From Muribaculaceae bacterium (GTDB lineage Bacteria; Bacteroidota; Bacteroidia; Bacteroidales; Muribaculaceae), in assembly GCA_017557625.1 (NCBI GenBank), contig JAFYYG010000037.1, positions 1-64,000 of the forward strand: DNA of 64,000 bases, in the 5' to 3' direction. Positions 1 through 64,000 of this stretch are shown piece after piece (the first letter of the stretch is position 1; each line of letters starts with the position of its first letter). The position numbers were made by a program, and so were the translations under genes. The notes under the pieces are model-generated. The model ran no database searches. It saw nothing but the letters and a program-made list of their open reading frames with translations, and was not told where the DNA came from.

Positions 1-1698
1 AGAAATCTCTGTTGCCAATTGCTCAACGGTCACAATGCACGAATCGCTCAAGTTGCTACCGTCGGTGGTAGTTGCGGTAATTGTGGTAACACCCTTGCCG
101 GTAGAAGTCACTGTTCCGTCGCTCGCTACTGTAGCGACATTATTATTGCTTGATGACCACACTACAGCATGGTTGTTGGCATTGCTGGGAGTAGTAGTAG
201 CAACAAGTTTAAACGAGAAATTATCTTGACCATTATATTTTAATGTGTGGCTATTTTCGTTAAGAGTTATGCCCATCACGGGTTGCACCACTGTCACTAC
301 GCACGAAGCACTAAGATTGCTACCGTCATTGGTGGTGGCAGTTATTGTAGTTGTGCCTCGCTTCAAAGCAGTAACATTTCCTAAAGAGTCAACACTTGCC
401 ACTGTTGGATTGCTTGAAGACCAAGTTACAGATTTGTTGCTGGCGTTTTCTGGGAGAATAGTAGGAGATAGCATAAATGACTCACCAACATTTAAAATTT
501 TATTCTGTTCGCTGAATTCGATAGATGTAACAAGTTGTTCTACTGTCACAATGCATGAAGCGCTCAAATTAGAACCATCTCTTGTTGTTGCTATTATTGT
601 TGAAGTGCCAGGTTCATTAGCAAAAACCGTACCATTTTGGTCAACTGTCGCAACAGATGTATTAGAAGATATCCAACCAACAACATCACAAGCATTTGTT
701 GGAAAAACTGAGGCTGTTAGTGTTGCTGTTTGGCCAACATACATGGATAATTGTGTAGTATTAAGATGTATTTCTGTCACAAAAACATCAGGGTATATAT
801 AAATAAAACTATTCCATGGATCTCTAGCTTTATACAAACTGATTGAGGCTATTGGAACTGTCAAAATGCAATCGTTTTTATTAACACCATAAAAAACATT
901 GTATCCATAAGGAGGATCTTCAATATAACTATAAATGTTTGTCAAGCCAGTGCAATTGTTGAAGGCCCAACTGCCAATAGAAGTCACCGAGTTGCCGATG
1001 GTCACCGAGGTCAAGCCGGTGCAATTAGAAAAGGCATGGTCACCAATCGAGGTCACCGAGCTGGGGATTGTCACCGAGGTCAAACCAGTGCAACCAGCGA
1101 AAGCATAAATACCAATCTCCGTCACCGAGTTGGGGATGGTTACCGAGGTCAAGCCACTGCAACCATTGAAAGCAGAGCCGCCAATCGTCGTCACCGAGTT
1201 GCCTATTATTACCGAAGTCAAGCCAGTGCAATCTATGAAGGCATTACCGCCAATCTCAGTCACCGAGTTGCCTATGGTCACCGAGGTCAAGCCACTGCAA
1301 CGCTCGAAAGCCCAGTAGCCAATCGACGTCACCGAGTTGGGGATGGTCACCGAGGTCAAGCCGGTGCAATTAGAAAAGGCATACTCACCAATCGTTGTCA
1401 CAGAATTGGGGATGGTTACCGAGGTCAAGCCGGTGCAATTAGAAAAGGCATGGTCACCAATCTCGGTCACCGGATAAGTAGTACCGTTGTAGCTGACTGT
1501 TGGGGGAATGTTAACGTCTCCAGTGTATTCGTTTGAATATGCAAAAGCACTATTTCCTCTAAATGTCACAGTAGCATGGTTGCCGTTTATCAAGTAATAT
1601 ATTCCATCAACCTCGAAGTCATGGGAGCTCGCAATTTGCGGGAGCATTGCCGCTATTAAAGCGAGCAAAATGGATTTAAATAGATTATTTTGTCTCAT
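1..1698 (-). CDS. BspA-like leucine-rich repeat surface protein with Big2 Ig-like domains (partial, 3' end off window)
   Basis: The frame is open from an ATG at 1698 to the left edge (566 codons seen, no stop). It starts with a signal peptide, then a short N-terminal domain shared with the LRR protein at 12336 (pattern DFEVDGIYY). About nine ~23-residue BspA/TpLRR repeats follow, of the form GLTSVTIPNSVTxIGxxAF. The part nearest the edge has at least two to three bacterial Ig-like (Big2) domains, seen as repeated VTWSSSNPTVASVD-like and GTTTITATT-like strands ending SCxVTV. The family is surface-exposed and linked to adhesion or binding; the ligand is not readable. The start overlaps the end of the upstream gene by 14 bases, so translation may be coupled. 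The C-terminal anchor or sorting signal is outside the window. Confidence 0.9.
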   Translation of the reverse strand, partial: MRQNNLFKSILLALIAAMLPQIASSHDFEVDGIYYLINGNHATVTFRGNSAFAYSNEYTGDVNIPPTVSYNGTTYPVTEIGDHAFSNCTGLTSVTIPNSVTTIGEYAFSNCTGLTSVTIPNSVTSIGYWAFERCSGLTSVTIGNSVTEIGGNAFIDCTGLTSVIIGNSVTTIGGSAFNGCSGLTSVTIPNSVTEIGIYAFAGCTGLTSVTIPSSVTSIGDHAFSNCTGLTSVTIGNSVTSIGSWAFNNCTGLTNIYSYIEDPPYGYNVFYGVNKNDCILTVPIASISLYKARDPWNSFIYIYPDVFVTEIHLNTTQLSMYVGQTATLTASVFPTNACDVVGWISSNTSVATVDQNGTVFANEPGTSTIIATTRDGSNLSASCIVTVEQLVTSIEFSEQNKILNVGESFMLSPTILPENASNKSVTWSSSNPTVASVDSLGNVTALKRGTTTITATTNDGSNLSASCVVTVVQPVMGITLNENSHTLKYNGQDNFSFKLVATTTPSNANNHAVVWSSSNNNVATVASDGTVTSTGKGVTTITATTTDGSNLSDSCIVTVEQLATEIS

Positions 1699-2677
1699 AT
1701 AAGTAGTGTTTGTTAATTAACATAAAACAATTCTTACATCTCAAGCAATCGGGACATTTGTTGATGATATATTTCAACTCCTTAAATTCTGGCATAGGCA
1801 TATAAACACCTAATTCAAAACCATTGGTCTGGACTTGCCTCACAATATCATCAAAAATATCTTTCATTTCGCTAGCGGAAGACACTTCTATGTGACTGCC
1901 ATTTCTAGCACCTTTTAAAACATCACCTTTACTATTCTTTACAGTAATAACAGGTAGTGATGTGACGATTTGAGTATTGTTTGGGTCTTCAATTAATCTT
2001 TTACATGGAACAAAAGAGAAGAGTTTTTGATTCTTATTATAGATTTCATTATAACTATTTTCTAAATCCTGATAAATGTGCTCTAGATAATTTCTGTTAT
2101 GTTTTCTGTTATCATACATTTTGCCAATCCATACTTTTTTATTAGGAAGAATTTTGCTTAGCGTAACATTATAGTAGGCATAAGGAAAATATTTGTCTTC
2201 ATTCTCCTTAATTTCATAATTACCCAATAAAACCATTACCGTGTCAACAATAAGTTCTTCAGGCTTATCCTTCTTGAAAGTTCCAAATATAACTATATCG
2301 CCTGGATTCATTCCTTCGCGAACTTTGCAACATACATAATAGAAGTAGTCGCCAAAGACAAAAGGATCTGTGTTTAACACTTGTGGATGAGAATCTAAAA
2401 CAGTGAGAAACGGGGAATGAATATCTTTATAAATATCTCGTAAATCGGCTTTCCATAATGGATTTGGGCGATGCTCAGAGCAACACTCCCATTCGCCAAC
2501 GAAAGTGATGTCACAATCCTCATTCTTCATGTGTGAATAATCAATAACAGAAGTGCCATGTGATTCCAACAATTTGCGGCGATGCAAGCCACTCATGTTC
2601 CATGGACAAATAACAGCTCCATTATCAGATTTGTTATAAGGGTGTGGAACAAACCATATTTTAAAATTTGTTGGCAT
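1685..2677 (-). CDS. Unrecognised 330-residue protein, first gene of a BspA operon
   Basis: I do not recognise this family. It has no signal peptide or membrane segment, so it is probably cytoplasmic. A central stretch around residues 120-150 reads NPGDIVIFGTF followed by a second hydrophobic strand (VDTVMVLLG). This spacing resembles PUA/ASCH/EVE-like or nucleotide-modification-associated domains, but that is only an impression. The C-terminus has a CPDCLRCKNCF cluster that could bind a metal. The 3' end overlaps the start of the BspA-like gene by 14 bases, so the two are almost certainly co-transcribed. The gene follows a long leader (2678-2989) related to the one before the second BspA operon. 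Its AT-rich composition differs from the housekeeping genes and fits accessory DNA. Confidence 0.75.
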   Translation of the reverse strand: MPTNFKIWFVPHPYNKSDNGAVICPWNMSGLHRRKLLESHGTSVIDYSHMKNEDCDITFVGEWECCSEHRPNPLWKADLRDIYKDIHSPFLTVLDSHPQVLNTDPFVFGDYFYYVCCKVREGMNPGDIVIFGTFKKDKPEELIVDTVMVLLGNYEIKENEDKYFPYAYYNVTLSKILPNKKVWIGKMYDNRKHNRNYLEHIYQDLENSYNEIYNKNQKLFSFVPCKRLIEDPNNTQIVTSLPVITVKNSKGDVLKGARNGSHIEVSSASEMKDIFDDIVRQVQTNGFELGVYMPMPEFKELKYIINKCPDCLRCKNCFMLINKHYLYETK

Positions 2678-2735
2678 AAAATAATTTACTAACCTCTTAA
2701 GTCTCCCGAATCGAGTTTTTTTGTTAATGGTGAAT

Positions 2736-2780
2736 AAAAAAAGCGTGAAGACTTATGTTGCTGTTGCAACGCTTTTTTTT
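2736..2780 (-). terminator. Terminator-like hairpin inside the leader of the leftward BspA operon
   Basis: On the minus strand an A-run plus GCG pairs with CGC plus a T-run, enclosing an inner hairpin GTTGC-AACA-GCAAC. The stem ends in seven T residues, so it has the form of an intrinsic terminator. It lies between the promoter at 2996-3003 and the start codon at 2677, so it could act as an attenuator or as the end of a separate small RNA. The A-run/T-run arms could also simply be low-complexity sequence. Confidence 0.5.
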
Positions 2781-2800
2781 TGAAAAAACGCACGACGACG

Positions 2801-2989
2801 CGGCACAGGCCGTTATGGTGGACTGTGATGGATAGGAACAGTGATGTGGAAGCGTGGCAGCTATTCCCGCCCACCGCAAATGGGGGGGGTTAATTTATTG
2901 ATGTTCAATGTGTTATAGTCGGCACATTGAAACAAAGAGTGATATTTGTTGGAGTTTATCACGTATATTTGCCGTTGGTTTATGCTTTA
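2801..2989 (-). ncRNA. Conserved structured leader, copy B (with 8-C run)
   Basis: Read on the minus strand, this begins about seven bases after the -7 box, at the predicted transcription start. It matches the leader at 11233-11424 in order: AAAGCATAAACC; the hairpin GTGATAAACTyCAAyAAATATCAC (GTGATA pairs TATCAC); a second hairpin TTCAATGTG...CACATTGAA (9 bp, perfect here); a run of eight C followed by ATTTGC; and CAGTCCACCATA...GGCCTG. Sequence between these blocks has diverged. Whether it is a riboswitch, a protein-binding leader or part of a mobile cassette cannot be told. Confidence 0.6.
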
Positions 2990-2995
2990 AGTCTG

Positions 2996-3003
2996 CAAAT
3001 TTA
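2996..3003 (-). promoter_or_regulatory. -7 box TAAATTTG for the leftward BspA operon
   Basis: On the minus strand this reads TAAATTTGC, a match to the Bacteroidetes TAnnTTTG -7 element. It sits directly before the conserved leader, and its counterpart before the other BspA operon (TATCTTTG, 11218-11225) has the same offset to within a base. Confidence 0.65.
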
Positions 3004-3242
3004 GTGAATAAAAAGGAAATATGCAAGGGTATTCAAGTTTATTTGGAAATAAACTTGAAGGTTAGAGGTTAGAGTTTAGAGGGGACACAGTCTCAATTTT
3101 TGAAACCACAAATTTACCAGATTAAACTAATGCCCCACGCAGGAATGGTCGCCTTCGGCGAGAAATTAATTGAAAATTAAAATAAAAATTGTTTGTCGCC
3201 AGCGTATATGAAATTTTTTATCAAATTTGTATGCAATTTTAG

Positions 3243-3306
3243 ATAAAATGCTCACGCTCGCAAGGCATTGAGCAAACTCGGCTTTGTCTCGCTTAATCGC
3301 ATTTTT
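3243..3306 (+). repeat. 64-bp dispersed repeat, copy 1
   Basis: This matches 16185-16248 at 57 of 64 positions with no gaps. Both copies run from ATAAAATGCTCACGCTCGCAA to CTCGCTTAATCGCATTTTT. The second copy lies in the nifJ leader; this one has no rightward gene after it. No coding capacity is apparent. Confidence 0.7.
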
Positions 3307-3393
3307 AAGCGAAGCGCCCACCATGCGGCATTTCCTCTCACAAAGTTGCACCTATCGGTGTCGCAAAGCCGCGCAAGCGCGGATGAATTAAAA

Positions 3394-3498
3394 TATTCCT
3401 GCGTAAGCAGGCTTTGTGACGAGCTCCGCTCGCAGCTTTGTGAGATTATACCAGTATCAAATGGAACTATGCTTCTTATGTTCTTTTGTCTAAAAAAC
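3394..3498 (+). repeat. Hairpin-bearing dispersed repeat, copy 1
   Basis: It starts with the hairpin CCTGCGTAAGCAGG, then GCTTTGTGA, a second hairpin (CGAGC-TCC-GCTCG, 3420-3432), CAGCTTTGTGAGATTA, CCAGTATCA, and a tail ending TTGTCTAAAAAAC. Copy 2 at 10310-10405 has the same order and nearly identical flanks, but its second hairpin has a different stem sequence. The tail alone recurs at 10521-10545. Confidence 0.7.
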
Positions 3499-3512
3499 AA
3501 TAATTTTAGCAC

Positions 3513-4823
3513 TTACACAAAAATGAAGTTCTCGAGCCAGATGAAGAGTATTCCGGCGAGGTAGCCGAGGAAGGCAATAAAGGTGATTCGCTTGAAGTAC
3601 CAGAAGAACGGAATCTTCTCGATGCCCATGGCCACCACTCCTGCTGCGGAACCGATAATCAGGAGGCTACCGCCCACACCGGCTGTGAAGGTGAGCAGGT
3701 GCCAGAACAGGCCGTCTTCCACGAAATAAGAGAGATAGGTTGGATCACCACCTGTCATGCCGGTGAACATCTTGATACAAGCAGCCACCAACGGCACGTT
3801 ATCGACAATCGACGACAACACACCAATCAGTCCGGCAATTGTCACCGGTTCGTGAATATTATCGTTCAAACTCCCTGCCACAGTATGCAGAATGCCTGCC
3901 TGCTGCAATGCCGACACGCTCATCAGGATGCCAAGGAAGAACAATATCGATGACATATCGATGTGGCGCATCGCCTGCGACACACGACCACCCAGCTTAG
4001 GATCTATCTTATAGCGGGTAATCAATATCTCAGTCACGAGCCAAATCACGCCGAGCGACATCATCATGCCCATGTAAGGCGGAAGGTGCGTCACGGTCTT
4101 AAAGATAGGCACAAACAGCAATCCTGCCACACCGAGGATAAGTATAGCCTTGCTGATGTGGGGATGCTCCTGCGACATGAGTATCGCCTCCTCACGGCGA
4201 GCCATGGGTTTGGGCATTGGCTCTTTCTTAATCCATCGTGTGGCGATTGCCACTGGCACAACCACCGAGATGATAGACGGCAAGAGCAGGTTCTCTATCA
4301 GGCTAGGAGCAGTAACCTTATCGGCCATCCACAGCATGATGGTGGTCACGTCACCAATTGGCGACCACGCACCGCCGCTGTTTGCCGCCAGCACCAGCAC
4401 TCCTGCAAAAATCCATCGCTCCTTCTGGTCGGGAAGCAGTCGGCGCAGCATCATAATCATGATGATGGTAGTTGTCATATTGTCGAGCACCGCCGACATA
4501 AAGAAGGTGGTGACCGACAGTATCCACAGCATACGGCGCTTGTTCTTGGCATGGATATGCTCTGTGATAAAGCTGAAACCGCCATAGCGGTCGATGTGCT
4601 CCACAATCGTCATCGCGGCGATAAGGAACATCAATATCTCGCACGTCTCGCCAAGAAATGTGAGAAGAGCGGCCTCCTTAACATCATGGGTGCATAATGA
4701 GTATATCGACCACAGCACCCCACACATTATGAGCGCGAAGGTCGATTTGTTGATCTTTAACGTGTGTTCAAGAGTAATCAACAAATAACCAATCACAAAT
4801 ACTGTGACTAATGCTATTACCAT
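3513..4823 (-). CDS. nhaD: NhaD-type Na+/H+ antiporter
   Basis: The 436-residue protein is made of about a dozen hydrophobic segments and belongs to the ArsB/NhaD ion-transporter superfamily. Characteristic stretches are SAVLDNMTTTIIMIMMLRR near residue 110 and ANSGGAWSPIGDVTTIMLW near residue 150, which match the conserved NhaD polar motifs in the membrane core. The usual role is electrogenic sodium-proton exchange at the inner membrane for pH and sodium homeostasis. The length fits the family. Its leader carries CGATAAACGATAAAACGAG directly before the ATG, one of the sense-oriented repeats seen across the window. It is monocistronic or weakly linked to the DUF4293 gene upstream. Confidence 0.9.
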   Translation of the reverse strand: MVIALVTVFVIGYLLITLEHTLKINKSTFALIMCGVLWSIYSLCTHDVKEAALLTFLGETCEILMFLIAAMTIVEHIDRYGGFSFITEHIHAKNKRRMLWILSVTTFFMSAVLDNMTTTIIMIMMLRRLLPDQKERWIFAGVLVLAANSGGAWSPIGDVTTIMLWMADKVTAPSLIENLLLPSIISVVVPVAIATRWIKKEPMPKPMARREEAILMSQEHPHISKAILILGVAGLLFVPIFKTVTHLPPYMGMMMSLGVIWLVTEILITRYKIDPKLGGRVSQAMRHIDMSSILFFLGILMSVSALQQAGILHTVAGSLNDNIHEPVTIAGLIGVLSSIVDNVPLVAACIKMFTGMTGGDPTYLSYFVEDGLFWHLLTFTAGVGGSLLIIGSAAGVVAMGIEKIPFFWYFKRITFIAFLGYLAGILFIWLENFIFV

Positions 4824-4896
4824 CTCGTTTTATCGTTTATCGGTGGAAGGTGGAAAGTGGAATCTCGTTCTCCGTTCCACGTTCTTCGTTCCTCTT

Positions 4897-5319
4897 TTAT
4901 CTGATTCTACTGCTACCGCTCAGCAAACGCTGGTCGTGAGAAATGCCTTTGTGGGCAAGCAACAGGAAGATGATTGCCAACACAGGTAGTATATTATAAT
5001 AGGTCATACTTTCAAGCAAGTCACAATCCTTGTGCATCAAGGCAATAGAGCATATTGACGCTAATGTGGCGATAATCAACAGAATATTCACAACACAAAG
5101 AATTTTCTGGAATCTCAAACTCTTGTATTTGAAAATTGTGATAAACGACAGCAAAGCAGTGAGGCAGCTCAATATGAAAGGAACCATATCAAGACTTTCG
5201 CTATATCCACCAAGTATAGTGTTTCCACTGGCATCCCACAGTGAGGGCATAAAAGCAAAAACGCCCATCAAAATGGCTGCTATCAAAAGAAATAAAGATT
5301 GTTTTCGCTGGATTACCAT
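4897..5319 (-). CDS. DUF4293 family membrane protein
   Basis: This 140-residue protein has four predicted membrane segments and starts VIQRKQSLFLLIAAILMG, the typical opening of Bacteroidetes DUF4293 proteins. The function is unknown. A -7 box (TACTTTTG on the minus strand, 5378-5385) lies about 60 bases before the ATG. The gene is divergent from the TPR gene at 5502, and the two share a ~180-base promoter region. Confidence 0.85.
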   Translation of the reverse strand: MVIQRKQSLFLLIAAILMGVFAFMPSLWDASGNTILGGYSESLDMVPFILSCLTALLSFITIFKYKSLRFQKILCVVNILLIIATLASICSIALMHKDCDLLESMTYYNILPVLAIIFLLLAHKGISHDQRLLSGSSRIR

Positions 5320-5377
5320 ATTACTACCTTATTGAAAACGTTAATATTTGTTTTTATTTGTTTCGCTTATTTTAGTG

Positions 5378-5385
5378 CAAAAGTA
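5378..5385 (-). promoter_or_regulatory. -7 box TACTTTTG for the DUF4293 gene
   Basis: On the minus strand TACTTTTGC matches TAnnTTTG and lies about 60 bases before the start codon at 5319. Confidence 0.55.
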
Positions 5386-5449
5386 ATGCAATCTATTATA
5401 ACTACAAAATAAAAATCATATTTTTTTGTCAGTTTTCGTGCAAAACACC

Positions 5450-5457
5450 TATTTTTG
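5450..5457 (+). promoter_or_regulatory. -7 box TATTTTTG for the TPR gene
   Basis: TATTTTTGC fits TAnnTTTG. A T-rich TTTTG lies about 21 bases upstream (5424-5428), a plausible -33 element. Transcription would start near 5465, which excludes the TTG at 5466 as start and supports the ATG at 5502. Confidence 0.6.
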
Positions 5458-5501
5458 CACAGTTTTTGCTATATGCAATATATAAATTTATATTAACATC
5501 A

Positions 5502-7712
5502 ATGGATAAAGCAGAAATTTCAAAATACCGAAAATTAGTTACACAATATTTGGACAGCCGGCAGCTGGTTCTGGCACTGAAGTACCTTAAAGCCATGATT
5601 GACGACACTCAGCAATGGGAGCTTAGCGAGGAACTGAAACAAATCACCACTTCCTATCACTACATGCTGCAATACATGTCACAAGGGGTCCTTGACCCGC
5701 AACGTGACAACATTTTGTCACAAATCATCGCCGATACCTATCTACTTACTGACAAAACTGTCATTGCGCTGGCAGCGTCGCAATCTACCCACATCTTCTA
5801 TCAGCGCAACCAACAATATAGAAATAGAGCATTGAAAGCTATTGTTGATGATTATTTTGCAGAGCGCAACAAGCTTCAACTGATAGGCGAGAATGTCGAA
5901 GACACCCACAACAACGAGGCTATGACTGAAATTTTGCGCCAATGTGAGACCCTTGAAAGCGACATTTTCAATAAGGTGTGGAGCATTTTCCCCGCTACAG
6001 CAGCCGATGTAGAAGACATATCAGCGTTGCTCGGCAACGAGAACCTGCCAGCTCATGTCAAGAGTCTGGTGCTCTCTGCATTAATGCTCGGGCTGTCTAA
6101 ATTCTTTGACGCTCCAAAACTCGAGTTACTTATAAAAAGCTATATTATGCTTAACGACAGTGACCTCAAACTGCGAGCGCTCATCAATGCGGTCATCATC
6201 ATCTTCCTTTATCGCAACCGTATCGCAATCTATGATGATATATTGACCGCTCTCAAGCAACTTGAGGGTGAACCAGATTTTATCAGCGACATGCAACTCA
6301 TTTTCACGCGTTTGATACATAGCCGCAACACCGAAAACATCTCTCAGAAACTTCACGACATCATCACACCCGAACTCAACAAGATGAGCTCCGAGCTTCT
6401 TGATAAAATTAAAGGAAAGACTCCCAGCGCACTCGATATCACCGAGATAGAAGAGAACCCACAATGGCAAGAATGGCTTGATAAGAGCGGAATAACAAAC
6501 AAACTTGATGAGCTCAACGAGTTGCAGATGCAAGGAGGAGACGTGTTTATTTCCACATTCTCTAAACTCAAAAGTTTCCCGTTCTTCAATACGCTCTCCA
6601 ACTGGTTCCTACCATATCATAAGAACACCTCGATAATGACCAGCATGTTTGGGACAAAAAGCATCCCTCTCACATCACTGTTCAGCGTTATGCCTATTTT
6701 ATGCGACAGCGATAAGTACTCTATGCTCATTTACATCGCTTCGGCTCCTGAGTCGCAGCGAAACATGCTATTCCAGCAGTTTGATGAACATCGAGAGCAG
6801 TTCCAGGAACTTCAAAGCGAGGACGCGCAGTCGGTAATCAAGATGCGCGACAACATCGTCAACCGATATATCCAAGATCTCTACCGTTTCTTCAAGCTGT
6901 TCTCCCGAAGACGCGAGTTCATGTCAATCTTCGACACCAACATCAACCTCACCGAAGTGGAGTGCCTGAAGCCTTACATCAGCGACACCTCTACCCTATC
7001 GGTAATCGCCGAGTTCTACTTCAAAAACGGCTTCTATGAAGATGCCATCGGCTTCTACCGCCAAATGGTAGCCAACCATGATGCCGACCCGCATGTGTAT
7101 CAAAAGATAGGTTTTGCTCAACAGTCTCTCGGAAAATACCGCGAGGCGCTGAAGAACTACTCCCGATATGAGCTCGTTGACAATGCCGATGCATGGAACA
7201 CCAAACAGATGGCACAATGCTACCGAAGCCTCCATGAGCACGACATGGCGATTGAGTATTATAACAAAGCTCTTGAACTGTCGCCACAGAGCGTGAACCT
7301 GTGTCTCAGTGTGGGACACTGTCATCTTGACAAAGGCGATTATGAAAACGCCCTGAAGCAATACTATAAAGCCGATTTCATGCCTAAAGCCAAGCATCGT
7401 GCCTGGCGTCCCATCGCTTGGTGCTCGCTGCTCACAGGCAAGCATGAGCAGGCGGTGAACTACTATGAGAAGATCATCAACGATGACACACCGACATCGC
7501 AGGACTATCTCAACTACGGTCATGTGCTGCAGGTGATGGGTCGTATTGCCGAAGCTATCACACAATACCGCAAGTCGTTTGAACTTGAGAAAAATGATTC
7601 TGAAGCTTTTTCGGAACTATATTTAGCCGACGCAAAATATTTAGTTCACAAATTAGGAATTCCATCCAGCGACTATGCTCTCATGCTTGACGCCGTGATA
7701 AATGACATATAA
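5502..7712 (+). CDS. Tetratricopeptide repeat protein
   Basis: I place the start at the ATG at 5502 (MDKAEISKYRKL, 736 residues), because a longer frame from a TTG at 5466 would begin at the predicted transcription start. The first ~490 residues are alpha-helical without an obvious domain. From about residue 500 to 715 there are tandem TPR units (patterns GFYEDAIGFYRQM, GKYREALKNYSRY, HDMAIEYYNKALEL, GDYENALKQYYKA, GRIAEAITQYRKS). There is no signal peptide, so it is probably a cytoplasmic scaffold. The partner is unknown. It is followed after 35 bases by the M3 peptidase gene, so the two may be co-transcribed. Confidence 0.85.
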   Translation: MDKAEISKYRKLVTQYLDSRQLVLALKYLKAMIDDTQQWELSEELKQITTSYHYMLQYMSQGVLDPQRDNILSQIIADTYLLTDKTVIALAASQSTHIFYQRNQQYRNRALKAIVDDYFAERNKLQLIGENVEDTHNNEAMTEILRQCETLESDIFNKVWSIFPATAADVEDISALLGNENLPAHVKSLVLSALMLGLSKFFDAPKLELLIKSYIMLNDSDLKLRALINAVIIIFLYRNRIAIYDDILTALKQLEGEPDFISDMQLIFTRLIHSRNTENISQKLHDIITPELNKMSSELLDKIKGKTPSALDITEIEENPQWQEWLDKSGITNKLDELNELQMQGGDVFISTFSKLKSFPFFNTLSNWFLPYHKNTSIMTSMFGTKSIPLTSLFSVMPILCDSDKYSMLIYIASAPESQRNMLFQQFDEHREQFQELQSEDAQSVIKMRDNIVNRYIQDLYRFFKLFSRRREFMSIFDTNINLTEVECLKPYISDTSTLSVIAEFYFKNGFYEDAIGFYRQMVANHDADPHVYQKIGFAQQSLGKYREALKNYSRYELVDNADAWNTKQMAQCYRSLHEHDMAIEYYNKALELSPQSVNLCLSVGHCHLDKGDYENALKQYYKADFMPKAKHRAWRPIAWCSLLTGKHEQAVNYYEKIINDDTPTSQDYLNYGHVLQVMGRIAEAITQYRKSFELEKNDSEAFSELYLADAKYLVHKLGIPSSDYALMLDAVINDI

Positions 7713-7747
7713 CTCGTCAACTTGTCAACTTGTTAACTATATAAAAT

Positions 7748-9841
7748 ATGAAAAAATTATTCTTATCAATCACCTTTTTACTTTCTATTGCTACTATGAT
7801 TAGTGCCGACAATGTTTTTTTCCAGCCGTTTAAGACCACCAACGGCGCTATACCCTTCGACCGAATCACTACCGCCGACTATGAGCCCGCCATTATCGAA
7901 GGCATGAAACGTCACAGCGCCGAAATCGACGCAATCGCCAACCAAGAGGCTACGCCAACCTTTGAGAACACCATCGTCGCCTTAGAGCGTTCAGGCGAGA
8001 TGCTAAACCGCGTGTTGGGAGTGTTCTACCCAATGCTATCGGCAAATGCCGATGATTCGCTGATGGCGGTATCGGAACGTATGACTCCACTGATTACTGA
8101 GCATGGCAACAGCGTGACACTAAATGAGAAACTATGGCAACGCATTGACTATGTGTATAATCATTTCGACAAGTCAAAATATGACCAAGAGGATTGGATG
8201 CTGCTCGAGAAAACTCACGAGTCGTTCGTGCGCAGTGGTGCTGCACTCCAAGGCGCTGACCGTGACAAATACCGTGAGCTATCAACTCGCCTCTCGCAAC
8301 TTACTCTGAAATTTGACCAGAATGCCCTAAAAGAGACCTCTAAATATGAAATGTGGCTCACTAAAGATGAGCTTGATGGTCTTCCCGAGAGTGCCATCGA
8401 TGCAGCGGCTGCGGCAGCAAAGGCTAAAGACCGTGAGGGAGAGTATCTTGTCACTCTGCACGCTCCCAGCTACATGGCGTTTATGAAATACAGCTCCCGT
8501 CGTGACCTGCGTGAGAAGCTCTATAAGATGTATAACTCGCAGTGTACCAGCGGCGAGTTCAACAACATCGAGATAATGCAGCAAATAGCCAACACTCGCT
8601 TGGAACTTGCCAACCTGCTTGGTTACAAGTCGTTTGCCGACTATCAGCTTGCCAATAAAATGGCGGAGAATCCCACCAATGTCTATAATATGCTCAACCA
8701 GCTCAAAGACGCTTACACCAAGACACAAAAAAGCGATATGGACAACCTGAACAAGTATGCCAGTAAGCTCGAAGGCAAAAAGTTCACTATTATGCCATGG
8801 GACTATTCCTATTACTCCAACAAACTCAAAGAGGAGAAATACAGCATCAACGACGAGCTGCTTAGGCCATATTTCAAACTTGAGAATGTGATTGACGGTG
8901 TATTTGGTTTGGCAACAAGGCTCTACGGACTGCATTTCACCGAGAACTTTGATGCGCAAGTCTTTAACCCTGAGATGCACGTTTATGATGTTACCGACGA
9001 CAACGGCAACTTCGTGGCTCTGCTCTACACCGACTTCTTCCCACGTGAGACCAAGCAGAGCGGTGCATGGATGACAAACTTCCGTGAGCAGTACCGCGAT
9101 GCCGACGGTAAGGATGTGCGACCTATAGTCACTCTCACAATGAACTTCACCCGTCCTACTGAGACCAAGCCTTCACTGCTCACCTACTACGAGGTTGAGA
9201 CTTTCATGCACGAGTTTGGGCACGGCTTGCACGGCATGCTTTCAAAGTGTAAATATGTCTCCACTTCGGGAACAAACGTTTATCGCGACTTCGTGGAGCT
9301 GCCATCGCAGTTTAATGAGAACTTCTTGAGCGAGCGCGAGTATCTCGACAGTTTCGCCAAGCACTATCTCACCGGCGAGAACATCCCACAGGATTTGGTG
9401 GAAAAAATCAAAGCCTCAGAACAATATGGCGCTGCCTACGCCTGCCTGCGCCAGCTTAGTTTCGGTTTCCTTGATATGGCTTATCACACTATCACCCAAC
9501 CTGTTTCGGGAGATGCCTTCAAGTTTGAGTATAATGCAATGAGGCCAGTGCAGATTTTTGAGCCAGTTAATGGATGCATGATGTCACCACAGTTCACACA
9601 CATCTTCTCAGGTGGTTACGCTGCCGGCTACTATGGCTACAAGTGGGCGGAGATTCTCGATGCCGATGCCTTCAGCAAATTCCAGGAAGACGGCATCTTC
9701 AATCCCGAAACAGCCAAGTCATTCAAAGAGAACATCCTTGAACGTGGCGGCACCGAGCCTCCAATGACGCTCTACAAACGCTTCCGCGGCCGCGAGCCCA
9801 AAATCGACGCCTTGCTCAAGCGCGACGGAATCAAGAAATAA
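7748..9841 (+). CDS. dcp: M3 family metallopeptidase (oligopeptidase / peptidyl-dipeptidase Dcp-like), exported
   Basis: The 697-residue protein begins with a signal peptide (MKKLFLSITFLLSIATMISA). It carries the M3 zinc motif HEFGH at residues 488-492 and the downstream glutamate region typical of thimet-like peptidases. The C-terminus GGTEPPMTLYKRFRGREPKIDALL is the usual Dcp ending. The expected role is cleavage of short peptides in the periplasm. A paralogue with the same layout lies at 34436-36562. The leader holds a (CAACTTGT)n repeat at 7713-7735. The gene ends at the edge of a MITE-like element. Confidence 0.92.
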   Translation: MKKLFLSITFLLSIATMISADNVFFQPFKTTNGAIPFDRITTADYEPAIIEGMKRHSAEIDAIANQEATPTFENTIVALERSGEMLNRVLGVFYPMLSANADDSLMAVSERMTPLITEHGNSVTLNEKLWQRIDYVYNHFDKSKYDQEDWMLLEKTHESFVRSGAALQGADRDKYRELSTRLSQLTLKFDQNALKETSKYEMWLTKDELDGLPESAIDAAAAAAKAKDREGEYLVTLHAPSYMAFMKYSSRRDLREKLYKMYNSQCTSGEFNNIEIMQQIANTRLELANLLGYKSFADYQLANKMAENPTNVYNMLNQLKDAYTKTQKSDMDNLNKYASKLEGKKFTIMPWDYSYYSNKLKEEKYSINDELLRPYFKLENVIDGVFGLATRLYGLHFTENFDAQVFNPEMHVYDVTDDNGNFVALLYTDFFPRETKQSGAWMTNFREQYRDADGKDVRPIVTLTMNFTRPTETKPSLLTYYEVETFMHEFGHGLHGMLSKCKYVSTSGTNVYRDFVELPSQFNENFLSEREYLDSFAKHYLTGENIPQDLVEKIKASEQYGAAYACLRQLSFGFLDMAYHTITQPVSGDAFKFEYNAMRPVQIFEPVNGCMMSPQFTHIFSGGYAAGYYGYKWAEILDADAFSKFQEDGIFNPETAKSFKENILERGGTEPPMTLYKRFRGREPKIDALLKRDGIKK

Positions 9842-9850
9842 TCAGAAGAA

Positions 9851-10017
9851 GGTGTGTCAAAATTTTAACTTAGTGCGCTTCGCGCAGAAATCGAACAAAT
9901 CATATCAAATCAAACATCATTTAATTCTTTGATTTTAAATAAAATAATTATTTGTTAAATTTGGAATAATTTGAAAGATTTCTCACGCGCAGCGTGACTC
10001 CTCAATTTTGACACACC
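9851..10017. mobile_element. MITE-like element with 14-bp perfect terminal inverted repeats
   Basis: The left end GGTGTGTCAAAATT (9851-9864) and the right end AATTTTGACACACC (10004-10017) are perfect inverted repeats. Further in, the arms still correspond loosely (GCGC-rich hairpin followed by GAAATC and CAAAT). The core is AT-rich and non-coding. I see no clear target-site duplication and no transposase in the window, so mobility is inference. It could also act as a terminator of the M3 peptidase gene. Confidence 0.5.
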
Positions 10018-10052
10018 CTCTTTGTATTTAGTGTGTGCATGATCAGTCGCAA

Positions 10053-10270
10053 AATGGCGTGTCCCATGCCGTTATTTAGAATATTTTATGTGGAAAAAAC
10101 GAATTATATCATTGGTTATCTTTAAATATTAATAAATTTTTAAACAGGCAGTTATACGCCAAGCTGCGAACCCCTCTGGGGTTCTTGCATGGTCTTACGA
10201 TTGAAGTCGGGTCTTCGACCCGCCCAGCATCTTCCGATGCTTAATCGCCTATACTTTGGCGTGTCCCATT
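10053..10270. repeat. Multi-hairpin intergenic element bounded by TGGCGTGTCCCAT direct repeats
   Basis: TGGCGTGTCCCAT occurs at both ends (around 10054 and 10257). Between them are successive short GC-rich hairpins with small loops: GAACCCC-T-C-TGGGGTTC, CGGGTC-TTC-GACCCG and AGCATC-TTCC-GATGCT. ATACGCCAAG also pairs at a distance with CTTTGGCGT. No reading frame is apparent. It resembles a structured palindromic repeat rather than a terminator. Confidence 0.45.
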
Positions 10271-10309
10271 CAGAAAAACAGGAATCGCCTCACGGCGGAA
10301 ATATATAAA

Positions 10310-10405
10310 TTATCCTGCGTAAGCAGGCTTTGTGACCACGAAGTGGCAACTTTTTGAGATTAGACCAGTATCATATGGAAATATGATTCTTTATGTGTCT
10401 AAAAC
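10310..10405 (+). repeat. Hairpin-bearing dispersed repeat, copy 2
   Basis: It matches 3394-3498 in order: CCTGCGTAAGCAGG hairpin, GCTTTGTGA, a hairpin, a CAACTTTTTGAGATTA block, ACCAGTATCA, ATGGAA, and a shortened TGTCTAAAA tail. Its middle hairpin is CCAC-GAA-GTGG (10336-10346), where copy 1 has CGAGC-TCC-GCTCG. Confidence 0.7.
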
Positions 10406-10572
10406 CACCTCGGAGTCCTTGCTTCTACTCACTTTTTTGACAATACAGACATAAAGACATTGTTTGTCAGTTTGTTCAGTTTGTCAGTCTGTCTAAAAAA
10501 TTATTCTATTCTTATGTGGACTTATGTTCTTTTGTCTAAAAAACTAGATAAAATTTGCAATTTCCAAAATAA

Positions 10573-10588
10573 GTACTTAAATTTGTAC
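10573..10588 (+). promoter_or_regulatory. Probable promoter/operator of the YefM-YoeB operon
   Basis: A -7 box TAAATTTG (10578-10585) lies between two GTAC half-sites (10573-10576 and 10585-10588), the second within TTGTAC. YefM-family antitoxins are known to bind TGTACA-type palindromes in their own promoter, so autorepression here is a reasonable inference. The antitoxin ATG follows 19 bases after the second half-site. Confidence 0.5.
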
Positions 10589-10607
10589 GTTTTTAACATG
10601 ATTGATT

Positions 10608-10898
10608 ATGAAAACAGCCAATTTTACAGAGCTTCGCTCAAATCTAAAAGGATTTCTTGACCAAGTAATTGCCAATAGCGAACCTCTCTTGATAAGCCGC
10701 CCTCACAATGAGAGTGTGGTGGTTATCTCGTTAGAAGAGTACAATGCACTTAAGGAGACTGAATACATAATGCGACAGCCAGAGATAATGGAATCGCTCC
10801 AAGCTGCCGAGCATGATGTGGAGTATGGGAAAACATATACCCAAGCTCAAAACGAATCGGTTGAGGAGTTCTTAAATCGCATGGCATGTACCGAATAG
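10608..10898 (+). CDS. yefM: Antitoxin, Phd/YefM family
   Basis: I choose the ATG at 10608 (MKTANFTELRSNLKGFLDQV, 96 residues) over an in-frame TTG two codons earlier. The N-terminal part matches the YefM/Phd fold, with the SEPLLISRP and SVVVISLEEYNALKET motifs that form the DNA-binding dimer. The C-terminal half is the acidic, flexible region that wraps the toxin. The gene overlaps the toxin start by 13 bases, the standard arrangement for co-translation. Role: neutralises YoeB and represses the operon. Confidence 0.9.
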   Translation: MKTANFTELRSNLKGFLDQVIANSEPLLISRPHNESVVVISLEEYNALKETEYIMRQPEIMESLQAAEHDVEYGKTYTQAQNESVEEFLNRMACTE

Positions 10899-11158
10899 TT
10901 TTCACCCGCGAGGCACAGCAGCAATACCGGCATTTCATAAAAAGCGGCAATGTCAAACTCGTAGAGAAGATTAATAGGCTTATCGTTGATATTGCAGAGC
11001 ATCCCTACACAGGCATTGGCAAACCCGAGGCACTTCGTTTCTCGCTCGCTGGCAAGTGGTCACGACACATAAACCACGAGCACCGCATTGTTTACACTGT
11101 TAATGACCAAACTGTCATTGTAACAATCCTCACAATGCGCTATCATTACACAAAATAA
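10886..11158 (+). CDS. yoeB: Toxin, Txe/YoeB family mRNA interferase
   Basis: The 90-residue protein has the RelE/YoeB fold signature: an N-terminal REAQQQYRHF helix, the KPEALRFSLAGKWSRHINHEHRIVYTV core, and the terminal RYHY that carries catalytic residues in YoeB. Known members cut mRNA at the ribosomal A site. All key positions look intact, so it should be active. The pair sits in a repeat-rich accessory region between the two BspA-like loci. Confidence 0.93.
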   Translation: MYRIVFTREAQQQYRHFIKSGNVKLVEKINRLIVDIAEHPYTGIGKPEALRFSLAGKWSRHINHEHRIVYTVNDQTVIVTILTMRYHYTK

Positions 11159-11217
11159 AGATGACACTTCTTTTAAAAAAATAATCTGCTAATTACTGAT
11201 AAATCAATTCTTTTTAA

Positions 11218-11225
11218 TATCTTTG
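11218..11225 (+). promoter_or_regulatory. -7 box TATCTTTG for the rightward BspA operon
   Basis: TATCTTTGC fits the TAnnTTTG consensus. Transcription would begin at or just before the conserved block AAAGCATAAACC, the same geometry as at the other BspA operon. No clear -33 TTTG is visible. Confidence 0.65.
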
Positions 11226-11232
11226 CAAAAAT

Positions 11233-11424
11233 AAAGCATAAACCAAAGGCAAAAACAAAGTGATAAACTTCAATAAATATCACAATTTAGTTCAATGTGT
11301 TATCGATAATACGCTGAACACCAACCCATTACCCCCCCCCATTTGCATTAAGAGAAAATAGTTTTCACACAACCACAACACTAATAGTCTCACAGCACAG
11401 TCCACCATAGCATGGCCTGCGCCG
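11233..11424 (+). ncRNA. Conserved structured leader, copy A (with 9-C run)
   Basis: This is homologous to the leader at 2801-2989 on the other strand. It has AAAGCATAAACC; the GTGATA...TATCAC hairpin; and a second hairpin TTCAATGTGTTAT-CG-ATAATACGCTGAA of 13 pairs with one mismatch and two G-T pairs. A run of nine C (11332-11340) followed by ATTTGC comes next, then CAGTCCACCATA...GGCCTGCGCCG. The second hairpin pairs in both copies although its 3' arm differs, which supports an RNA structure. It precedes the start codon at 11534 by ~110 bases. Confidence 0.6.
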
Positions 11425-11533
11425 ACTTGTAGTGTACCTTCACAAATAATAAAACAAGATTAATAATAATCCCGTTGGTAGGATCAAGTATATGCCAGCC
11501 AACCTAGAATTAATATTTTAAATATAATTTGTT

Positions 11534-12277
11534 ATGACATTACTAAAACTTTTAGAACAAGACCTTCGCTGTTGGATTGAGCAAGGTAACAAGCGTATAT
11601 TGTTTAATGAACGAGATTTCCAACTACAGTTAGCAATGTGGTTGCTTAAGAGTGGAAACTACGATGCTGTTGAATTGGAATACCATGTCCCTGCACAGGA
11701 ATTAAACAAAGATAATGATTACGTTTGGGTAAATCCAAATAGAAAGAAAAAAGAAGACTCACACCCAGCAGAACTTCAAGAAATGTATCTTGACATTGTT
11801 GTTGAGAAAGATAGCCGGTTTGCCATTGTAGAGTTGAAATACCCTACAAAGATAGAACCTATTAAGATAAAACGATTTGGTGATTCCAAAGAATTCACTG
11901 ATATACTGAAGAATCAAGGTGCCGACAACATAGTAAAGTATAATTTCTGGAAAGACGTGCGTCGCATCGAACTTGTAAAACGCAGATTTAACAATGTGGT
12001 GGGTGGATTTGCTTTTATGCTGACTAATGATAGAATATACCAGGTTCAGCCCAAAGCAGACACTTACAAACTTAATTTTAGTATGGCTGAGAAGACAAAA
12101 GATGGCCGCACTATATTACACTGCAAAGACAAGTCTTGGGTGCAAGTCAAAGGCAAAGACACTTCTTTAAAAGAACATTTGCCAGACTTCAAGGTTGACA
12201 AGGAATACGAAACCCCGTGGAACAGCACTTTATGTGACGATGTGGAGTTTTACTATACTATTGTTAGAATTGACTGA
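11534..12277 (+). CDS. PD-(D/E)XK nuclease-like protein, first gene of a BspA operon
   Basis: I do not recognise a named family. The 247-residue protein has a pattern suggesting a PD-(D/E)XK nuclease fold: an N-terminal helix with a conserved-looking Glu (NERDFQLQLAMWL), then YLDIVV around residue 95 and FAIVELKY (E-x-K) around residue 105, then a GGFAFMLTND strand. There is no signal peptide, so it would act in the cytoplasm. Nuclease activity is inference. It lies behind the structured leader and 58 bases before the BspA-like gene, the same position as the unrelated gene at 1685-2677. Confidence 0.75.
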   Translation: MTLLKLLEQDLRCWIEQGNKRILFNERDFQLQLAMWLLKSGNYDAVELEYHVPAQELNKDNDYVWVNPNRKKKEDSHPAELQEMYLDIVVEKDSRFAIVELKYPTKIEPIKIKRFGDSKEFTDILKNQGADNIVKYNFWKDVRRIELVKRRFNNVVGGFAFMLTNDRIYQVQPKADTYKLNFSMAEKTKDGRTILHCKDKSWVQVKGKDTSLKEHLPDFKVDKEYETPWNSTLCDDVEFYYTIVRID

Positions 12278-12335
12278 CACACAGCACTTCAGAAACTTGA
12301 GTAACAATGACTGAAGAATCTAAAATGCAAATATT

Positions 12336-15300
12336 ATGAGAAAACGTTTGTTTACATTGCTATTGCTCATATTGGCAATTCCAATAACAATGAGCGCCTA
12401 CGACTTTATGGTAGATGGGTTGTGTTACAATTATAACGACGATGGTACAAGTGTGACGTTGACATACGAAAACTCCCCTGATTATGATTATGAAAGTGGT
12501 TATGTTGCATACAGTAATCTTAGTGGAGCTATTACTATACCTACCAGTGTCAGTTATAATGGCAAATCATACTTGATTACATCAATTGGCAACCAAGCCT
12601 TCGATGGTTGCAATTGTATGACTTCAATAAGCATTTCTAGATCGGTGACATCTATTGGCAATCATTCCTTCTATAAATGCACTGGTTTGTCATCGGTAAT
12701 CATTCCCAACTCGGTGACTTCGATTGGAAACTCTGCCTTCTCTAATTGCAGTGGCTTGACCTCGGTGACAATCCCCAACTCGGTGACAACTATTGGCTCC
12801 TATGCATTCTATAATACACCTTGGTATAACAATCAACCAAATGGATTGGTATATGCAGGAATGGTGGCATATAAGTATAAAGGCACAATGCCAAATGGAA
12901 CATCAATAGTTTTGAAAAATGGATGCACTGGAATTGCTAGCGATGCTTTTTCTCATTGCAGTGGTTTGATTTCGGTGACCATCCCCAACTCGGTGAAATA
13001 TTTGAGTGGTTTCACTAGTTGCACTGGCTTGACCTCGGTGACAATCCCCAACTCGGTAAAAGAGATTGGCAATTCTGCCTTCTATGGTTGCACTAGTTTG
13101 ACAACTGTGACCATCCCCAACTCGGTGACAATTATTGGCTCCAGTGCTTTCTCTGATACACCTTGGTATAACAATCAGCCAGACGGATTGGTATATGCAG
13201 GAATGGTGGCATATGAGTATAAAGGCACAATGCCAAATGGAACATCAATAGTTTTGAAAAATGGATGCACTGGAATTGCTAGCCATGCTTTTTATCAATG
13301 CTATGGTTTGACTTCGGTGACCATCCCCAACTCGGTGACATCAATTGGTAGAAGTGCCTTCTATGGTTGCAGTGGCTTAACAAGGGTTAACATAAGTGAT
13401 ATCGCCTCATGGTGTAATATCGATTTTATTGATGGTTACTTATTATATTATGCTCATAGTCTTTATCTAAATGGCAGTAAGATTACTAATCTTGTGATAC
13501 CTAATGGTGTTACAACAATTAAAAGAAATGCATTCAGGCATTGTCTTAGCTTGAGTTCGGTGACAATCCCAAATTCGGTAAAGTCAATTGCCGATGGCGC
13601 CTTCTATAACTGCCAAGGCTTAACAAGAGTTAACATTGGTGATATTGCCGCATGGTGTAATATAGATTTTGTGGGGAGTACTTCTAACCCTTTATCTTAT
13701 GCTAAGAATCTGTATCTTAATGGCACTAAGGTAACTAATCTTGATATTCCAAATACGGTGACTGCCATTAAGCAATATGCCTTCGTCGGTTGTATAGACC
13801 TGACCTCGGCGATCATCCCTAATTCGCTGACATTTATTGGTGATTATGTTTTTTCTGGCTGTGGTTTAACCTCAATGACCATCGGCAACTCGGTGGCTTC
13901 AATTGGCAATGCATTCGGTACAGTAAAGGTTCCGATAGGTGGAGAGTATATTGGGGAACCCTACGAGACTTGGTATGTAAGTTTGGATTGTACTTCATTG
14001 ATCTCAGTTACTTGGAATGCAGTATCATGCAATTCGACTCCTTTTAGAGAGATGCAAAATATAAAGACTTTCATATTTGGTGATGAAGTTGAGACAATAC
14101 CAGCGTATTGTTGCTATGGTTGCTCAGGCTTAACTAACATCACAATCCCCAAGTCGGTGACCTCAATTGGCTTTAAAGCCTTCGGTGGTTGTAGTAATTT
14201 AAATAATGTAACATGGAATGCAATAAATTGTGGAGACTTCAATTACTATTCTTCAACCTCTCCATTTTATGAAACAACAGGCATAAAACACTTTTATTTT
14301 GGAAATGAAGTAGAACATATCCCTGTAAATCTTTGTAATAGGCAATCAGAGATGACTTCTATTTCCATTCCCAAATCTGTAAAAACTATTGGTGAATATG
14401 CTTTCTATGGTTGCACAGGCTTGACTACTGTCACATGGGATGCTGAGAATTGTAATGACTTCTCATATTCTTCTCCTTTCCAAGATTTGACAGGAATCCA
14501 AACATTTATCATATCAAGTAATGTAAAAAGACTCCCTGCCTATGTTTGTTCCAACCTTACTGGTTTGACAAAAGTGAATCTACTCTCAAGTAATCTTAAA
14601 GAAGTTGGTAGTGAAGCCTTCTCTAATTGCACTGGTTTGACAGGTGTATATATAAAGGGGTTGGCCACATGGTGCAGAATCAACTTCAGTGATTACAGTT
14701 CCAACCCATTATACTATGCTCAAAATTTATATAATAATAGCAACAAAGTGACTAAACTTACAATACCGAGTTCTGTTGACTCAATAGGCAACTATACATT
14801 TTACGGCTACAATGATTTGACTTCAGTGGCCATTGGAAATTCAGTTAAATCAATTGGCAACGGTGCGTTCTCAAATTGCACTGGTTTGACAGGTGAGTTA
14901 ACTATACCAAATTCAGTTACCAATATTGGCTCCTCTGCCTTCTCAAGTTGTACTGGGTTGACAGGCGAATTAACTATACCCAATTCAGTTACTTCAATTG
15001 GTGGAGGAGCGTTTGAGGATTGCACTGGATTATCTTCGTTGTCACTTGGCAACTCGGTGACTGATATTGGTTATAGTGCCTTCAACAACTGCAGTGGCTT
15101 AACAGGAGAGTTGAATATCCCTAATTCGGTGACCACAATTGGTAGTAGCGCCTTTTCAAATTGCAGTGGCTTAACAGGAGAGTTGACAATACCAAACTCT
15201 GTCACTGAGATTGGCGACGATGCTTTTTATCATTGCACTGGCTTGACATCTTTGAACCTCGGAAACTCGGTGACCCGAATTGGCGGTAGTGCATTCGAGG

Positions 15301-16022
15301 GTTGCTCTGGCTTGACGGGACCATTGACCATTCCCAACTCTGTGACCGAAATTGAATACGACGCTTTTCAGGATTGCTCTGGGTTGACATCTTTGAATCT
15401 CGGGAACTCGGTAAAAGAAATTGGTGGTGAGGCTTTCTCTGGTTGTACAGGAATGACAGGCGAATTGAACATACCCAACTCTGTCACTGACATTAGCAGT
15501 GAAGCTTTCTATAACTGCAGTGGCTTTACTTCGGCAAAGATTCCCAACTCGGTGACCTATCTTGGAAGCTACGCCTTCTATGGCTGCAGCGGATTAGAAT
15601 CACTAACAATTTCCGACTCTTTATCTCGCATTAGGGATAAGACTTTTTATAAATGCAGCAGCTTGAAGAACATTTACACCGGTCTTAATCCTGAGGATGT
15701 AGAATTGGGAGTAGAAATCTTCAATTATGTCCCCAAAAGGACTTGTGTGCTGCATGTAAAGAATGAATATGTGAGCATTTTTGAAATGGCCAATCAGTGG
15801 GAGGATTTCTGGAACATAGTTGGCGACTATAGCGACACTCCCCACAGCGTTCCTGGCGATGTGAACGGTGACGGAGTAGTGACAGCCGCCGATGTGACGG
15901 CCCTCTATGATGTAATGCTCAACAATGATTACACAAATGTTGTCAATAGCGACCAAAACGGCGATGGCAACATCACGGCAGCCGATATTACAGCTATCTA
16001 TGACATCCTCTTAGGCAACTAA
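12336..16022 (+). CDS. BspA-like leucine-rich repeat surface protein with dockerin-like C-terminus
   Basis: The 1228-residue protein starts with a signal peptide (MRKRLFTLLLLILAIPITMSA) and the same N-terminal domain as the LRR protein at 1-1698. Most of it is BspA/TpLRR repeats (SVTIPNSVTxIGxxAFxxCxGLT) with larger insertions that repeat among themselves (TPWYNNQP blocks; DIASWCNIDF blocks; TFIFGDEVETIP-like blocks). The last ~60 residues hold two dockerin-type calcium loops, DVNGDGVVTAADV and DQNGDGNITAADI. No type IX secretion tail is seen. Expected location is the cell surface or outside, binding a host, dietary or bacterial ligand. It is followed by a strong terminator. Confidence 0.92.
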   Translation: MRKRLFTLLLLILAIPITMSAYDFMVDGLCYNYNDDGTSVTLTYENSPDYDYESGYVAYSNLSGAITIPTSVSYNGKSYLITSIGNQAFDGCNCMTSISISRSVTSIGNHSFYKCTGLSSVIIPNSVTSIGNSAFSNCSGLTSVTIPNSVTTIGSYAFYNTPWYNNQPNGLVYAGMVAYKYKGTMPNGTSIVLKNGCTGIASDAFSHCSGLISVTIPNSVKYLSGFTSCTGLTSVTIPNSVKEIGNSAFYGCTSLTTVTIPNSVTIIGSSAFSDTPWYNNQPDGLVYAGMVAYEYKGTMPNGTSIVLKNGCTGIASHAFYQCYGLTSVTIPNSVTSIGRSAFYGCSGLTRVNISDIASWCNIDFIDGYLLYYAHSLYLNGSKITNLVIPNGVTTIKRNAFRHCLSLSSVTIPNSVKSIADGAFYNCQGLTRVNIGDIAAWCNIDFVGSTSNPLSYAKNLYLNGTKVTNLDIPNTVTAIKQYAFVGCIDLTSAIIPNSLTFIGDYVFSGCGLTSMTIGNSVASIGNAFGTVKVPIGGEYIGEPYETWYVSLDCTSLISVTWNAVSCNSTPFREMQNIKTFIFGDEVETIPAYCCYGCSGLTNITIPKSVTSIGFKAFGGCSNLNNVTWNAINCGDFNYYSSTSPFYETTGIKHFYFGNEVEHIPVNLCNRQSEMTSISIPKSVKTIGEYAFYGCTGLTTVTWDAENCNDFSYSSPFQDLTGIQTFIISSNVKRLPAYVCSNLTGLTKVNLLSSNLKEVGSEAFSNCTGLTGVYIKGLATWCRINFSDYSSNPLYYAQNLYNNSNKVTKLTIPSSVDSIGNYTFYGYNDLTSVAIGNSVKSIGNGAFSNCTGLTGELTIPNSVTNIGSSAFSSCTGLTGELTIPNSVTSIGGGAFEDCTGLSSLSLGNSVTDIGYSAFNNCSGLTGELNIPNSVTTIGSSAFSNCSGLTGELTIPNSVTEIGDDAFYHCTGLTSLNLGNSVTRIGGSAFEGCSGLTGPLTIPNSVTEIEYDAFQDCSGLTSLNLGNSVKEIGGEAFSGCTGMTGELNIPNSVTDISSEAFYNCSGFTSAKIPNSVTYLGSYAFYGCSGLESLTISDSLSRIRDKTFYKCSSLKNIYTGLNPEDVELGVEIFNYVPKRTCVLHVKNEYVSIFEMANQWEDFWNIVGDYSDTPHSVPGDVNGDGVVTAADVTALYDVMLNNDYTNVVNSDQNGDGNITAADITAIYDILLGN
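12814..13300 (+). repeat. Internal direct duplication in the BspA-like gene
   Basis: A ~135-base block starting ACACCTTGGTATAACAATCA (near 12819) recurs ~340 bases later (near 13160) with only a few substitutions, ending at GGAATTGCTAGC in both. It encodes the TPWYNNQP...GLVYAGMVAY unit, and indicates a recent in-frame duplication. Confidence 0.75.
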
Positions 16023-16043
16023 TCAACGAGCACAATCGCATCA

Positions 16044-16080
16044 ATAAAGCCACGCAAAATGCTGCGTGGCTTTATTATTT
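16044..16080 (+). terminator. Intrinsic terminator of the second BspA operon
   Basis: ATAAAGCCACGCA pairs perfectly with TGCGTGGCTTTAT around an AAATGC loop and is followed by TATTTTC. It begins about 20 bases after the stop. Confidence 0.85.
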
Positions 16081-16089
16081 TCCTTATCT

Positions 16090-16145
16090 GTTAATAAAAA
16101 ACTGATAACTGATAACTGATAACTAAAAACTTTTTCCTACCTTTG
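16090..16145 (+). promoter_or_regulatory. nifJ promoter with an (AACTGATA)n array
   Basis: Three to four AACTGATA units run into ACTAAAAACTTTTT and then the -7 box TACCTTTG (16138-16145). The same layout precedes 20077 and 61470. The array occupies the -33/UP-element region. Confidence 0.6.
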
Positions 16146-16184
16146 CACCGTTTTTAGAAAGACTATAATTTAAAAGACTATTAA

Positions 16185-16248
16185 ATAAAATGCTCACGCT
16201 CGCAAAGTATTGAGTAATCTCAACTTTGACTCGCTTAATCGCATTTTT
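16185..16248 (+). repeat. 64-bp dispersed repeat, copy 2 (in the nifJ leader)
   Basis: This matches 3243-3306 at 57 of 64 positions. It lies between the nifJ -7 box and the start codon, so it would be in the mRNA leader. Confidence 0.7.
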
Positions 16249-16310
16249 GCAATCAAGAAAACTAATTCACTAATTTTCAATCATAAAGTACTTTTTGAAT
16301 AACTAAAATT

Positions 16311-19300
16311 ATGGCTAAAGAAAAGAAATTCATGACCTGTGATGGTAACCAGGCCGCAGCTCACATCAGTTACATGTTTACCGAAGTTGCCGCTATTTAT
16401 CCTATCACTCCGTCATCTACAATGGCAGAGCACGTTGACGAATGGGCAGCTGCCGGTCGTAAAAACATCTTTGGCGAGACAGTTCTCGTGCAAGAAATGC
16501 AAAGTGAAGGTGGCGCCGCAGGTGCCGTTCATGGTTCATTGCAGGCTGGTGCGCTTACCACCACCTACACCGCTTCGCAGGGCTTGCTTCTGATGATTCC
16601 TAACATGTATAAGATTGCCGGCGAGTTGCTTCCTGGCGTTTTCCATGTTTCGGCTCGTACTCTCGCTTCTCACACTCTGTGTATCTTTGGTGACCACCAA
16701 GACGTGATGGCCACTCGTCAGACTGGTTTCGCCATGCTTTGCGAAGGCTCAGTGCAAGAGGTTATGGACCTCGCTGCTGTAGCTCACCTGAGTGCCATCA
16801 AAGGACGCGTGCCTTTCGTGAACTTCTTTGACGGTTTCCGCACATCGCACGAGATTCAGAAGGTTGAGGCTCCCGATCAGGACGAACTCGCCAAGCTCGT
16901 TGACATGGATGCCCTCAATGACTTCCGCCAGCGCGCCATGAACCCCGACAAGCCCGTTACTCGCGGTACTGCCGAGAACCCCGACGTGTTCTTCCAGCAT
17001 CGTGAGTCGTGCAACGACTACTACACCGCTGTTCCAGCTATCGTTGAGGATTACATGAAGAAGATAAGCGACCTTACAGGCCGCAAATATGGCCTCTTTG
17101 ACTATTACGGAGCAAAGGATGCCGACCGCGTGATTATCGCTATGGGTTCGGTGACCGAGGCTATCCGCGAGACCATCGACCACCTCACCGAGCAAGGCGA
17201 AAAGGTTGGTCTCGTGGCAGTTCATTTGTATCGCCCATTCTCGGCCAAGCACTTCCTCGCTGCCGTGCCTAGCACTGCTAAGCGCATCGCTGTGCTCGAC
17301 CGCACTAAAGAGCCAGGTGCTGTGGGCGAGCCATTGTATCTCGATGTTAAGGACTGCTTCTACGGAGCCGAAAATGCTCCTCTTATCGTAGGCGGCCGCT
17401 ACGGTCTTGGTTCTAAGGACACCACACCTGCTCAGATTCTCTCGGTATACGAGAACCTCTCGTTGCCAGTGCCCAAGAACCAATTCACAATTGGCATTGA
17501 GGACGATGTGACATTTGCATCTCTGCCCCAGAAGGAGGAAATCGCACTTGGAGGAGAAGGTCTCTTCCAGGCTAAGTTCTATGGTTTGGGTGCCGACGGT
17601 ACTGTAGGTGCCAACAAGAACTCTGTTAAGATTATCGGCGACAACACCGACAAATATTGCCAGGCCTACTTCTCTTATGACTCTAAGAAGTCGGGCGGTT
17701 TCACCTGCTCTCACCTCCGCTTTGGTGACCAGCCAATCCGTTCTACTTATCTAGTAACCACACCTAACTTTGTCGCTTGCCATGTTCAGGCCTATCTGCA
17801 CATGTATGACGTGACTCGTGGTCTCCAGAAGAATGGCACCTTCCTACTCAACACCGTTTGGGAAGGCGAAGATCTTGCAAAGAACCTGCCTAACAATGTA
17901 AAGAAATACTTTGCCGACAACAATATCACCGTTTACTACATCAACGCCACCAAGATTGCACAGGAGATTGGTCTGGGCAACCGCACAAACACCATCCTCC
18001 AGTCGGCATTCTTCCGCATCACTGGCGTAATCCCAGTTGAGCTTGCTGTGGAGCAGATGAAGAAGTTCATCGTGAAGTCTTACGGCCGCAAGGGTGAAGA
18101 TGTTGTGAACAAGAACTATCAGGCTGTTGACCGTGGTAACGAGTATGAGCAACTCACTGTTGACCCCGAATGGAGCAACCTGCCTGTTGACAACGACTTC
18201 GACGACAACGCTCCTGCATTCATCAACGAGGTGGTTCGTCCTATCAACGCTCAGAACGGTGATCTCCTGCCAGTTTCGGCATTCCGTGGCCGTGAGGACG
18301 GTACTTGGGACGCAGGTACCGCCGCCTATGAAAAGCGCGGTGTTGCCACCTTCGTTCCTGTTTGGAACGCCGCAAACTGTATCCAGTGTAACAAGTGTGC
18401 TCTCGTTTGTCCACACGCCGCTATCCGTCCATTCCTCATGAACGAGGAAGAGGCTGCTGCTTCACCATTTGCCGAGACCGACAAATTGCCAGCAATCGGC
18501 AAGACTCTCGCTGGCTTGAAGTTTGTTCAGGCTGTTGACGTAATGGACTGCCTTGGCTGCGGCAACTGTGCCGATATCTGCCCTGGCAAGAAGGGCGAGA
18601 AGGCTCTCACTATGGTGCCTCTCGAGCAGCAGGTTGAGAACCAGAAACTTTGGGACTACTGCGCTGCCAACGTTTCTTCTAAGCAAGAACTCGTTGACAT
18701 CAAGAGCAACGTGAAGAATTCACAGTTCGCCACTCCGCTCTTTGAGTTCAGCGGTGCTTGCTCGGGCTGCGGTGAGACTCCATACGTGAAACTCATCTCG
18801 CAACTCTTCGGTGACCGTGAGATGGTTGCCAACGCCACTGGATGTAGCTCTATCTACTCTGCTTCGGTTCCTTCATCTCCTTACACTGTTAACGGGAAGG
18901 GTCATGGTCCAGCATGGGCAAACTCACTCTTTGAGGACTTCTGCGAGTTTGGTCTTGGTATGACCATCGCTGACGAGAAGATGCGCAACCGCGTTACCTG
19001 TTTCGTGAAAGATGCTATCGAATGCGACGGCGTGAGCGACGATGTTAAGGCACTTTACAAAGAGTGGCTTGAGAACAAGGAAGACGGAGACAAGAGCCGT
19101 GAACTGAGCGACAAGATTCTCGCCGCCATCGAGAACAGCGATGCCGAGTGCGACAAGAAAGTTAAGAGCCTCGGTCAATATCTTGTTAAGCGTTCGCAGT
19201 GGATTATCGGCGGTGACGGCGCAAGCTACGACATCGGCTTCGGCGGTCTCGACCATGTAATTGCAAGCGGAAAGAACGTCAACATCCTCGTTATCGATAC

Positions 19301-19865
19301 CGAGGTTTACTCCAACACTGGCGGTCAGGCTTCTAAGGCGACTCCTATCGGCGCTATCGCCAAGTTTGCCGCTGCAGGCAAGCGCATCCGCAAGAAAGAC
19401 CTCGGTCTGATTGCTTCCACCTATGGTTACGTTTATGCTGCCCAGGTGGCTATGGGCGCAAGCGACGCTCAATGCCTTAAGGCATTCCGCGAGGCAGAGG
19501 CCTACGATGGTCCTTCTATCATCATCGCCTACGCTCCATGTATCAACCATGGCTTGAAGGCCGGCATGGGCAAGTCGCAGGCCGAGGAGGCTAAGGCAGT
19601 TGAGTGCGGCTACTGGCACCTGTGGCGTTACAACCCCGAGCTCGAGAAAGAGGGCAAGAACCCGTTCACTCTCGACAGCAAGGAACCTAACTGGGACGAG
19701 TTCGAGAACTTCCTCAAGGGCGAGGTACGCTACGCTTCTGTCCTGAAGCAATATCCCGAGGAGGCCGAGCAACTCTTCGCAGCAGCCAAGGAGAACGCTC
19801 AATGGCGCTACAACAACTACCGCCGTCTGGCTCGCCAGCAGTGGGGTGTTGAACCAGAGGAGTAA
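16311..19865 (+). CDS. nifJ: Pyruvate:ferredoxin (flavodoxin) oxidoreductase
   Basis: The 1184-residue single-chain enzyme has the usual domain order: N-terminal pyrimidine-binding domain (YPITPSSTMAEHVDEW), transketolase-like domain, gamma domain, two 4Fe-4S clusters (CIQCNKCALVCP from residue 690; CLGCGNCADICP from 747), and a TPP-binding domain with the proximal-cluster cysteines at 817 and 820 (CSGCGE) plus GDGASYDIGFGGLDH. It converts pyruvate and CoA to acetyl-CoA, CO2 and reduced ferredoxin, the central anaerobic step. Codon use is strongly biased, consistent with high expression. It is monocistronic between its own promoter and terminator, with a ~165-base leader. Confidence 0.98.
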   Translation: MAKEKKFMTCDGNQAAAHISYMFTEVAAIYPITPSSTMAEHVDEWAAAGRKNIFGETVLVQEMQSEGGAAGAVHGSLQAGALTTTYTASQGLLLMIPNMYKIAGELLPGVFHVSARTLASHTLCIFGDHQDVMATRQTGFAMLCEGSVQEVMDLAAVAHLSAIKGRVPFVNFFDGFRTSHEIQKVEAPDQDELAKLVDMDALNDFRQRAMNPDKPVTRGTAENPDVFFQHRESCNDYYTAVPAIVEDYMKKISDLTGRKYGLFDYYGAKDADRVIIAMGSVTEAIRETIDHLTEQGEKVGLVAVHLYRPFSAKHFLAAVPSTAKRIAVLDRTKEPGAVGEPLYLDVKDCFYGAENAPLIVGGRYGLGSKDTTPAQILSVYENLSLPVPKNQFTIGIEDDVTFASLPQKEEIALGGEGLFQAKFYGLGADGTVGANKNSVKIIGDNTDKYCQAYFSYDSKKSGGFTCSHLRFGDQPIRSTYLVTTPNFVACHVQAYLHMYDVTRGLQKNGTFLLNTVWEGEDLAKNLPNNVKKYFADNNITVYYINATKIAQEIGLGNRTNTILQSAFFRITGVIPVELAVEQMKKFIVKSYGRKGEDVVNKNYQAVDRGNEYEQLTVDPEWSNLPVDNDFDDNAPAFINEVVRPINAQNGDLLPVSAFRGREDGTWDAGTAAYEKRGVATFVPVWNAANCIQCNKCALVCPHAAIRPFLMNEEEAAASPFAETDKLPAIGKTLAGLKFVQAVDVMDCLGCGNCADICPGKKGEKALTMVPLEQQVENQKLWDYCAANVSSKQELVDIKSNVKNSQFATPLFEFSGACSGCGETPYVKLISQLFGDREMVANATGCSSIYSASVPSSPYTVNGKGHGPAWANSLFEDFCEFGLGMTIADEKMRNRVTCFVKDAIECDGVSDDVKALYKEWLENKEDGDKSRELSDKILAAIENSDAECDKKVKSLGQYLVKRSQWIIGGDGASYDIGFGGLDHVIASGKNVNILVIDTEVYSNTGGQASKATPIGAIAKFAAAGKRIRKKDLGLIASTYGYVYAAQVAMGASDAQCLKAFREAEAYDGPSIIIAYAPCINHGLKAGMGKSQAEEAKAVECGYWHLWRYNPELEKEGKNPFTLDSKEPNWDEFENFLKGEVRYASVLKQYPEEAEQLFAAAKENAQWRYNNYRRLARQQWGVEPEE

Positions 19866-19891
19866 TTCTTGATTGACACACACTTAAAGTA

Positions 19892-19930
19892 GAATAGCGT
19901 CACAATCACAGTGGCGCTATTCTTGTTTTA
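19892..19930 (+). terminator. nifJ terminator
   Basis: GAATAGCGTCAC pairs with GTGGCGCTATTC (one G-T pair) around AATCACA and is followed by TTGTTTTAT. Confidence 0.85.
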
Positions 19931-20006
19931 TAAAACATCCCACAATCAAGCATCATAATCCGTCAAAAAATCGTGAGGCGCTGCCTCACGAAAAAACTAC
20001 TTGAAA

Positions 20007-20054
20007 AAAACTAACAACTAATAACTAACAACTAAAAACTTTTTAGTACCTTTG
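20007..20054 (+). promoter_or_regulatory. Promoter of the DUF1599-doxX-tpiA block with an (AACTAATA)n array
   Basis: Degenerate AACTAACA/AACTAATA units end in AACTAAAAACTTTTT, followed by the -7 box TACCTTTG (20047-20054). The start codon lies 22 bases further on. Confidence 0.6.
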
Positions 20055-20076
20055 CACAAACTTAAAAGAAACGATT

Positions 20077-20616
20077 ATGCCCGATACAAATAAACAATAT
20101 GACGAGGTGATTGCTGAGTGCCGCAAGATGTTCATCTCAAAGATGGGTGACTACGGCCCTAACTGGCGCATCCTTAGGCCACAAACTCTTACCGACCAAA
20201 TACTGATTAAGGCTAAGCGCATACGCACTATTGAGATTAACGGAGAGTCGAAAGTGGGAGAAGATATCTGGCCGGAGTTCATTGGGATTATCAACTATGG
20301 CATAATGGAGCTCATTCAGCTCAACAAAGGCTACAGCGAGGAAGTGGATATGACACGTGAACAAGTGACACTGCTTTATGACCACTTTATCAATGACACC
20401 AAGACTCTGATGATTGCCAAGAACACCGACTATGGAGAGGCGTGGAGACTTATGCGCATGGAAAGCTACACCGATATGATTCTCTCTAAGCTACAACGCA
20501 TTAAGGAGATAGAGAACAATGGCGGAAAAACTCTTGTGAGCGAGGGTATTGACGCCAACATCCAAGACATCATTAACTATGCTGTCTTTGCGCTCATCAA
20601 ACACAACGAGCAATAA
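20077..20616 (+). CDS. DUF1599 family protein (two tandem repeats)
   Basis: The 179-residue protein has two copies of the same ~60-residue unit: KMGDYGPNWRILRPQTLTDQI with KAKRIRTIE in the first half, and KNTDYGEAWRLMRMESYTDMI with KLQRIKEIE in the second. This is the DUF1599 family, also described as a nucleotide-modification-associated domain; the biochemical role is not established. It is the first gene of a DUF1599-DoxX-tpiA block common in Bacteroidales. The gap to the next gene is 11 bases, so they are co-transcribed. Confidence 0.88.
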   Translation: MPDTNKQYDEVIAECRKMFISKMGDYGPNWRILRPQTLTDQILIKAKRIRTIEINGESKVGEDIWPEFIGIINYGIMELIQLNKGYSEEVDMTREQVTLLYDHFINDTKTLMIAKNTDYGEAWRLMRMESYTDMILSKLQRIKEIENNGGKTLVSEGIDANIQDIINYAVFALIKHNEQ

Positions 20617-20627
20617 TTGTATAAACT

Positions 20628-22028
20628 ATGCTTGAACGCTTCTCACGACTTAACGAACGCATCTCAAACAACCCTATCAACAAAGTTGTGGTCATCCTTC
20701 TGCGTATAATCGTGGGTGGGACTTTCATTTTTTCGGGATTTGTGAAGTGTGTGGATCCAATAGGCAGCGTCTATAAGTTCCACGATTATCTTGCCGCATT
20801 AGGACTTCACAACCTTATCGGTTCGGAAGTGGTTCTGTCTTTTGCCATTCCTGTCCTTGAGCTGGTGCTTGGCGTGATGATTCTCACCGGCTGTCTCCGC
20901 TACGGCTCACTCTTTGCGGCAATGGGCTTTATGGGAGTGTTTCTACCTCTCACCTACTTCCTTGCCAAGACCAATGCTGTGCCCGACTGCGGATGCTTTG
21001 GCGATGCTGTAAAGCTCACCAATTGGCAGACGTTCTGGAAAAATGTGGTTCTGACCATCGCGATCCTGTATCTGCTGTTTCACAACAAATCGGTACCATG
21101 CCTTTATGGTCCTGCAATCCAATGGGGTGTGATGCTTCTCACTTTCATCTTAGGACTCTCTATTGCCTACATGAGCTACAGCACCCAGCCACTCCTTGAT
21201 TTCAGGCCCTTCAAAGTGGGCACTAAAATCGGCTCCACGCTGTCGCCATTAGGAGAAAATGACTTCCTATATATATATGAAAAAGATGGTGTGCAACATG
21301 AGTTCTGCTACGACAGCATCCCCGACGAGGATGACGGATGGGAATTTGTTGACCGCAAGAAGTTGACACCCGATTTGTCACCTGCCCAGAAGGCAGAGTT
21401 GGCTTCGTTCAGCATCTATGACGAAGGTTCTGATGTTACCGAAGAAGTGATTGACACAACCAGCAATCAAATGCTCGTGCTGATGCCCGACTTCCAGCGT
21501 GTGAACAAGTCCTACGCATTTGTGCTCAACGACCTTGCCAAAGCATGCAGCGAGAGAGACGCGCAGCTGTGCGTTATCACCCCTGCACTTCACGAAGAAG
21601 TTGAGCAATGGAAAGACCTCACCTCGCCCGAATATCCTATCTACAGCGGTGATGATAGTGAAATAAAAATGCTAGCTCGAGGCAATCCAGCAATTGTCTA
21701 TGTGGAACATGGAATAATTTCGTGGAAACGCACTCTCAGCTCTTTGAAGACAGAGAAACTTCTAGAGGAGAATATGCCATTGGCGCATCTCAGTGATGAC
21801 TTCTCGCCCAAAAAGACACTCTGGCAACTCCTGTCGCCCTATTTTTTGCTGATGATTGTCCTGCTTTGCATCAACCGCATTTATCCAGTAGTAAAATTCA
21901 TTGTAAATAAGGTGAAGGGGGTGAATAAGAAATCCAATGATGCTGAAAATATAGAGGAGCAAGAGAATCTTGAGGAACAAGAGGAACAAGAGAATCTGAA
22001 AGAAGAAGAGACTTTAGACAATAATTAA
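20628..22028 (+). CDS. DoxX-type membrane protein (BT_3928-like)
   Basis: The 466-residue protein has an N-terminal DoxX/MauE-like membrane domain of four to five segments (VVVILLRIIVGGTFIFSGFVK; PVLELVLGVMILTG; VPDCGCFGDAVKLTNWQTFWKN). A soluble region follows that looks thioredoxin-like in layout but has no CxxC, then one more membrane segment near residue 420. The tail is very acidic (EEQENLEEQEEQ). The CGCFG motif near residue 120 is typical of MauE-like proteins linked to thiol redox. Function is unproven. It is a Bacteroidetes family conserved beside DUF1599 and tpiA. Confidence 0.82.
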   Translation: MLERFSRLNERISNNPINKVVVILLRIIVGGTFIFSGFVKCVDPIGSVYKFHDYLAALGLHNLIGSEVVLSFAIPVLELVLGVMILTGCLRYGSLFAAMGFMGVFLPLTYFLAKTNAVPDCGCFGDAVKLTNWQTFWKNVVLTIAILYLLFHNKSVPCLYGPAIQWGVMLLTFILGLSIAYMSYSTQPLLDFRPFKVGTKIGSTLSPLGENDFLYIYEKDGVQHEFCYDSIPDEDDGWEFVDRKKLTPDLSPAQKAELASFSIYDEGSDVTEEVIDTTSNQMLVLMPDFQRVNKSYAFVLNDLAKACSERDAQLCVITPALHEEVEQWKDLTSPEYPIYSGDDSEIKMLARGNPAIVYVEHGIISWKRTLSSLKTEKLLEENMPLAHLSDDFSPKKTLWQLLSPYFLLMIVLLCINRIYPVVKFIVNKVKGVNKKSNDAENIEEQENLEEQEEQENLKEEETLDNN

Positions 22029-22065
22029 TAAAAAGTAATTATAATAATCATCTAATTTTTTAAAA

Positions 22066-22824
22066 ATGAGAAAAAACATTGTAGCGGGCAACTGGAAAAT
22101 GAACACCACAGTTCCCGAAGGTCTAGAACTAGCAAAAGCAGTTAACGAGGCGGTAGCTAATGCCGAAGACCTCAAGTGTGACGTAGTAATTGGCGTACCT
22201 TTCACTCATCTTACAGCGATAGCACAAGTAATCGATATCAATAAGGTGGGTCTGGCTGCCGAGAATTGCGCTGACCACAACAGCGGCGCATATACCGGCG
22301 AAGTATCGGCTCCCATGGTGGCTTCAACAGGTGCCAACTATGTAATCCTCGGTCACAGCGAGCGTCGTGGATATTACAACGAGAGCAACGAGATGCTCAA
22401 GACTAAAGTGGACCTCGCTCTTGAGGCTGGGTTGAAAGTGATTTTCTGCTGCGGCGAGAGTCTTGAGGAGAGAGAAGCAGGGAAGGTGGAAGATGTCATC
22501 AAAGCCGAAATCAGCGAGTCACTGTTCCACTTAACCGATGAGCAATGGGCAAGTATTGTAATCGCTTATGAGCCTATCTGGGCCATAGGCACCGGCAAGA
22601 CTGCCACTAGCGACCAAGCTGAGGAAGTGCATGCCTTCATTCGCGGTCTCATAGCCGAGAAATATGGCAAGCAACTAGCTGAAAACACTACAATTCTCTA
22701 CGGAGGCAGCTGCAAGCCAAGCAATGCTCCCGAACTTTTCGCTAAGCCCGACATAGATGGTGGTCTGATTGGTGGTGCTTCACTGAAAGCCGCCGACTTC
22801 ATGGGCATAGTAACAGCGTTCTAA
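22066..22824 (+). CDS. tpiA: Triosephosphate isomerase
   Basis: The 252-residue protein has all catalytic motifs: Lys in GNWKMN (residue 11), His in GHSERR, and Glu in [14 protein letters not shown]. The phosphate-binding GGS and GGLIGGASL loops are near the end. It interconverts dihydroxyacetone phosphate and glyceraldehyde 3-phosphate. The length is normal. It is the third gene of the block starting at 20077, 37 bases after the DoxX gene. Confidence 0.98.
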
Positions 22825-22842
22825 TAATCGCATTCGCTGAAA

Positions 22843-22915
22843 GTTAGAGGTTAGAGACTTATGGTTAGTGGTTACCACTCTAACCTCTTTACTCTATACT
22901 CTTAACTCTAAACCA
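22843..22915 (+). repeat. GTTAGAG/CTCTAAC intergenic array before mutS2
   Basis: Degenerate GTTAGAGG units are followed by a dyad (GGTTAGTGG-TTACCACTC) and then by CTCTAACC/CTCTATA/CTCTTAA units up to the mutS2 ATG. The two halves can fold on each other (GGTTAGAG with CTCTAACC). A related GTTAGAGGTTAGAG tract lies at 3060-3080. Confidence 0.6.
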
Positions 22916-22916
22916 T

Positions 22917-25418
22917 ATGATCTATCCGAGCAACTTTGAGTCTAAGATAGGCTTCACAACAATCCGCAAGGAGATTAACTCACGGTGCATCAGTGCTATG
23001 GGAAGGGATTGCTGTGAGAAGATGCGTTTCTCGCCAAACATTCAAGAAGTGACGCTTTGGCTCAATCAGACCAACGAGTTTCTCGGAATCTTGCAGTCGA
23101 AACGTGAGTTCCCGCTCAACTTCTTCTTCGATATGCGTCCTGCCCTAAGAGCCATCGCTGTGCCGGGGAGTCACCTTAGTGAGGAAAGCCTGTTCAACTT
23201 GCAACGGTCTTTAAGCACTGTGGGCGAAATTGAAAGATTCTTTGAGCGCACCAGCAATGAAGGCACACACCTCTACCCTAACCTGTCTCGTCTGGCAAAG
23301 GCCATGCAGTCGTTCCCCGAAATTGTGGCAGAGATAAGCCGTGTTCTCGACAAGAACGGAATCGTCAAGGATAGTGCCTCACCATTGCTGCAAGAGCTAC
23401 GACGAGCCATCGCCAATGCCACAGCGAGCATCAATGGATTGCTCCGTAAGGTCATCAATGCTGGACGTGAGGCGGGTTATCTCGACAAAGACACCACTCC
23501 CAGCATGCGCGATGGTCGGCTCGTTATTCCCGTCTCGCCGATGCACAAGCGCAAACTGAGAGGCATAGTTCACGACGAGAGCGCCACAGGACGCACAATC
23601 TTCATCGAACCAGAAGAAGTGGTGGAGGCCAACAACCGCATCCGCGAGGCTGAAGGCGAGGTGAAGCGAGAAATTATCCGCATCCTCACCGAGGTCACCG
23701 ACATGATAAGACCTCATGCTGACGAACTGATTGCCACCTATCGTGTGCTCGGAATGATTGACTTCATTCGTGCCAAAGCGGTTTTTGCGCAGGATGTTGA
23801 CGGACAACTGCCTCATATCGAGAAGAATCCTCACATTGAGCTTTATCATGCCGTGCATCCGGCATTGCTGCTGTCGTTGCGTGAGCAAGGCAAGGAAGTT
23901 GTGCCGCTTAACATCGAGCTCAACCATGAACGGCGCATTCTGCTCATCTCAGGACCTAATGCCGGCGGCAAGTCGGTGTGTCTCAAGACTGTTGGCGTGG
24001 TGCAATACATGATGCAATGCGGCGTGCTGCCCACGGTGTATTACAACTCGCATATGGGAATGTTTAACAGCATATTCATCGACATCGGTGACCAGCAGAG
24101 CATAGAGGATGACCTAAGCACTTACAGCAGTCACCTCCAGAACATGAAAACCTTCCTCACGCGCGGTGACAAGCACTCGTTGGTGCTTATCGATGAGTTT
24201 GGCAGTGGCACCGAACCGCAGATTGGCGGAGCAATTGCACAAGCCATCCTCGAACAGCTCAACAAGTCGCGAATCATGGGAGTGATAACCACTCATTATC
24301 AAAACCTCAAGCACTTTGCAGACGAAGCTCCAGGCATTGTCAACGGTGCCATGCTATACGACCGCCAGCAGATGAAGCCGCTGTTCCAACTCTCGATAGG
24401 CTATCCAGGCAGTTCATTTGCCATCGAGATAGCCCGAAAGACAGGAATCCCCCATGAGGTTATCGACAAGGCGAGCGAGATTGTGGGAAGCGACTATATC
24501 AATATGGATAAGTATCTGCTCGACATCGTGCGAGATCGCAAGTACTGGGAGAGCAAGCGTTACGACATCCACAAAAAGGAGAAGAAACTCAACGCCATCG
24601 CTGAGCAATATAACGAACGGCTTGAGAAGCTTAACAACGAATACAAGGCCATCTTGAAAGAGGCGCGAAACGAAGCTCTTGACATCATCGCCAAGAGCAA
24701 CTCACAGGTGGAACAGACAATCAGGGGCATCAAGGAGGCTGAGGCCGAGAAGGAGAAGACGCGACTACTGCGACAGCAACTTGAGGAATTCAAGCAGAGA
24801 CTAGCACAAGACGACGAGAATCGGGGATCGGAGATCGGAGATCGGGAATCGGAGATCGGGAATCGGAGATCGGGAATCAGGAACCTCTCCACTCTTCCCT
24901 CTCCCCTCTCCCCTGTCAAAAAGAAACACATCATCAAGAAAGACGATAAAGACCGACCGCTGCTGCCTGGTGACAACGTGCTGCTAAAGGGCGGTGCTTC
25001 TACTGTAGGAACAATCATTAGTATTGATGAGAAATATGCTGTGGTGGCGTTCGGCAGCCTCAAGACACGCGTTGAGACCGAACGGCTCGAAAGAACCATG
25101 CGCAAAACCGAGGTTCGGGAGAAACCGTCAATCACAAAATCCACTGCCGACGACATCAGGGCTCGACAACTCAATTTCAAGAGCGAAATAGACGTGCGGG
25201 GAATGCGTGCCGATGAGGCTATTCAGGCCGTCACTTACTTCCTCGACGATGCCATCCAGTTTTCGTACAAAACCCTACGCATCTTACACGGCACCGGGAC
25301 CGGAGCCCTTCGCGAAGCAATCCGTCAATACCTCAACACTGTCCCCGACGTGAGAAACTATCATGACGAACATGTGCAACTCGGCGGCGCCGGAATTACC
25401 GTAGTAAACCTGGAATAA
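22917..25418 (+). CDS. mutS2: MutS2 endonuclease (MutS-like ATPase with Smr domain), with in-frame repeat insertion
   Basis: The 833-residue protein has MutS2 core and lever regions, Walker A GPNAGGKS at 346-353, Walker B DEFGSG from 426, a coiled coil near 530-630, and a C-terminal Smr nuclease domain from about 759 (EIDVRGMRADEA, then LHGTGTGALR). MutS2 acts on branched DNA or on collided ribosomes depending on species. Residues 635-667 are odd: they are encoded by the GATCGGGAATCGGA tandem repeat plus a TCTCCMCTC tract that is otherwise intergenic here (24819-24917, 99 bases, in frame). They fall in the linker between coiled coil and Smr, so function is probably kept. Confidence 0.95.
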   Translation: MIYPSNFESKIGFTTIRKEINSRCISAMGRDCCEKMRFSPNIQEVTLWLNQTNEFLGILQSKREFPLNFFFDMRPALRAIAVPGSHLSEESLFNLQRSLSTVGEIERFFERTSNEGTHLYPNLSRLAKAMQSFPEIVAEISRVLDKNGIVKDSASPLLQELRRAIANATASINGLLRKVINAGREAGYLDKDTTPSMRDGRLVIPVSPMHKRKLRGIVHDESATGRTIFIEPEEVVEANNRIREAEGEVKREIIRILTEVTDMIRPHADELIATYRVLGMIDFIRAKAVFAQDVDGQLPHIEKNPHIELYHAVHPALLLSLREQGKEVVPLNIELNHERRILLISGPNAGGKSVCLKTVGVVQYMMQCGVLPTVYYNSHMGMFNSIFIDIGDQQSIEDDLSTYSSHLQNMKTFLTRGDKHSLVLIDEFGSGTEPQIGGAIAQAILEQLNKSRIMGVITTHYQNLKHFADEAPGIVNGAMLYDRQQMKPLFQLSIGYPGSSFAIEIARKTGIPHEVIDKASEIVGSDYINMDKYLLDIVRDRKYWESKRYDIHKKEKKLNAIAEQYNERLEKLNNEYKAILKEARNEALDIIAKSNSQVEQTIRGIKEAEAEKEKTRLLRQQLEEFKQRLAQDDENRGSEIGDRESEIGNRRSGIRNLSTLPSPLSPVKKKHIIKKDDKDRPLLPGDNVLLKGGASTVGTIISIDEKYAVVAFGSLKTRVETERLERTMRKTEVREKPSITKSTADDIRARQLNFKSEIDVRGMRADEAIQAVTYFLDDAIQFSYKTLRILHGTGTGALREAIRQYLNTVPDVRNYHDEHVQLGGAGITVVNLE
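24819..24917 (+). repeat. Intergenic-type tandem repeat inside mutS2
   Basis: Seven to eight degenerate 8-base units (GATCGGGA, GATCGGAG) are followed by CTCTCC/CTCTTCC units. The reverse complement of the intergenic sequence at 63370-63470 has the same two parts in the same order. The tract is 99 bases long and preserves the frame. Confidence 0.85.
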
Positions 25419-25784
25419 TGGTGATTAATGCTTGCTGCATTAAGTGAGGCTCTTTTCATACAGTCTCTATATCATTAAAATAATTGGCAAAAAAAATGCT
25501 AAAGGCGGTTTGTTCCTTTAGCATTTTGAGCGTTATGTCACGTTTCTCAACGATCAACGCCCCATTGATGAAAAAAATAGTGATTACTTTTATTGATTTG
25601 CCTTATGTGTTATTATTACGTTACAAAATTATATCAAAAAAACCAATTACGCAAGCATGTTTCAACAAACCCCCTTTTATAAAGCATTAATATCTAAAAA
25701 ACTTCAGCAAGACGATTTGGATAGTGGAAAGTGGACAAGCAAACAATGCAATGGTTGGCATCCATAATGAACTCTGAATTAAAA
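25419..25784. other. 366-bp spacer between convergent mutS2 and lptD
   Basis: Apart from the terminator at 25493-25530 I see nothing. A 68-codon open frame at 25484-25690 begins in the terminator stem and has no convincing features. Confidence 0.6.
25493..25530 (+). terminator. mutS2 terminator
   Basis: AAAATGCTAAAGG pairs perfectly with CCTTTAGCATTTT around a ~9-base loop. The T-run is short (TTTTGAG), so it may work in both directions. Confidence 0.75.
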
Positions 25785-28526
25785 TCAGTACCACTGCACA
25801 CCATTGCTGAAGCTAGAGTGCTTGTCATACTTAAAGTCACTCAAGATGCTCGATTTCACAGCAATGTGGAAATTATAGGACTTATAAGGTCCTACGGGAA
25901 CAAAGCTGGCGCTCATCACAAAACAGTGCATCTCACGGCTTATAGAGCAGTTCATGTATGCAATCTTGTGTGTGTCAAAATTATAACTTCCCGAGAAACT
26001 AATGTTCCAATTCTTGGTGGGGCGAATGTTGCCGTTGAAGCTCAAGTTGTGGGTAAATTTGCCTTTATATTCCAACTTCTTATAATCAAACGCACCATAT
26101 CCATAGTTGAGAGAATAGTTGACGGTAAGACTCCATGGACACTCCCATTTCATGTAACCGTCGGGTCGCAAGGTAATATCACTGCCTTCGACTTGGCCAC
26201 CACTATTATCATCTTCGCTGCCTGAAGATGCTCTAGTTGGAGGACTATTAGACTTATCGTTGGCCTTGTCTTTACGACCAAACAGCTTCTTGAAGGTATC
26301 GTTGTTGAAGGTATAAGAGAAAGAAGTGCCAGTACTTGACAATCGTCCCCATCCTCCACCATGGAAGAGACGCAGCTTGTTGATTCTAACAGGGTTTCCA
26401 TATTCGTTCACCCCATATTTATACACATCCCAAGTAGCACTTAGGTTGAGATTAAAGCTCTTGGTGAGCCGCAACAATATCGAGGTCTGAAGATTGCTCC
26501 AGCGCAACGAATCGGCGGCAAAATTATATGACTGCGACAATGTTAGGTTCTCAATAATTGAAATTTTCTTATAACCTGTACTGTCCTGGTCGCTTTTTAC
26601 CTTTGCCTCAAGGTTGTTTGCTATGGAGTAAGTTAGCACTCCATTCCTGCCACTTCCCGGCTGACCATATACACCATGCTGGAAATAGGGATACTGGACA
26701 TCACGAACCGCTCCTTGAGCATCGGTATAGGAATAATGGCCGTAATACCCCCAGAACTTCGAGCCGAAGTCGGGCGCTGCCGAGAACGACACCGTGGGCG
26801 TAATCACATGCCGCACCATCTGCAGCTTGTCGCCCATAAACTTCAACGGTTTGTAGAATCCATAGAGCTTCGTGCTCATCGACACCGAAGCCGTGAAATC
26901 AAAAAGGTTGTAGAAACTGTAGGTAGTGTCACGCACTACAGCACTGGCATTAGGATCCCACGACTGTTTGATTTTACTTGTGTACATGCGGTCATTCAGT
27001 GTAATCGAAGGCGTGATGTTCAAATATTTAAACACATTGAAAGTCGCCGAAATTGGAACTGTATGCGAAAAACCATTTCTCCAATCTTTTACAAGATTCT
27101 TGTGGAAGAACTCGTTCTCCTTTGCGGTAAGTGAGTTCTGAAATCTGCCTGAATAAGAAATCTTAATCTTCTCATACCAACGCTCGGCCCCCACAGCTTT
27201 CTTGCGCTTGAAAGGGGTGATTTGCGCCATGGTCACAGTGAAATTTGGGAACGACACTGTAAGAGTTGAATCTGATGACCGTTGCGACACACTTGCTGTC
27301 GCCGAAATGCTCCACTTGGAGTTCGGGAAGTTATAGGACCAGTTTACAGTGGAACTCTTGGTGTTCTCGGTGAACGAGTTGCTATAATAGTCGGTAAGGT
27401 TGTTGCGTGAATAACCACTAGTGGCAAAGTTAACGCTTGCAGATAGCTGCATATTGGGGTTGGCTTTAGGGTTCTGGGTGTGACTCCACAGCAACGAAAA
27501 GTTGTGTGCCTTATAATAGTCAGGATCGCCTTTGTCGCCTGTGATAGTGGTGAGGTAGCTAGCGCTGAAACGTCCCGAGAACTTATAACGTTTATTATAA
27601 TTAGACTGTGCTGTCACACCCCAAGAGCCACGTGTGTAAAGTTCGCCTGTTAAAGCCAAGTCCAGATACTGTCCCAAAGCAAAATAGTAGCCACCATTGC
27701 GCAGATAGAAACCACGATTGTAGTCCTCACCAAAAGTAGGCACAAGAATACCGCTTGAATATTTGTTTGTGAACGGGAAGAAGGCAAACGGCACAGCCAA
27801 TGGCAGAGGCAAATCCTCAAGCACCATATAGGCAGGACCTGTTATCACATTCTTTTTGGGGCGCATCTTGGCCTTAGTTATCTGAAAATAAAAGTGAGGA
27901 TGCTCATGGTTATCGCAAGTGGTGTAACGACCATTCATTATGTGATATTCATCATCTTCGTGCTTTTTGGTAACACCACCAGTGAGGTAGCCCTCGCCTT
28001 GTTCAGTAATGATGTCAGTTATAAGACCTTTCTTAGTCTTGAAGTTAAAGGCCATAACCCGCGACTTATATTCACCACTGGGGTCAGTAAAAACTGGTGT
28101 TCCCTGCAATTCACCAATAGAGTCAGGGACACCAACGGCATGCACGACATTACTGTCCATATTCATCGTTATCGATGAGGCGGTGAGCTTTATGTCGTCG
28201 TAGTTGACTTCACTATTTCCATAGAATCGCAAATCATTGCGGCCAATGAGCACCACGGAGTCTTTAGAGGAGAACTTTACTGTGTTGTCAAGGTCTATTG
28301 CTCTTATCTTCTTGAAGCGGGCTGTGTCACGAGGCGCAGCAAGACTGTCGCCACGAGCATTCCTCAAACTGTCGGAACGAGCTATAGTGGCACTATCACC
28401 TGCAACCACGTGAGGCCTTAACCTCACAGCGCCAGTAGATTGCTGCTGAGCCCACACATGAGCAGTACCAATCGACACGACTGCCACTACTAACCACAAC
28501 AATATTTTAAGATTTTTGCTGCTCAC
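25785..28526 (-). CDS. lptD: LptD-like LPS/LOS assembly outer-membrane protein
   Basis: I place the start at a GTG at 28526 (SSKNLKILLWLVV, 913 residues). A longer frame from a TTG at 28559 would overlap the -7 box, and the GTG gives a good signal peptide ending near AQQQ. Next comes an OstA/LptA-like jelly-roll region (FYGNSEVNYDDIKLTASSITMNM; DEYHIMNGRYTTCD), and then a long beta-barrel rich in alternating aromatic strands ending in ...SFSNGVQWY. In Bacteroidetes this family inserts lipopolysaccharide into the outer leaflet. The length fits. It has its own promoter. Confidence 0.88.
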   Translation of the reverse strand: MSSKNLKILLWLVVAVVSIGTAHVWAQQQSTGAVRLRPHVVAGDSATIARSDSLRNARGDSLAAPRDTARFKKIRAIDLDNTVKFSSKDSVVLIGRNDLRFYGNSEVNYDDIKLTASSITMNMDSNVVHAVGVPDSIGELQGTPVFTDPSGEYKSRVMAFNFKTKKGLITDIITEQGEGYLTGGVTKKHEDDEYHIMNGRYTTCDNHEHPHFYFQITKAKMRPKKNVITGPAYMVLEDLPLPLAVPFAFFPFTNKYSSGILVPTFGEDYNRGFYLRNGGYYFALGQYLDLALTGELYTRGSWGVTAQSNYNKRYKFSGRFSASYLTTITGDKGDPDYYKAHNFSLLWSHTQNPKANPNMQLSASVNFATSGYSRNNLTDYYSNSFTENTKSSTVNWSYNFPNSKWSISATASVSQRSSDSTLTVSFPNFTVTMAQITPFKRKKAVGAERWYEKIKISYSGRFQNSLTAKENEFFHKNLVKDWRNGFSHTVPISATFNVFKYLNITPSITLNDRMYTSKIKQSWDPNASAVVRDTTYSFYNLFDFTASVSMSTKLYGFYKPLKFMGDKLQMVRHVITPTVSFSAAPDFGSKFWGYYGHYSYTDAQGAVRDVQYPYFQHGVYGQPGSGRNGVLTYSIANNLEAKVKSDQDSTGYKKISIIENLTLSQSYNFAADSLRWSNLQTSILLRLTKSFNLNLSATWDVYKYGVNEYGNPVRINKLRLFHGGGWGRLSSTGTSFSYTFNNDTFKKLFGRKDKANDKSNSPPTRASSGSEDDNSGGQVEGSDITLRPDGYMKWECPWSLTVNYSLNYGYGAFDYKKLEYKGKFTHNLSFNGNIRPTKNWNISFSGSYNFDTHKIAYMNCSISREMHCFVMSASFVPVGPYKSYNFHIAVKSSILSDFKYDKHSSFSNGVQWY

Positions 28527-28556
28527 CTTACGGTCATTAATAGTTGATATAACCTG

Positions 28557-28564
28557 CAAAATTA
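28557..28564 (-). promoter_or_regulatory. -7 box TAATTTTG for lptD
   Basis: TAATTTTGC on the minus strand fits TAnnTTTG. It overlaps the TTG at 28559 and so argues for the GTG start at 28526. Confidence 0.6.
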
Positions 28565-28639
28565 ATCATTTCTCCCGATATGAACCGCAACATTGACAAT
28601 TATTAATCTTTTTAAATGATTTCTCTGCTGATTTCAGAA

Positions 28640-29206
28640 TCATAATCTGGAATAATCTGGCGCCCCAAAGAGGGCTTGCATTTCATCAAAACGAGAAACA
28701 GTTTCTTCTCCAAATTTTATCAATTTGCTTCTAGCAACATCTACTGAGCGAACAGCATCGGGATGTGATTTGCTGAAAAACTTATCGGCATAGCACACTA
28801 TCTTCTCCTCGATACTCACCGGCAACAAGTCGCGAAGAGGCAAAGGCAATTGCTGTGTCTCAATCTCTTTTATTGACAATCCAGTACCCGTGTGACGCTC
28901 ACACACTAGTGCGTGCCTGAAAAGACCTATCTCCTCAAGCATCGTCCGTCCTAAGACGCCATGCCTAATGTAGGGCTCTGTGCCGTGACAGTATATTCCA
29001 GGTGCATTAGTATGCACGATGCCAATGTCATGAAGCATCGCTGCCTCAACAACAAAGTCTATGTCAACAGGGACATGATTGTTTATCAGCCGTTGAGAGA
29101 ACTGCCGCGACAACTCAGCGACCTGGGTGCTATGTTTAATTAACAACTTACACAGGTCACTCTCAACCTCATAAAAACGGTATATTATTGATAATGCATC
29201 AATCAT
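28640..29206 (-). CDS. HD-domain phosphohydrolase
   Basis: The 188-residue protein has the HD-domain pattern: His near residue 25 (IKHSTQVAEL), the HD pair at 59-60 in AAMLHDIGI, and later His and Asp positions (VCERHTGTG, CYADKFFSKS). This matches the HDIG-type metal-dependent phosphohydrolases that act on nucleotides. The substrate cannot be predicted. The length is typical of small stand-alone HD proteins. It lies between lptD and ilvE on the same strand, separated from ilvE by a bidirectional hairpin. Confidence 0.88.
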   Translation of the reverse strand: MIDALSIIYRFYEVESDLCKLLIKHSTQVAELSRQFSQRLINNHVPVDIDFVVEAAMLHDIGIVHTNAPGIYCHGTEPYIRHGVLGRTMLEEIGLFRHALVCERHTGTGLSIKEIETQQLPLPLRDLLPVSIEEKIVCYADKFFSKSHPDAVRSVDVARSKLIKFGEETVSRFDEMQALFGAPDYSRL

Positions 29207-29267
29207 CGTATATACTTAACTAAACAGTAAACCAAAAAGTAAAAAACTGATTACCCTAAACTAAACA

Positions 29268-29311
29268 ATGGTGTGTCACATCTCACCGTTTGATGGAATG
29301 CGACACACCAT
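29268..29311. terminator. Hairpin downstream of ilvE
   Basis: ATGGTGTGTC pairs perfectly with GACACACCAT around ~24 bases. It lies 26 bases past the ilvE stop. Poly-T is weak on both sides. The GGTGTGTC arm also matches the outer 8 bases of the MITE-like element at 9851-10017, perhaps by chance. Confidence 0.5.
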
Positions 29312-29336
29312 GATTCTGTTTGGGTTTAATTTTCGT

Positions 29337-30365
29337 TTAGTCGAGCACGGTATTCCACCCGTGAGTGTCCTCGATGTCACCTTTCTGGATGCCCTGGAGG
29401 CGCTTGTAAAGCTCGGTAACCACAGGACCAGGATTACCATCTTTGGAAATGACATAGGTCTTGTCATTGTCGAAGTCATAAATTTCACTCAGTGGTGAAC
29501 ATACTGCAGCAGTTCCGCACTCTGCCGCCTCATCAACCTCGGCAAGTTCCTCAATGGGGATAGGACGACACTCCACCTCAAGCCCCATGTCCTTAGCAAT
29601 TTGCTGAAGGCTCATGTTGGTGATTGAAGGCAGGATTGAGCCGCTCTTTGGAGTAATGTATTTGTTGCCCTTGATAGCAAAGAAGTTGGCAGGACCACAC
29701 TCATCAAGATATTTCTTCTCTTTGGGATCAAGGAAGAGAACTGCCGAGAAGCCATTCTCCTGAGCACGAGCTGTTGCCCCCATACCGCAAGCATAGTTGC
29801 CACCCACTTTCCAACGGCCGGTACCGCATGGAGCGGCACGATCATACTCACGATAAACAACCACTTTGGTTGGCTTGAAGCCTTCGGGGAAGTATGGACC
29901 AACAGGGGTCACGAAGATAATGAGAGTGTACTCATCGGCAGGTTTAACACCTACCCTTGCCTCTGTTCCAATCTCTACAGGACGAATGTAAAGCGAGCTG
30001 CCACTATCATAAGGTGGAATAAAGCGCTCGTTGAGCTTAACAACCTTTTTCACCATCTCCATAAACAGTTCCACGGGCACTGGAGCCATTTTGATGCCTT
30101 TGGCGCTGTTAATAAGGCGCTGTGCATTGGCCTCGGGGCGGAAGATGCGGATTTTTCCGTCTTTACCCCTAAAGGCTTTTAGACCCTCAAAGATTTCTTG
30201 ACCATAATGCAAGCAGGTTGCTGCGATGTGAATACTGACCATCTCAGAATCGCTAACCTCAATCTCACCCCATTTTCCGTCTTTGTAGGTGCAACGCACA
30301 TTATAGTCGGCCTTCAGGTAACCAAAAGGCAGGCTACTCCAATTAATGTTCTCTAAGTTTGTCAT
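29337..30365 (-). CDS. ilvE: Branched-chain amino acid aminotransferase
   Basis: The 342-residue PLP-dependent class IV transaminase has the type II BCAT motifs: YGQEIFEGLKAFR, the WKVGGNYACG segment bearing the PLP lysine, DECGPANFFAIKG and ECGTAAV. It catalyses the last step of leucine, isoleucine and valine synthesis and the first step of their breakdown. The length fits the ~340-360 residue subgroup. A degenerate AACTGATAAC-type tract lies upstream at 30437-30463. Confidence 0.96.
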   Translation of the reverse strand: MTNLENINWSSLPFGYLKADYNVRCTYKDGKWGEIEVSDSEMVSIHIAATCLHYGQEIFEGLKAFRGKDGKIRIFRPEANAQRLINSAKGIKMAPVPVELFMEMVKKVVKLNERFIPPYDSGSSLYIRPVEIGTEARVGVKPADEYTLIIFVTPVGPYFPEGFKPTKVVVYREYDRAAPCGTGRWKVGGNYACGMGATARAQENGFSAVLFLDPKEKKYLDECGPANFFAIKGNKYITPKSGSILPSITNMSLQQIAKDMGLEVECRPIPIEELAEVDEAAECGTAAVCSPLSEIYDFDNDKTYVISKDGNPGPVVTELYKRLQGIQKGDIEDTHGWNTVLD

Positions 30366-30465
30366 AATTTAGTAATTGTGTATTAAAAAGTTATATCATT
30401 GATATTTTTGTTCTTCGTTTTACTTAGGCAGTTTATTGTAACTGATAACTTAAAACTGACAACAT

Positions 30466-30792
30466 CTAAATGGCAACTTTTTGGGTTATGTTTCCGGTCT
30501 TCACCAAATAGATGCCTCGGTTTAGTCTCAGTTCCGATGCTCCTGGCTGTAGTGTCGCTTGCGACACCAATTGCCCGAGAATCGTAAACACCTTCACTTG
30601 TATTATGTGCTGAGTCTTTATTATTATAACACCGCTTCGCTGGTAAATCTCAACACCGTCGCTAGTGCGGGCATCAGTAAGGCTTCGTCCCTGAATCTCA
30701 CCAGAAACCTGTCGCCATTGAACTTTGCCACTTGCCATCGACGATATTGCCAACGAAAAGACAAGAGTTAATATTACAATATACTTCCTCAT
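30466..30792 (-). CDS. Small secreted protein ending in a type IX secretion-like tail
   Basis: The 108-residue protein begins with a signal peptide (MRKYIVILTLVFSLAISSMASG). Its last ~50 residues resemble a Por-secretion C-terminal sorting domain: VKVFTILGQLVSQATL, then LRLNRGIYLVKTG and TQKVAI. Between them are only ~40 residues, with no recognisable cargo. It may be a mini-protein or the remnant of a larger secreted protein, although the frame is intact. It is alone on its strand between ilvE and the metallo-hydrolase. Confidence 0.7.
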   Translation of the reverse strand: MRKYIVILTLVFSLAISSMASGKVQWRQVSGEIQGRSLTDARTSDGVEIYQRSGVIIIKTQHIIQVKVFTILGQLVSQATLQPGASELRLNRGIYLVKTGNITQKVAI

Positions 30793-30989
30793 CTGCCAAC
30801 AAGCTATCTATGTGCAAAAATACTATTTTCTTTGAAAACAAAAAAAAGTTATAAGGTATTTTTTCATATTATTGCTTAAAAATTGTCAATATTGCTGTTT
30901 TCAAGCCCAACACAGCATAAAAAGACACCAAAATCGACCTCTTTCTAAAGCAATAAATTACAAATTGAAAGCATTGTTGACTAGGTAAA

Positions 30990-31628
30990 TTATATGTAAG
31001 GATTGTAAATTTTCTCATCGGCAACAGTTGTGGTGTCGCCGTGTCCAGAGGCTATTACAGTATCTCCTGGAAGGGTAAGTATTTTAGTCTTTATAGTATC
31101 TATCAACTGTGTGAATGAGCCTCCAAGTAAGTCGGTGCGGCCTATGCTGCTCTGGAAAATCACGTCGCCAGCAAGGAGAACTGAACTGTCAGGCAAATAA
31201 AACGACAGTGAGCCTGGAGAATGACCAGGTGTCTCAAGTACCCTAATGTCCTCACCGGCAAGGGTAATTATGTCGCCTTCGGAGAGAATCTTATCGATAA
31301 TAAGCGGGCTAGAATCAATTTTCAGACCAAATCGCTGAACCTGAATGGGCATATTCTCGGCAATAATCGCTTCTTTTGCTCCTGCCTCAATCTCAACGCC
31401 ATAGTGTTGCGCGAGCCACGTAGCCCCACAAGCATGGTCAACATGGCAATGTGTCAACAATATGTGTTTTAAAATCAAGTTATTGCCATCTATAAACGAT
31501 GTTATCATCTCTCGCTCACTATCGAGCATCATACCAGGATCAATTACTATGCACTCCCCTCCAGGCACGCTCCACAAAATGTAGCAGTTCATGCCAAAAG
31601 GGTTCATTGTAAATCGGGAAATCTTCAT
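30990..31628 (-). CDS. MBL-fold metallo-hydrolase (glyoxalase II-like)
   Basis: The 212-residue protein has the metallo-beta-lactamase zinc motif HCHVDH at residues 60-65, a later His in ETPGHSPGS, an Asp in LLAGDVIF and a final His in SGHGDTTT. This matches the compact YcbL/GloB-like hydrolases acting on thioesters such as hydroxyacyl-glutathione analogues. The substrate is unknown. The leader carries a sense-strand AACTGAAAAC/ACAACTAAAAACT array directly before the ATG (31636-31670). Confidence 0.9.
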   Translation of the reverse strand: MKISRFTMNPFGMNCYILWSVPGGECIVIDPGMMLDSEREMITSFIDGNNLILKHILLTHCHVDHACGATWLAQHYGVEIEAGAKEAIIAENMPIQVQRFGLKIDSSPLIIDKILSEGDIITLAGEDIRVLETPGHSPGSLSFYLPDSSVLLAGDVIFQSSIGRTDLLGGSFTQLIDTIKTKILTLPGDTVIASGHGDTTTVADEKIYNPYI

Positions 31629-31712
31629 CTATATTATAGTTTTTAGTTGTAAGTTGTCGGTTTTCAGTTGTCAGCCGCAATACTCTTCACTCTCCACTCT
31701 CCACTTTACACT

Positions 31713-32333
31713 CTATATAGGATAATATACAATCTTCTTTGTCTTGAAGAAATCTTCTTTAAAATAAGTGCTTATCTCGTCAACAAGCACATTTTTCTTA
31801 TATCGAGACAGCTCTGCTTCAAGGTCGCCGCCTTTGAGACTAATCAGACCATTGGGGACGGCATTATGACTATCGGGACTGATAAACCGACGGACCAACT
31901 TCAGCATATCTCCAAGTGGCATCACGGCGCGGCTCACCACAAAGTCGAATTTTCCCTTCACCTCAAGCACATCGCCATGCTGAAAGGATACATTTGTCAA
32001 GCCTGCCTGCTCGGCAATATCCTGCGCCACACGCAGTTTCTTGCCAACACGGTCAACTAAGTGGAATTTCACCTCGGGAAAATAGATTGCCAGAGGCAGA
32101 CCTGGCAGCCCCCCACCCGTCCCCACGTCCATGACAGTGGTCAACGGCATGAATCTCACAAACTTGACAATTGAGAGAGAGTGCAGAAGGTGGTTAACCT
32201 CTAAATTGTCGATGTCCTTACGCGATATCACATTGATTTTCTTATTCCATTCGTGATAGAGTTTCATCAGCTGATCAAACTGTTGCAACTGATTTTCACT
32301 TAACTCGGGAAAGTATTTTTTTATAATATCCAT
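31713..32333 (-). CDS. rsmG: 16S rRNA (guanine-N7)-methyltransferase RsmG
   Basis: I place the start at the ATG at 32333 (MDIIKKYFPELSENQ, 206 residues). The longer frame from 32387 would translate a CGACAAACGAACAACGACAAACG leader repeat. The SAM-binding motif VMDVGTGGGLPGLPLAI is near residue 70, and the family features NVISRKD and FDFVVSRAV are present. RsmG methylates G527 of 16S rRNA (E. coli numbering). The downstream gap to the MBL gene is ~85 bases with TCTCCACTC-type repeats. Confidence 0.95.
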   Translation of the reverse strand: MDIIKKYFPELSENQLQQFDQLMKLYHEWNKKINVISRKDIDNLEVNHLLHSLSIVKFVRFMPLTTVMDVGTGGGLPGLPLAIYFPEVKFHLVDRVGKKLRVAQDIAEQAGLTNVSFQHGDVLEVKGKFDFVVSRAVMPLGDMLKLVRRFISPDSHNAVPNGLISLKGGDLEAELSRYKKNVLVDEISTYFKEDFFKTKKIVYYPI

Positions 32334-32489
32334 TGTTGTTCGTTTGTCGTTGTTCGTTTGTCGTTTTGAGAAAAATGGGAAGAGCATTCTATATATTCAC
32401 ACCGATTAGAGATTTGCAACTGCGTTGTCTTAGGCATAAGAGCATGATTTTTTCATGGTGTTAACATCACCATTTGTCAACCAGTTAAC

Positions 32490-33320
32490 TTAAATACGAT
32501 TTAATGCCGAATCTTTACATTTAAAACGCATTAGCTCCTCAAACGGCAACGTTAATGAAGTTTCTCCCATCGATGGCAAAGAAATAATCCCTGGTTCATA
32601 ACACCATGTGATGCCATCGTCGCAGAAATAAAAATTATCTGAGATAACAATATTTTGTAGGTTATAATAACCACTATTATATAACTCATCCTCATTATTC
32701 ACCTTAACATTTTCAATCAGTTTTGACTTGAGCATTTGGGTAATCTGGTCCATGCTTTCATTGAGGAATAAATCACTGAGAGTCAACTTTTTCATCAACA
32801 CCAAGTCAAGATTCACATAACTATGCGACACTGAAGTCACCTTATCGTTCTTCTTTACTGTCTTCTCGCAGCAGAACGTCAACAAGTCATTCTTGTTATA
32901 CACATTGGTAATCCTTATTGTTATCTCAAAATTGTCTATATCGATATCATCGTAGTCTTCTTCGGAATACACGCTGTCCTCAGCAATCTGCAGAGGCGAA
33001 TTATCCGTAATTATAGACTTGGCGTAAAGGTTTAAGGCCGACTTTATATCACTCACGCCATCAGGGGAATTAAGGACTTCTTTACAGAAAAGAACTTTCA
33101 ACTTTTGGAGATTCTCGTTGTCCTTATACTCATTGGGATAGGACACCACAACTTTGGTCTTGATTTTGCACAATTCACCATTGCTTTTCTTGAAGGAGTC
33201 TTCAACTACAATTGAGTCATTGACAAGCGCAACTTCATTCTTCCCTTTGCACGAACTGATAGCTATCGACATCAGCATCAGCAACGATAATATAGCGTAT
33301 AACGGTTTCTTTAGGTTCAT
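32490..33320 (-). CDS. DUF3298/RsiV-like lipoprotein
   Basis: The 276-residue protein has a lipoprotein signal with lipobox Cys24 (AISSCKGK), so it should be an envelope lipoprotein. The C-terminal third (YNLQNIVISDNFYFCDDGITWCYEPGII...LPFEEL) matches the DUF3298 pattern found in RsiV-like proteins. The preceding region looks like the DUF4163/PdaC-like part usually paired with it. RsiV members bind lysozyme, but that cannot be assumed here. It is divergent from the DUF4252 gene, with a shared ~120-base promoter region. Confidence 0.8.
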   Translation of the reverse strand: MNLKKPLYAILSLLMLMSIAISSCKGKNEVALVNDSIVVEDSFKKSNGELCKIKTKVVVSYPNEYKDNENLQKLKVLFCKEVLNSPDGVSDIKSALNLYAKSIITDNSPLQIAEDSVYSEEDYDDIDIDNFEITIRITNVYNKNDLLTFCCEKTVKKNDKVTSVSHSYVNLDLVLMKKLTLSDLFLNESMDQITQMLKSKLIENVKVNNEDELYNSGYYNLQNIVISDNFYFCDDGITWCYEPGIISLPSMGETSLTLPFEELMRFKCKDSALNRI

Positions 33321-33421
33321 ATTTAACGATATTCTCTTTGTTCAGACCGCTAAAGTATAAAAAAAATTGTTAATAACGAAATATTAACCCTAATAATCGT
33401 CTTTTTTGCCAAAAATTGCAC

Positions 33422-33429
33422 TACTTTTG
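33422..33429 (+). promoter_or_regulatory. -7 box TACTTTTG for the DUF4252 gene
   Basis: TACTTTTGC fits TAnnTTTG. Transcription would start near 33436, which favours the ATG at 33471 over the one at 33438. Confidence 0.6.
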
Positions 33430-33470
33430 CCAATAAAATGAATAACAACCAACTAAAAACACTAATAATA

Positions 33471-34025
33471 ATGATGAGAAGACTTTTGAAATCCATAGCG
33501 ATTTTTGCCATCGTGGCAATGACTGCAATTAATGCTAACGCACAATCGGCGGCTGTCGATAAAGTGGCGCAACTTGACGATGTATATTGTTTCAATATGC
33601 CCGAGTTTATGATTAAAGGCATCGAGAAACTTGGAGGTAACGACATCCTTAAAGCAACTCCCATACCTACTGGGCTACTCAAGAAAGTTAAGAACATTCA
33701 ATTCATCTCCACCAGCAAGAAGAAAGCTGTGAAAAAGGCACAGAAAATCCTTAAAGACCTTGATGACAACAACAAATATCAAGTGATTTTCCGCTCTAGT
33801 TCCAATAAAACAGAGAAAATCGCAATCTACGCCTTCCCTGCTCGCAGCGAGACATTCAGTGAAGTGGTGCTGCTCATCAACGAGCACGACCGACAACTCA
33901 CCCTATTCCAACTCCTAGGCGAGTTCAGTTTGGATGACGTAAACGACATAGAGGAAGAACTTAATGATGACAAGACTCAAGACAATGACGAGGATCTTAT
34001 CATAATCGACGCAAGCAAGAGATAA
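33471..34025 (+). CDS. DUF4252 family protein, exported
   Basis: I prefer the ATG at 33471 (MMRRLLKSIAIFAIVAMTA, 184 residues), which gives a clean signal peptide ending at NANAQ and a leader of about 35 bases. The rest matches the Bacteroidetes DUF4252 family: FNMPEFMIKGIEKLGG, NIQFISTSKK and VVLLINEHDRQLTLFQLLGEF. The function is unknown; the protein is probably periplasmic. The C-terminus is strongly acidic (EEELNDDKTQDNDED). It ends at a strong terminator. Confidence 0.85.
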   Translation: MMRRLLKSIAIFAIVAMTAINANAQSAAVDKVAQLDDVYCFNMPEFMIKGIEKLGGNDILKATPIPTGLLKKVKNIQFISTSKKKAVKKAQKILKDLDDNNKYQVIFRSSSNKTEKIAIYAFPARSETFSEVVLLINEHDRQLTLFQLLGEFSLDDVNDIEEELNDDKTQDNDEDLIIIDASKR

Positions 34026-34054
34026 ATTACAAATAACTCAATTGACAAGGAGAC

Positions 34055-34092
34055 AAGGTCACTATCCCGTTTCAGATAGTGACCTTGTTTTT
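34055..34092 (+). terminator. Terminator of the DUF4252 gene
   Basis: AAGGTCACTATC pairs perfectly with GATAGTGACCTT around CCCGTTTCA and is followed by GTTTTTTC. Confidence 0.9.
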
Positions 34093-34117
34093 TCATCACA
34101 AAAAATGCCTGAAAGCA

Positions 34118-34294
34118 TCAAATCGAATGCTTTGATTCGTCATTTGAGAACCACACACTGCCATAAGTATTGAGCGATGGAAGTGCCTTCACATGAATAG
34201 AATCTTCATTAGGCAAACATTTATTCCCGCTTGCCCAAGCTATAGAATTTATAAGCAAGACTATTAACACCAATAATAGATATTTGATTTTCAT
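34118..34294 (-). CDS. 58-residue secreted peptide
   Basis: The ATG at 34294 opens a 58-codon frame: a clear signal peptide (MKIKYLLLVLIVLLINSIAWA) followed by a mature part of ~37 residues with one Cys (SGNKCLPNEDSIHVKALPS...). A good -7 box on the same strand (TATTTTTG, 34318-34325) lies 24 bases before the start. The combination of promoter, signal peptide and stop supports a real gene. I do not recognise a family. It lies alone between the DUF4252 terminator and the M3 peptidase terminator. Confidence 0.6.
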   Translation of the reverse strand: MKIKYLLLVLIVLLINSIAWASGNKCLPNEDSIHVKALPSLNTYGSVWFSNDESKHSI

Positions 34295-34317
34295 AAAGTG
34301 ATGTTTTTGAGATTTCT

Positions 34318-34325
34318 ACAAAAAT
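34318..34325 (-). promoter_or_regulatory. -7 box TATTTTTG for the 58-residue peptide gene
   Basis: TATTTTTG on the minus strand, 24 bases before the ATG at 34294, fits TAnnTTTG and a short leader. Confidence 0.5.
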
Positions 34326-34370
34326 ACATTCTTTCTTTTAAAGCATCAAATATACTATAAAGAATCAACA

Positions 34371-34417
34371 AAAATTGTGATGCACAATCACTTAAAGCGG
34401 ATTATGCATCACAATTT
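34371..34417 (-). terminator. Terminator of the second M3 peptidase gene
   Basis: AAATTGTGATGCA pairs perfectly with TGCATCACAATTT around ~20 bases. On the minus strand it is followed by TTTGTTG. Confidence 0.75.
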
Positions 34418-34435
34418 CAATAATTTTTATTATTG

Positions 34436-36562
34436 TTACTCAAGTCCGCGAAGGCGGAGTAGAGCCTTGGCATCGGGCTCGCGACCACGAAACTTTTTGT
34501 ATAGGGTCATGGCGTCCTCGGTGTCGCCAGCTTCAAGGATGTAGCGACGATAGTCATTGGCGACATCAACGTTCATAGGTCCTTCCTCTTGGAAGCGCTC
34601 CCATCCGTCAGCCTCGAGGACCTGTGCCCAAAGGTAGGTATAATAGCCGCAGCTGTACTCCTCGCTGTTGAAGATGTGCTTGAAGTAAGGACTGCGATAG
34701 CGATACTCAATAATCTCGGGCTTGCGCAAGCGCTTAGAAACAGAGCGCTCAAAGGCCTTAACGTCGATGTTGTCGCACCAGTTGAGCTTGTGCCACTCAA
34801 TGTCGAGCAAAGCGGCACCCACCAACTCAGTAGTCATAAAGCCCTGGTTGAACTTTGAAGACTCAATGAGTTTGTCAACAAGAGCTTGCGGAATCACCTC
34901 TCCTGTCTTATAGTGCTTAGCATAGTTTTTGAGAACCTCAGGCACGAGCATCCAGTGCTCATTGATTTGCGACGGCATCTCCACCATATCACGGTCCATA
35001 TTTGTGCCTTCCAGTCCACGGTAAGCAACCTGAGTCAACATTCCATGAAGTGCGTGCCCAAACTCGTGGAACACGGTCTCCACCTGGTCGATAGAGAGCA
35101 GTGATGGAGTGTCCTTAGTTGGAGGATTGAAGCTGCCCACGTTATAGATGATAGGACGCTCAACAACACCATTGTAATTATAAGACTGGTTCATCTCGTT
35201 CATCCAAGCACCCTGAGCCTTAGTGGCACGTGGGAAGTAGTCGGTCATAAACACTGCCAAATGCTTGCCGTTGGCATCCTTCACGTCATAGACGGTTACC
35301 TCAGGATTGTACTTCGGAGCATCCTTCATCTCGGTGAAAGTGATGCCGTAGAGCTTATTGGCAACATAGAAGATGCCATTCTTCACCACACTGTTAAGCT
35401 CAAAGTAAGGACGCACCTCGTCTTCACTGAAACTGTAACGCTCGGCTTTTACCTTGTTGGCATAGTAATAATAGTCCCAAGGCTCAAGTTTGAAGTTTGC
35501 TCCGTGAGCGTCGGCATACTTCTGCATATCGGCAACTTCCTCATCAACTTTCTTGATGGCTGGCCACCAGATTTGCATCAGCAGGTCCTCTGCATTCTCC
35601 ACTTTCTTTGCCATTACTGCGTCGCAGGCATAGTCGGCGTAGGTGTCAAAGCCCAACAGATTGGCCTTGCGTGTGCGTAGCTTGAGAATATTGTTGATAT
35701 TCTCGCTGTTGTCCCACTCGTCGCCGTGACTAGCGGTGCTGGTGTACATCTTGTACATCTTCTCGCGCAGGTCGCGGTTGTCGGCATCATTAAGCACCGA
35801 AAGGCGTGTGGCGGCCGAGGCGGTAAAACCCCAGCCCTGCTGGCCGCGCTCCTTGGCAAGCTCGGCGGCGCCGTCAATCACCTCCTGCGAGAGACCTGAA
35901 AGTTGAGCCTTGTCGGTGACATAAATCACGTTCTCGCTCATCTCACGCATCACGTTCTTGCCGAAGGCGAGCTCAAGCTCTGCCTCACGCTGGTTGATCT
36001 TCATCAATTCCTCTTTCTGCTCGGGATTGAGCAACGCACCCTTACGCACAAATTTCTTGTAGTACTTCTCCACAAGTCGTTTCTGCACATCGTCAAGCCC
36101 CATAGCATCGGCATTATTGTATACCATCTTGATGCGCGAGAAGAGTCCCTCGTTCATGTAAATCTCATCGTTGTGAGCAGTCATCATGGGCATGAACTTC
36201 TCGGCAATCTCCTGCATCTCGGGGGTGGCATCGCTCTCGTTAAGAGCCACAAACACGGCACACACCTTATTATATACCTCTCCGCTGTTGTCAAGGGCGA
36301 GGACTGTGTTCGCAAAGGTGGGAGTCTGACGCGCATAGGCAATCATCTCAATCTCCTGGTTGTGTTGGGCGATACCCTGCTCCAGGGCGGGCAGATAGTG
36401 CTCATACTTGATTTTCTCAAATGGCGGAATCTTATACTTGTTAGGATATTCCGTCAAGAAAGGGTTTCCATTGTCGTTAGCGTTCACTTTCTTAGGGGTT
36501 TTGCCCGCTGCCGGCAGTGCCAAAACAGCGATGGCGAGTAATGATACAATAAATTTTCTCAT
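34436..36562 (-). CDS. M3 family metallopeptidase (Dcp-like), exported, second copy
   Basis: I place the start at the ATG at 36562 (MRKFIVSLLAIAVLALPAAG, 708 residues); the longer frame uses a TTG three codons earlier. It has a signal peptide, the zinc motif HEFGH at 499-503, and the same C-terminal TLYKKFRGREPDAKALLRLRG block as the paralogue at 7748. The two proteins are clearly related along their whole length but far from identical, so this is an old duplication. Expected role: degradation of small peptides in the periplasm. The leader holds the CGATAAACGAACAACGATAAACG repeat. Confidence 0.92.
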   Translation of the reverse strand: MRKFIVSLLAIAVLALPAAGKTPKKVNANDNGNPFLTEYPNKYKIPPFEKIKYEHYLPALEQGIAQHNQEIEMIAYARQTPTFANTVLALDNSGEVYNKVCAVFVALNESDATPEMQEIAEKFMPMMTAHNDEIYMNEGLFSRIKMVYNNADAMGLDDVQKRLVEKYYKKFVRKGALLNPEQKEELMKINQREAELELAFGKNVMREMSENVIYVTDKAQLSGLSQEVIDGAAELAKERGQQGWGFTASAATRLSVLNDADNRDLREKMYKMYTSTASHGDEWDNSENINNILKLRTRKANLLGFDTYADYACDAVMAKKVENAEDLLMQIWWPAIKKVDEEVADMQKYADAHGANFKLEPWDYYYYANKVKAERYSFSEDEVRPYFELNSVVKNGIFYVANKLYGITFTEMKDAPKYNPEVTVYDVKDANGKHLAVFMTDYFPRATKAQGAWMNEMNQSYNYNGVVERPIIYNVGSFNPPTKDTPSLLSIDQVETVFHEFGHALHGMLTQVAYRGLEGTNMDRDMVEMPSQINEHWMLVPEVLKNYAKHYKTGEVIPQALVDKLIESSKFNQGFMTTELVGAALLDIEWHKLNWCDNIDVKAFERSVSKRLRKPEIIEYRYRSPYFKHIFNSEEYSCGYYTYLWAQVLEADGWERFQEEGPMNVDVANDYRRYILEAGDTEDAMTLYKKFRGREPDAKALLRLRGLE

Positions 36563-36663
36563 AAATCTCAAATTATTAGTTAATATTTTCGTTTATCGTT
36601 GTTCGTTTATCGTTTATGGAAGACAATAGTGGAATTTATGTCTCTACATTCTCTCTACTCTTA

Positions 36664-37788
36664 CTACTTCCAAACAAAGGTCGCTACCTGCGGGTAGTGA
36701 TCGCTCTCGCCAGCTTTGTCGCGGCGCCAATCCACCGCCTCTAGGTTGCCGCGATACATGATATGGTCAATCTTAAAAAACATACGTTTGTCGTGAAATG
36801 TGTGTTTAAAACCAAAGCCGCAGTCCACAAAGGCATCCCTCATATCATCACCACGCACTGTGCGGTAACAATAAGAAGCCGGTGCTTCGTTAAAGTCGCC
36901 ACATAATATTACATTATTTGGACACTTGTCAAGGAAATTCCTTACCATCTGTGCTTCGTGAGCATGTATCTTAAACGTGGCAGCGAGTTTATTATATAAC
37001 GAACTCTTTATCTTGCGGAACTCATCCTCATTGTCAATATTGTTCTTTGTGATTCTCATGTATAAGTCTTTGTCATTATCATCAAGACCTATTGAATGAA
37101 GATGTAAGTTGACAAGTCGTAACTGCCTGCCATTGGGAAGTAACAAGTCGTAGCCGCGGGCATAGTACAGATATTCGGGATTACAACTTTTTAAAGAGCC
37201 TGGAGCATTTTTTAATATAGTGTCGTTTACAACAATGTAAGGATATTTCGATAAAATAACCAAATCATGGCGACCATCACTATGATAAGGATATTTCTTC
37301 TCTAACTCATCAGCCATCATCTCTATGTTTGATAGCTTCATGTAATTACGCTCTTGAGAGCCTTCCTGGAGCAGAACAATGTCGGCATCCTGGTCAAGAA
37401 TGTAGCGCATTGAAGCCGACGGTGTGTGGTTGCTTGGGTCGTATGGGCCAAAGTTCATCACATTGAAAGTCATTACACGCAGACTATTCTCTGGAGTTGC
37501 CTTGACATTACTGGAGAACACATTAATAGGGAACACCATTCTTACACTTCCCCATGAAATAACGATAGCAGCAAAACTAATCAACGCATAGCGCCAACGC
37601 AGTACAACCAGCCATGCTATCATTATGAAGAAATTAATTGTGAGAATGATTGGTAATCCCAGCGTTAAGAACGACAAGAAAGAGAAAGTATTTGGATTGA
37701 CATACCCTCCCCATGCCGAAGCCACCAGCAGTATCGCCATGAGCACAGTTAAGCAAAGAAGTATCACCTTTATCGTAACCTTACTCAT
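36664..37788 (-). CDS. Endonuclease/exonuclease/phosphatase (EEP) family membrane protein
   Basis: I prefer the ATG at 37788 (MSKVTIKVILLCLTVLM, 374 residues); the frame is open to 37863 but that overlaps the rhomboid gene. Three N-terminal membrane segments precede an EEP domain with the usual catalytic positions: MTFNVMNFG, LLQEGS, HLHSIGLDD, CGDFNEAP and SDHYPQ. Bacteroidetes proteins of this layout are anchored, with the nuclease/phosphatase domain facing the periplasm; the substrate is unknown. It is the last gene of an operon with two rhomboids. Confidence 0.88.
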   Translation of the reverse strand: MSKVTIKVILLCLTVLMAILLVASAWGGYVNPNTFSFLSFLTLGLPIILTINFFIMIAWLVVLRWRYALISFAAIVISWGSVRMVFPINVFSSNVKATPENSLRVMTFNVMNFGPYDPSNHTPSASMRYILDQDADIVLLQEGSQERNYMKLSNIEMMADELEKKYPYHSDGRHDLVILSKYPYIVVNDTILKNAPGSLKSCNPEYLYYARGYDLLLPNGRQLRLVNLHLHSIGLDDNDKDLYMRITKNNIDNEDEFRKIKSSLYNKLAATFKIHAHEAQMVRNFLDKCPNNVILCGDFNEAPASYCYRTVRGDDMRDAFVDCGFGFKHTFHDKRMFFKIDHIMYRGNLEAVDWRRDKAGESDHYPQVATFVWK

Positions 37789-37843
37789 CTTAAGGCTTCT
37801 CTTGCCTATGTCATTACTACCATTTCTCACAGTCACAAAATTA

Positions 37844-38779
37844 CTATCTCTTGCGAGAGGCATTAAACAGAAATTCCCTCTCTTCGTCGGTCAAGGAAGC
37901 ATACCCCGACTGTTTCAGCTTGCCAAGTATCTCATCGAGTCTCTCTTCGTAAACACGATTGATTTCACTAGCACTTCCACTGTTCTCTTTGGCTGAAGAC
38001 GATGACTCCCCTACCGATGTGGATTTATGATAATTGTAGGATGAATCCCGCTCTGAAACACGACTGTGTGACACCTTTGCAGGCCGCTTCATGAACAACA
38101 TAACCACCCAATCGATGCAGCGATTTATCCACGAGGTGATGTCGTGACCACGTTTAATCGCCAAGCCAAACCACAGTCCCACGAGCGCGCCTCCAAGATG
38201 CGCTATATGGCCGCCCATATTGTTCTCTATGCTTATTAAGACAATAAAGATGGTTAGGATAGCAATCCACTTGAGAGAAATGCCTCCAACAAACAACAGC
38301 GAGATGCGGTAATCTGGGCGATAAAGTGTTATCCCCACAACTATTGCAAGAACCGATGCCGATGCGCCAATAAGAGATGAATGTTGACTGGCCAGATGGG
38401 GAATTAAGTTGTAGCATGCCAAGTAAAGTGCCGCGCCGCCTATTCCTCCCAGCACATACAAACCTCCCATCTGACGAGGATTGAAAAACTCCAAGAATAT
38501 GCGCCCCAGCCAATACAGCCAAAGCATGTTGAAAAGGATGTCCCACACATTATAGTGCGAGAACATATAGGTTATCAATGTCCAGGGTTGGTGCAGGAAG
38601 TCATGAAAATTTGACGGCAGCTCCAACCACTGCACAAAAGTGCTACTTTCACCAGTAAACAGAAAGGAAATAAAACCAACCAACCTCAACACCACAAAAA
38701 CTGCAATGTTGATATAAATGAAACGCATGAGAAGGGAACTGCCCTTGTAGCGTATTCTTAAATCGTTAACGATAGACAT
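37844..38779 (-). CDS. Rhomboid family intramembrane serine protease with DUF6576-like tail
   Basis: The 311-residue protein has six membrane segments, catalytic Ser140 in GASAS and the partner His194 in HIAHLGG. The soluble C-terminus ends with ERLDEILGKLKQSGYASL and TDEEREFLFNASRK, a short module common in Bacteroidetes rhomboids. It cleaves membrane proteins inside the bilayer; the substrate is unknown. The start overlaps the upstream rhomboid gene by 14 bases. The GASAS variant (usual GxSG) has Ala after Ser-equivalent positions but keeps the nucleophile. Confidence 0.9.
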   Translation of the reverse strand: MSIVNDLRIRYKGSSLLMRFIYINIAVFVVLRLVGFISFLFTGESSTFVQWLELPSNFHDFLHQPWTLITYMFSHYNVWDILFNMLWLYWLGRIFLEFFNPRQMGGLYVLGGIGGAALYLACYNLIPHLASQHSSLIGASASVLAIVVGITLYRPDYRISLLFVGGISLKWIAILTIFIVLISIENNMGGHIAHLGGALVGLWFGLAIKRGHDITSWINRCIDWVVMLFMKRPAKVSHSRVSERDSSYNYHKSTSVGESSSSAKENSGSASEINRVYEERLDEILGKLKQSGYASLTDEEREFLFNASRKR

Positions 38780-39497
38780 AGTAGTTGTTGAAAATACCTT
38801 TTTTCTTCCAATACAATATTAAGATGAGCCCAAACAACATTCCGCCTAGGTGAGCGTAATGGGCTACGCTACTCATCACGCCTGCTACACCAAAGAACAA
38901 CTCTATCACAGCAAAACCAATAACTGCATATTTGGCTTTAACAGGAATTGGAATAAACATTATATATACAGGAATATTTGGGAATAACATCGCAAATGCA
39001 AGCAATAAGCCAAACACAGCGCCAGAGGCGCCAACAGAATAAAGTATATCGAAGAACTCAATTTTAGGTATTTTTATTTCTTCGCCAAAATCATTTACCA
39101 AAGTAACTGGATCACCGTAAAATCCAGACTCAATCTGCCACACGATTTCTTGAACTAGACCAGCTCCCAAACCGCATATAAGGTAAAACAAGATAAAACG
39201 CTTAGTGCCCATCACGTTCTCAAGCAATGAACCAAACATCCATAGCGTAAACATATTGCAGAAGATGTGAGTAAAGCCACTGTTGAAAGCGCTACTGTCA
39301 TGCATAAACATGTGAGTGAGAAATTGGTGAAAATGGAAAGTATTACCCTTCCAAAAATGAAGACCAAGATATAGTGACAAGTCAACCCCACGAGACTTCA
39401 GTAACATGGTTGTAACCCAAAGGATAGCATTTATAATAATCAGGTGCTTCGTCACAGGAGGCAATGAGGGAGAGTTCCAGCGAATTTTTGCGCTCAT
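38766..39497 (-). CDS. Rhomboid family intramembrane serine protease
   Basis: The 243-residue protein has about six membrane segments, Ser158 in the GASGA motif and His216 in AHYAHLGG, plus the HMFMH...HIFCNM helix typical of rhomboids. It is a full active-site set. It is the first gene of a rhomboid-rhomboid-EEP operon and overlaps the next gene by 14 bases. Tandem rhomboids of this type are common in Bacteroidales. Confidence 0.92.
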   Translation of the reverse strand: MSAKIRWNSPSLPPVTKHLIIINAILWVTTMLLKSRGVDLSLYLGLHFWKGNTFHFHQFLTHMFMHDSSAFNSGFTHIFCNMFTLWMFGSLLENVMGTKRFILFYLICGLGAGLVQEIVWQIESGFYGDPVTLVNDFGEEIKIPKIEFFDILYSVGASGAVFGLLLAFAMLFPNIPVYIMFIPIPVKAKYAVIGFAVIELFFGVAGVMSSVAHYAHLGGMLFGLILILYWKKKGIFNNYYVYR

Positions 39498-39663
39498 ATT
39501 ATCATTTATATAAATTGATTTTTACTCTTTTTTCACCTTATGTTTATGCAACACAAAGTGTTGTTTGAAAGCACAAAATTATATCAAAAACACGAAAAAC
39601 CACCATTTTATGGGTAAAAAATGACCTTTTTTAATAAAAAATATAAAATTTATTCCCTTTTTT

Positions 39664-39694
39664 TTTGCTGAATGTATTTGTTTTTCTAAATTTG
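39664..39694 (+). promoter_or_regulatory. Promoter of the HU gene
   Basis: A TTTG at 39664-39667 and a -7 box TAAATTTG at 39687-39694 are separated by 19 bases, which is the Bacteroidetes consensus geometry. The best promoter in the window. Confidence 0.75.
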
Positions 39695-39748
39695 CGATGT
39701 TAAAAGCATTCAAAACTATTTTGTTAACAAATTTAATCATTAATTATT

Positions 39749-40021
39749 ATGAACAAAACAGATTTAGTAAACGCTATTGCTAACGAAGCAAAATTAACAA
39801 AAGTTCAAGCTAAGGCCGCTCTCGAGGCTGCTCTTTGCGCTGTTGGTGGCGCTCTCGCTAAAGGTGACAAAGTTGCCCTTATCGGTTTCGGCACCTTTGG
39901 TGTTGTAGAGAAAGCTGCCCATCCAGGTGTAAATCCAGCTACTAAGGAAAAAATCATTATTCCTGCTAAGAAAGTCGTTAAATTCAAAGCTGGTGCGGAA
40001 CTCGCTGCTAAGGTTAAATAA
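39749..40021 (+). CDS. HU family DNA-binding protein
   Basis: The 90-residue protein matches HU across its length: MNKTDLVNAIANEAKLTK, the ALIGFGTFGVVEKAAHPGVNPAT beta arm with its proline, and the basic C-terminus KKVVKFKAGAEL. It is a nucleoid architectural protein that bends DNA as a dimer. It is monocistronic with a consensus promoter and its own terminator. Codon bias indicates high expression. Confidence 0.97.
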   Translation: MNKTDLVNAIANEAKLTKVQAKAALEAALCAVGGALAKGDKVALIGFGTFGVVEKAAHPGVNPATKEKIIIPAKKVVKFKAGAELAAKVK

Positions 40022-40043
40022 GCTTCGTGCAATTATTTGACGA

Positions 40044-40088
40044 AATAAGGGTTTCACATCAATCTCGATGCGAAACCTTTATTTTTTA
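40044..40088 (+). terminator. HU gene terminator
   Basis: AATAAGGGTTTCACATC pairs with GATGCGAAACCTTTATT (one mismatch) around AATCTC and is followed by TTTTT. Confidence 0.85.
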
Positions 40089-40171
40089 ATTTCAAAACTC
40101 CAATCAAACGTTTTCATAAAATATACATTATTAAAAAAAATAAATATTATATATTAATCAAAGATTTTCAC

Positions 40172-40179
40172 TACCTTTG
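40172..40179 (+). promoter_or_regulatory. -7 box TACCTTTG for ppdK
   Basis: TACCTTTGC fits TAnnTTTG and leaves a ~105-base leader in which I see no structure. Confidence 0.65.
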
Positions 40180-40292
40180 CACTTGCAAAAACTAAAGCTG
40201 AGCGCAAGGATGATTGAATCTATTGTTGCTCAGGATATTATAAGAAACATACCAAACAATTTCAATTTTATACTTTAATTCAATTTTAAGAA

Positions 40293-43010
<2,718 letters not shown>

Positions 43011-43036
43011 TCACTCCTTCCTTTACAAAACAATAT

Positions 43037-43075
43037 GCGGTAGAACCTCCAAGTGAGCGTTCTACCGCTATTTTT
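43037..43075 (+). terminator. ppdK terminator (GCGGTAGAAC hairpin, copy 1)
   Basis: GCGGTAGAAC pairs with GTTCTACCGC around a ~12-base loop, followed by TATTTTTC. A near-identical hairpin occurs at 43646-43687 after the next gene. Confidence 0.88.
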
Positions 43076-43193
43076 CATCACTCAAATTATTTTGAGAACA
43101 AGTAACATTCTCGTTTACTCCTTTTTCTGGTAGTTTTAATTGCCAATTCTTTAAAAAACAGATAATTTGCTTGACTTATTATAAAACACTTCC

Positions 43194-43201
43194 TATCTTT
43201 G
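43194..43201 (+). promoter_or_regulatory. -7 box TATCTTTG for the Cys-rich protein gene
   Basis: TATCTTTGC fits TAnnTTTG. A TTG at 43171-43173 is 20 bases upstream. The start codon follows 35 bases after the box. Confidence 0.6.
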
Positions 43202-43236
43202 CGACAAGATTTATTCATCCTTAAAACAGAGAACAT

Positions 43237-43614
43237 ATGACAACAAAACTCTTAGTATTATTATGCTCGTTGTTTGCTTTAAATAATGAGGCTCACAACA
43301 CTACTCAATGCTCATGCGGCTCGGATTGCAGTTGCATTGAATCATGCGTTTGCTCGACCGACATAGCCCCAGCAATGCTTGAAATGCCAGTCACCACGAT
43401 GGAACGCGAGGCTGGAAAATGCTCTTGCGGCGGCAGCCTTAAGTTCAGCGCCAAAGCGTTTGCCACTGAAGTAACTTGCACGCTATGCAAGGGCAATAAG
43501 GTTTATGCTGGCGAGGTGTGTACACTATGCAAGGGTAATGGCACAATCACCCAATACTCCTCAGGCTACATCTGCGAGAAGTGCGGCAACAAATATGACA
43601 AATGGGAACCATAA
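43237..43614 (+). CDS. Cysteine-rich protein with DnaJ-like zinc-finger repeats
   Basis: I do not recognise a named family. The 125-residue protein has a hydrophobic start (MTTKLLVLLCSLFALNNEA) that may be a signal peptide, then a dense cysteine segment (CSCGSDCSCIESCVC). Next come two CxxCxG units (CTLCKGNKVYAG, CTLCKGNGTI) like the zinc centre of DnaJ, and a final CEKCGNKY pair. Metal binding is very likely; the role is unknown. It has its own promoter, and copies of the same terminator hairpin lie on both sides of it. Confidence 0.75.
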   Translation: MTTKLLVLLCSLFALNNEAHNTTQCSCGSDCSCIESCVCSTDIAPAMLEMPVTTMEREAGKCSCGGSLKFSAKAFATEVTCTLCKGNKVYAGEVCTLCKGNGTITQYSSGYICEKCGNKYDKWEP

Positions 43615-43645
43615 GTCATAGTTCACAGTAGTGAAAGTTTTTTAT

Positions 43646-43687
43646 AAGCGGTAGAACCTCACATTGAGCATTCTACCGCTTGTTTTA
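43646..43687 (+). terminator. Terminator of the Cys-rich gene (GCGGTAGAAC hairpin, copy 2)
   Basis: AAGCGGTAGAA pairs with TTCTACCGCTT and is followed by GTTTTAT. The stem and the ACTCAAATTATT that follows match the ppdK terminator at 43037-43075. Confidence 0.88.
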
Positions 43688-43752
43688 TACTCAAATTATT
43701 GAAAAAAGGAATCAGTAATTGGTCAATGATTCAGAAAATAATATAGAAAGCA

Positions 43753-44001
43753 TTAACCATTAATTGCTTCTTTTAATGCTTTGGCGAGTTGGTCAGGACA
43801 AGAGGTAAATTTGAAACCGCATCTAATACCTTCTAGTTTAGCAATTACTTCATCGCACGACATTCCTTGCACAAGCCGTGAGATGCCTTGAAGGTTTCCG
43901 TGACATCCACCAGTGAAGACCACTTGCTTGACTATATTGTCTTCAATCTTAATGTCAATTTGACGCGAGCAGGTTCCTGATGTGTGATATGTGTATTCCA
44001 T
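43753..44001 (-). CDS. TSCPD domain protein (TIGR03905 family)
   Basis: The 82-residue protein has the full family pattern: SGTCSRQIDI near the start, GGCHGNLQGI in the middle and TSCPDQLAKAL at the end. The domain also occurs at the C-terminus of some ribonucleotide reductases, where its cysteines may bind metal or act in redox. The function of the stand-alone form is unknown. It lies 10 bases after the Crp/Fnr gene and is co-transcribed with it. Confidence 0.9.
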   Translation of the reverse strand: MEYTYHTSGTCSRQIDIKIEDNIVKQVVFTGGCHGNLQGISRLVQGMSCDEVIAKLEGIRCGFKFTSCPDQLAKALKEAING

Positions 44002-44011
44002 TAAGTACTGG

Positions 44012-44698
44012 CTATTCGGTTGTGTTTAATTGATTAATAAACCTATGGCGACTGGCAATGCTGATAGTTGAGCTATCAGACATATCAATTAACCCATTAT
44101 CTTTCAGGAAACTAATGGCGCTAACCAGTGCGGGGCGTCGTGTCCCTAATATTCGGCACAAGTCGCGCTGTCTAAAGGTCATTGTTATGTTTTGTGACTT
44201 TTGCGAAGTGAACGCACTCACAAGCATAACAAGTCGCTCCAGCACTGAGGCGTTGCCCAGGTTGAGGAGTTGGGACTTCCTTACTTGAGAGTTTCTCGAC
44301 AGATAATTCAAAATATTGAAAAGGAAAACATCGTCGGTTCGCAGCATCGCTACATAATCTTGTTTTGCCAGTTGGAGGATTCCGCAGTTATCTATTGCCC
44401 TTACACTAAAAGGATAGCATGTGTCGAGGCCAAAGAGATAATCAGGAGCAATCACCTCGGGTGCTTCAAGTTCATGTGAAATCTTGAACTTCAAAACTTT
44501 GCTCTCATATTCAAGTTTAACACGCCCTGAGACGATAAATCTCACATGGGTACAAACGTCACCACACGACAAGATTTTCTCACCCTTCCTGAACTTAAGA
44601 AAATGGAAAGGCACTTTCTCTACGGTCTCCTGTAAACGCTCCTGACTAACACCTTGAAACAAGGGCAAGTGCAGCAATTTGTCAAAAATGTTTTCCAT
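44012..44698 (-). CDS. Crp/Fnr family transcriptional regulator
   Basis: The 228-residue protein has an N-terminal cyclic-nucleotide-binding-type beta barrel (FRKGEKILSCGDVCTHVRFIVSGRVKL) and a C-terminal winged helix (MTFRQRDLCRILGTRRPALVSAISFLKDNGLI). The N-terminus lacks an Fnr-type cluster of cysteines, so the signal is not an obvious iron-sulfur cluster. Targets are unknown. It is in an operon with the TSCPD gene and just downstream of hisS. Confidence 0.9.
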   Translation of the reverse strand: MENIFDKLLHLPLFQGVSQERLQETVEKVPFHFLKFRKGEKILSCGDVCTHVRFIVSGRVKLEYESKVLKFKISHELEAPEVIAPDYLFGLDTCYPFSVRAIDNCGILQLAKQDYVAMLRTDDVFLFNILNYLSRNSQVRKSQLLNLGNASVLERLVMLVSAFTSQKSQNITMTFRQRDLCRILGTRRPALVSAISFLKDNGLIDMSDSSTISIASRHRFINQLNTTE

Positions 44699-44746
44699 AA
44701 TTATTATCGTGCTATCGAGTAATTGAACATTCGAACAATCAAAATT

Positions 44747-46108
44747 CTATTTCAGCTGCTCTATTGCTTGGTCAACAGTGTAATTATTCTGTTCTCCGGT
44801 TGCCATGTTCTTTATAGCGATAGTTCCTGATGCCATCTCGCTCTCTCCTACCATTGCCACGAAGGGCACGCCTTTTGCGTTGGCGTAGGCCATCTGCTTT
44901 TTCATCTTTGCCGACTCAGGGAATATTTCACAGGATATTCCTGCTGCGCGAAGTTCTGCCATGTGTTGCAAGCAGGCTGAGGCTTCTTTCTCACCGAAGT
45001 TGATGAAAATCACCTTTGTTGTGGCTATTGTATCAGCAGGATAAAGGTCAAGAGTGTTGAGCACATCAAAGATGCGGTCGGCGCCAAAGCTGATGCCCAC
45101 TCCCGATAGTCCATCCATGCCAAAGACACCAGTGAGGTTGTCGTATCGACCACCGCCAGTGATGCTTCCCATCTCCACATCGAGAGCCTTAACCTCGAGT
45201 ATTGTGCCAGTGTAATAGTTCAGTCCGCGAGCCAGTGACACATCAAGCTCCACTTGAGACTTGAGATTCAGCGCAGCTACACTATTGAGTACAAACATCA
45301 TCTCCTCAATGCCTTTCATGCCCGTCTCAGAATTAGCGAGCAGAGACTTGAGAGTAGTGAGTTTCTCGTTGTTGGTGCCACTCATAGTGAGCAACGGCCG
45401 AAGTGTGTCGATTGCGTCTTGCGATAAACCTTTTTCAAGCAACTCGGAATTGACGTTCTCAACACCTATCTTGTCGATTTTGTCAATTGCCACTGTGATA
45501 TCTACAATCTTCTCGGGCGCACCAATTATTTCGGCTATACCAGTCAGTATCTTGCGGTTGTTGAGCTTGATGACGATGTTGATACCAAAGCGTTTGAACA
45601 CCTCATCAATCATTGACACCAGTTCCACCTCATTCAGCAGAGAGTTGCTGCCCACCACATCGGCATCGCATTGGTAGAACTCGCGGTAACGGCCACGCTG
45701 AGGGCGGTCGGCACGCCACACAGGTTGAATCTGGTAACGCTTAAACGGCATCTGCAAGTCGTTGCGGTGTTGAACGACATATCTGGCGAAAGGTACCGTT
45801 AAGTCATATCGCAGACCCTTCTCACTCAATTTGTTAATAAGGTGTATATAATCCTTGTTTGCCAAGAGATCATCGGGTGCGTCTTTCAGATAGTCTCCGC
45901 TATTGAGGACCTTAAACAGCAATTTGTCACCTTCCTCGCCATATTTGCCCATCAATGTGGAGAGGTTCTCCATTGCGGGTGTCTCAATCTGCTGGAAGCC
46001 GTAGAGCAGAAAAACGCTCTTAATTGTGTCAAAAATATAGTTGCGTTTCGCCATTTCAAGTGGCGAGAAGTCTCTTGTTCCTTTGGGAATTGATGGTTTT
46101 TGTGACAT
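44747..46108 (-). CDS. hisS: Histidyl-tRNA synthetase
   Basis: The 453-residue class II synthetase has motif 1 near the N-terminus ([10 protein letters not shown]), motif 2 ([23 protein letters not shown]), the histidine-specific loop [10 protein letters not shown], and motif 3 ([15 protein letters not shown]). A C-terminal anticodon-binding domain follows. It charges tRNA-His. The length is in the normal range. It may be the first gene of a run including the Crp/Fnr and TSCPD genes, with 48 bases between them. Confidence 0.97.
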
Positions 46109-46140
46109 TTTTTGTTATTGAGTTTGTAGATTTTTTAGTT

Positions 46141-46818
46141 TTAATCACGGCTGCGTCCCATGAAAATCATCACATAATACATTAATGTTGCCAGCGAACT
46201 CAAAGCAGCAACGACATAGGTATAGGCTGCTGCGTGAAGGGCATCTTTAGCGTGCTCGGTCTTAATGCCATGGGTGACACCAGAGCTTTCGAGCCAAGCA
46301 ATAGCACGACGGCTCGCATCCACCTCTACGGGCAAAGTGACAAGACTAAACAAGGTGATTAAAGCAAACAGGATAATGCCAACCAGCATTATCATGGGGA
46401 ACACCTCTATTAAGAGAATGCCGGCAAGTAGCACCCAGGTAATCCATTGTGAGGCAAAACTTACTACTGGAACGAGAGCCGAGCGCAACTTGATTGGTGC
46501 GTAGCCCTGAGCGTGCTGCAAAGCGTGACCACACTCGTGGGCTGCCACAGCAGCCGATGCCACACTATTAACCGAGAATACCACATCACTTAGGTTTACG
46601 GTACCGTTGGCTGGGTTGTAATGGTCGGTGAGCTGTCCAGCTACACTTGTCACATTAACATTGCTAATCCCATTGTCATGCAACATCTTTGCTGCCACGT
46701 CACGACCAGTCATGGACACATCGAGTGCTTCTTGAGAATAAATTTTGAACTTGTTCTGCAACGAACGTTGAACTAGAAAGCTGATAACAGCAATTGCTAT
46801 AAAAAGTAGATAAACCAT
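46141..46818 (-). CDS. Membrane zinc metallopeptidase (YugP-like)
   Basis: I place the start at the ATG at 46818 (MVYLLFIAIAVISFLV, 225 residues), the usual beginning of the family; the frame is open a little further. It has an N-terminal membrane helix, the zinc motif HECGH at residues 94-98, and two to three C-terminal membrane segments. Members are integral membrane peptidases of unclear substrate. It lies upstream of hisS on the same strand (32 bases) and is divergent from the lipoprotein gene at 47017. Confidence 0.9.
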   Translation of the reverse strand: MVYLLFIAIAVISFLVQRSLQNKFKIYSQEALDVSMTGRDVAAKMLHDNGISNVNVTSVAGQLTDHYNPANGTVNLSDVVFSVNSVASAAVAAHECGHALQHAQGYAPIKLRSALVPVVSFASQWITWVLLAGILLIEVFPMIMLVGIILFALITLFSLVTLPVEVDASRRAIAWLESSGVTHGIKTEHAKDALHAAAYTYVVAALSSLATLMYYVMIFMGRSRD

Positions 46819-46904
46819 AATAATGTGTTGCTTCTTTTTGATGATATTTTGGCTATTTTTCAGCAAAAATTTCCTTTATAATTTTTTAGTTTTCAAAAAT
46901 TGAT

Positions 46905-46914
46905 GTAAATTTAC
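46905..46914. promoter_or_regulatory. Palindromic GTAAATTTAC, possible shared divergent -7 element
   Basis: The 10-base perfect palindrome reads TAAATTTAC on both strands, one base away from TAnnTTTGC. It lies between the divergent peptidase (46818) and lipoprotein (47017) genes. Functional use is a guess. Confidence 0.3.
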
Positions 46915-47016
46915 ACCGTTTTTTTGAAACAGCAAAATTTTATTGACAAAACATTCATATTTTATTTAATATTCACTATTTTTTTAACATTCACAACTAT
47001 CTAATTTTAACACATT

Positions 47017-47427
47017 ATGAAAAAGTTTTTCTTATTCGCAACTACAATTATTGCACTTGCTTTAGTTTCTTGCGCATGTGGTGATAGTAATAACACTGAG
47101 TCTAATAACAGCACTCCTCCCAATGGTGATCCTAACACCACCACCCCAGAGATGCAAGTTGAGGATCAAGCTGCTGCATCAACCACTGATTCTGTTCCTT
47201 CTATGACTACAGATCAGAACAATGTTGAGAACACTGATGGTGATCAAGCAACTCAAACTACTGATACCAAAACTACTGACAACAAAACTACTGACAACAA
47301 GACTACTGACAACAAGACTACTGACAACAAGACTGTTGACAACAAAACAGTTGACAATAATGCTACTGCCAATAGTAATTCCGACAAAACTGAGAACAAA
47401 CCAGACACAACAACAAAGTCTAATTAA
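47017..47427 (+). CDS. Small lipoprotein with a 5-residue repeat tail (TTDNK)n
   Basis: The 136-residue protein has a lipoprotein signal with Cys19 (ALALVSCACGDS) and a low-complexity Asn/Thr/Asp-rich body. Residues ~80-115 are a five-residue repeat (TTDNK, later TVDNK) encoded by a 15-base tandem repeat at about 47256-47360. No folded domain is apparent, so it may be a surface tether or spacer. It is followed by a terminator and then by a shorter paralogue with the same signal peptide, suggesting tandem duplication. Confidence 0.8.
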   Translation: MKKFFLFATTIIALALVSCACGDSNNTESNNSTPPNGDPNTTTPEMQVEDQAAASTTDSVPSMTTDQNNVENTDGDQATQTTDTKTTDNKTTDNKTTDNKTTDNKTVDNKTVDNNATANSNSDKTENKPDTTTKSN

Positions 47428-47449
47428 TAAATATTTGATATAAGACATT

Positions 47450-47484
47450 AAGGGGGGAGACTCTCACGTGAGTTCTCCCTTATT
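47450..47484 (+). terminator. Terminator of the first small lipoprotein gene
   Basis: AAGGGGGGAGACTC pairs with GAGTTCTCCCTT (small bulge) around TCACGT and is followed by ATTAAT. Confidence 0.75.
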
Positions 47485-47537
47485 AATAAAATATTAATAT
47501 ATAGTTTTTTACAAGCAAATTCAATTTTTTCGCAATT

Positions 47538-47792
47538 ATGAAGAAATTTTTCGTATTATTTGCAGCTGTAGCTGCATTATCACTTGCTTCGTGCAGCAAT
47601 GGTGATGCCTCAAGCACTCCTGACGGTCAATCACAAGCCACTACTGTTGATCCTAATGATGGAACACATAATACAGAAAATACTGTAGATCCAAGTGATC
47701 CCAATCAGAATGTTCCACAGATGCAGACAAGTGATGAGCAGAACAATTCAAATCCGCAAGCCACAAACATTGATCCTAACGCAAATAATTAA
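47538..47792 (+). CDS. Small lipoprotein, paralogue of the preceding gene
   Basis: The 84-residue protein starts MKKFFVLFAAVAALSLASC, close to its neighbour's signal peptide, with lipobox Cys19. The mature part is low-complexity (DPNDGTHNTEN, DPSDPNQN) and lacks the TTDNK repeat. The function is unknown; envelope location is expected. Its terminator (47816-47849) resembles that of the preceding gene in being G-rich on the 5' arm. Confidence 0.8.
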   Translation: MKKFFVLFAAVAALSLASCSNGDASSTPDGQSQATTVDPNDGTHNTENTVDPSDPNQNVPQMQTSDEQNNSNPQATNIDPNANN

Positions 47793-47815
47793 TATTATTT
47801 AAACCACAAAATATT

Positions 47816-47849
47816 AAAGGGGGACACCCAATGAGTGCTCCCCTTTTTT
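47816..47849 (+). terminator. Terminator of the second small lipoprotein gene
   Basis: AAAGGGGGACAC pairs with GTGCTCCCCTTT around CCAATGA and ends in TTTTTT. Confidence 0.85.
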
Positions 47850-47870
47850 ATTTAATGAGGTGAGTGCATT

Positions 47871-49211
47871 ATGAACAAGGACTTTATAACACGGCAATTA
47901 TCAGACAAATTTGACATTTCCTGTCTTAATGATATGCAGAATGTTGTTATTGAGACATGGCAAGTGAGTAAAAATAACATTGTTCTGTACTCCCCTACTG
48001 GCTCAGGGAAAACGCTTGCCTTTACTGTGCCTATTTTGCTTGAAATACAAGAGCGATGTTTTGCCACACAGGTGGTGATTATCGAGCCCACTCGCGAACT
48101 TGTATTACAAACCACCGAAGTCTTGAAGAAACTCGCACCATCAATAAAAGTGACATCTTGCTATGGTGGACACAATTCTCATGACGAGAGGCATTCTCTC
48201 TCACAAATCCCTGTCATTGTTGTGGCAACACCAGGAAGATTGCTTGACCATATAGAGCGTGAGACTCTAATTACCAATACTGTGAGCACGCTGGTTCTTG
48301 ATGAGTTTGACAAGTCATTAGAGTTGGGGTTCGCTGAGGACATGCGCCGCGTCATTTGTTGCTTGTCATCAACAGTACGTATGCTAATGACCTCGGCAAC
48401 AATTATAAAACGTGTGCCAGATTACATTGACATATCCCACTTCATGACCATAAACTTCTTGCAACATGACACTCATTCTCGCATTACCACTTGGCAGGTG
48501 AATTGTGGCGATGAAAATCGTTTGACTTGCTTAATCAACCTAATGATGTCGCTTCCCGATGAAAAGACCATTGTCTTCACTAACACACGCGACACCGCAC
48601 ATTTTGTCTATCGTCAATTAATAAAAGCGGGTATCACCTCTGGACTTTACATCGGCACTCTTGAACAGAGCGAGCGTGAGAAAGTTTTGGCTATGTTCAA
48701 AAATGGCTCTTTACTGGTGCTCGTTTCATCCGACTTGGGTGGACGTGGAATAGACATCAGCGACATCAAACATATCATTCACTATGAACAGCCTTTAACC
48801 CGTGAGATATTCACACACCGCAATGGTCGCACCGCCCGCGTTAATGCCACTGGCGAAGTGTATGTAATTGTTGACCAAGAAGATGTTGCACCCTTCATCA
48901 AAATCGATGGTCAATACAGTCTTGCCAATACCGAAAACCGCAATATGAAACAACCCACTAAAGCCACCATTCGCATTAGTGCCGGCAAAAAAGAGAAGAT
49001 CTCACGAGGTGATATTGTTGGCTATCTTCTCCACAACTGTCACCCACTGGATGCCTGTGAGATTGCTGGCATCGATATATTTGACCATTATACTCTCGTA
49101 GGATTGCCAGTCGATAAAGCAGAAGAGATAGTAAAAACAATTTCACCTTTTAAGCTTAAAAAGCAAAAGGTGAAATCGATGGTTGTTAGCTTTAGGCCTA
49201 AATTTATTTGA
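47871..49211 (+). CDS. DEAD-box RNA helicase with DbpA-type RNA-binding domain
   Basis: The 446-residue protein has motif I PTGSGKT (42-48), Ia PTRELVLQ, Ib TPGRLLD, motif II DEFD (144-147) where DEAD is usual, motif III TSAT, and HRNGRTAR as motif VI. The last ~75 residues fit the DbpA RNA-binding domain (RGDIVGYLLHN, IDIFDHYTLVGLP), which in E. coli targets 23S rRNA helix 92. It is therefore probably a ribosome-assembly helicase. It is convergent with the thioredoxin gene, and the two 3' ends overlap by 8 bases. Confidence 0.92.
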   Translation: MNKDFITRQLSDKFDISCLNDMQNVVIETWQVSKNNIVLYSPTGSGKTLAFTVPILLEIQERCFATQVVIIEPTRELVLQTTEVLKKLAPSIKVTSCYGGHNSHDERHSLSQIPVIVVATPGRLLDHIERETLITNTVSTLVLDEFDKSLELGFAEDMRRVICCLSSTVRMLMTSATIIKRVPDYIDISHFMTINFLQHDTHSRITTWQVNCGDENRLTCLINLMMSLPDEKTIVFTNTRDTAHFVYRQLIKAGITSGLYIGTLEQSEREKVLAMFKNGSLLVLVSSDLGGRGIDISDIKHIIHYEQPLTREIFTHRNGRTARVNATGEVYVIVDQEDVAPFIKIDGQYSLANTENRNMKQPTKATIRISAGKKEKISRGDIVGYLLHNCHPLDACEIAGIDIFDHYTLVGLPVDKAEEIVKTISPFKLKKQKVKSMVVSFRPKFI

Positions 49212-49740
49212 CAGTATGATAGTTTATAAGTTCCCACAATGTCTCATCCATTATTTCGGCATCACATGCTCCTTCCATTCTGTCTATTTCCTCTCCTCTT
49301 GGAGATAGAATGACGAAAGTGGGGACTGCATTGATTCTATATTTCTCGGCCAATGCAGGCTCTTTGTCGATATCAATTTTCTTGAACTCCATATTTTCGC
49401 TGTACTTTTTCTCCATCTCTTCCATAATTGGAGTCATCATTTTGCAAGGCCCACACCAAGTGGCATAGAAGTCGAGAAGGACCAGTTTTTCTGATTTAGG
49501 GTTAGCTCTTTCAGTAGCATTACTTTCGGTAGCATTACTTTTGGTAGCATTACTTTCAGTAGCATCACTTGCGCTTGAAAAATCCTCATCTTCATTCTCA
49601 ATTTTTTTCGATTTCTCAGATTTTTCTTTAGATGATTTTGACTTAGAAGAAGATGAGTCCTTCTTATTATCACAGCTATTGATACCAATTAAGAGAAATA
49701 TACCAATAGCAACACACATAATAAATCTAATTGTTTTCAT
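49204..49740 (-). CDS. Thioredoxin-fold lipoprotein with repeat linker
   Basis: The 178-residue protein has a lipoprotein signal (Cys23 in LIGINSC), a Ser/Lys-rich stretch, and a short repeat TESNATKSNATESNATE at about 60-77. A thioredoxin domain follows with the active site WCGPCK (Cys96 and Cys99) and the cis-Pro region VPTFVI. It is expected to be tethered in the periplasm and to act in thiol exchange. The repeat is encoded by ~4 tandem 15-base units (49509-49572) that could vary in number. It is a likely operon with the TsaC-like gene upstream (17-base gap). Confidence 0.9.
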   Translation of the reverse strand: MKTIRFIMCVAIGIFLLIGINSCDNKKDSSSSKSKSSKEKSEKSKKIENEDEDFSSASDATESNATKSNATESNATERANPKSEKLVLLDFYATWCGPCKMMTPIMEEMEKKYSENMEFKKIDIDKEPALAEKYRINAVPTFVILSPRGEEIDRMEGACDAEIMDETLWELINYHTVK

Positions 49741-49757
49741 TTTTAAATATTTATTGG

Positions 49758-50363
49758 TTAATAACTCAAATCTCCTTTTCCCTGTCTTATAATCTCAGGA
49801 TCGCTGCCTGTGCAATCAACTACAGTAGATGGAATTAGCCCTCCCCTACCGGAATCCACCACGATATCGACTTGAGAACCTAGTGCCTCGGCTATCAACT
49901 CGGGCTCGCAACGGTAGTCGTCGTCTTGCGCAGGCACCGAGGTGGTGAGGATAGGATGACCCAGTTCCTGCTCTATAGCGGTGGCGATTTTGTTCTCAGG
50001 GATTCTTATACCCACCGTGCGGCGGCCTTTAAACGCCTTGGGCAGTTTAGACATAGCAGGAAAGATAAAGGTGAAGGGGCCAGGCAGGTTGTTCTTCATT
50101 AGGCGAAACTGAGTGTTATCAAACTTGGCATACTGCGCCACCTCACTGATGTCGCTGCAGATTATTGATAGATTTGTCTTTGCCGATTTCATTGACTTTA
50201 AAGCGCAGATGCGTTCAATAGCCTGATTGTTAAGAGCGTCACAGCCGATGGCATACACGGTGTCGGTGGGATACACTATAATTCCGCCATCACGCAGCAC
50301 AGCGACAATTTCCTCAATATGCCGGTTATTGATATTGTCCTCTATTATTTGTAATACTTTCAT
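49758..50363 (-). CDS. L-threonylcarbamoyladenylate synthase (Sua5/YciO/YrdC family)
   Basis: The 201-residue protein has the YrdC fold motifs: GGIIVYPTDTVYAIGCDA near residue 30, LPGPFTFIFPA, VGIRIPE, and the C-terminal STVVDCTGSDPEIIRQGKG. It makes threonylcarbamoyl-AMP for t6A tRNA modification, the step before TsaB/TsaD; tsaB is at 60671. The length matches the single-domain TsaC/YciO type. YciO-like paralogues may differ in activity, so I leave the symbol open. Confidence 0.9.
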   Translation of the reverse strand: MKVLQIIEDNINNRHIEEIVAVLRDGGIIVYPTDTVYAIGCDALNNQAIERICALKSMKSAKTNLSIICSDISEVAQYAKFDNTQFRLMKNNLPGPFTFIFPAMSKLPKAFKGRRTVGIRIPENKIATAIEQELGHPILTTSVPAQDDDYRCEPELIAEALGSQVDIVVDSGRGGLIPSTVVDCTGSDPEIIRQGKGDLSY

Positions 50364-50373
50364 AACTTGTATA

Positions 50374-51045
50374 TTAAAATTCAGTTATTATTCTCGTTTC
50401 TATATTGGTGGCTTGTGCATATTTCTCAAGCAGTGATGCAGTCCAATTCAATGTGTCGTCAACGGGCATCTCGGGGGCGAAGGCGTTGATGTTAATTTGT
50501 ACTCGGGTAGTGTCTATGGTGAACTTGGTGCGCTCCTCGTCACTAGTGGGGGTTGCCACTCCGCCCACTGAATCGCGATATACAGGCAAACCCTCAATAT
50601 TGAGATAACCACGACCTATGGCGCAATATTTCTCATCCTTCTCCCCCACTCCCATCGTGAGCGTGTCGCCAACAAGTTTGTCGGCATCAAGTCCGCTGAT
50701 GGCATACCCACTTTTCACCGACACAAGGTTGACAATGTCAATGAGCGAGGTGAGACGATAGAGCCCAAGACCTCGAATAATGCGGCGACACAAAGCCTCG
50801 CTCGACACACGGTAACGGCCTGGATCTTTGCCAAGCGACTTATAGAGCTTGCGGGTGGCGGCGATGGCTGGACGCTGGTTTATCTCTAGCAGTTGATAGG
50901 CCGATGCTATCTTAGCCGCCTCATCCTCAATTTCTTGCCATAGAGCATCAGGAGTGTCGCAATTGACGACATCGGCACTTAGCAGTCCAATCTGGATATG
51001 TGGGCAAACCACCAAAATCCTGGGTTCAATCTTTACATTTATCAT
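50374..51045 (-). CDS. B3/B4 domain protein (phenylalanyl-tRNA synthetase beta-like)
   Basis: The 223-residue protein matches stand-alone B3/B4 tRNA-binding domains: RKLYKSLGKDPGRYRVSSEALCRRI, then LTSLIDIVNLVSVKSGYAISGLD. Such proteins resemble the editing part of PheRS beta and may check or bind amino acids or tRNA; the true role is unknown. It sits 10 bases upstream of the TsaC-like gene and is divergent from the C1 peptidase gene, with a minus-strand -7 box TACTTTTG at 51076-51083. Confidence 0.87.
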   Translation of the reverse strand: MINVKIEPRILVVCPHIQIGLLSADVVNCDTPDALWQEIEDEAAKIASAYQLLEINQRPAIAATRKLYKSLGKDPGRYRVSSEALCRRIIRGLGLYRLTSLIDIVNLVSVKSGYAISGLDADKLVGDTLTMGVGEKDEKYCAIGRGYLNIEGLPVYRDSVGGVATPTSDEERTKFTIDTTRVQININAFAPEMPVDDTLNWTASLLEKYAQATNIETRIITEF

Positions 51046-51075
51046 TTTAGTGAAGAAGATTTCTCATTTTTTCCG

Positions 51076-51083
51076 CAAAAGTA
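51076..51083 (-). promoter_or_regulatory. -7 box TACTTTTG for the B3/B4-tsaC-thioredoxin operon
   Basis: TACTTTTGC on the minus strand lies ~31 bases before the ATG at 51045 and fits TAnnTTTG. Confidence 0.6.
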
Positions 51084-51106
51084 ATACAAAAATCGGTTTT
51101 TTTGTG

Positions 51107-51114
51107 TATTTTTG
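51107..51114 (+). promoter_or_regulatory. -7 box TATTTTTG for the C1 peptidase gene
   Basis: TATTTTTGC fits TAnnTTTG and lies 47 bases before the ATG at 51161. It is separated by ~23 bases from the divergent -7 box at 51076-51083. Confidence 0.6.
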
Positions 51115-51160
51115 CAAAATCATTAACAGAAAATTTTATTCTTTTTTTAATTAATACACA

Positions 51161-52360
51161 ATGAAACATCTTTTTCTTACTTTTATTGCCGCCAGCCTTG
51201 CGCTTGGCGCAATGGCCGACGACAAGGTCGAAAATCCTGACAGCACAGGTTTCCAATTCACCGACGTGAAGGTGATAAAGTCAACACCAGTGAAAGACCA
51301 GAACAAGTCTGGAACATGCTGGTGCTATTCGAGCAACACTTTCTTTGAAAATGAAATCCTACGCAAAACAGGCAAGGAAATCCATCTCAGTGAGGGATTT
51401 GTGGTTTATCATTGCTATCTCGACAAAGCTATCAAGTACATCCGCATGGATGGCACAGTGAACTTCGCCGAGGGCGGTAGCGGACTCGATGTAGGCTATG
51501 TATGGGAGAACTATGGCGCAGTGCCAAATGACGTTTACACCGGCATGACCTATGGTGACAAGAAGTTCAACACCGCCGAGCTCACCAGCACACTCAAAGG
51601 CATGGTTGACGTAGTGAACCAGCGAAAGCTCAAAAAACTCACCCCTGCGTGGATCGACGCTTTCAAGGGCGTGCTCGACGCTTACATGGGCAAGCTTCCC
51701 GAGACTTTCACTTGGGAGGGAAAGACCTACACTCCTAAGAGCTTTGCCGCTTCACTGCCCATCAATCTTGATGACTATGTATCGGTGACTTCGTTCAACC
51801 ATCACCCGTTCTACTCGCAATTCGTTATTGAGGTTGCTGACAACTGGATATGGGAGAAATCATGGAACGTGCCTCTCGACGATCTTTGGGAAATTGCCAA
51901 TAACGCCATCGATAAAGGCTACACCATCGCTTGGGGTGCCGACGTGAGCGAGCGCGGCTTCAAGTGGCGCAAGGGATATGCTGTACTCGTGAAAGAGAAG
52001 AACGAGAACGACCTGAGCGGCACCGACCGTGAGCGTTGGGACTTGATGAGCGACAAAGACCGCGACGAGCAACGCTGGGAGATCAAAGGTCCGGGCAACG
52101 AGGAGACTGTTACCCAGGAATCTCGCCAAATCATGTTTGACAACAAGGAGACGACCGACGACCATGGCATGGTAATCGTGGGCAAGGCTGTTGACCAAGA
52201 CGGAAACAAATATTTCAAGGTGCAGAACAGTTGGGACACCAACCAACTCTATCACGGATTCTTCTATGTGAGCGAAGCATTCTTCAAAGCTAAGACTATA
52301 AACATGGTCATCAACAAAGAGTGCATTCCCGCAAAGATTGCTAAGAAATTAGGCATCTAA
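51161..52360 (+). CDS. C1 family cysteine peptidase (aminopeptidase C / bleomycin hydrolase-like), exported
   Basis: The 399-residue protein has a signal peptide (MKHLFLTFIAASLALGAMA), the catalytic Cys53 in GTCWCYSS with Gln47 before it, the His in DDHGMVIVG and the Asn in VQNSWD. It belongs to the PepC/bleomycin hydrolase group but is shorter than the usual ~440-470 residues and is exported. It probably trims peptides in the periplasm. Monocistronic, with a strong terminator. Confidence 0.93.
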   Translation: MKHLFLTFIAASLALGAMADDKVENPDSTGFQFTDVKVIKSTPVKDQNKSGTCWCYSSNTFFENEILRKTGKEIHLSEGFVVYHCYLDKAIKYIRMDGTVNFAEGGSGLDVGYVWENYGAVPNDVYTGMTYGDKKFNTAELTSTLKGMVDVVNQRKLKKLTPAWIDAFKGVLDAYMGKLPETFTWEGKTYTPKSFAASLPINLDDYVSVTSFNHHPFYSQFVIEVADNWIWEKSWNVPLDDLWEIANNAIDKGYTIAWGADVSERGFKWRKGYAVLVKEKNENDLSGTDRERWDLMSDKDRDEQRWEIKGPGNEETVTQESRQIMFDNKETTDDHGMVIVGKAVDQDGNKYFKVQNSWDTNQLYHGFFYVSEAFFKAKTINMVINKECIPAKIAKKLGI

Positions 52361-52380
52361 ACAAATTTCTTTTGACTAAA

Positions 52381-52422
52381 AATTAGGTTCCAAACCATCA
52401 CATGGCCTGGAACCTATTTTTT
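52381..52422 (+). terminator. C1 peptidase gene terminator
   Basis: AATTAGGTTCCA pairs with TGGAACCTATTTT around ~15 bases and ends in TTTTTTA. Confidence 0.88.
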
Positions 52423-52472
52423 ACTGTAATATAAAGAAGAAAATCAAGCAGCTCAGAGACCAACTGTTTATT

Positions 52473-53264
52473 CTAATATATACGAAATACGTCTGAATCG
52501 TGCCAAGCTGGAAATTTCTCACGAAATCGAGAAAGTTCTGATGGTGATAGTTCAGCCTCGATTATTGGTGACGAACCTCGTTCGCCAAGAATTTTTCCTT
52601 TGAAGTCTATAATAAATGAACCTCCCGTAGCATATTCCAACCCATTAGGATCAATGCCACACCGATTTACCCCGCAAACGAAACACTCGTTTTCAATGGC
52701 ACGTGCCTGGAGCAGTGTTTTCCAGGGATGGAGGCGGACTTTTGGCCAGTTGGCAACTACGATAAGCACATCGTAGGCATTATTGACATTGCGACAGAAC
52801 ACTGGGAAGCGCAAATCATAACAAACTATCAACTTGATATTAAATCCCCTGTAACGCACTATTGCCGATGATTTCTCACCTGCCACATATACATTCTGCT
52901 CGCCCGACATAGTGAAGAGATGCTTTTTGTCGTAAAACATCTCGTCGCCATTTGGCTCAAGAAAGAACCCACGGTTGTAGAGACTAGTGCCATCGGTTGC
53001 AAGGAAGCTACCAGCAAATGCCACATTATAGTAACTTGCTAAATTTTTCAGGTATTTTACGGTCTCGCCTGTGTTTTGTTCAGCGAGTTCACGGGCGCTG
53101 TCATCAACAATAAAGCCAGTTGTGAACAATTCGGGCAGCACAATGATGTCAGTGCCGTTAGAAACTTTCTGGATGTTGCGGCCAAGCTTCTCAAGATTGG
53201 CATATTTGTCGCCCCACTTGATATCATCCTCAATAAGAGCTATTTTCAGGTTCTTGGTAATCAT
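52473..53264 (-). CDS. Nitrilase-superfamily amidohydrolase (omega-amidase YafV-like)
   Basis: The 263-residue protein shows the Glu-Lys-Cys triad: Glu in VLPELFTTGF, Lys in YDKKHLF and Cys in LIVCYDLRFPVF. The closest pattern is the YafV/omega-amidase branch, which repairs deaminated glutamine and glutamate analogues. It lies 6 bases after the acyltransferase gene and is likely co-transcribed with it. Confidence 0.92.
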   Translation of the reverse strand: MITKNLKIALIEDDIKWGDKYANLEKLGRNIQKVSNGTDIIVLPELFTTGFIVDDSARELAEQNTGETVKYLKNLASYYNVAFAGSFLATDGTSLYNRGFFLEPNGDEMFYDKKHLFTMSGEQNVYVAGEKSSAIVRYRGFNIKLIVCYDLRFPVFCRNVNNAYDVLIVVANWPKVRLHPWKTLLQARAIENECFVCGVNRCGIDPNGLEYATGGSFIIDFKGKILGERGSSPIIEAELSPSELSRFREKFPAWHDSDVFRIY

Positions 53265-53270
53265 AGTAGT

Positions 53271-53840
53271 TTATTTTGTATCTTCATTAATTCCCGTAGT
53301 AAACTTCTCGGGATATTTACCCTCGCAATCTACTGTATCGTAGTATCTCTTAATTGCCAGCATGTCGGCATCCACATCGTCGGTGGGTTCAAAGATGCGG
53401 TCAAGACACACAATCTTCTTCTTGTAGTTGAAATATCCGAGCACGATTGGCACGCCAGCATCTCGAGCTATATAAAGAAACCCTTTGTGCCAGTGCGGGT
53501 TGCGGCTTCGGGTGCCTTCTGGGGTAACTGCCACAGCAAGGTTGTCGCAACGATTGAAACTGTCGACAACACCTCCTGTGACATTTGTGTGATGGCCACG
53601 CGAGACGGGGATGCCGCCAAGTGCTCGAAGCAGATATTTGAGAGGGAAAAAGAACCAAGTGTCCTTCATGAGGAACTTGGCTTTCATCCCCACCGATCGA
53701 CTCGCCAGCTCCCCCATAATAAAGTCCCAGTTGCTAGTGTGTGGTGCAGCACAAATCACGCACTTTTTCACGGATGGAATGTTCACGACGAATTTCCACC
53801 CATGATTTTTCATTATGCGGTCCAATAGCTTGTTTATCAC
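53271..53840 (-). CDS. 1-acylglycerol-3-phosphate acyltransferase-like protein
   Basis: The 189-residue protein has the PlsC-type HX4D motif HTSNWD at 34-39 and the GGIPVSRG and VTPEGTRSR blocks, so it should transfer acyl chains to a lipid or lysophospholipid. The frame starts at a GTG at 53840; an ATG nine codons later (53813) is an alternative, but the longer form keeps a helix common before HX4D. It is short for the family but complete. A 135-base spacer upstream carries AACAAGC/CTTGTCAGC repeats. Confidence 0.85.
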   Translation of the reverse strand: MINKLLDRIMKNHGWKFVVNIPSVKKCVICAAPHTSNWDFIMGELASRSVGMKAKFLMKDTWFFFPLKYLLRALGGIPVSRGHHTNVTGGVVDSFNRCDNLAVAVTPEGTRSRNPHWHKGFLYIARDAGVPIVLGYFNYKKKIVCLDRIFEPTDDVDADMLAIKRYYDTVDCEGKYPEKFTTGINEDTK

Positions 53841-53975
53841 GCTGCTTGTTCAGAGGATTATTAGTGAAGCTAACAAGCTGACGAGTAACAAGCAAACAAG
53901 GCAATGGTAGTTGTCGCAGCATTACACTTGCCTTGTCAGCATGTTGGCTCGTTCGCTTGTCAGCTAAATGTTTTA

Positions 53976-54302
53976 TTACTTCTTGATGAGAGCATTCATC
54001 GCGCCTACAATCTTCTCGCTTTCCTCTTTCATGTAGTTGCCGAGAGCTTTCTCCACGGCTTTGAAATAGGTGCGGCGGGCTTTTTTGTATTCTTTGCCAT
54101 TGGCAAAGTCTTTTGGGGCTTTGTCAAAATCGACCGACACGCGATTCACCGCCTCGGCCTGAAGCAGAGCGATGTCGATGATGATCTTGTCCCAGTCTTC
54201 GGGATTGGTGTTCTCAAAAGTCTCTTGAGCGAAGAAACACTCACCTGCCATCTCACCACAAGCGTAGCAGATGGCTTTTTTCAATTGTCTTTTGTTTGCC
54301 AT
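53976..54302 (-). CDS. Conserved-looking hypothetical protein, 108 residues
   Basis: I do not recognise a family. It is a helical, charged protein with two cysteines near the start (KAICYACGEMAGECFF) and a basic C-terminus. There is no signal peptide or membrane segment. Codon use and the absence of overlapping alternatives support it as a gene. Its leader and the ~110 bases upstream carry sense-strand CTTGTTTACTTGTTAAC repeats. It lies between the phospho-sugar mutase and acyltransferase genes on the same strand. Confidence 0.75.
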   Translation of the reverse strand: MANKRQLKKAICYACGEMAGECFFAQETFENTNPEDWDKIIIDIALLQAEAVNRVSVDFDKAPKDFANGKEYKKARRTYFKAVEKALGNYMKEESEKIVGAMNALIKK

Positions 54303-54433
54303 AATGTTTTTCAGAAGTTAACAAGTAAACAAGCTTACAAGAAAACAAGACAATTGCTATTGTTGAAACTTGTTTAAGTGTTTACTTATCTTATTAAAAT
54401 TCTGTATTATTAATCTTTAATCAACACAAAGTT

Positions 54434-56182
54434 CTAAATTCCCAAGTCACGACAAATGGTGTCAATCTTAGCGTCGGCCCACTCGTTCTTGGCGTCATAC
54501 TCGGCAGCGCTCTCGAGTTTGTCGTGTACCTCGATGTAGAATTTGATTTTTGGTTCTGTTCCCGAAGGACGAATAGACACCTTAGTGCCATCCTCGGTAT
54601 AGTACTGAAGCACATTGCTGGTGGCAGGCATCTCAAGTTTGGTGATTTTGCCTGTCTTCACATCGAGTTCCTCAAGGCTTTGGAAGTCCTTAATGGTGAC
54701 AACTGGCGATCCAGCGATTTCCTTCTGGGGATTCTCACGGAAGTTCTTCATCATAGCCACAATTTCCTCGGCTCCACTCTTTCCCTTGCGAACCACCGAG
54801 ATACCGCGCTCCTTTGAGTAGCCGTAGGTGAGATAAAGGTCGATGAGCATCTCGTTCATAGTCATACCCTTATCCTTAGCCCAGGCTGCAATTTCGCACA
54901 TCAGTGGAATTGACGAAACCGAATCTTTGTCGCGTGCGAAGGTCTCAGGTAAGAAGCCGTAGCTCTCCTCGCCACCACCCAGATAGCGTCCTTTGCCTTC
55001 CATCTCGCGCATCACAGTAGCGATCCACTTGAAACCAGTGTAGCAGTCAAACATCTTCACGCCAAGCTTGTCGGCCATACGCTTAATAGTCTCGCTGGTT
55101 ACGATAGTCTTAACAATGTATTCATCACCAGTTAGTTTGCCTAACTCGCGGTTGCGGGTAAGCAGATAGTAGTGGAATATAATCTGAATTTGGTTTCCGT
55201 TCACGAGTTCATATTTGCCCTTATTGTTTTTGAACACCACGCTGATGCGGTCGGCATCAGGGTCGCTGGCGAGAGCGATGTCGGCCTGAGTCTCCTCGGC
55301 TTTGTCAATCGCCATCTGCATTGTTGGTGCATTCTCGGGATTGGGCGACTCTACAGTGGGGAAATCACCACTCATCACGTCTTGCTCGGGCACGTGGATA
55401 ATATTCTTGAATCCCCAGCGCTCAATGGAGCGTGGAATGATGTAGCGTCCTACTCCATGAATTGGAGTATAGACAATCTTAAGGTCGCTGTGACGTTCAT
55501 TCACCTCAGGACTGAGCGAGAGTTCATAGATATCTTCGATATACTTGTCATCAATTTCTTTGCCAATAATCTCAATCAAGTCGGGGTTGCCCTCAAACTT
55601 AATCTCGCTCACATCCTTGATGTTGTTCACATAGTTGATGATGTTAACATCGTGTGGCGACACAACCTGTGCGCCATCATCCCAATAGGCCTTGTAGCCG
55701 TTGTACTCTTTGGGGTTGTGAGAGGCAGTGATGTTCACACCGCTCTGGCAACCAAGCAGACGGATGCCGTAGGACACCTCGGGAGTTGGGCGTGGTCCCT
55801 CAAAGAGATATACCTTGATACCATTGGCACTGAAAATGTTGGCAACAGTCTCGGCAAAGAGGCGGCTGTTGTTGCGTACGTCATGGCCTACAATCACTTT
55901 GCGCTCTGGCAGATCTTTGAAAGCCTCGTTGATGTAATTGGCAAGACCTTGAGTTGCGGCACCCACAGTGTAGATGTTCATGCGGTTGCTACCAGGTCCC
56001 ATAATGCCACGAAGTCCACCAGTACCAAACTCCAAGTCTTTGTAAAAGGACTCAATGAGTTCAGTTTTGTCTTCGGCGTCAATCATCGCCTTCACTTGTG
56101 CTTTAGTCTCCTCGTCATAGCCCTCACCAAGCCATTTCTGGGCTTTGAGGGTCAGCTCTTGAATTAGTTTTTCGTCATTCAT
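54434..56182 (-). CDS. Phospho-sugar mutase (phosphoglucomutase/phosphomannomutase)
   Basis: I choose the ATG at 56182 (MNDEKLIQELTLKAQ, 582 residues); the frame is open 20 codons further, but that part would overlap the promoter. It has the phospho-serine loop TASHNP (Ser154), the metal loop DPDADR, the sugar-binding GGEESYG and the C-terminal RPSGTEPKIKFY. It interconverts hexose 1- and 6-phosphates; glucose versus mannose preference cannot be told. The -7 box is at 56220-56227. Confidence 0.95.
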   Translation of the reverse strand: MNDEKLIQELTLKAQKWLGEGYDEETKAQVKAMIDAEDKTELIESFYKDLEFGTGGLRGIMGPGSNRMNIYTVGAATQGLANYINEAFKDLPERKVIVGHDVRNNSRLFAETVANIFSANGIKVYLFEGPRPTPEVSYGIRLLGCQSGVNITASHNPKEYNGYKAYWDDGAQVVSPHDVNIINYVNNIKDVSEIKFEGNPDLIEIIGKEIDDKYIEDIYELSLSPEVNERHSDLKIVYTPIHGVGRYIIPRSIERWGFKNIIHVPEQDVMSGDFPTVESPNPENAPTMQMAIDKAEETQADIALASDPDADRISVVFKNNKGKYELVNGNQIQIIFHYYLLTRNRELGKLTGDEYIVKTIVTSETIKRMADKLGVKMFDCYTGFKWIATVMREMEGKGRYLGGGEESYGFLPETFARDKDSVSSIPLMCEIAAWAKDKGMTMNEMLIDLYLTYGYSKERGISVVRKGKSGAEEIVAMMKNFRENPQKEIAGSPVVTIKDFQSLEELDVKTGKITKLEMPATSNVLQYYTEDGTKVSIRPSGTEPKIKFYIEVHDKLESAAEYDAKNEWADAKIDTICRDLGI

Positions 56183-56219
56183 GTTGCTAATGTATTTAAA
56201 GTTGATATTATTTTCTCCA

Positions 56220-56227
56220 CAAAAATA
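56220..56227 (-). promoter_or_regulatory. -7 box TATTTTTG for the phospho-sugar mutase gene
   Basis: TATTTTTG on the minus strand, 38 bases before the ATG at 56182, fits TAnnTTTG. Confidence 0.6.
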
Positions 56228-56252
56228 GTAAAATTTCGCCAATCAGACAAAT

Positions 56253-57545
56253 TTAGCTGAAAAATGTCTTAAACACTTTTATCATATTAACATGGTCTTC
56301 ACACGAAGCGGTTTCGCGCACCGAGTGCATGGCAAGCAATGGGTTTCCCACGTCAACACCCTCAATATCAATCTGGCCAGTCAATATATTGCCCAATGTG
56401 GAGCCTCCAGCCACGTCACTATGATTGATGAAATATTGACAAGGCGAACCAGCCTTGTCGCATAAGTTTTTGAAGATGGCGGCAGAGTGGGCGTCGCTCA
56501 TATATTTGCAGTTGGCGTTAATTTTGATGCAGGGGCCGCCACCCATAGTTGGATGGTTGGTTGGATCATACTTCTCGCTATAATTGGGATGATGAGCGTG
56601 AGCATTGTCGGCGCTTATCAGGAATGTTTTCTGTAATGCAACGCAGTAGTCGTCGAAGTTGCAGCCCTGGCTCTCTGCCATGCGCTGTAAAGCATTGGCA
56701 AGCACTGGCGAACCAGCACCTTGTTTTGTGCCACTGCCTGTCTCCTCATTATCGAAGATGGCGGCGATGCAAGTACCTTCCTCGTCGGTTGCCTCAGCTA
56801 TAGCTGTGATGGCGGCATGAGCCATGCTCAAGTCGTCAAGACGACCCGAAGACAAGAACTCATTATTAAGTCCAAATGTGCAAGCGGGAGTTGTGTCGTA
56901 GAGTAGCAAGTCGAAATCTAAAATCTCATCAACAGCCACATCAAGCTCTTGAGCCACAAGGTTCAAAAGCATATTACCAGTCTCAAACTCCTTGTTTACC
57001 TTAGCGATAATGGGGAGCATATCTTTTTGTTTCGACAGTGGATTGCCTTCATTTACCGCGCGGTTGAAATGAATGGCAAGATGAGAAATCTGCATCAATG
57101 GTCGGTCTATCTTGATATTGCGTGACACTACATTAAGTGGGCTGTCGCCTTTAAGAATCACTCTGCCGGCAATCGACAATGGGCGGTCGAACCAAGTGTA
57201 GAGAATTGGACCGCCATAGACCTCTGTATTAAGTTTAACGATGCCGCCATCGCAACGTATCTCGGCATTAGGCTTGATGCGGAAACACGGTGAGTCGCTG
57301 TGGGCGGCAACAATCTTGTAGCCAGTCTCCTTTATGGGTTTCTTGCCGACTTTCACGGCAAAGATTGCAGAATCATTTTTAGTGAAGAAGAATTTCTCAC
57401 CCGCTTTGGCGGTCATCTTCTCCGTGAGTCTCCTTTCCTTGAATCCATTGTCAACAAGAATCTTCTTCATTGTGTCAACGGCAAGGAAGTTGCATGGACT
57501 ATTGTCCATAAATTTCAGTAACGAGTCAATGTATTTGCTTTTCAT
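56253..57545 (-). CDS. M18 family aminopeptidase
   Basis: I choose the ATG at 57545 (MKSKYIDSLLKFMDNSP, 430 residues); the longer frame from 57650 would translate a GGGACGAGAC palindrome. The zinc ligands of M18 peptidases are visible: His in VAAHSDSPCFR, Asp in GRLDDLSMA, Glu pair in FDNEETGSGT, and His in INHSDVAGGSTLG. It removes N-terminal residues, often acidic, from peptides in the cytoplasm. The length is normal. Confidence 0.93.
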   Translation of the reverse strand: MKSKYIDSLLKFMDNSPCNFLAVDTMKKILVDNGFKERRLTEKMTAKAGEKFFFTKNDSAIFAVKVGKKPIKETGYKIVAAHSDSPCFRIKPNAEIRCDGGIVKLNTEVYGGPILYTWFDRPLSIAGRVILKGDSPLNVVSRNIKIDRPLMQISHLAIHFNRAVNEGNPLSKQKDMLPIIAKVNKEFETGNMLLNLVAQELDVAVDEILDFDLLLYDTTPACTFGLNNEFLSSGRLDDLSMAHAAITAIAEATDEEGTCIAAIFDNEETGSGTKQGAGSPVLANALQRMAESQGCNFDDYCVALQKTFLISADNAHAHHPNYSEKYDPTNHPTMGGGPCIKINANCKYMSDAHSAAIFKNLCDKAGSPCQYFINHSDVAGGSTLGNILTGQIDIEGVDVGNPLLAMHSVRETASCEDHVNMIKVFKTFFS

Positions 57546-57571
57546 ATAATTGTTAGTTATAAGTTTTTTTG

Positions 57572-57598
57572 TAGGGACGAGACCTGTCTCGTCCGCAT
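57572..57598. repeat. GGGACGAGAC / GTCTCGTCC palindromic repeat
   Basis: GGACGAGAC and GTCTCGTCC form a 9-bp perfect dyad with a two-base loop. A decayed relative (GTAAGGACAAGACAGCCTTATCC) is at 59397-59420. The dyad is too close to the M18 start to be its terminator, and no poly-T follows on the minus strand. Confidence 0.55.
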
Positions 57599-57618
57599 GG
57601 CATTTTTTTCTCCTCTTC

Positions 57619-58143
57619 TTAACTCTCAAATTCATCACGATAAGCCACACTCACGGAATGAAGTGCGCGGAACACGTTGCACAGCGTCTGACCCCAGTAT
57701 TCAGTGAAATTCTCCTTGCACATTCCCAGGATTTGTCTTTGCTCATCGGTGTTGAGGTCGCGCAGCGACGACACGACGTTGTAAAATTCCTGATACAAAT
57801 CGGCCAGATTCTCCGATATTGACGTAGCTATGGGTGTGTCGCTATATTTCATGTCCTCGAGGAACACTTCAAGATACACATCTTCCTCGCCCATCAAGGC
57901 ACTGATATTGCCACGCACCATGTCGTAGGTAGGCTCATCAAGCGACTGACTGATAAAGGCATCAAAATACTCAAGACTCGGCTCTATGTCGCTAATGGTG
58001 ATGTAGATGCGTGGTAAGAGTTTGAGCATCGACTCCACAAATCCCTCTCGGCCGAGCTCTGCACAATTCTCGATTATCTCGCAATACTCATTGGCCATAA
58101 CGATGAACGCAAGACTCGTTGGCGACAGTTTATCGTTTTCCAT
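57619..58143 (-). CDS. DUF5063 family protein
   Basis: The 174-residue all-helical protein matches DUF5063: FIVMANEYCEIIENCAEL at the start, LLPRIYITISDIEP, and WGQTLCNVFRALHSV near the end. The function is unknown; the protein is cytoplasmic. It is 1 base downstream of nadD (stop of nadD at 58145 and start at 58143), so they are translated from one mRNA. Confidence 0.88.
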   Translation of the reverse strand: MENDKLSPTSLAFIVMANEYCEIIENCAELGREGFVESMLKLLPRIYITISDIEPSLEYFDAFISQSLDEPTYDMVRGNISALMGEEDVYLEVFLEDMKYSDTPIATSISENLADLYQEFYNVVSSLRDLNTDEQRQILGMCKENFTEYWGQTLCNVFRALHSVSVAYRDEFES

Positions 58144-58144
58144 A

Positions 58145-58726
58145 TTATTTCATATATAGTTGATTCTTGACAATATATTTCTCAATAGCTTCGGGAACAT
58201 AGAAACTCACACTCTTCATCTGTGCCAGTCGCTCCCTAATCTGTGTTGATGACAGCTCAATTAGCGGAGCCTCCACCACTTTTACCCTTTCACTGTATCT
58301 CTCGGGTATCACAATGTCATATCCCCTGCGAGGATATATCAGGATGTGGTATTTCGTGATTATTTCCTCGCCATTCTTCCACTTGTCGAAAAGACACCAA
58401 TTATCGGCACCTATCACTAGATAAAACTCGTCATCAGGAAATTTTGCTTGAAGGGCATTAAGCGTATCGATGGTATAAGACGGCTTCGGCAGATCAAACT
58501 CGAATGCCGATGTAGTGACGTTTTCAATGCGTCGCGACACAAGCTCGGTCATGCGAAGGCGATGATAATCGCTTGCTAAGTCGCTATTCTCCTTTAGAGG
58601 ATTCTGAGGCGAGACCATAAGCCACAAAGTGTCTATTGCTCCACTCTCCACAATATAGTTAGCAATAAGCGCATGCCCCACATGGATGGGGTTGAACGAC
58701 CCGCCAAAGATGCCTATACGTCTCAT
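58145..58726 (-). CDS. nadD: Nicotinate-nucleotide adenylyltransferase
   Basis: The 193-residue protein has the nucleotidyltransferase motifs GSFNPIHVGH at 9-18 and SSTQIRERL near the end, with the SPQNPLKE and VIGADNWCLFDKW segments typical of NadD. It makes deamido-NAD from nicotinate mononucleotide and ATP. It is part of a run gmk-nadD-DUF5063. The leader carries sense-strand AACTATTAAC/AACTAAAA repeats up to the ATG (58729-58772). Confidence 0.96.
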   Translation of the reverse strand: MRRIGIFGGSFNPIHVGHALIANYIVESGAIDTLWLMVSPQNPLKENSDLASDYHRLRMTELVSRRIENVTTSAFEFDLPKPSYTIDTLNALQAKFPDDEFYLVIGADNWCLFDKWKNGEEIITKYHILIYPRRGYDIVIPERYSERVKVVEAPLIELSSTQIRERLAQMKSVSFYVPEAIEKYIVKNQLYMK

Positions 58727-58778
58727 TTTTAGTTCATAGTTAACAGTTCATAGTTAATAGTTTTTAGTTCCAGTGAGG

Positions 58779-59366
58779 CTATTGCCTTGCCAACTTTTTT
58801 TTGATGAAATTGGTGATTATCTCATGAGTCTCGGCAACAGCGGTTTCCAAAACATCATTGACTACGCAGCAGTCGTACTGGTCGGCGAGCGACAACTCAT
58901 ATTCTGCACGGGCAACACGGTTGTTTATGTCCTCTAAGCTGTCGGTACCGCGTGAGAGCAATCGCTGTCGCAAGGTCTCTATTGAGGGAGGCTTGATGAA
59001 GACTGCGAGGGCCTTCTTGCCATAAATCCTCTTCACATCTATACCGCCTAGCACATCAAGATCGAGGACAACATTGTGGCCCTTGTCGGTGATGCGTTTT
59101 ATCTCGCTCTTGAGGGTGCCATAGAATCGCCCCTCATATACCTCGTGAAACTCGGCAAATTCATCATTCTCGATGCGTTGCTTGAAGTCCTCGAGAGTGA
59201 GAAAGTAATACTCCACCCCATGCTTCTCTGCGCCGCGAGGCCGTCGTGTTGTTGCCGAAATGGAAAACTCGAGCTTCAGCTCGGCATCTTTCATCAACTC
59301 GGCGATTATTGTCGATTTTCCAGTGCCCGAAGGTGCTGAAATAACTATTAATTTACCTTTTGCCAT
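58779..59366 (-). CDS. gmk: Guanylate kinase
   Basis: The 195-residue protein has the P-loop SGTGKST (13-19), the GMP-binding region SATTRRPRGAEKHGVEYYFLT, and the LDLDVLGG segment. It phosphorylates GMP and dGMP. The length is typical. The leader carries CGATAAATC/ACGAAAT repeats directly before the ATG. It is separated from yicC by ~200 bases including the TIR-bearing element at 59441-59537. Confidence 0.97.
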   Translation of the reverse strand: MAKGKLIVISAPSGTGKSTIIAELMKDAELKLEFSISATTRRPRGAEKHGVEYYFLTLEDFKQRIENDEFAEFHEVYEGRFYGTLKSEIKRITDKGHNVVLDLDVLGGIDVKRIYGKKALAVFIKPPSIETLRQRLLSRGTDSLEDINNRVARAEYELSLADQYDCCVVNDVLETAVAETHEIITNFIKKKLARQ

Positions 59367-59440
59367 ATTTCGTTTCTTGTTTTTGATTTATCGTTTTGTA
59401 AGGACAAGACAGCCTTATCCACTAGTTTCTTCGCATTATC

Positions 59441-59537
59441 ATCAAACAAACTCAACAAAAAAGGACAAATCCAACAATAATAATTGCTTTGGGGGGGTAC
59501 TAGTCGTTTTTGTCAGGTTTTGTTGTTTTTGTTTGAT
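59441..59537. repeat. 97-bp element with 20-base imperfect terminal inverted repeats
   Basis: ATCAAACAAACTCAACAAAA (59441-59460) and TTTTGTTGTTTTTGTTTGAT (59518-59537) are inverted repeats matching at 18 of 20 positions. The interior has a run of seven G. It could be a small decayed MITE or a hairpin at the end of the yicC transcript. No target duplication is clear. Confidence 0.4.
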
Positions 59538-59567
59538 AAGAGTTACATCGCTGAATAGTTGTTTCAT

Positions 59568-60443
59568 TTACAGTACATTTAAAACTTGCTCTTTAATTTG
59601 CTCTAAGTGGTCTTTCATCTCCACCACAATCTTCTGCATCTCGGCATGGTTAGCTTTCGAGCCGGTGGTGTTTATCTCGCGGCCCATCTCCTGGCTGATG
59701 AAGCCTAATTTCTTGCCCTGACGCTCTACGCTTTCTAAGGTCTCAAGAAAGTAGTTGAGGTGATTCTGAAGCCTTATCTTCTCCTCGGTGATATCGAGTT
59801 TCTCAATGTAGAAGATTAGCTCTTGCTCAAGTCGGTTCTTGTCATAATCAACTTGACCAAGCTGCTCAAGTTGCTCTACAAGGCGAGCTTTTATTTTCTC
59901 GGTGCGAGTGGGCTCATATTGCGCTATATCGTTTAGCAGCTGCTGGATGGCGGCAATCTTCTCCTTGAAGAAGAGATATAACTTAGCTCCCTCCTGTGTG
60001 CGGAAGTCGGTAGTCGCCTGTAACGCTTGCCTAACCACCTCACGCACACCATCAAGCTCCTCTTGAGCCACTTCAGCGTTCACGTCCTGCTTGTACACGT
60101 CGGGCATGCGCAGCAATGTCGAGTACCAATCTTCCGGCTCTGAAAGCCCCAACTGCCTAGACACATTTTCAACTTGTGACTTATAGCTGCGGAGCATCTC
60201 TATATTGAGTTGCGAAGCACCTGCCGAGTCTATTGACTCACAAGTGATATACACATCAACTTTTCCGCGGCCAAGTTCTTGGGCTATGGCATTGCGCAGC
60301 TCCAATTCCAGTTCCCTATACAGCAGCGGCACCTTCACTGTCAAGTCCATCTGCTTGCTGTTCAGCGATTTTATCTCGGCGGTAATCTTTTTATTACACA
60401 CCACGATTGTGGCCTTGCCGAAACCTGTCATAGATAGTATCAT
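59568..60443 (-). CDS. yicC: YicC-family endoribonuclease-like protein
   Basis: I choose the ATG at 60443 (MILSMTGFGKATIVV, 291 residues), which matches the invariant family start SMTGFG and lies 22 bases after the -7 box; the open frame extends 17 codons more. The N-terminal YicC domain includes EIKSLNSKQMDLTVKVP, and the C-terminal DUF1732 region ends with GFISQEMGREINTTGSKAN. The family acts on RNA and in stationary-phase physiology. Confidence 0.94.
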   Translation of the reverse strand: MILSMTGFGKATIVVCNKKITAEIKSLNSKQMDLTVKVPLLYRELELELRNAIAQELGRGKVDVYITCESIDSAGASQLNIEMLRSYKSQVENVSRQLGLSEPEDWYSTLLRMPDVYKQDVNAEVAQEELDGVREVVRQALQATTDFRTQEGAKLYLFFKEKIAAIQQLLNDIAQYEPTRTEKIKARLVEQLEQLGQVDYDKNRLEQELIFYIEKLDITEEKIRLQNHLNYFLETLESVERQGKKLGFISQEMGREINTTGSKANHAEMQKIVVEMKDHLEQIKEQVLNVL

Positions 60444-60464
60444 AGTATCTTTCCCGTTTTTGTG

Positions 60465-60472
60465 CAAAAATA
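60465..60472 (-). promoter_or_regulatory. -7 box TATTTTTG for yicC
   Basis: TATTTTTGC on the minus strand, 22 bases before the ATG at 60443, fits TAnnTTTG and excludes the longer start. Confidence 0.6.
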
Positions 60473-60643
60473 ATATATTTTTCTTAATCAACACACATTT
60501 AACAGACTTAACTTATCAACAACCTTTATGATATTTTGCAACAATCACCAGAACTATGCTATTATGTTTATATTAATCCAAGAATTTGAGATGTTTTTTA
60601 CAAATATAACATCTTCTTCAAGCCTATTCTCAACGATTTTTTG

Positions 60644-60651
60644 TAATTTTG
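60644..60651 (+). promoter_or_regulatory. -7 box TAATTTTG for tsaB
   Basis: TAATTTTGC fits TAnnTTTG and lies 19 bases before the ATG at 60671, giving a very short leader. Confidence 0.55.
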
Positions 60652-60670
60652 CAGCAACTTTTGAACGATT

Positions 60671-61360
60671 ATGGCAAATATTCTCAACATAGAGACTTCA
60701 ACCACAGTGTGTTCTGTTGCATTAAGCAGTGAGGGACAGATTGTTGACCATCACGAGAATTATGAAGGTCTGAACCATGCTACACTGTTGAGCCAGTTCA
60801 TCGATGATATGCTCTCAACCGCTAATCGAAAAGAAATGAAACTTGATGCCATTGCGGTGAGCATCGGACCAGGCTCATATACTGGTTTGCGAATAGGCTT
60901 GTCGCAGGCCAAAGGTTTGGCGTTCGGTATGGACTTGCCTCTGATTGGCGTGAACACACTGCAGTTGCTAGCTGTAACAGCGATGTTCAAGGAATTCTTC
61001 GACGACGACACCCTTTACGTGCCCATGATAGACGCACGGCGTATGGAGGTTTATACTGCGGTCTATGACAGTTCTTTAGAAGCCATCGTGGTGCCACAAG
61101 CCATGATTCTTGAAGGAGATTCATTTGCCGCACAGCTCGAAAAACATCATCTTGTGATGATAGGCAATGGTGCTATGAAAGCAAAGGAGATAATCAAGCA
61201 TCCAAACGCCCGTTTCATGCCTGATGTCAAGCCTGTCGCAGTAGAGATGATGGCACTATCGGAGAAAGCGTTCAGAGAGAAGCATTTCGTTGATGTGGCC
61301 TATTCAACACCCCTCTATCTTAAAGACTTCCAAGCCACAGTCCCCAAATCGCTTATCTAA
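60671..61360 (+). CDS. tsaB: tRNA t6A synthesis protein TsaB
   Basis: The 229-residue protein has the TsaB hallmarks: NIETSTTVCSVAL at the start, HATLLSQFIDDML, and AVSIGPGSYTGLRIGLSQAKGLAF. It has the actin-like fold and is the scaffold partner of TsaD in threonylcarbamoyl transfer to tRNA A37. The TsaC-type gene is at 49758; tsaD is not in the window. The length is normal. Confidence 0.96.
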   Translation: MANILNIETSTTVCSVALSSEGQIVDHHENYEGLNHATLLSQFIDDMLSTANRKEMKLDAIAVSIGPGSYTGLRIGLSQAKGLAFGMDLPLIGVNTLQLLAVTAMFKEFFDDDTLYVPMIDARRMEVYTAVYDSSLEAIVVPQAMILEGDSFAAQLEKHHLVMIGNGAMKAKEIIKHPNARFMPDVKPVAVEMMALSEKAFREKHFVDVAYSTPLYLKDFQATVPKSLI

Positions 61361-61390
61361 CTTGGTTATTGGCTATCAGTTCTCTGCTTG

Positions 61391-61445
61391 TTAACTAAAA
61401 ACTGATAACCGATAACTGAAAACTGAAAACTTTTTTGTAACTTTG
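61391..61445 (+). promoter_or_regulatory. Promoter of the DUF4290 gene with an (AACTGATAAC)n array
   Basis: AACTAAAA, AACTGATAACC, GATAACTGAA and AACTGAAAAC units lead into TTTTTT and the -7 box TAACTTTG (61438-61445). The same layout occurs before nifJ and before the DUF1599 gene. Confidence 0.6.
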
Positions 61446-61469
61446 CAAAACATTTTTGATTGAAACAAT

Positions 61470-62066
61470 ATGCTTACATATAATTCACAACTCAAAAAAC
61501 TGGCTCTTCCAGAGTATGGACGCAACATCCAGCAAATGGTGGACTACTGTTGCACTATCGAAGACCGCGAAGAGCGAAACAAGTGCGCCTACTCCATCAT
61601 CAATACGATGAGCAACCTGTTTCCACAACTCAAGCAAGAGACCGATTATCAACACAAGCTGTGGGACCATCTAGCGATAATGAGTGACTTCAAGCTCGAC
61701 ATCGACTACCCTTACGAGATAGTCAAGCCCGAAAACCTTGACACAAAGCCTGTGCCCATAAAATATAAGCACGAAGGCATCAAGATGCGTCATTACGGCA
61801 AAATTGTTGACCAAATGATTGGTCGTGCCTGTGAGTACCCCGATGGCGATGAGAAAGAAGCTCTTGTGATGCTTATCGCCAATCACATGAAGAAGCTCAT
61901 CTATCAAATCAGCAATGAGGATGTTGAAGATGCCAAGATTTTCAAAGATTTGGAATATTTTTCTAAAGGACAGATAAAACTCGACCCTGCAACTCACTCA
62001 CTTCACCAGTTTAAAGTTGCACCATCACAACAGGCCACATCGTCGAAAAAGAAAAAGAAGAAATGA
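61470..62066 (+). CDS. DUF4290 family protein
   Basis: The 198-residue protein starts LTYNSQLKKLALPEYGRNIQQM and continues with the family's HKLWDHLAIMSDFKLDIDYPY segment, so the DUF4290 assignment is firm. The function is unknown; it is cytoplasmic and helical. The C-terminus is a lysine run. It belongs to a rightward run with rimM, the OmpA-like gene and proS. Confidence 0.9.
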   Translation: MLTYNSQLKKLALPEYGRNIQQMVDYCCTIEDREERNKCAYSIINTMSNLFPQLKQETDYQHKLWDHLAIMSDFKLDIDYPYEIVKPENLDTKPVPIKYKHEGIKMRHYGKIVDQMIGRACEYPDGDEKEALVMLIANHMKKLIYQISNEDVEDAKIFKDLEYFSKGQIKLDPATHSLHQFKVAPSQQATSSKKKKKK

Positions 62067-62120
62067 TAATTTAGTGGAGAGTGGAGAGATTATAGTGCCA
62101 TTCATTCCACTAATGTCTTC

Positions 62121-62146
62121 CATAAACGATAAACGATAAAACGAAG
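62121..62146 (+). repeat. (CGATAAA)n leader repeat before rimM
   Basis: Three degenerate ACGATAAA units on the sense strand end 9 bases before the rimM ATG. Members of the same family are found before the genes starting at 62754, 63512, 59366, 36562, 32333 and 4823. Confidence 0.7.
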
Positions 62147-62155
62147 CAAGTCACA

Positions 62156-62677
62156 ATGATTACCAGCGATGAAATAATCGCCATAGGCAAGTTCAACAAA
62201 CCACATGGCATCAGCGGGGAGATTTCGGCAACGATTAACACCCTTACGGATGTGTTGAACAATTGTTCTTGCATTGTGTGTGACATTGATGGGATTTTTG
62301 TTCCTTTCTTTATTAAGGCTTTGCGAAACAAGTCACAAGAGACGTTTCTACTTTCCATTGACGACATCAATAGCGACGAAGAAGCTGCGATACTGGTAAA
62401 TAAAGACATCTATGTGAAACGCAGTGAGTATTACGAAGTCATTGAAGACGAAGACAGAATTCCTCTAGACTTCTTTATGAATTTCAACGCTATTGTAAAC
62501 GAAATTAATGGCAAAATCGTGGATATTGATGACTCTACTGCCAACGTCCTGTTTGTTATCGAAACCACCGACGGGAAATCAATCCTCATTCCGGCTGTGG
62601 AAGAGTTCATAACCGATTTTGACAGCAAAGAAAGAACAATAAAAATGGAGGTCCCCGATGAACTCCTTAATCTATAG
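62156..62677 (+). CDS. rimM: Ribosome maturation factor RimM
   Basis: The 173-residue protein has the RimM start IIAIGKFNKPHGISGEI, the SIDDINSDEEAAILVNKDIYV region and a PRC-barrel-like C-terminal half (GKSILIPAVEEFITDFD). It assists 30S head assembly. The length is normal. It is flanked on both sides by CGATAAACG-type repeats. Confidence 0.93.
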   Translation: MITSDEIIAIGKFNKPHGISGEISATINTLTDVLNNCSCIVCDIDGIFVPFFIKALRNKSQETFLLSIDDINSDEEAAILVNKDIYVKRSEYYEVIEDEDRIPLDFFMNFNAIVNEINGKIVDIDDSTANVLFVIETTDGKSILIPAVEEFITDFDSKERTIKMEVPDELLNL

Positions 62678-62710
62678 CTATAAGCAGAAAATAAAAATGT
62701 AGAACAGCTC

Positions 62711-62744
62711 CCGATAAACGATAAACGAACAACGATAAACGAAA
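62711..62744 (+). repeat. (CGATAAACG)n leader repeat before the OmpA-like gene
   Basis: CGATAAACGATAAACGAAC and AACGATAAACGAAAC units on the sense strand end 9 bases before the ATG at 62754. Confidence 0.7.
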
Positions 62745-62753
62745 CCAGATGAT

Positions 62754-63371
62754 ATGAACAAATTTTTTAATTACATTAAAGCAATCACTCTGATGATTGC
62801 CTCCGTATGCAGCTTATCGATGATTGCGCAAGTCAACAACTATCGTAGTCTTGATGAGGCCATCAACTCGCCAATGATAAAAGACAATAAAGTGCGCAAT
62901 GCGGTTAGTGCCTATCAGACTAGGCTTGTCAACGATCTGGCCGATGATTATAATGTCAACTTAATTAGAAATGATGAAGTTATCGTTATCACTATTCCTG
63001 CAGATTTGTTTTTTGAGGCTAATGCAACAGAACTAAGCCGCAAAGCCGATGACATACTCTATAAAATTACACAATTCCTTAAAGTTCCGGGATTCTATCA
63101 TCTTGCTCTTGCTATGTATCATGACAACACTGGTTCGCCACGCTACTGCAAAGAGTTGACCGACAAGCGAATACAAAGCATTGTTGAGTGGTTTACCATA
63201 AACACCAACAGCCGACAATACATTTCGTCATTCTCCTTTGGCGATAAAGACCCTATACTTGAGAACAACTCAATGAATAACCGCCGAATGAACCGTAGAC
63301 TTGTCATCTACCTAATCCCGGACAACGTCATGTTTGACAATGCGAAAAGAAATCTTTTGAATAAAAGATAG
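62754..63371 (+). CDS. OmpA-like C-terminal domain protein, exported
   Basis: The 205-residue protein has a signal peptide (...LMIASVCSLSMIAQ) and an OmpA/MotB-like peptidoglycan-binding domain in its second half: FFEANATELSRKADDILYKI, then CKELTDKRIQSIVEWF and NNRRMNRRLVIYLI. The usual NxxLSxxRA motif is degenerate (CKELTDKRI), so peptidoglycan binding is less certain. Expected to be in the periplasm. Confidence 0.83.
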   Translation: MNKFFNYIKAITLMIASVCSLSMIAQVNNYRSLDEAINSPMIKDNKVRNAVSAYQTRLVNDLADDYNVNLIRNDEVIVITIPADLFFEANATELSRKADDILYKITQFLKVPGFYHLALAMYHDNTGSPRYCKELTDKRIQSIVEWFTINTNSRQYISSFSFGDKDPILENNSMNNRRMNRRLVIYLIPDNVMFDNAKRNLLNKR

Positions 63372-63379
63372 AGTAGAGA

Positions 63380-64000
<621 letters not shown>

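Follow-up and report, generated by a model that had tools for sequence, protein, structure and literature searches.

A candidate polyproline leader-peptide attenuator recurring upstream of secreted-protein genes in a genus of Muribaculaceae

Two similar leaders in opposite orientation

The stretch of DNA analysed here (the window, 64,000 nucleotides of contig JAFYYG010000037.1 from a Muribaculaceae bacterium) carries two similar leaders, one on each strand (Table 1). This common leader, as claimed in the original prediction, was confirmed, the minus and plus copies being 74% identical over query positions 23–225 (BLAST, E 6.9e-29 for the source genome). When folding was compared with dinucleotide shuffles, the minus copy gave z −2.75 (0 of 200 shuffles equally good) and the plus copy z −2.78 (2 of 200). 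The TAnnTTTG boxes announced ahead of both leaders are present and were assigned by a consensus that we take to be the Bacteroidetes-type −7 box. Moreover, the distance from leader end to start codon, put at 110–125 bases, is about 123 nt on the minus strand (start at 2677) and about 109 nt on the plus strand (start at 11534), in line with that claim. The two operons, described as divergent and sharing a leader, do run in opposite orientations, but some 8.2 kb of sequence carrying unrelated genes separates their leaders. Likewise, each operon contains the expected BspA-like gene, although an open reading frame (ORF) lacking a Pfam match intervenes in both cases. In the plus operon, the DIVV..ELK motif of this ORF presumably resembles those of PD-(D/E)XK nucleases; when its profile was searched against solved structures, no match had an E-value under 0.09, and the sole sensible match, to a Cas4-family exonuclease (E 0.75), covered the DIVV..ELK stretch.

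Table 1. Features of the two window leaders and of the genes that follow them
Feature	Positions	Strand	Remarks
BspA-like LRR / Big_2 protein	1..1698	-	cut by window and contig start
330-aa ORF	1685..2677	-	no Pfam match; between minus leader and BspA-like gene
Second terminator-like element	2736..2779	-	A/T-flanked inverted repeat AAAAAAAGCG..CGCTTTTTTT
Terminator-like stem	2789..2802	-	CGCGTCGTCGTGCG then TTTTTT, directly after last hairpin
Minus leader	2803..2988	-	
Last hairpin	2804..2827	-	CACAGTCC..GGCCTGTG
Leader ORF	2861..2962	-	GTG start, MINSNKYHSLFQCADYNTLNINKLTPPICGGRE, TAG stop
Codons 25–27 of leader ORF	2882..2890	-	ACC CCC CCC (T-P-P)
Hairpin 2	2904..2931	-	TTCAATGTG / CACATTGAA
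−7 box	2996..3003	-	TAAATTTG
−7 box	11218..11225	+	TATCTTTG
Plus leader	11233..11422	+	from conserved CATAAACC stretch to end of last hairpin
Leader ORF	11260..11361	+	GTG start, MINFNKYHNLVQCVIDNTLNTNPLPPPICIKRK, TAG stop
Hairpin 2	11290..11319	+	TTCAATGTG arm; within ORF, just ahead of proline codons
Codons 25–27 of leader ORF	11332..11340	+	CCC CCC CCC (three prolines)
Last hairpin	11395..11422	+	GCACAGTCC..GGCCTGCGC; no U-tract after it
247-aa ORF	11534..12277	+	DIVV..ELK motif; between plus leader and BspA-like gene
BspA-like LRR protein, 1228 aa	12336..16022	+	with dockerin domain

A leader family within one genus

Further homologues were sought with a covariance model (R2) built from six type-B sequences (alignment A4). 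It was limited to this type because in the alignment of all members (A3) hairpin 2 of one leader type was shifted by a column against that of the other, and the six sequences were matches of an earlier model (R1) down to E 0.034, chosen after the ORF and the hairpins had been seen. As the original prediction anticipated, homologues exist: 57 matches score 34 bits or more and are spread over 28 of the 101 genomes searched from the genus of the source bacterium, while the best match seen outside it reaches 33.2 bits. Three matches outside the genus score 30.7–33.2 bits, and two of them are closed in the expected frame; the third, L152, reads MALNVKYLCFVFLIFELNAVKTNILPPPF by eye. Several candidates were discarded, namely L037, L039, L040, L041, L042, L044, and L046 among the 20 places in the R1 list, judged by eye to be non-members, and the weak places L109, L110, L139, L143, L147, L149, and L151 among the 75 from R2, which look like chance. 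The C-run pattern alone (WTTACCCCCCCCN{0,2}AT) occurs in 97 of 393 genomes of the order, and the 30 loci returned are by eye unlike the leader; no inference was drawn from the reversed-pattern control, because sites such as TTACCCCCCCCATTT fit both patterns.

In most members, promoter, ORF, hairpins, and gene follow one another in a fixed order, and 40 of 47 members have a TAnnTTTG box no more than 80 nt ahead of the leader ORF (4.8 expected from shuffles). The downstream genes encode a signal-peptide-like N-terminal segment in 42 of 46 cases, versus 10 of 46 window ORFs, and the products scanned include LRR/BspA-like, dockerin, InlB-repeat, and Sel1/TPR-repeat proteins. The proposed tie to BspA-like genes stands for some members, but the family is not specific to them; there are also BspA-like genes without this leader, such as L010, whose 5' leader is short. 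In 13 leader pairs with about 75–81% identity across the initial 84 nt of the ORF, the downstream proteins lack BLAST similarity; since similar leaders thus precede dissimilar proteins, the leader is regarded as a module that has been reused. Against Rfam 15 (including Bacteroidales-1, Bacteroides-1, and Bacteroid-trp), neither the window nor 12 family-member loci gave a match at gathering score, and relaxed E-values (up to 5 and 1) gave implausible matches only. The open-licence literature searched yielded no account of this leader either, and calling it undescribed agrees with these searches.

A conserved reading frame with proline codons

Of the elements read as RNA structure, the first hairpin (GTGATA..TATCAC) overlaps the GTG of the leader ORF. 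It is intact in four of the six sequences of alignment A2 but broken in the others, a GTGAC start disrupting it in copies L003/L029 and L018/L032; the same applies to L034. The conserved C-run followed by ATTTGC is present as claimed, but it is made up of in-frame codons that read L-T-P-P in the minus and L-P-P-P in the plus copy, each ORF being 33 codons long. Once the C-run had been found in frame with an open ORF, the reading as plain structured RNA was dropped.

The frame was assessed in 48 matches that score 34 bits or more, after deduplication and without the training sequences. The codon at model positions 9–11 is ATG in 41, GTG in three, and another triplet in four. For 24 codons, frame 0 is open in 39 copies and closed in nine, whereas frame 1 is open in none and frame 2 in five. 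Pro-Pro occurs within 34 codons in 27 copies in the leader frame, versus two and three in the other frames, and is absent over this length in 21. Among the 32 members having Pro-Pro, it begins at codon 25 in 14 and at codon 26 in 12, and the prolines are encoded by CCC (47), CCA (21), CCG (9), and CCT (7). Outside the hairpin, 13 pairs show 31 synonymous cases among codons with a single change, where 17.7 would be expected, and 32 pairs show 112 against 59.7, the pairs not being independent in either set. Since hairpin 2 overlaps conserved codons, peptide and RNA constraints are not fully separable there. The conserved residues are I7, N17, L19, L24, and P25/P26. One copy, L019, has lost 27 codons in frame, and with them both hairpin 2 and the prolines, while its 18-residue end is unchanged. 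None of five leader peptides matched Pfam or NCBIfam at E up to 1. By these sequence criteria, the leader qualifies as a short, presumably translated ORF ahead of a structural gene.

Covarying hairpins and terminator-like sites

The second hairpin had been reported to pair in both window copies despite a changed arm. Throughout the family, both the second and the last hairpins keep pairing through compensatory changes: 19 of 21 pairs are changed on both sides, and both-side-change cells number 152, versus 40.3 in shuffles and 25–55 when the pairing is slid. The covariation anticipated by the original prediction is thus significant, and a structured cis-regulatory element is upheld in its two covarying hairpins, although that description overlooked the conserved reading frame and took proline codons for a C-run. 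A cis-regulatory leader of surface-protein operons is likewise supported, since homologues precede BspA-like and other secreted-protein genes. In 28 of 33 copies, hairpin 2 closes 12–18 nt upstream of where the prolines begin.

The last hairpin is terminator-like in 25 of 41 copies, versus 2.5 expected, and not so by the same rule in 16. In 37 strong hairpins, T makes up 59% of the bases immediately after the stem and 34% of those farther downstream. Around the minus leader, two terminator-like sites were found on both strands together (0.3 expected), the scan calling the site at the inverted repeat on the opposite strand; no such site was found by the scan for the plus leader. A search of 37 copies for antiterminator pairing between the leader and either terminator arm gave no enrichment (z 0.32 and −0.09). 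In nine of 48 copies, both window copies included by sequence, the ORF stops 25–35 nt before the last hairpin, and a ribosome terminating there would therefore be too distant to cover it.

Proposed mechanism and alternatives

On balance, and by a cautious reading of the sequences, we favour a translation-sensing polyproline leader-peptide attenuator that has been reused before many secreted-protein genes. This reading draws on the family itself, the reading frame and the selection on it, the compensatory changes in the second and last hairpins, the many copies whose last hairpin is terminator-like, and the secreted products. Judging by the promoter motif, transcription would start a few bases after TAnnTTTG, and the short ORF (mostly with ATG, in the window with GTG) would be translated with RNA polymerase not far ahead. 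The ribosome may slow at Pro-Pro(-Pro), at codons 25–27, when EF-P or prolyl-tRNA is insufficient. Hairpin 2 could then refold just behind the slowed ribosome, or could serve earlier as a polymerase pause hairpin. The G+C-rich hairpin with a T-rich tail, near or after the ORF stop, is the putative terminator, and a ribosome past the prolines would keep pace with the polymerase and block this hairpin from terminating, as in pyrL. Good translation would thus leave the secreted-protein gene on, and a stall would cut it off. Several results speak against this model: the search for antiterminator pairing was negative, 16 of 41 copies and the plus window copy have no terminator-like site, the ORF of nine copies stops too far ahead of the last hairpin, 21 of 48 copies lack Pro-Pro, nine are closed in frame 0, and L019 has neither hairpin 2 nor prolines.

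Alternatively, the leader ORF is translated but the last hairpin controls reinitiation or the access of ribosomes, or protects the 5' end of the mRNA, without terminating transcription. We think this unlikely, albeit the alternative most deserving of attention: it would suit the last hairpin lying 25–62 nt from the gene's ATG in 32 of 46 members, the copies without a U-tract (the plus window copy included), and the antiterminator pairing that was not found in 37 copies, but it leaves the T-enrichment and the excess of terminator-like hairpins unaccounted for, and in the window operons hairpin and gene are more than 100 nt apart.

A smaller chance attaches to Rho-dependent attenuation, with the C-rich, G-poor sequence that follows the prolines as a rut site on which Rho would load when the ribosome stalls or leaves. 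Between the prolines and the last hairpin, C averages 22.3% and G 14.3%, C exceeding G in 34 of 43 copies, and in the plus window copy the last hairpin is not followed by a U-tract. In the cited passages, mgtL/mgtA acts through Rho (PMC5021804, PMC3641672), which counts in favour of this explanation. The bias is, however, modest, a C-run of at least seven occurs in just 17 of 48 copies, and most copies examined carry a covarying, terminator-like hairpin.

It is quite improbable that the leader is purely a structured RNA (a riboswitch or a protein-binding leader) in which the open frame is incidental. The strong covariation of two helices would fit, but the frame asymmetry, the synonymous excess, and the synonymous variation of Pro codons speak against it, and the sequence between these two simple helices is variable, with no conserved ligand-binding core seen. 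Finally, it is very unlikely that the leader is left over from an insertion element or some other mobile unit and lies upstream of genes by chance: highly similar leaders before unrelated genes and a patchy distribution within the genus would agree with it, and the original term "cassette-type" finds weak support in the reuse of the module, but selection on frame and pairs and the fixed order in most members argue against it, as do the 0 matches of one exact pattern in viral contigs. The exact-pattern scan gave 1 match in genome contigs. No transposase stands beside the window copies among the neighbouring ORFs scanned with Pfam, and no sign of an insertion element was found.

Relation to known leaders

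The pyrL leader itself senses UTP via polymerase pausing. According to the cited passages, an intrinsic terminator is kept from acting when that leader is translated by a ribosome following the polymerase closely (PMC5021804); the attenuator favoured here would be akin to it. In the same source, E. coli cells lacking EF-P show reduced downstream expression when a polyproline stall precedes an intrinsic terminator, and polyproline placed before the terminator in a polyproline-pyrL reporter, an artificial construct, brings about EF-P dependence (PMC5021804). The mgtP and mgtL leaders of Salmonella (mgtCBR, mgtA), for which ribosome stalling at Pro codons has been proposed in the cited passages (PMC3641672), also combine, as presented there, a short ORF and consecutive Pro codons beside a stem-loop in the mRNA of an envelope-related gene. 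Nevertheless, their sequence is unrelated, and their stem-loops, as described in those passages, are not intrinsic-terminator-like, whereas the last hairpin here often is; alternative stems are proposed there, while alternative pairing was not found here, and in the present case a single family of leaders stands before many genes unrelated to one another.

Arrest peptides such as TnaC, SecM, and MifM offer a further parallel, in that some 24–27 residues of conserved nascent peptide ahead of the putative stall site would fit, although Pro-Pro alone could suffice here. Classical trp/his-type attenuators differ in their mutually exclusive antiterminator pairing, which the 37 copies searched do not display. 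Within the same phylum, leader-type control is represented, in the cited passages, by the Bacteroid-trp RNA (RF01692; PMC2864571) and by Flavobacterium leader-peptide candidates upstream of amino-acid operons (PMC9723704); in contrast to these, the present family precedes secreted-protein rather than biosynthesis genes and has no Rfam match.

Concluding remarks

To our knowledge, leader peptides are usually described operon by operon. The leaders considered here form a single family, with selection on the peptide and on two RNA hairpins, that precedes dozens of different secreted-protein genes in one genus. It is conceivable, if rather doubtful, that one arrest-peptide module before many unrelated secreted-protein genes constitutes a regulon without a dedicated transcription factor, switching much of the surface and secreted output together by translation state, i.e., EF-P activity, proline charging, or ribosome speed. 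The natural variants of the family, with or without Pro-Pro and with or without a U-tract, offer a test of the interplay of stalling, coupling, and termination outside Proteobacteria. If the proposed mechanism holds, these bacteria would have their surface-protein output depend directly on the translation of proline runs.

Leader Open Reading Frame

Both leaders of the original prediction are present and homologous to each other by BLAST, with the -7 boxes (TAnnTTTG), hairpins and distances proposed for them, and the genes lying between the two operons mean that they have no common promoter region. What had been described as a C-run proved to be proline codons in an open reading frame. When both leader types are aligned, a single frame emerges, opened by GTG in the window copies and their close kin and by ATG in the type B leaders (see below), in which 24 or 25 codons precede Pro-Pro-Pro and which, in the copies first aligned, ends after 33–61 codons. 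The window peptides, with GTG read as M, are MINFNKYHNLVQCVIDNTLNTNPLPPPICIKRK and MINSNKYHSLFQCADYNTLNINKLTPPICGGRE; neither these nor three relatives matched Pfam or NCBIfam.

Features of the two window leaders, their operons and selected relatives
Feature	Position	Strand	Remarks
Minus-strand leader	2803–2988	−	Operon order (Pfam scan): leader, 330-aa ORF, BspA-like LRR/Big_2 protein
Leader ORF	2861–2962	−	
Terminator-like site	2789–2802	−	Followed by T6
330-aa ORF	1685–2677	−	
Genes between the leaders			CitMHS transporter, TPR protein, M3 peptidase, YefM/YoeB pair
YefM/YoeB toxin-antitoxin pair	10602–11158	+	Immediately 5' of plus-strand leader
Plus-strand leader	11233–11422	+	Operon order (Pfam scan): leader, 247-aa ORF, BspA-like LRR/dockerin protein
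Leader ORF	11260–11361	+	
247-aa ORF	11534–12277	+	
Leader L019 (genome G006)	1491–1599	−	5' of BspA-like gene
Leader L030 (G000, contig C10)	12467–12572		Degenerate/truncated
299-aa ORF (locus L034)	1774–2673	+	Between leader and BspA-like gene
Weak match L152 (G295, other genus)	1501–1627	−	

The coding evidence comes from 48 matches that score 34 bits or more, duplicates and training sequences excluded. Model positions 9–11 read ATG in 41 of them and GTG in three, and frame 0 stays open for 24 codons in 39 (not in the remaining nine), against none for frame 1 and five for frame 2. Within 34 codons, frame 0 has a Pro-Pro pair in 27 members (21 lack it), frame 1 in 2 and frame 2 in 3; in the 32 pair-bearing members, training sequences included, the proline codons are CCC (47), CCA (21), CCG (9) and CCT (7). 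Moreover, in leader pairs 60–97% identical, codons with a single change outside the hairpin held 31 synonymous changes against 17.7 expected (13 pairs) and 112 against 59.7 (32 pairs), and hairpin codons held 22 against 10.0 and 22 against 18.1, counts that are not independent, since pairs overlap. L019 has lost 27 codons in frame, including the second hairpin and the prolines, and its last 18 residues are those of its relative L029; L030 retains the first half of the leader, the prolines and last hairpin being gone. On these sequence patterns, the leader ORF is very probably translated.

Hairpins and a Possible Attenuation Mechanism

Covariation among many copies, a point set beforehand, was assessed in the alignment of 77 matches (75 distinct) to R2, a covariance model built from six type B sequences; the alignment includes the six training rows and weak matches and was fitted to the structure. 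Changes on both sides occur in 19 of 21 pairs, 90.8% of cells pair (77.9% shuffled, 33–43% slid), and double-change cells number 152, against 40.3 in shuffled and 25–55 in slid alignments. The second hairpin ends 12–18 nt before the first proline codon in 28 of 33 copies. The trailing edge of a ribosome is given as 12–15 nt from the P site (PMC3641672), and the hairpin end would thus roughly coincide with that edge in a ribosome sitting at the prolines.

The last hairpin is terminator-like by a fixed rule in 25 of 41 copies, against 2.5 expected from shuffles, and the ten bases 3' of it are 59% T, versus 34% farther on (37 strong cases). No terminator-like site was found in the plus-strand window copy. 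The ORF stops between 12 nt before the start of this hairpin and beyond it in 39 of the 48 members and 25–35 nt before it in nine; the hairpin positions come from a simple heuristic and are wrong in some copies.

A promoter, a short ORF with slow codons and a terminator-like hairpin ahead of the gene would be the components of a leader-peptide attenuator. In the 37 copies, alternative pairing between the leader and the terminator arms was not enriched; because no antiterminator was found, a pyrL-like form fits best, in which a ribosome close behind the polymerase would block the terminator. A polyproline stall ahead of the pyrL terminator raises termination in E. coli lacking EF-P, as a reporter carrying this artificial version showed (PMC5021804). 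We judge the chances of attenuation by termination to be evenly balanced, and a response in the pyrL-like direction to be somewhat less likely than not.

Spread of the Leader Family

The plus-strand leader, used as BLAST query, found two more clear places in its own genome, of which one lies 5' of another BspA-like gene and the other is truncated; altogether, 5 of the 101 genus genomes had a match. The covariance searches called for by the original prediction extended the family to further homologues 5' of BspA-like and other genes. R1, built from six copies, found five places in the own genome and, with E up to 0.1 allowed, had matches in 14 of the 397 genomes of the family; its new matches included the type B leaders, with an ATG start and a longer last hairpin. 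R2 found 75 places in 35 of the 101 genus genomes (E up to 0.1), or 57 places in 28 genomes at 34 bits or more. Seven R2 places and the truncated R1 place give eight in the own genome, where the minus-strand window copy scores 27.9 bits; an additional eighth R2 place, on contig C66, comprises the last hairpin only. A named relative is the rumen MAG RUG12310 (CACYVC010000007.1).

Among the 397 family genomes, R2 matched 27 at E up to 0.01, 24 of them of the window's genus and the other three at 30.7–33.2 bits; among 393 order genomes (E up to 0.1), 16 matched besides the window's own, none above 30 bits. Filters were stricter in these wide searches and weak matches were lost, so the restriction to one genus holds at the sensitivity of R2 only. 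L152 (33.2 bits, weak) shows by eye a 29-residue ORF ending in ILPPPF and is a possible distant relative. Runs of 8–10 C after TTA (L052–L081) also occur in 97 of the 393 order genomes, several just 5' of start codons, in contexts unrelated to the leader.

The leader had looked undescribed; the window and 12 family-member loci gave no Rfam match at the gathering score, and none of the literature searched describes it. Leader peptides are a known kind of element, but we know of no earlier case of one leader family common to many unrelated secreted-protein genes. In B. thetaiotaomicron, some of the long 5' UTRs contain short ORFs (PMC7366714), and leader-peptide candidates precede amino-acid operons in Flavobacterium (PMC9723704).

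Genes behind the Leader

A gene starts within 300 nt 3' of the leader in 46 of the 48 members, at 25–62 nt in 32 of these. By a crude rule, 42 of the 46 products have a signal-peptide-like N-terminus, against 10 of 46 window ORFs; the plus-strand window copy, followed by the 247-aa ORF, is among the four exceptions, and the minus-strand copy fell below the score cut and was left out, its first ORF likewise being no evident secreted protein. A Pfam scan of eight downstream proteins found BspA-type and other LRR, dockerin, InlB-repeat and Sel1/TPR domains, one protein lacking a match. BLAST links 34 of 45 downstream proteins, the remainder being mostly isolated, and in 13 pairs of leaders with 75–81% identity across the first 84 nt, the proteins that follow show no similarity to each other by BLAST. 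An LRR gene in the own genome (L010) has, by eye, a -7 box and merely a short leader; therefore, the module is optional.

In the 247-aa ORF, for which 18 of the 207 family genomes (own genome counted) have a homologue, D87 and E100-L-K102 are invariant among 16 aligned homologues, a pattern that we take to resemble PD-(D/E)XK nucleases. The 330-aa ORF in the same operon position had no match in Pfam, PADLOC or NCBIfam, and the 299-aa ORF matched the PADLOC candidate PDC-S31 (E 1.1e-15). First genes thus differ in all three leader–BspA operons (two in the window and L034); accessory genes, some perhaps for defence, may enter at this spot behind the leader.
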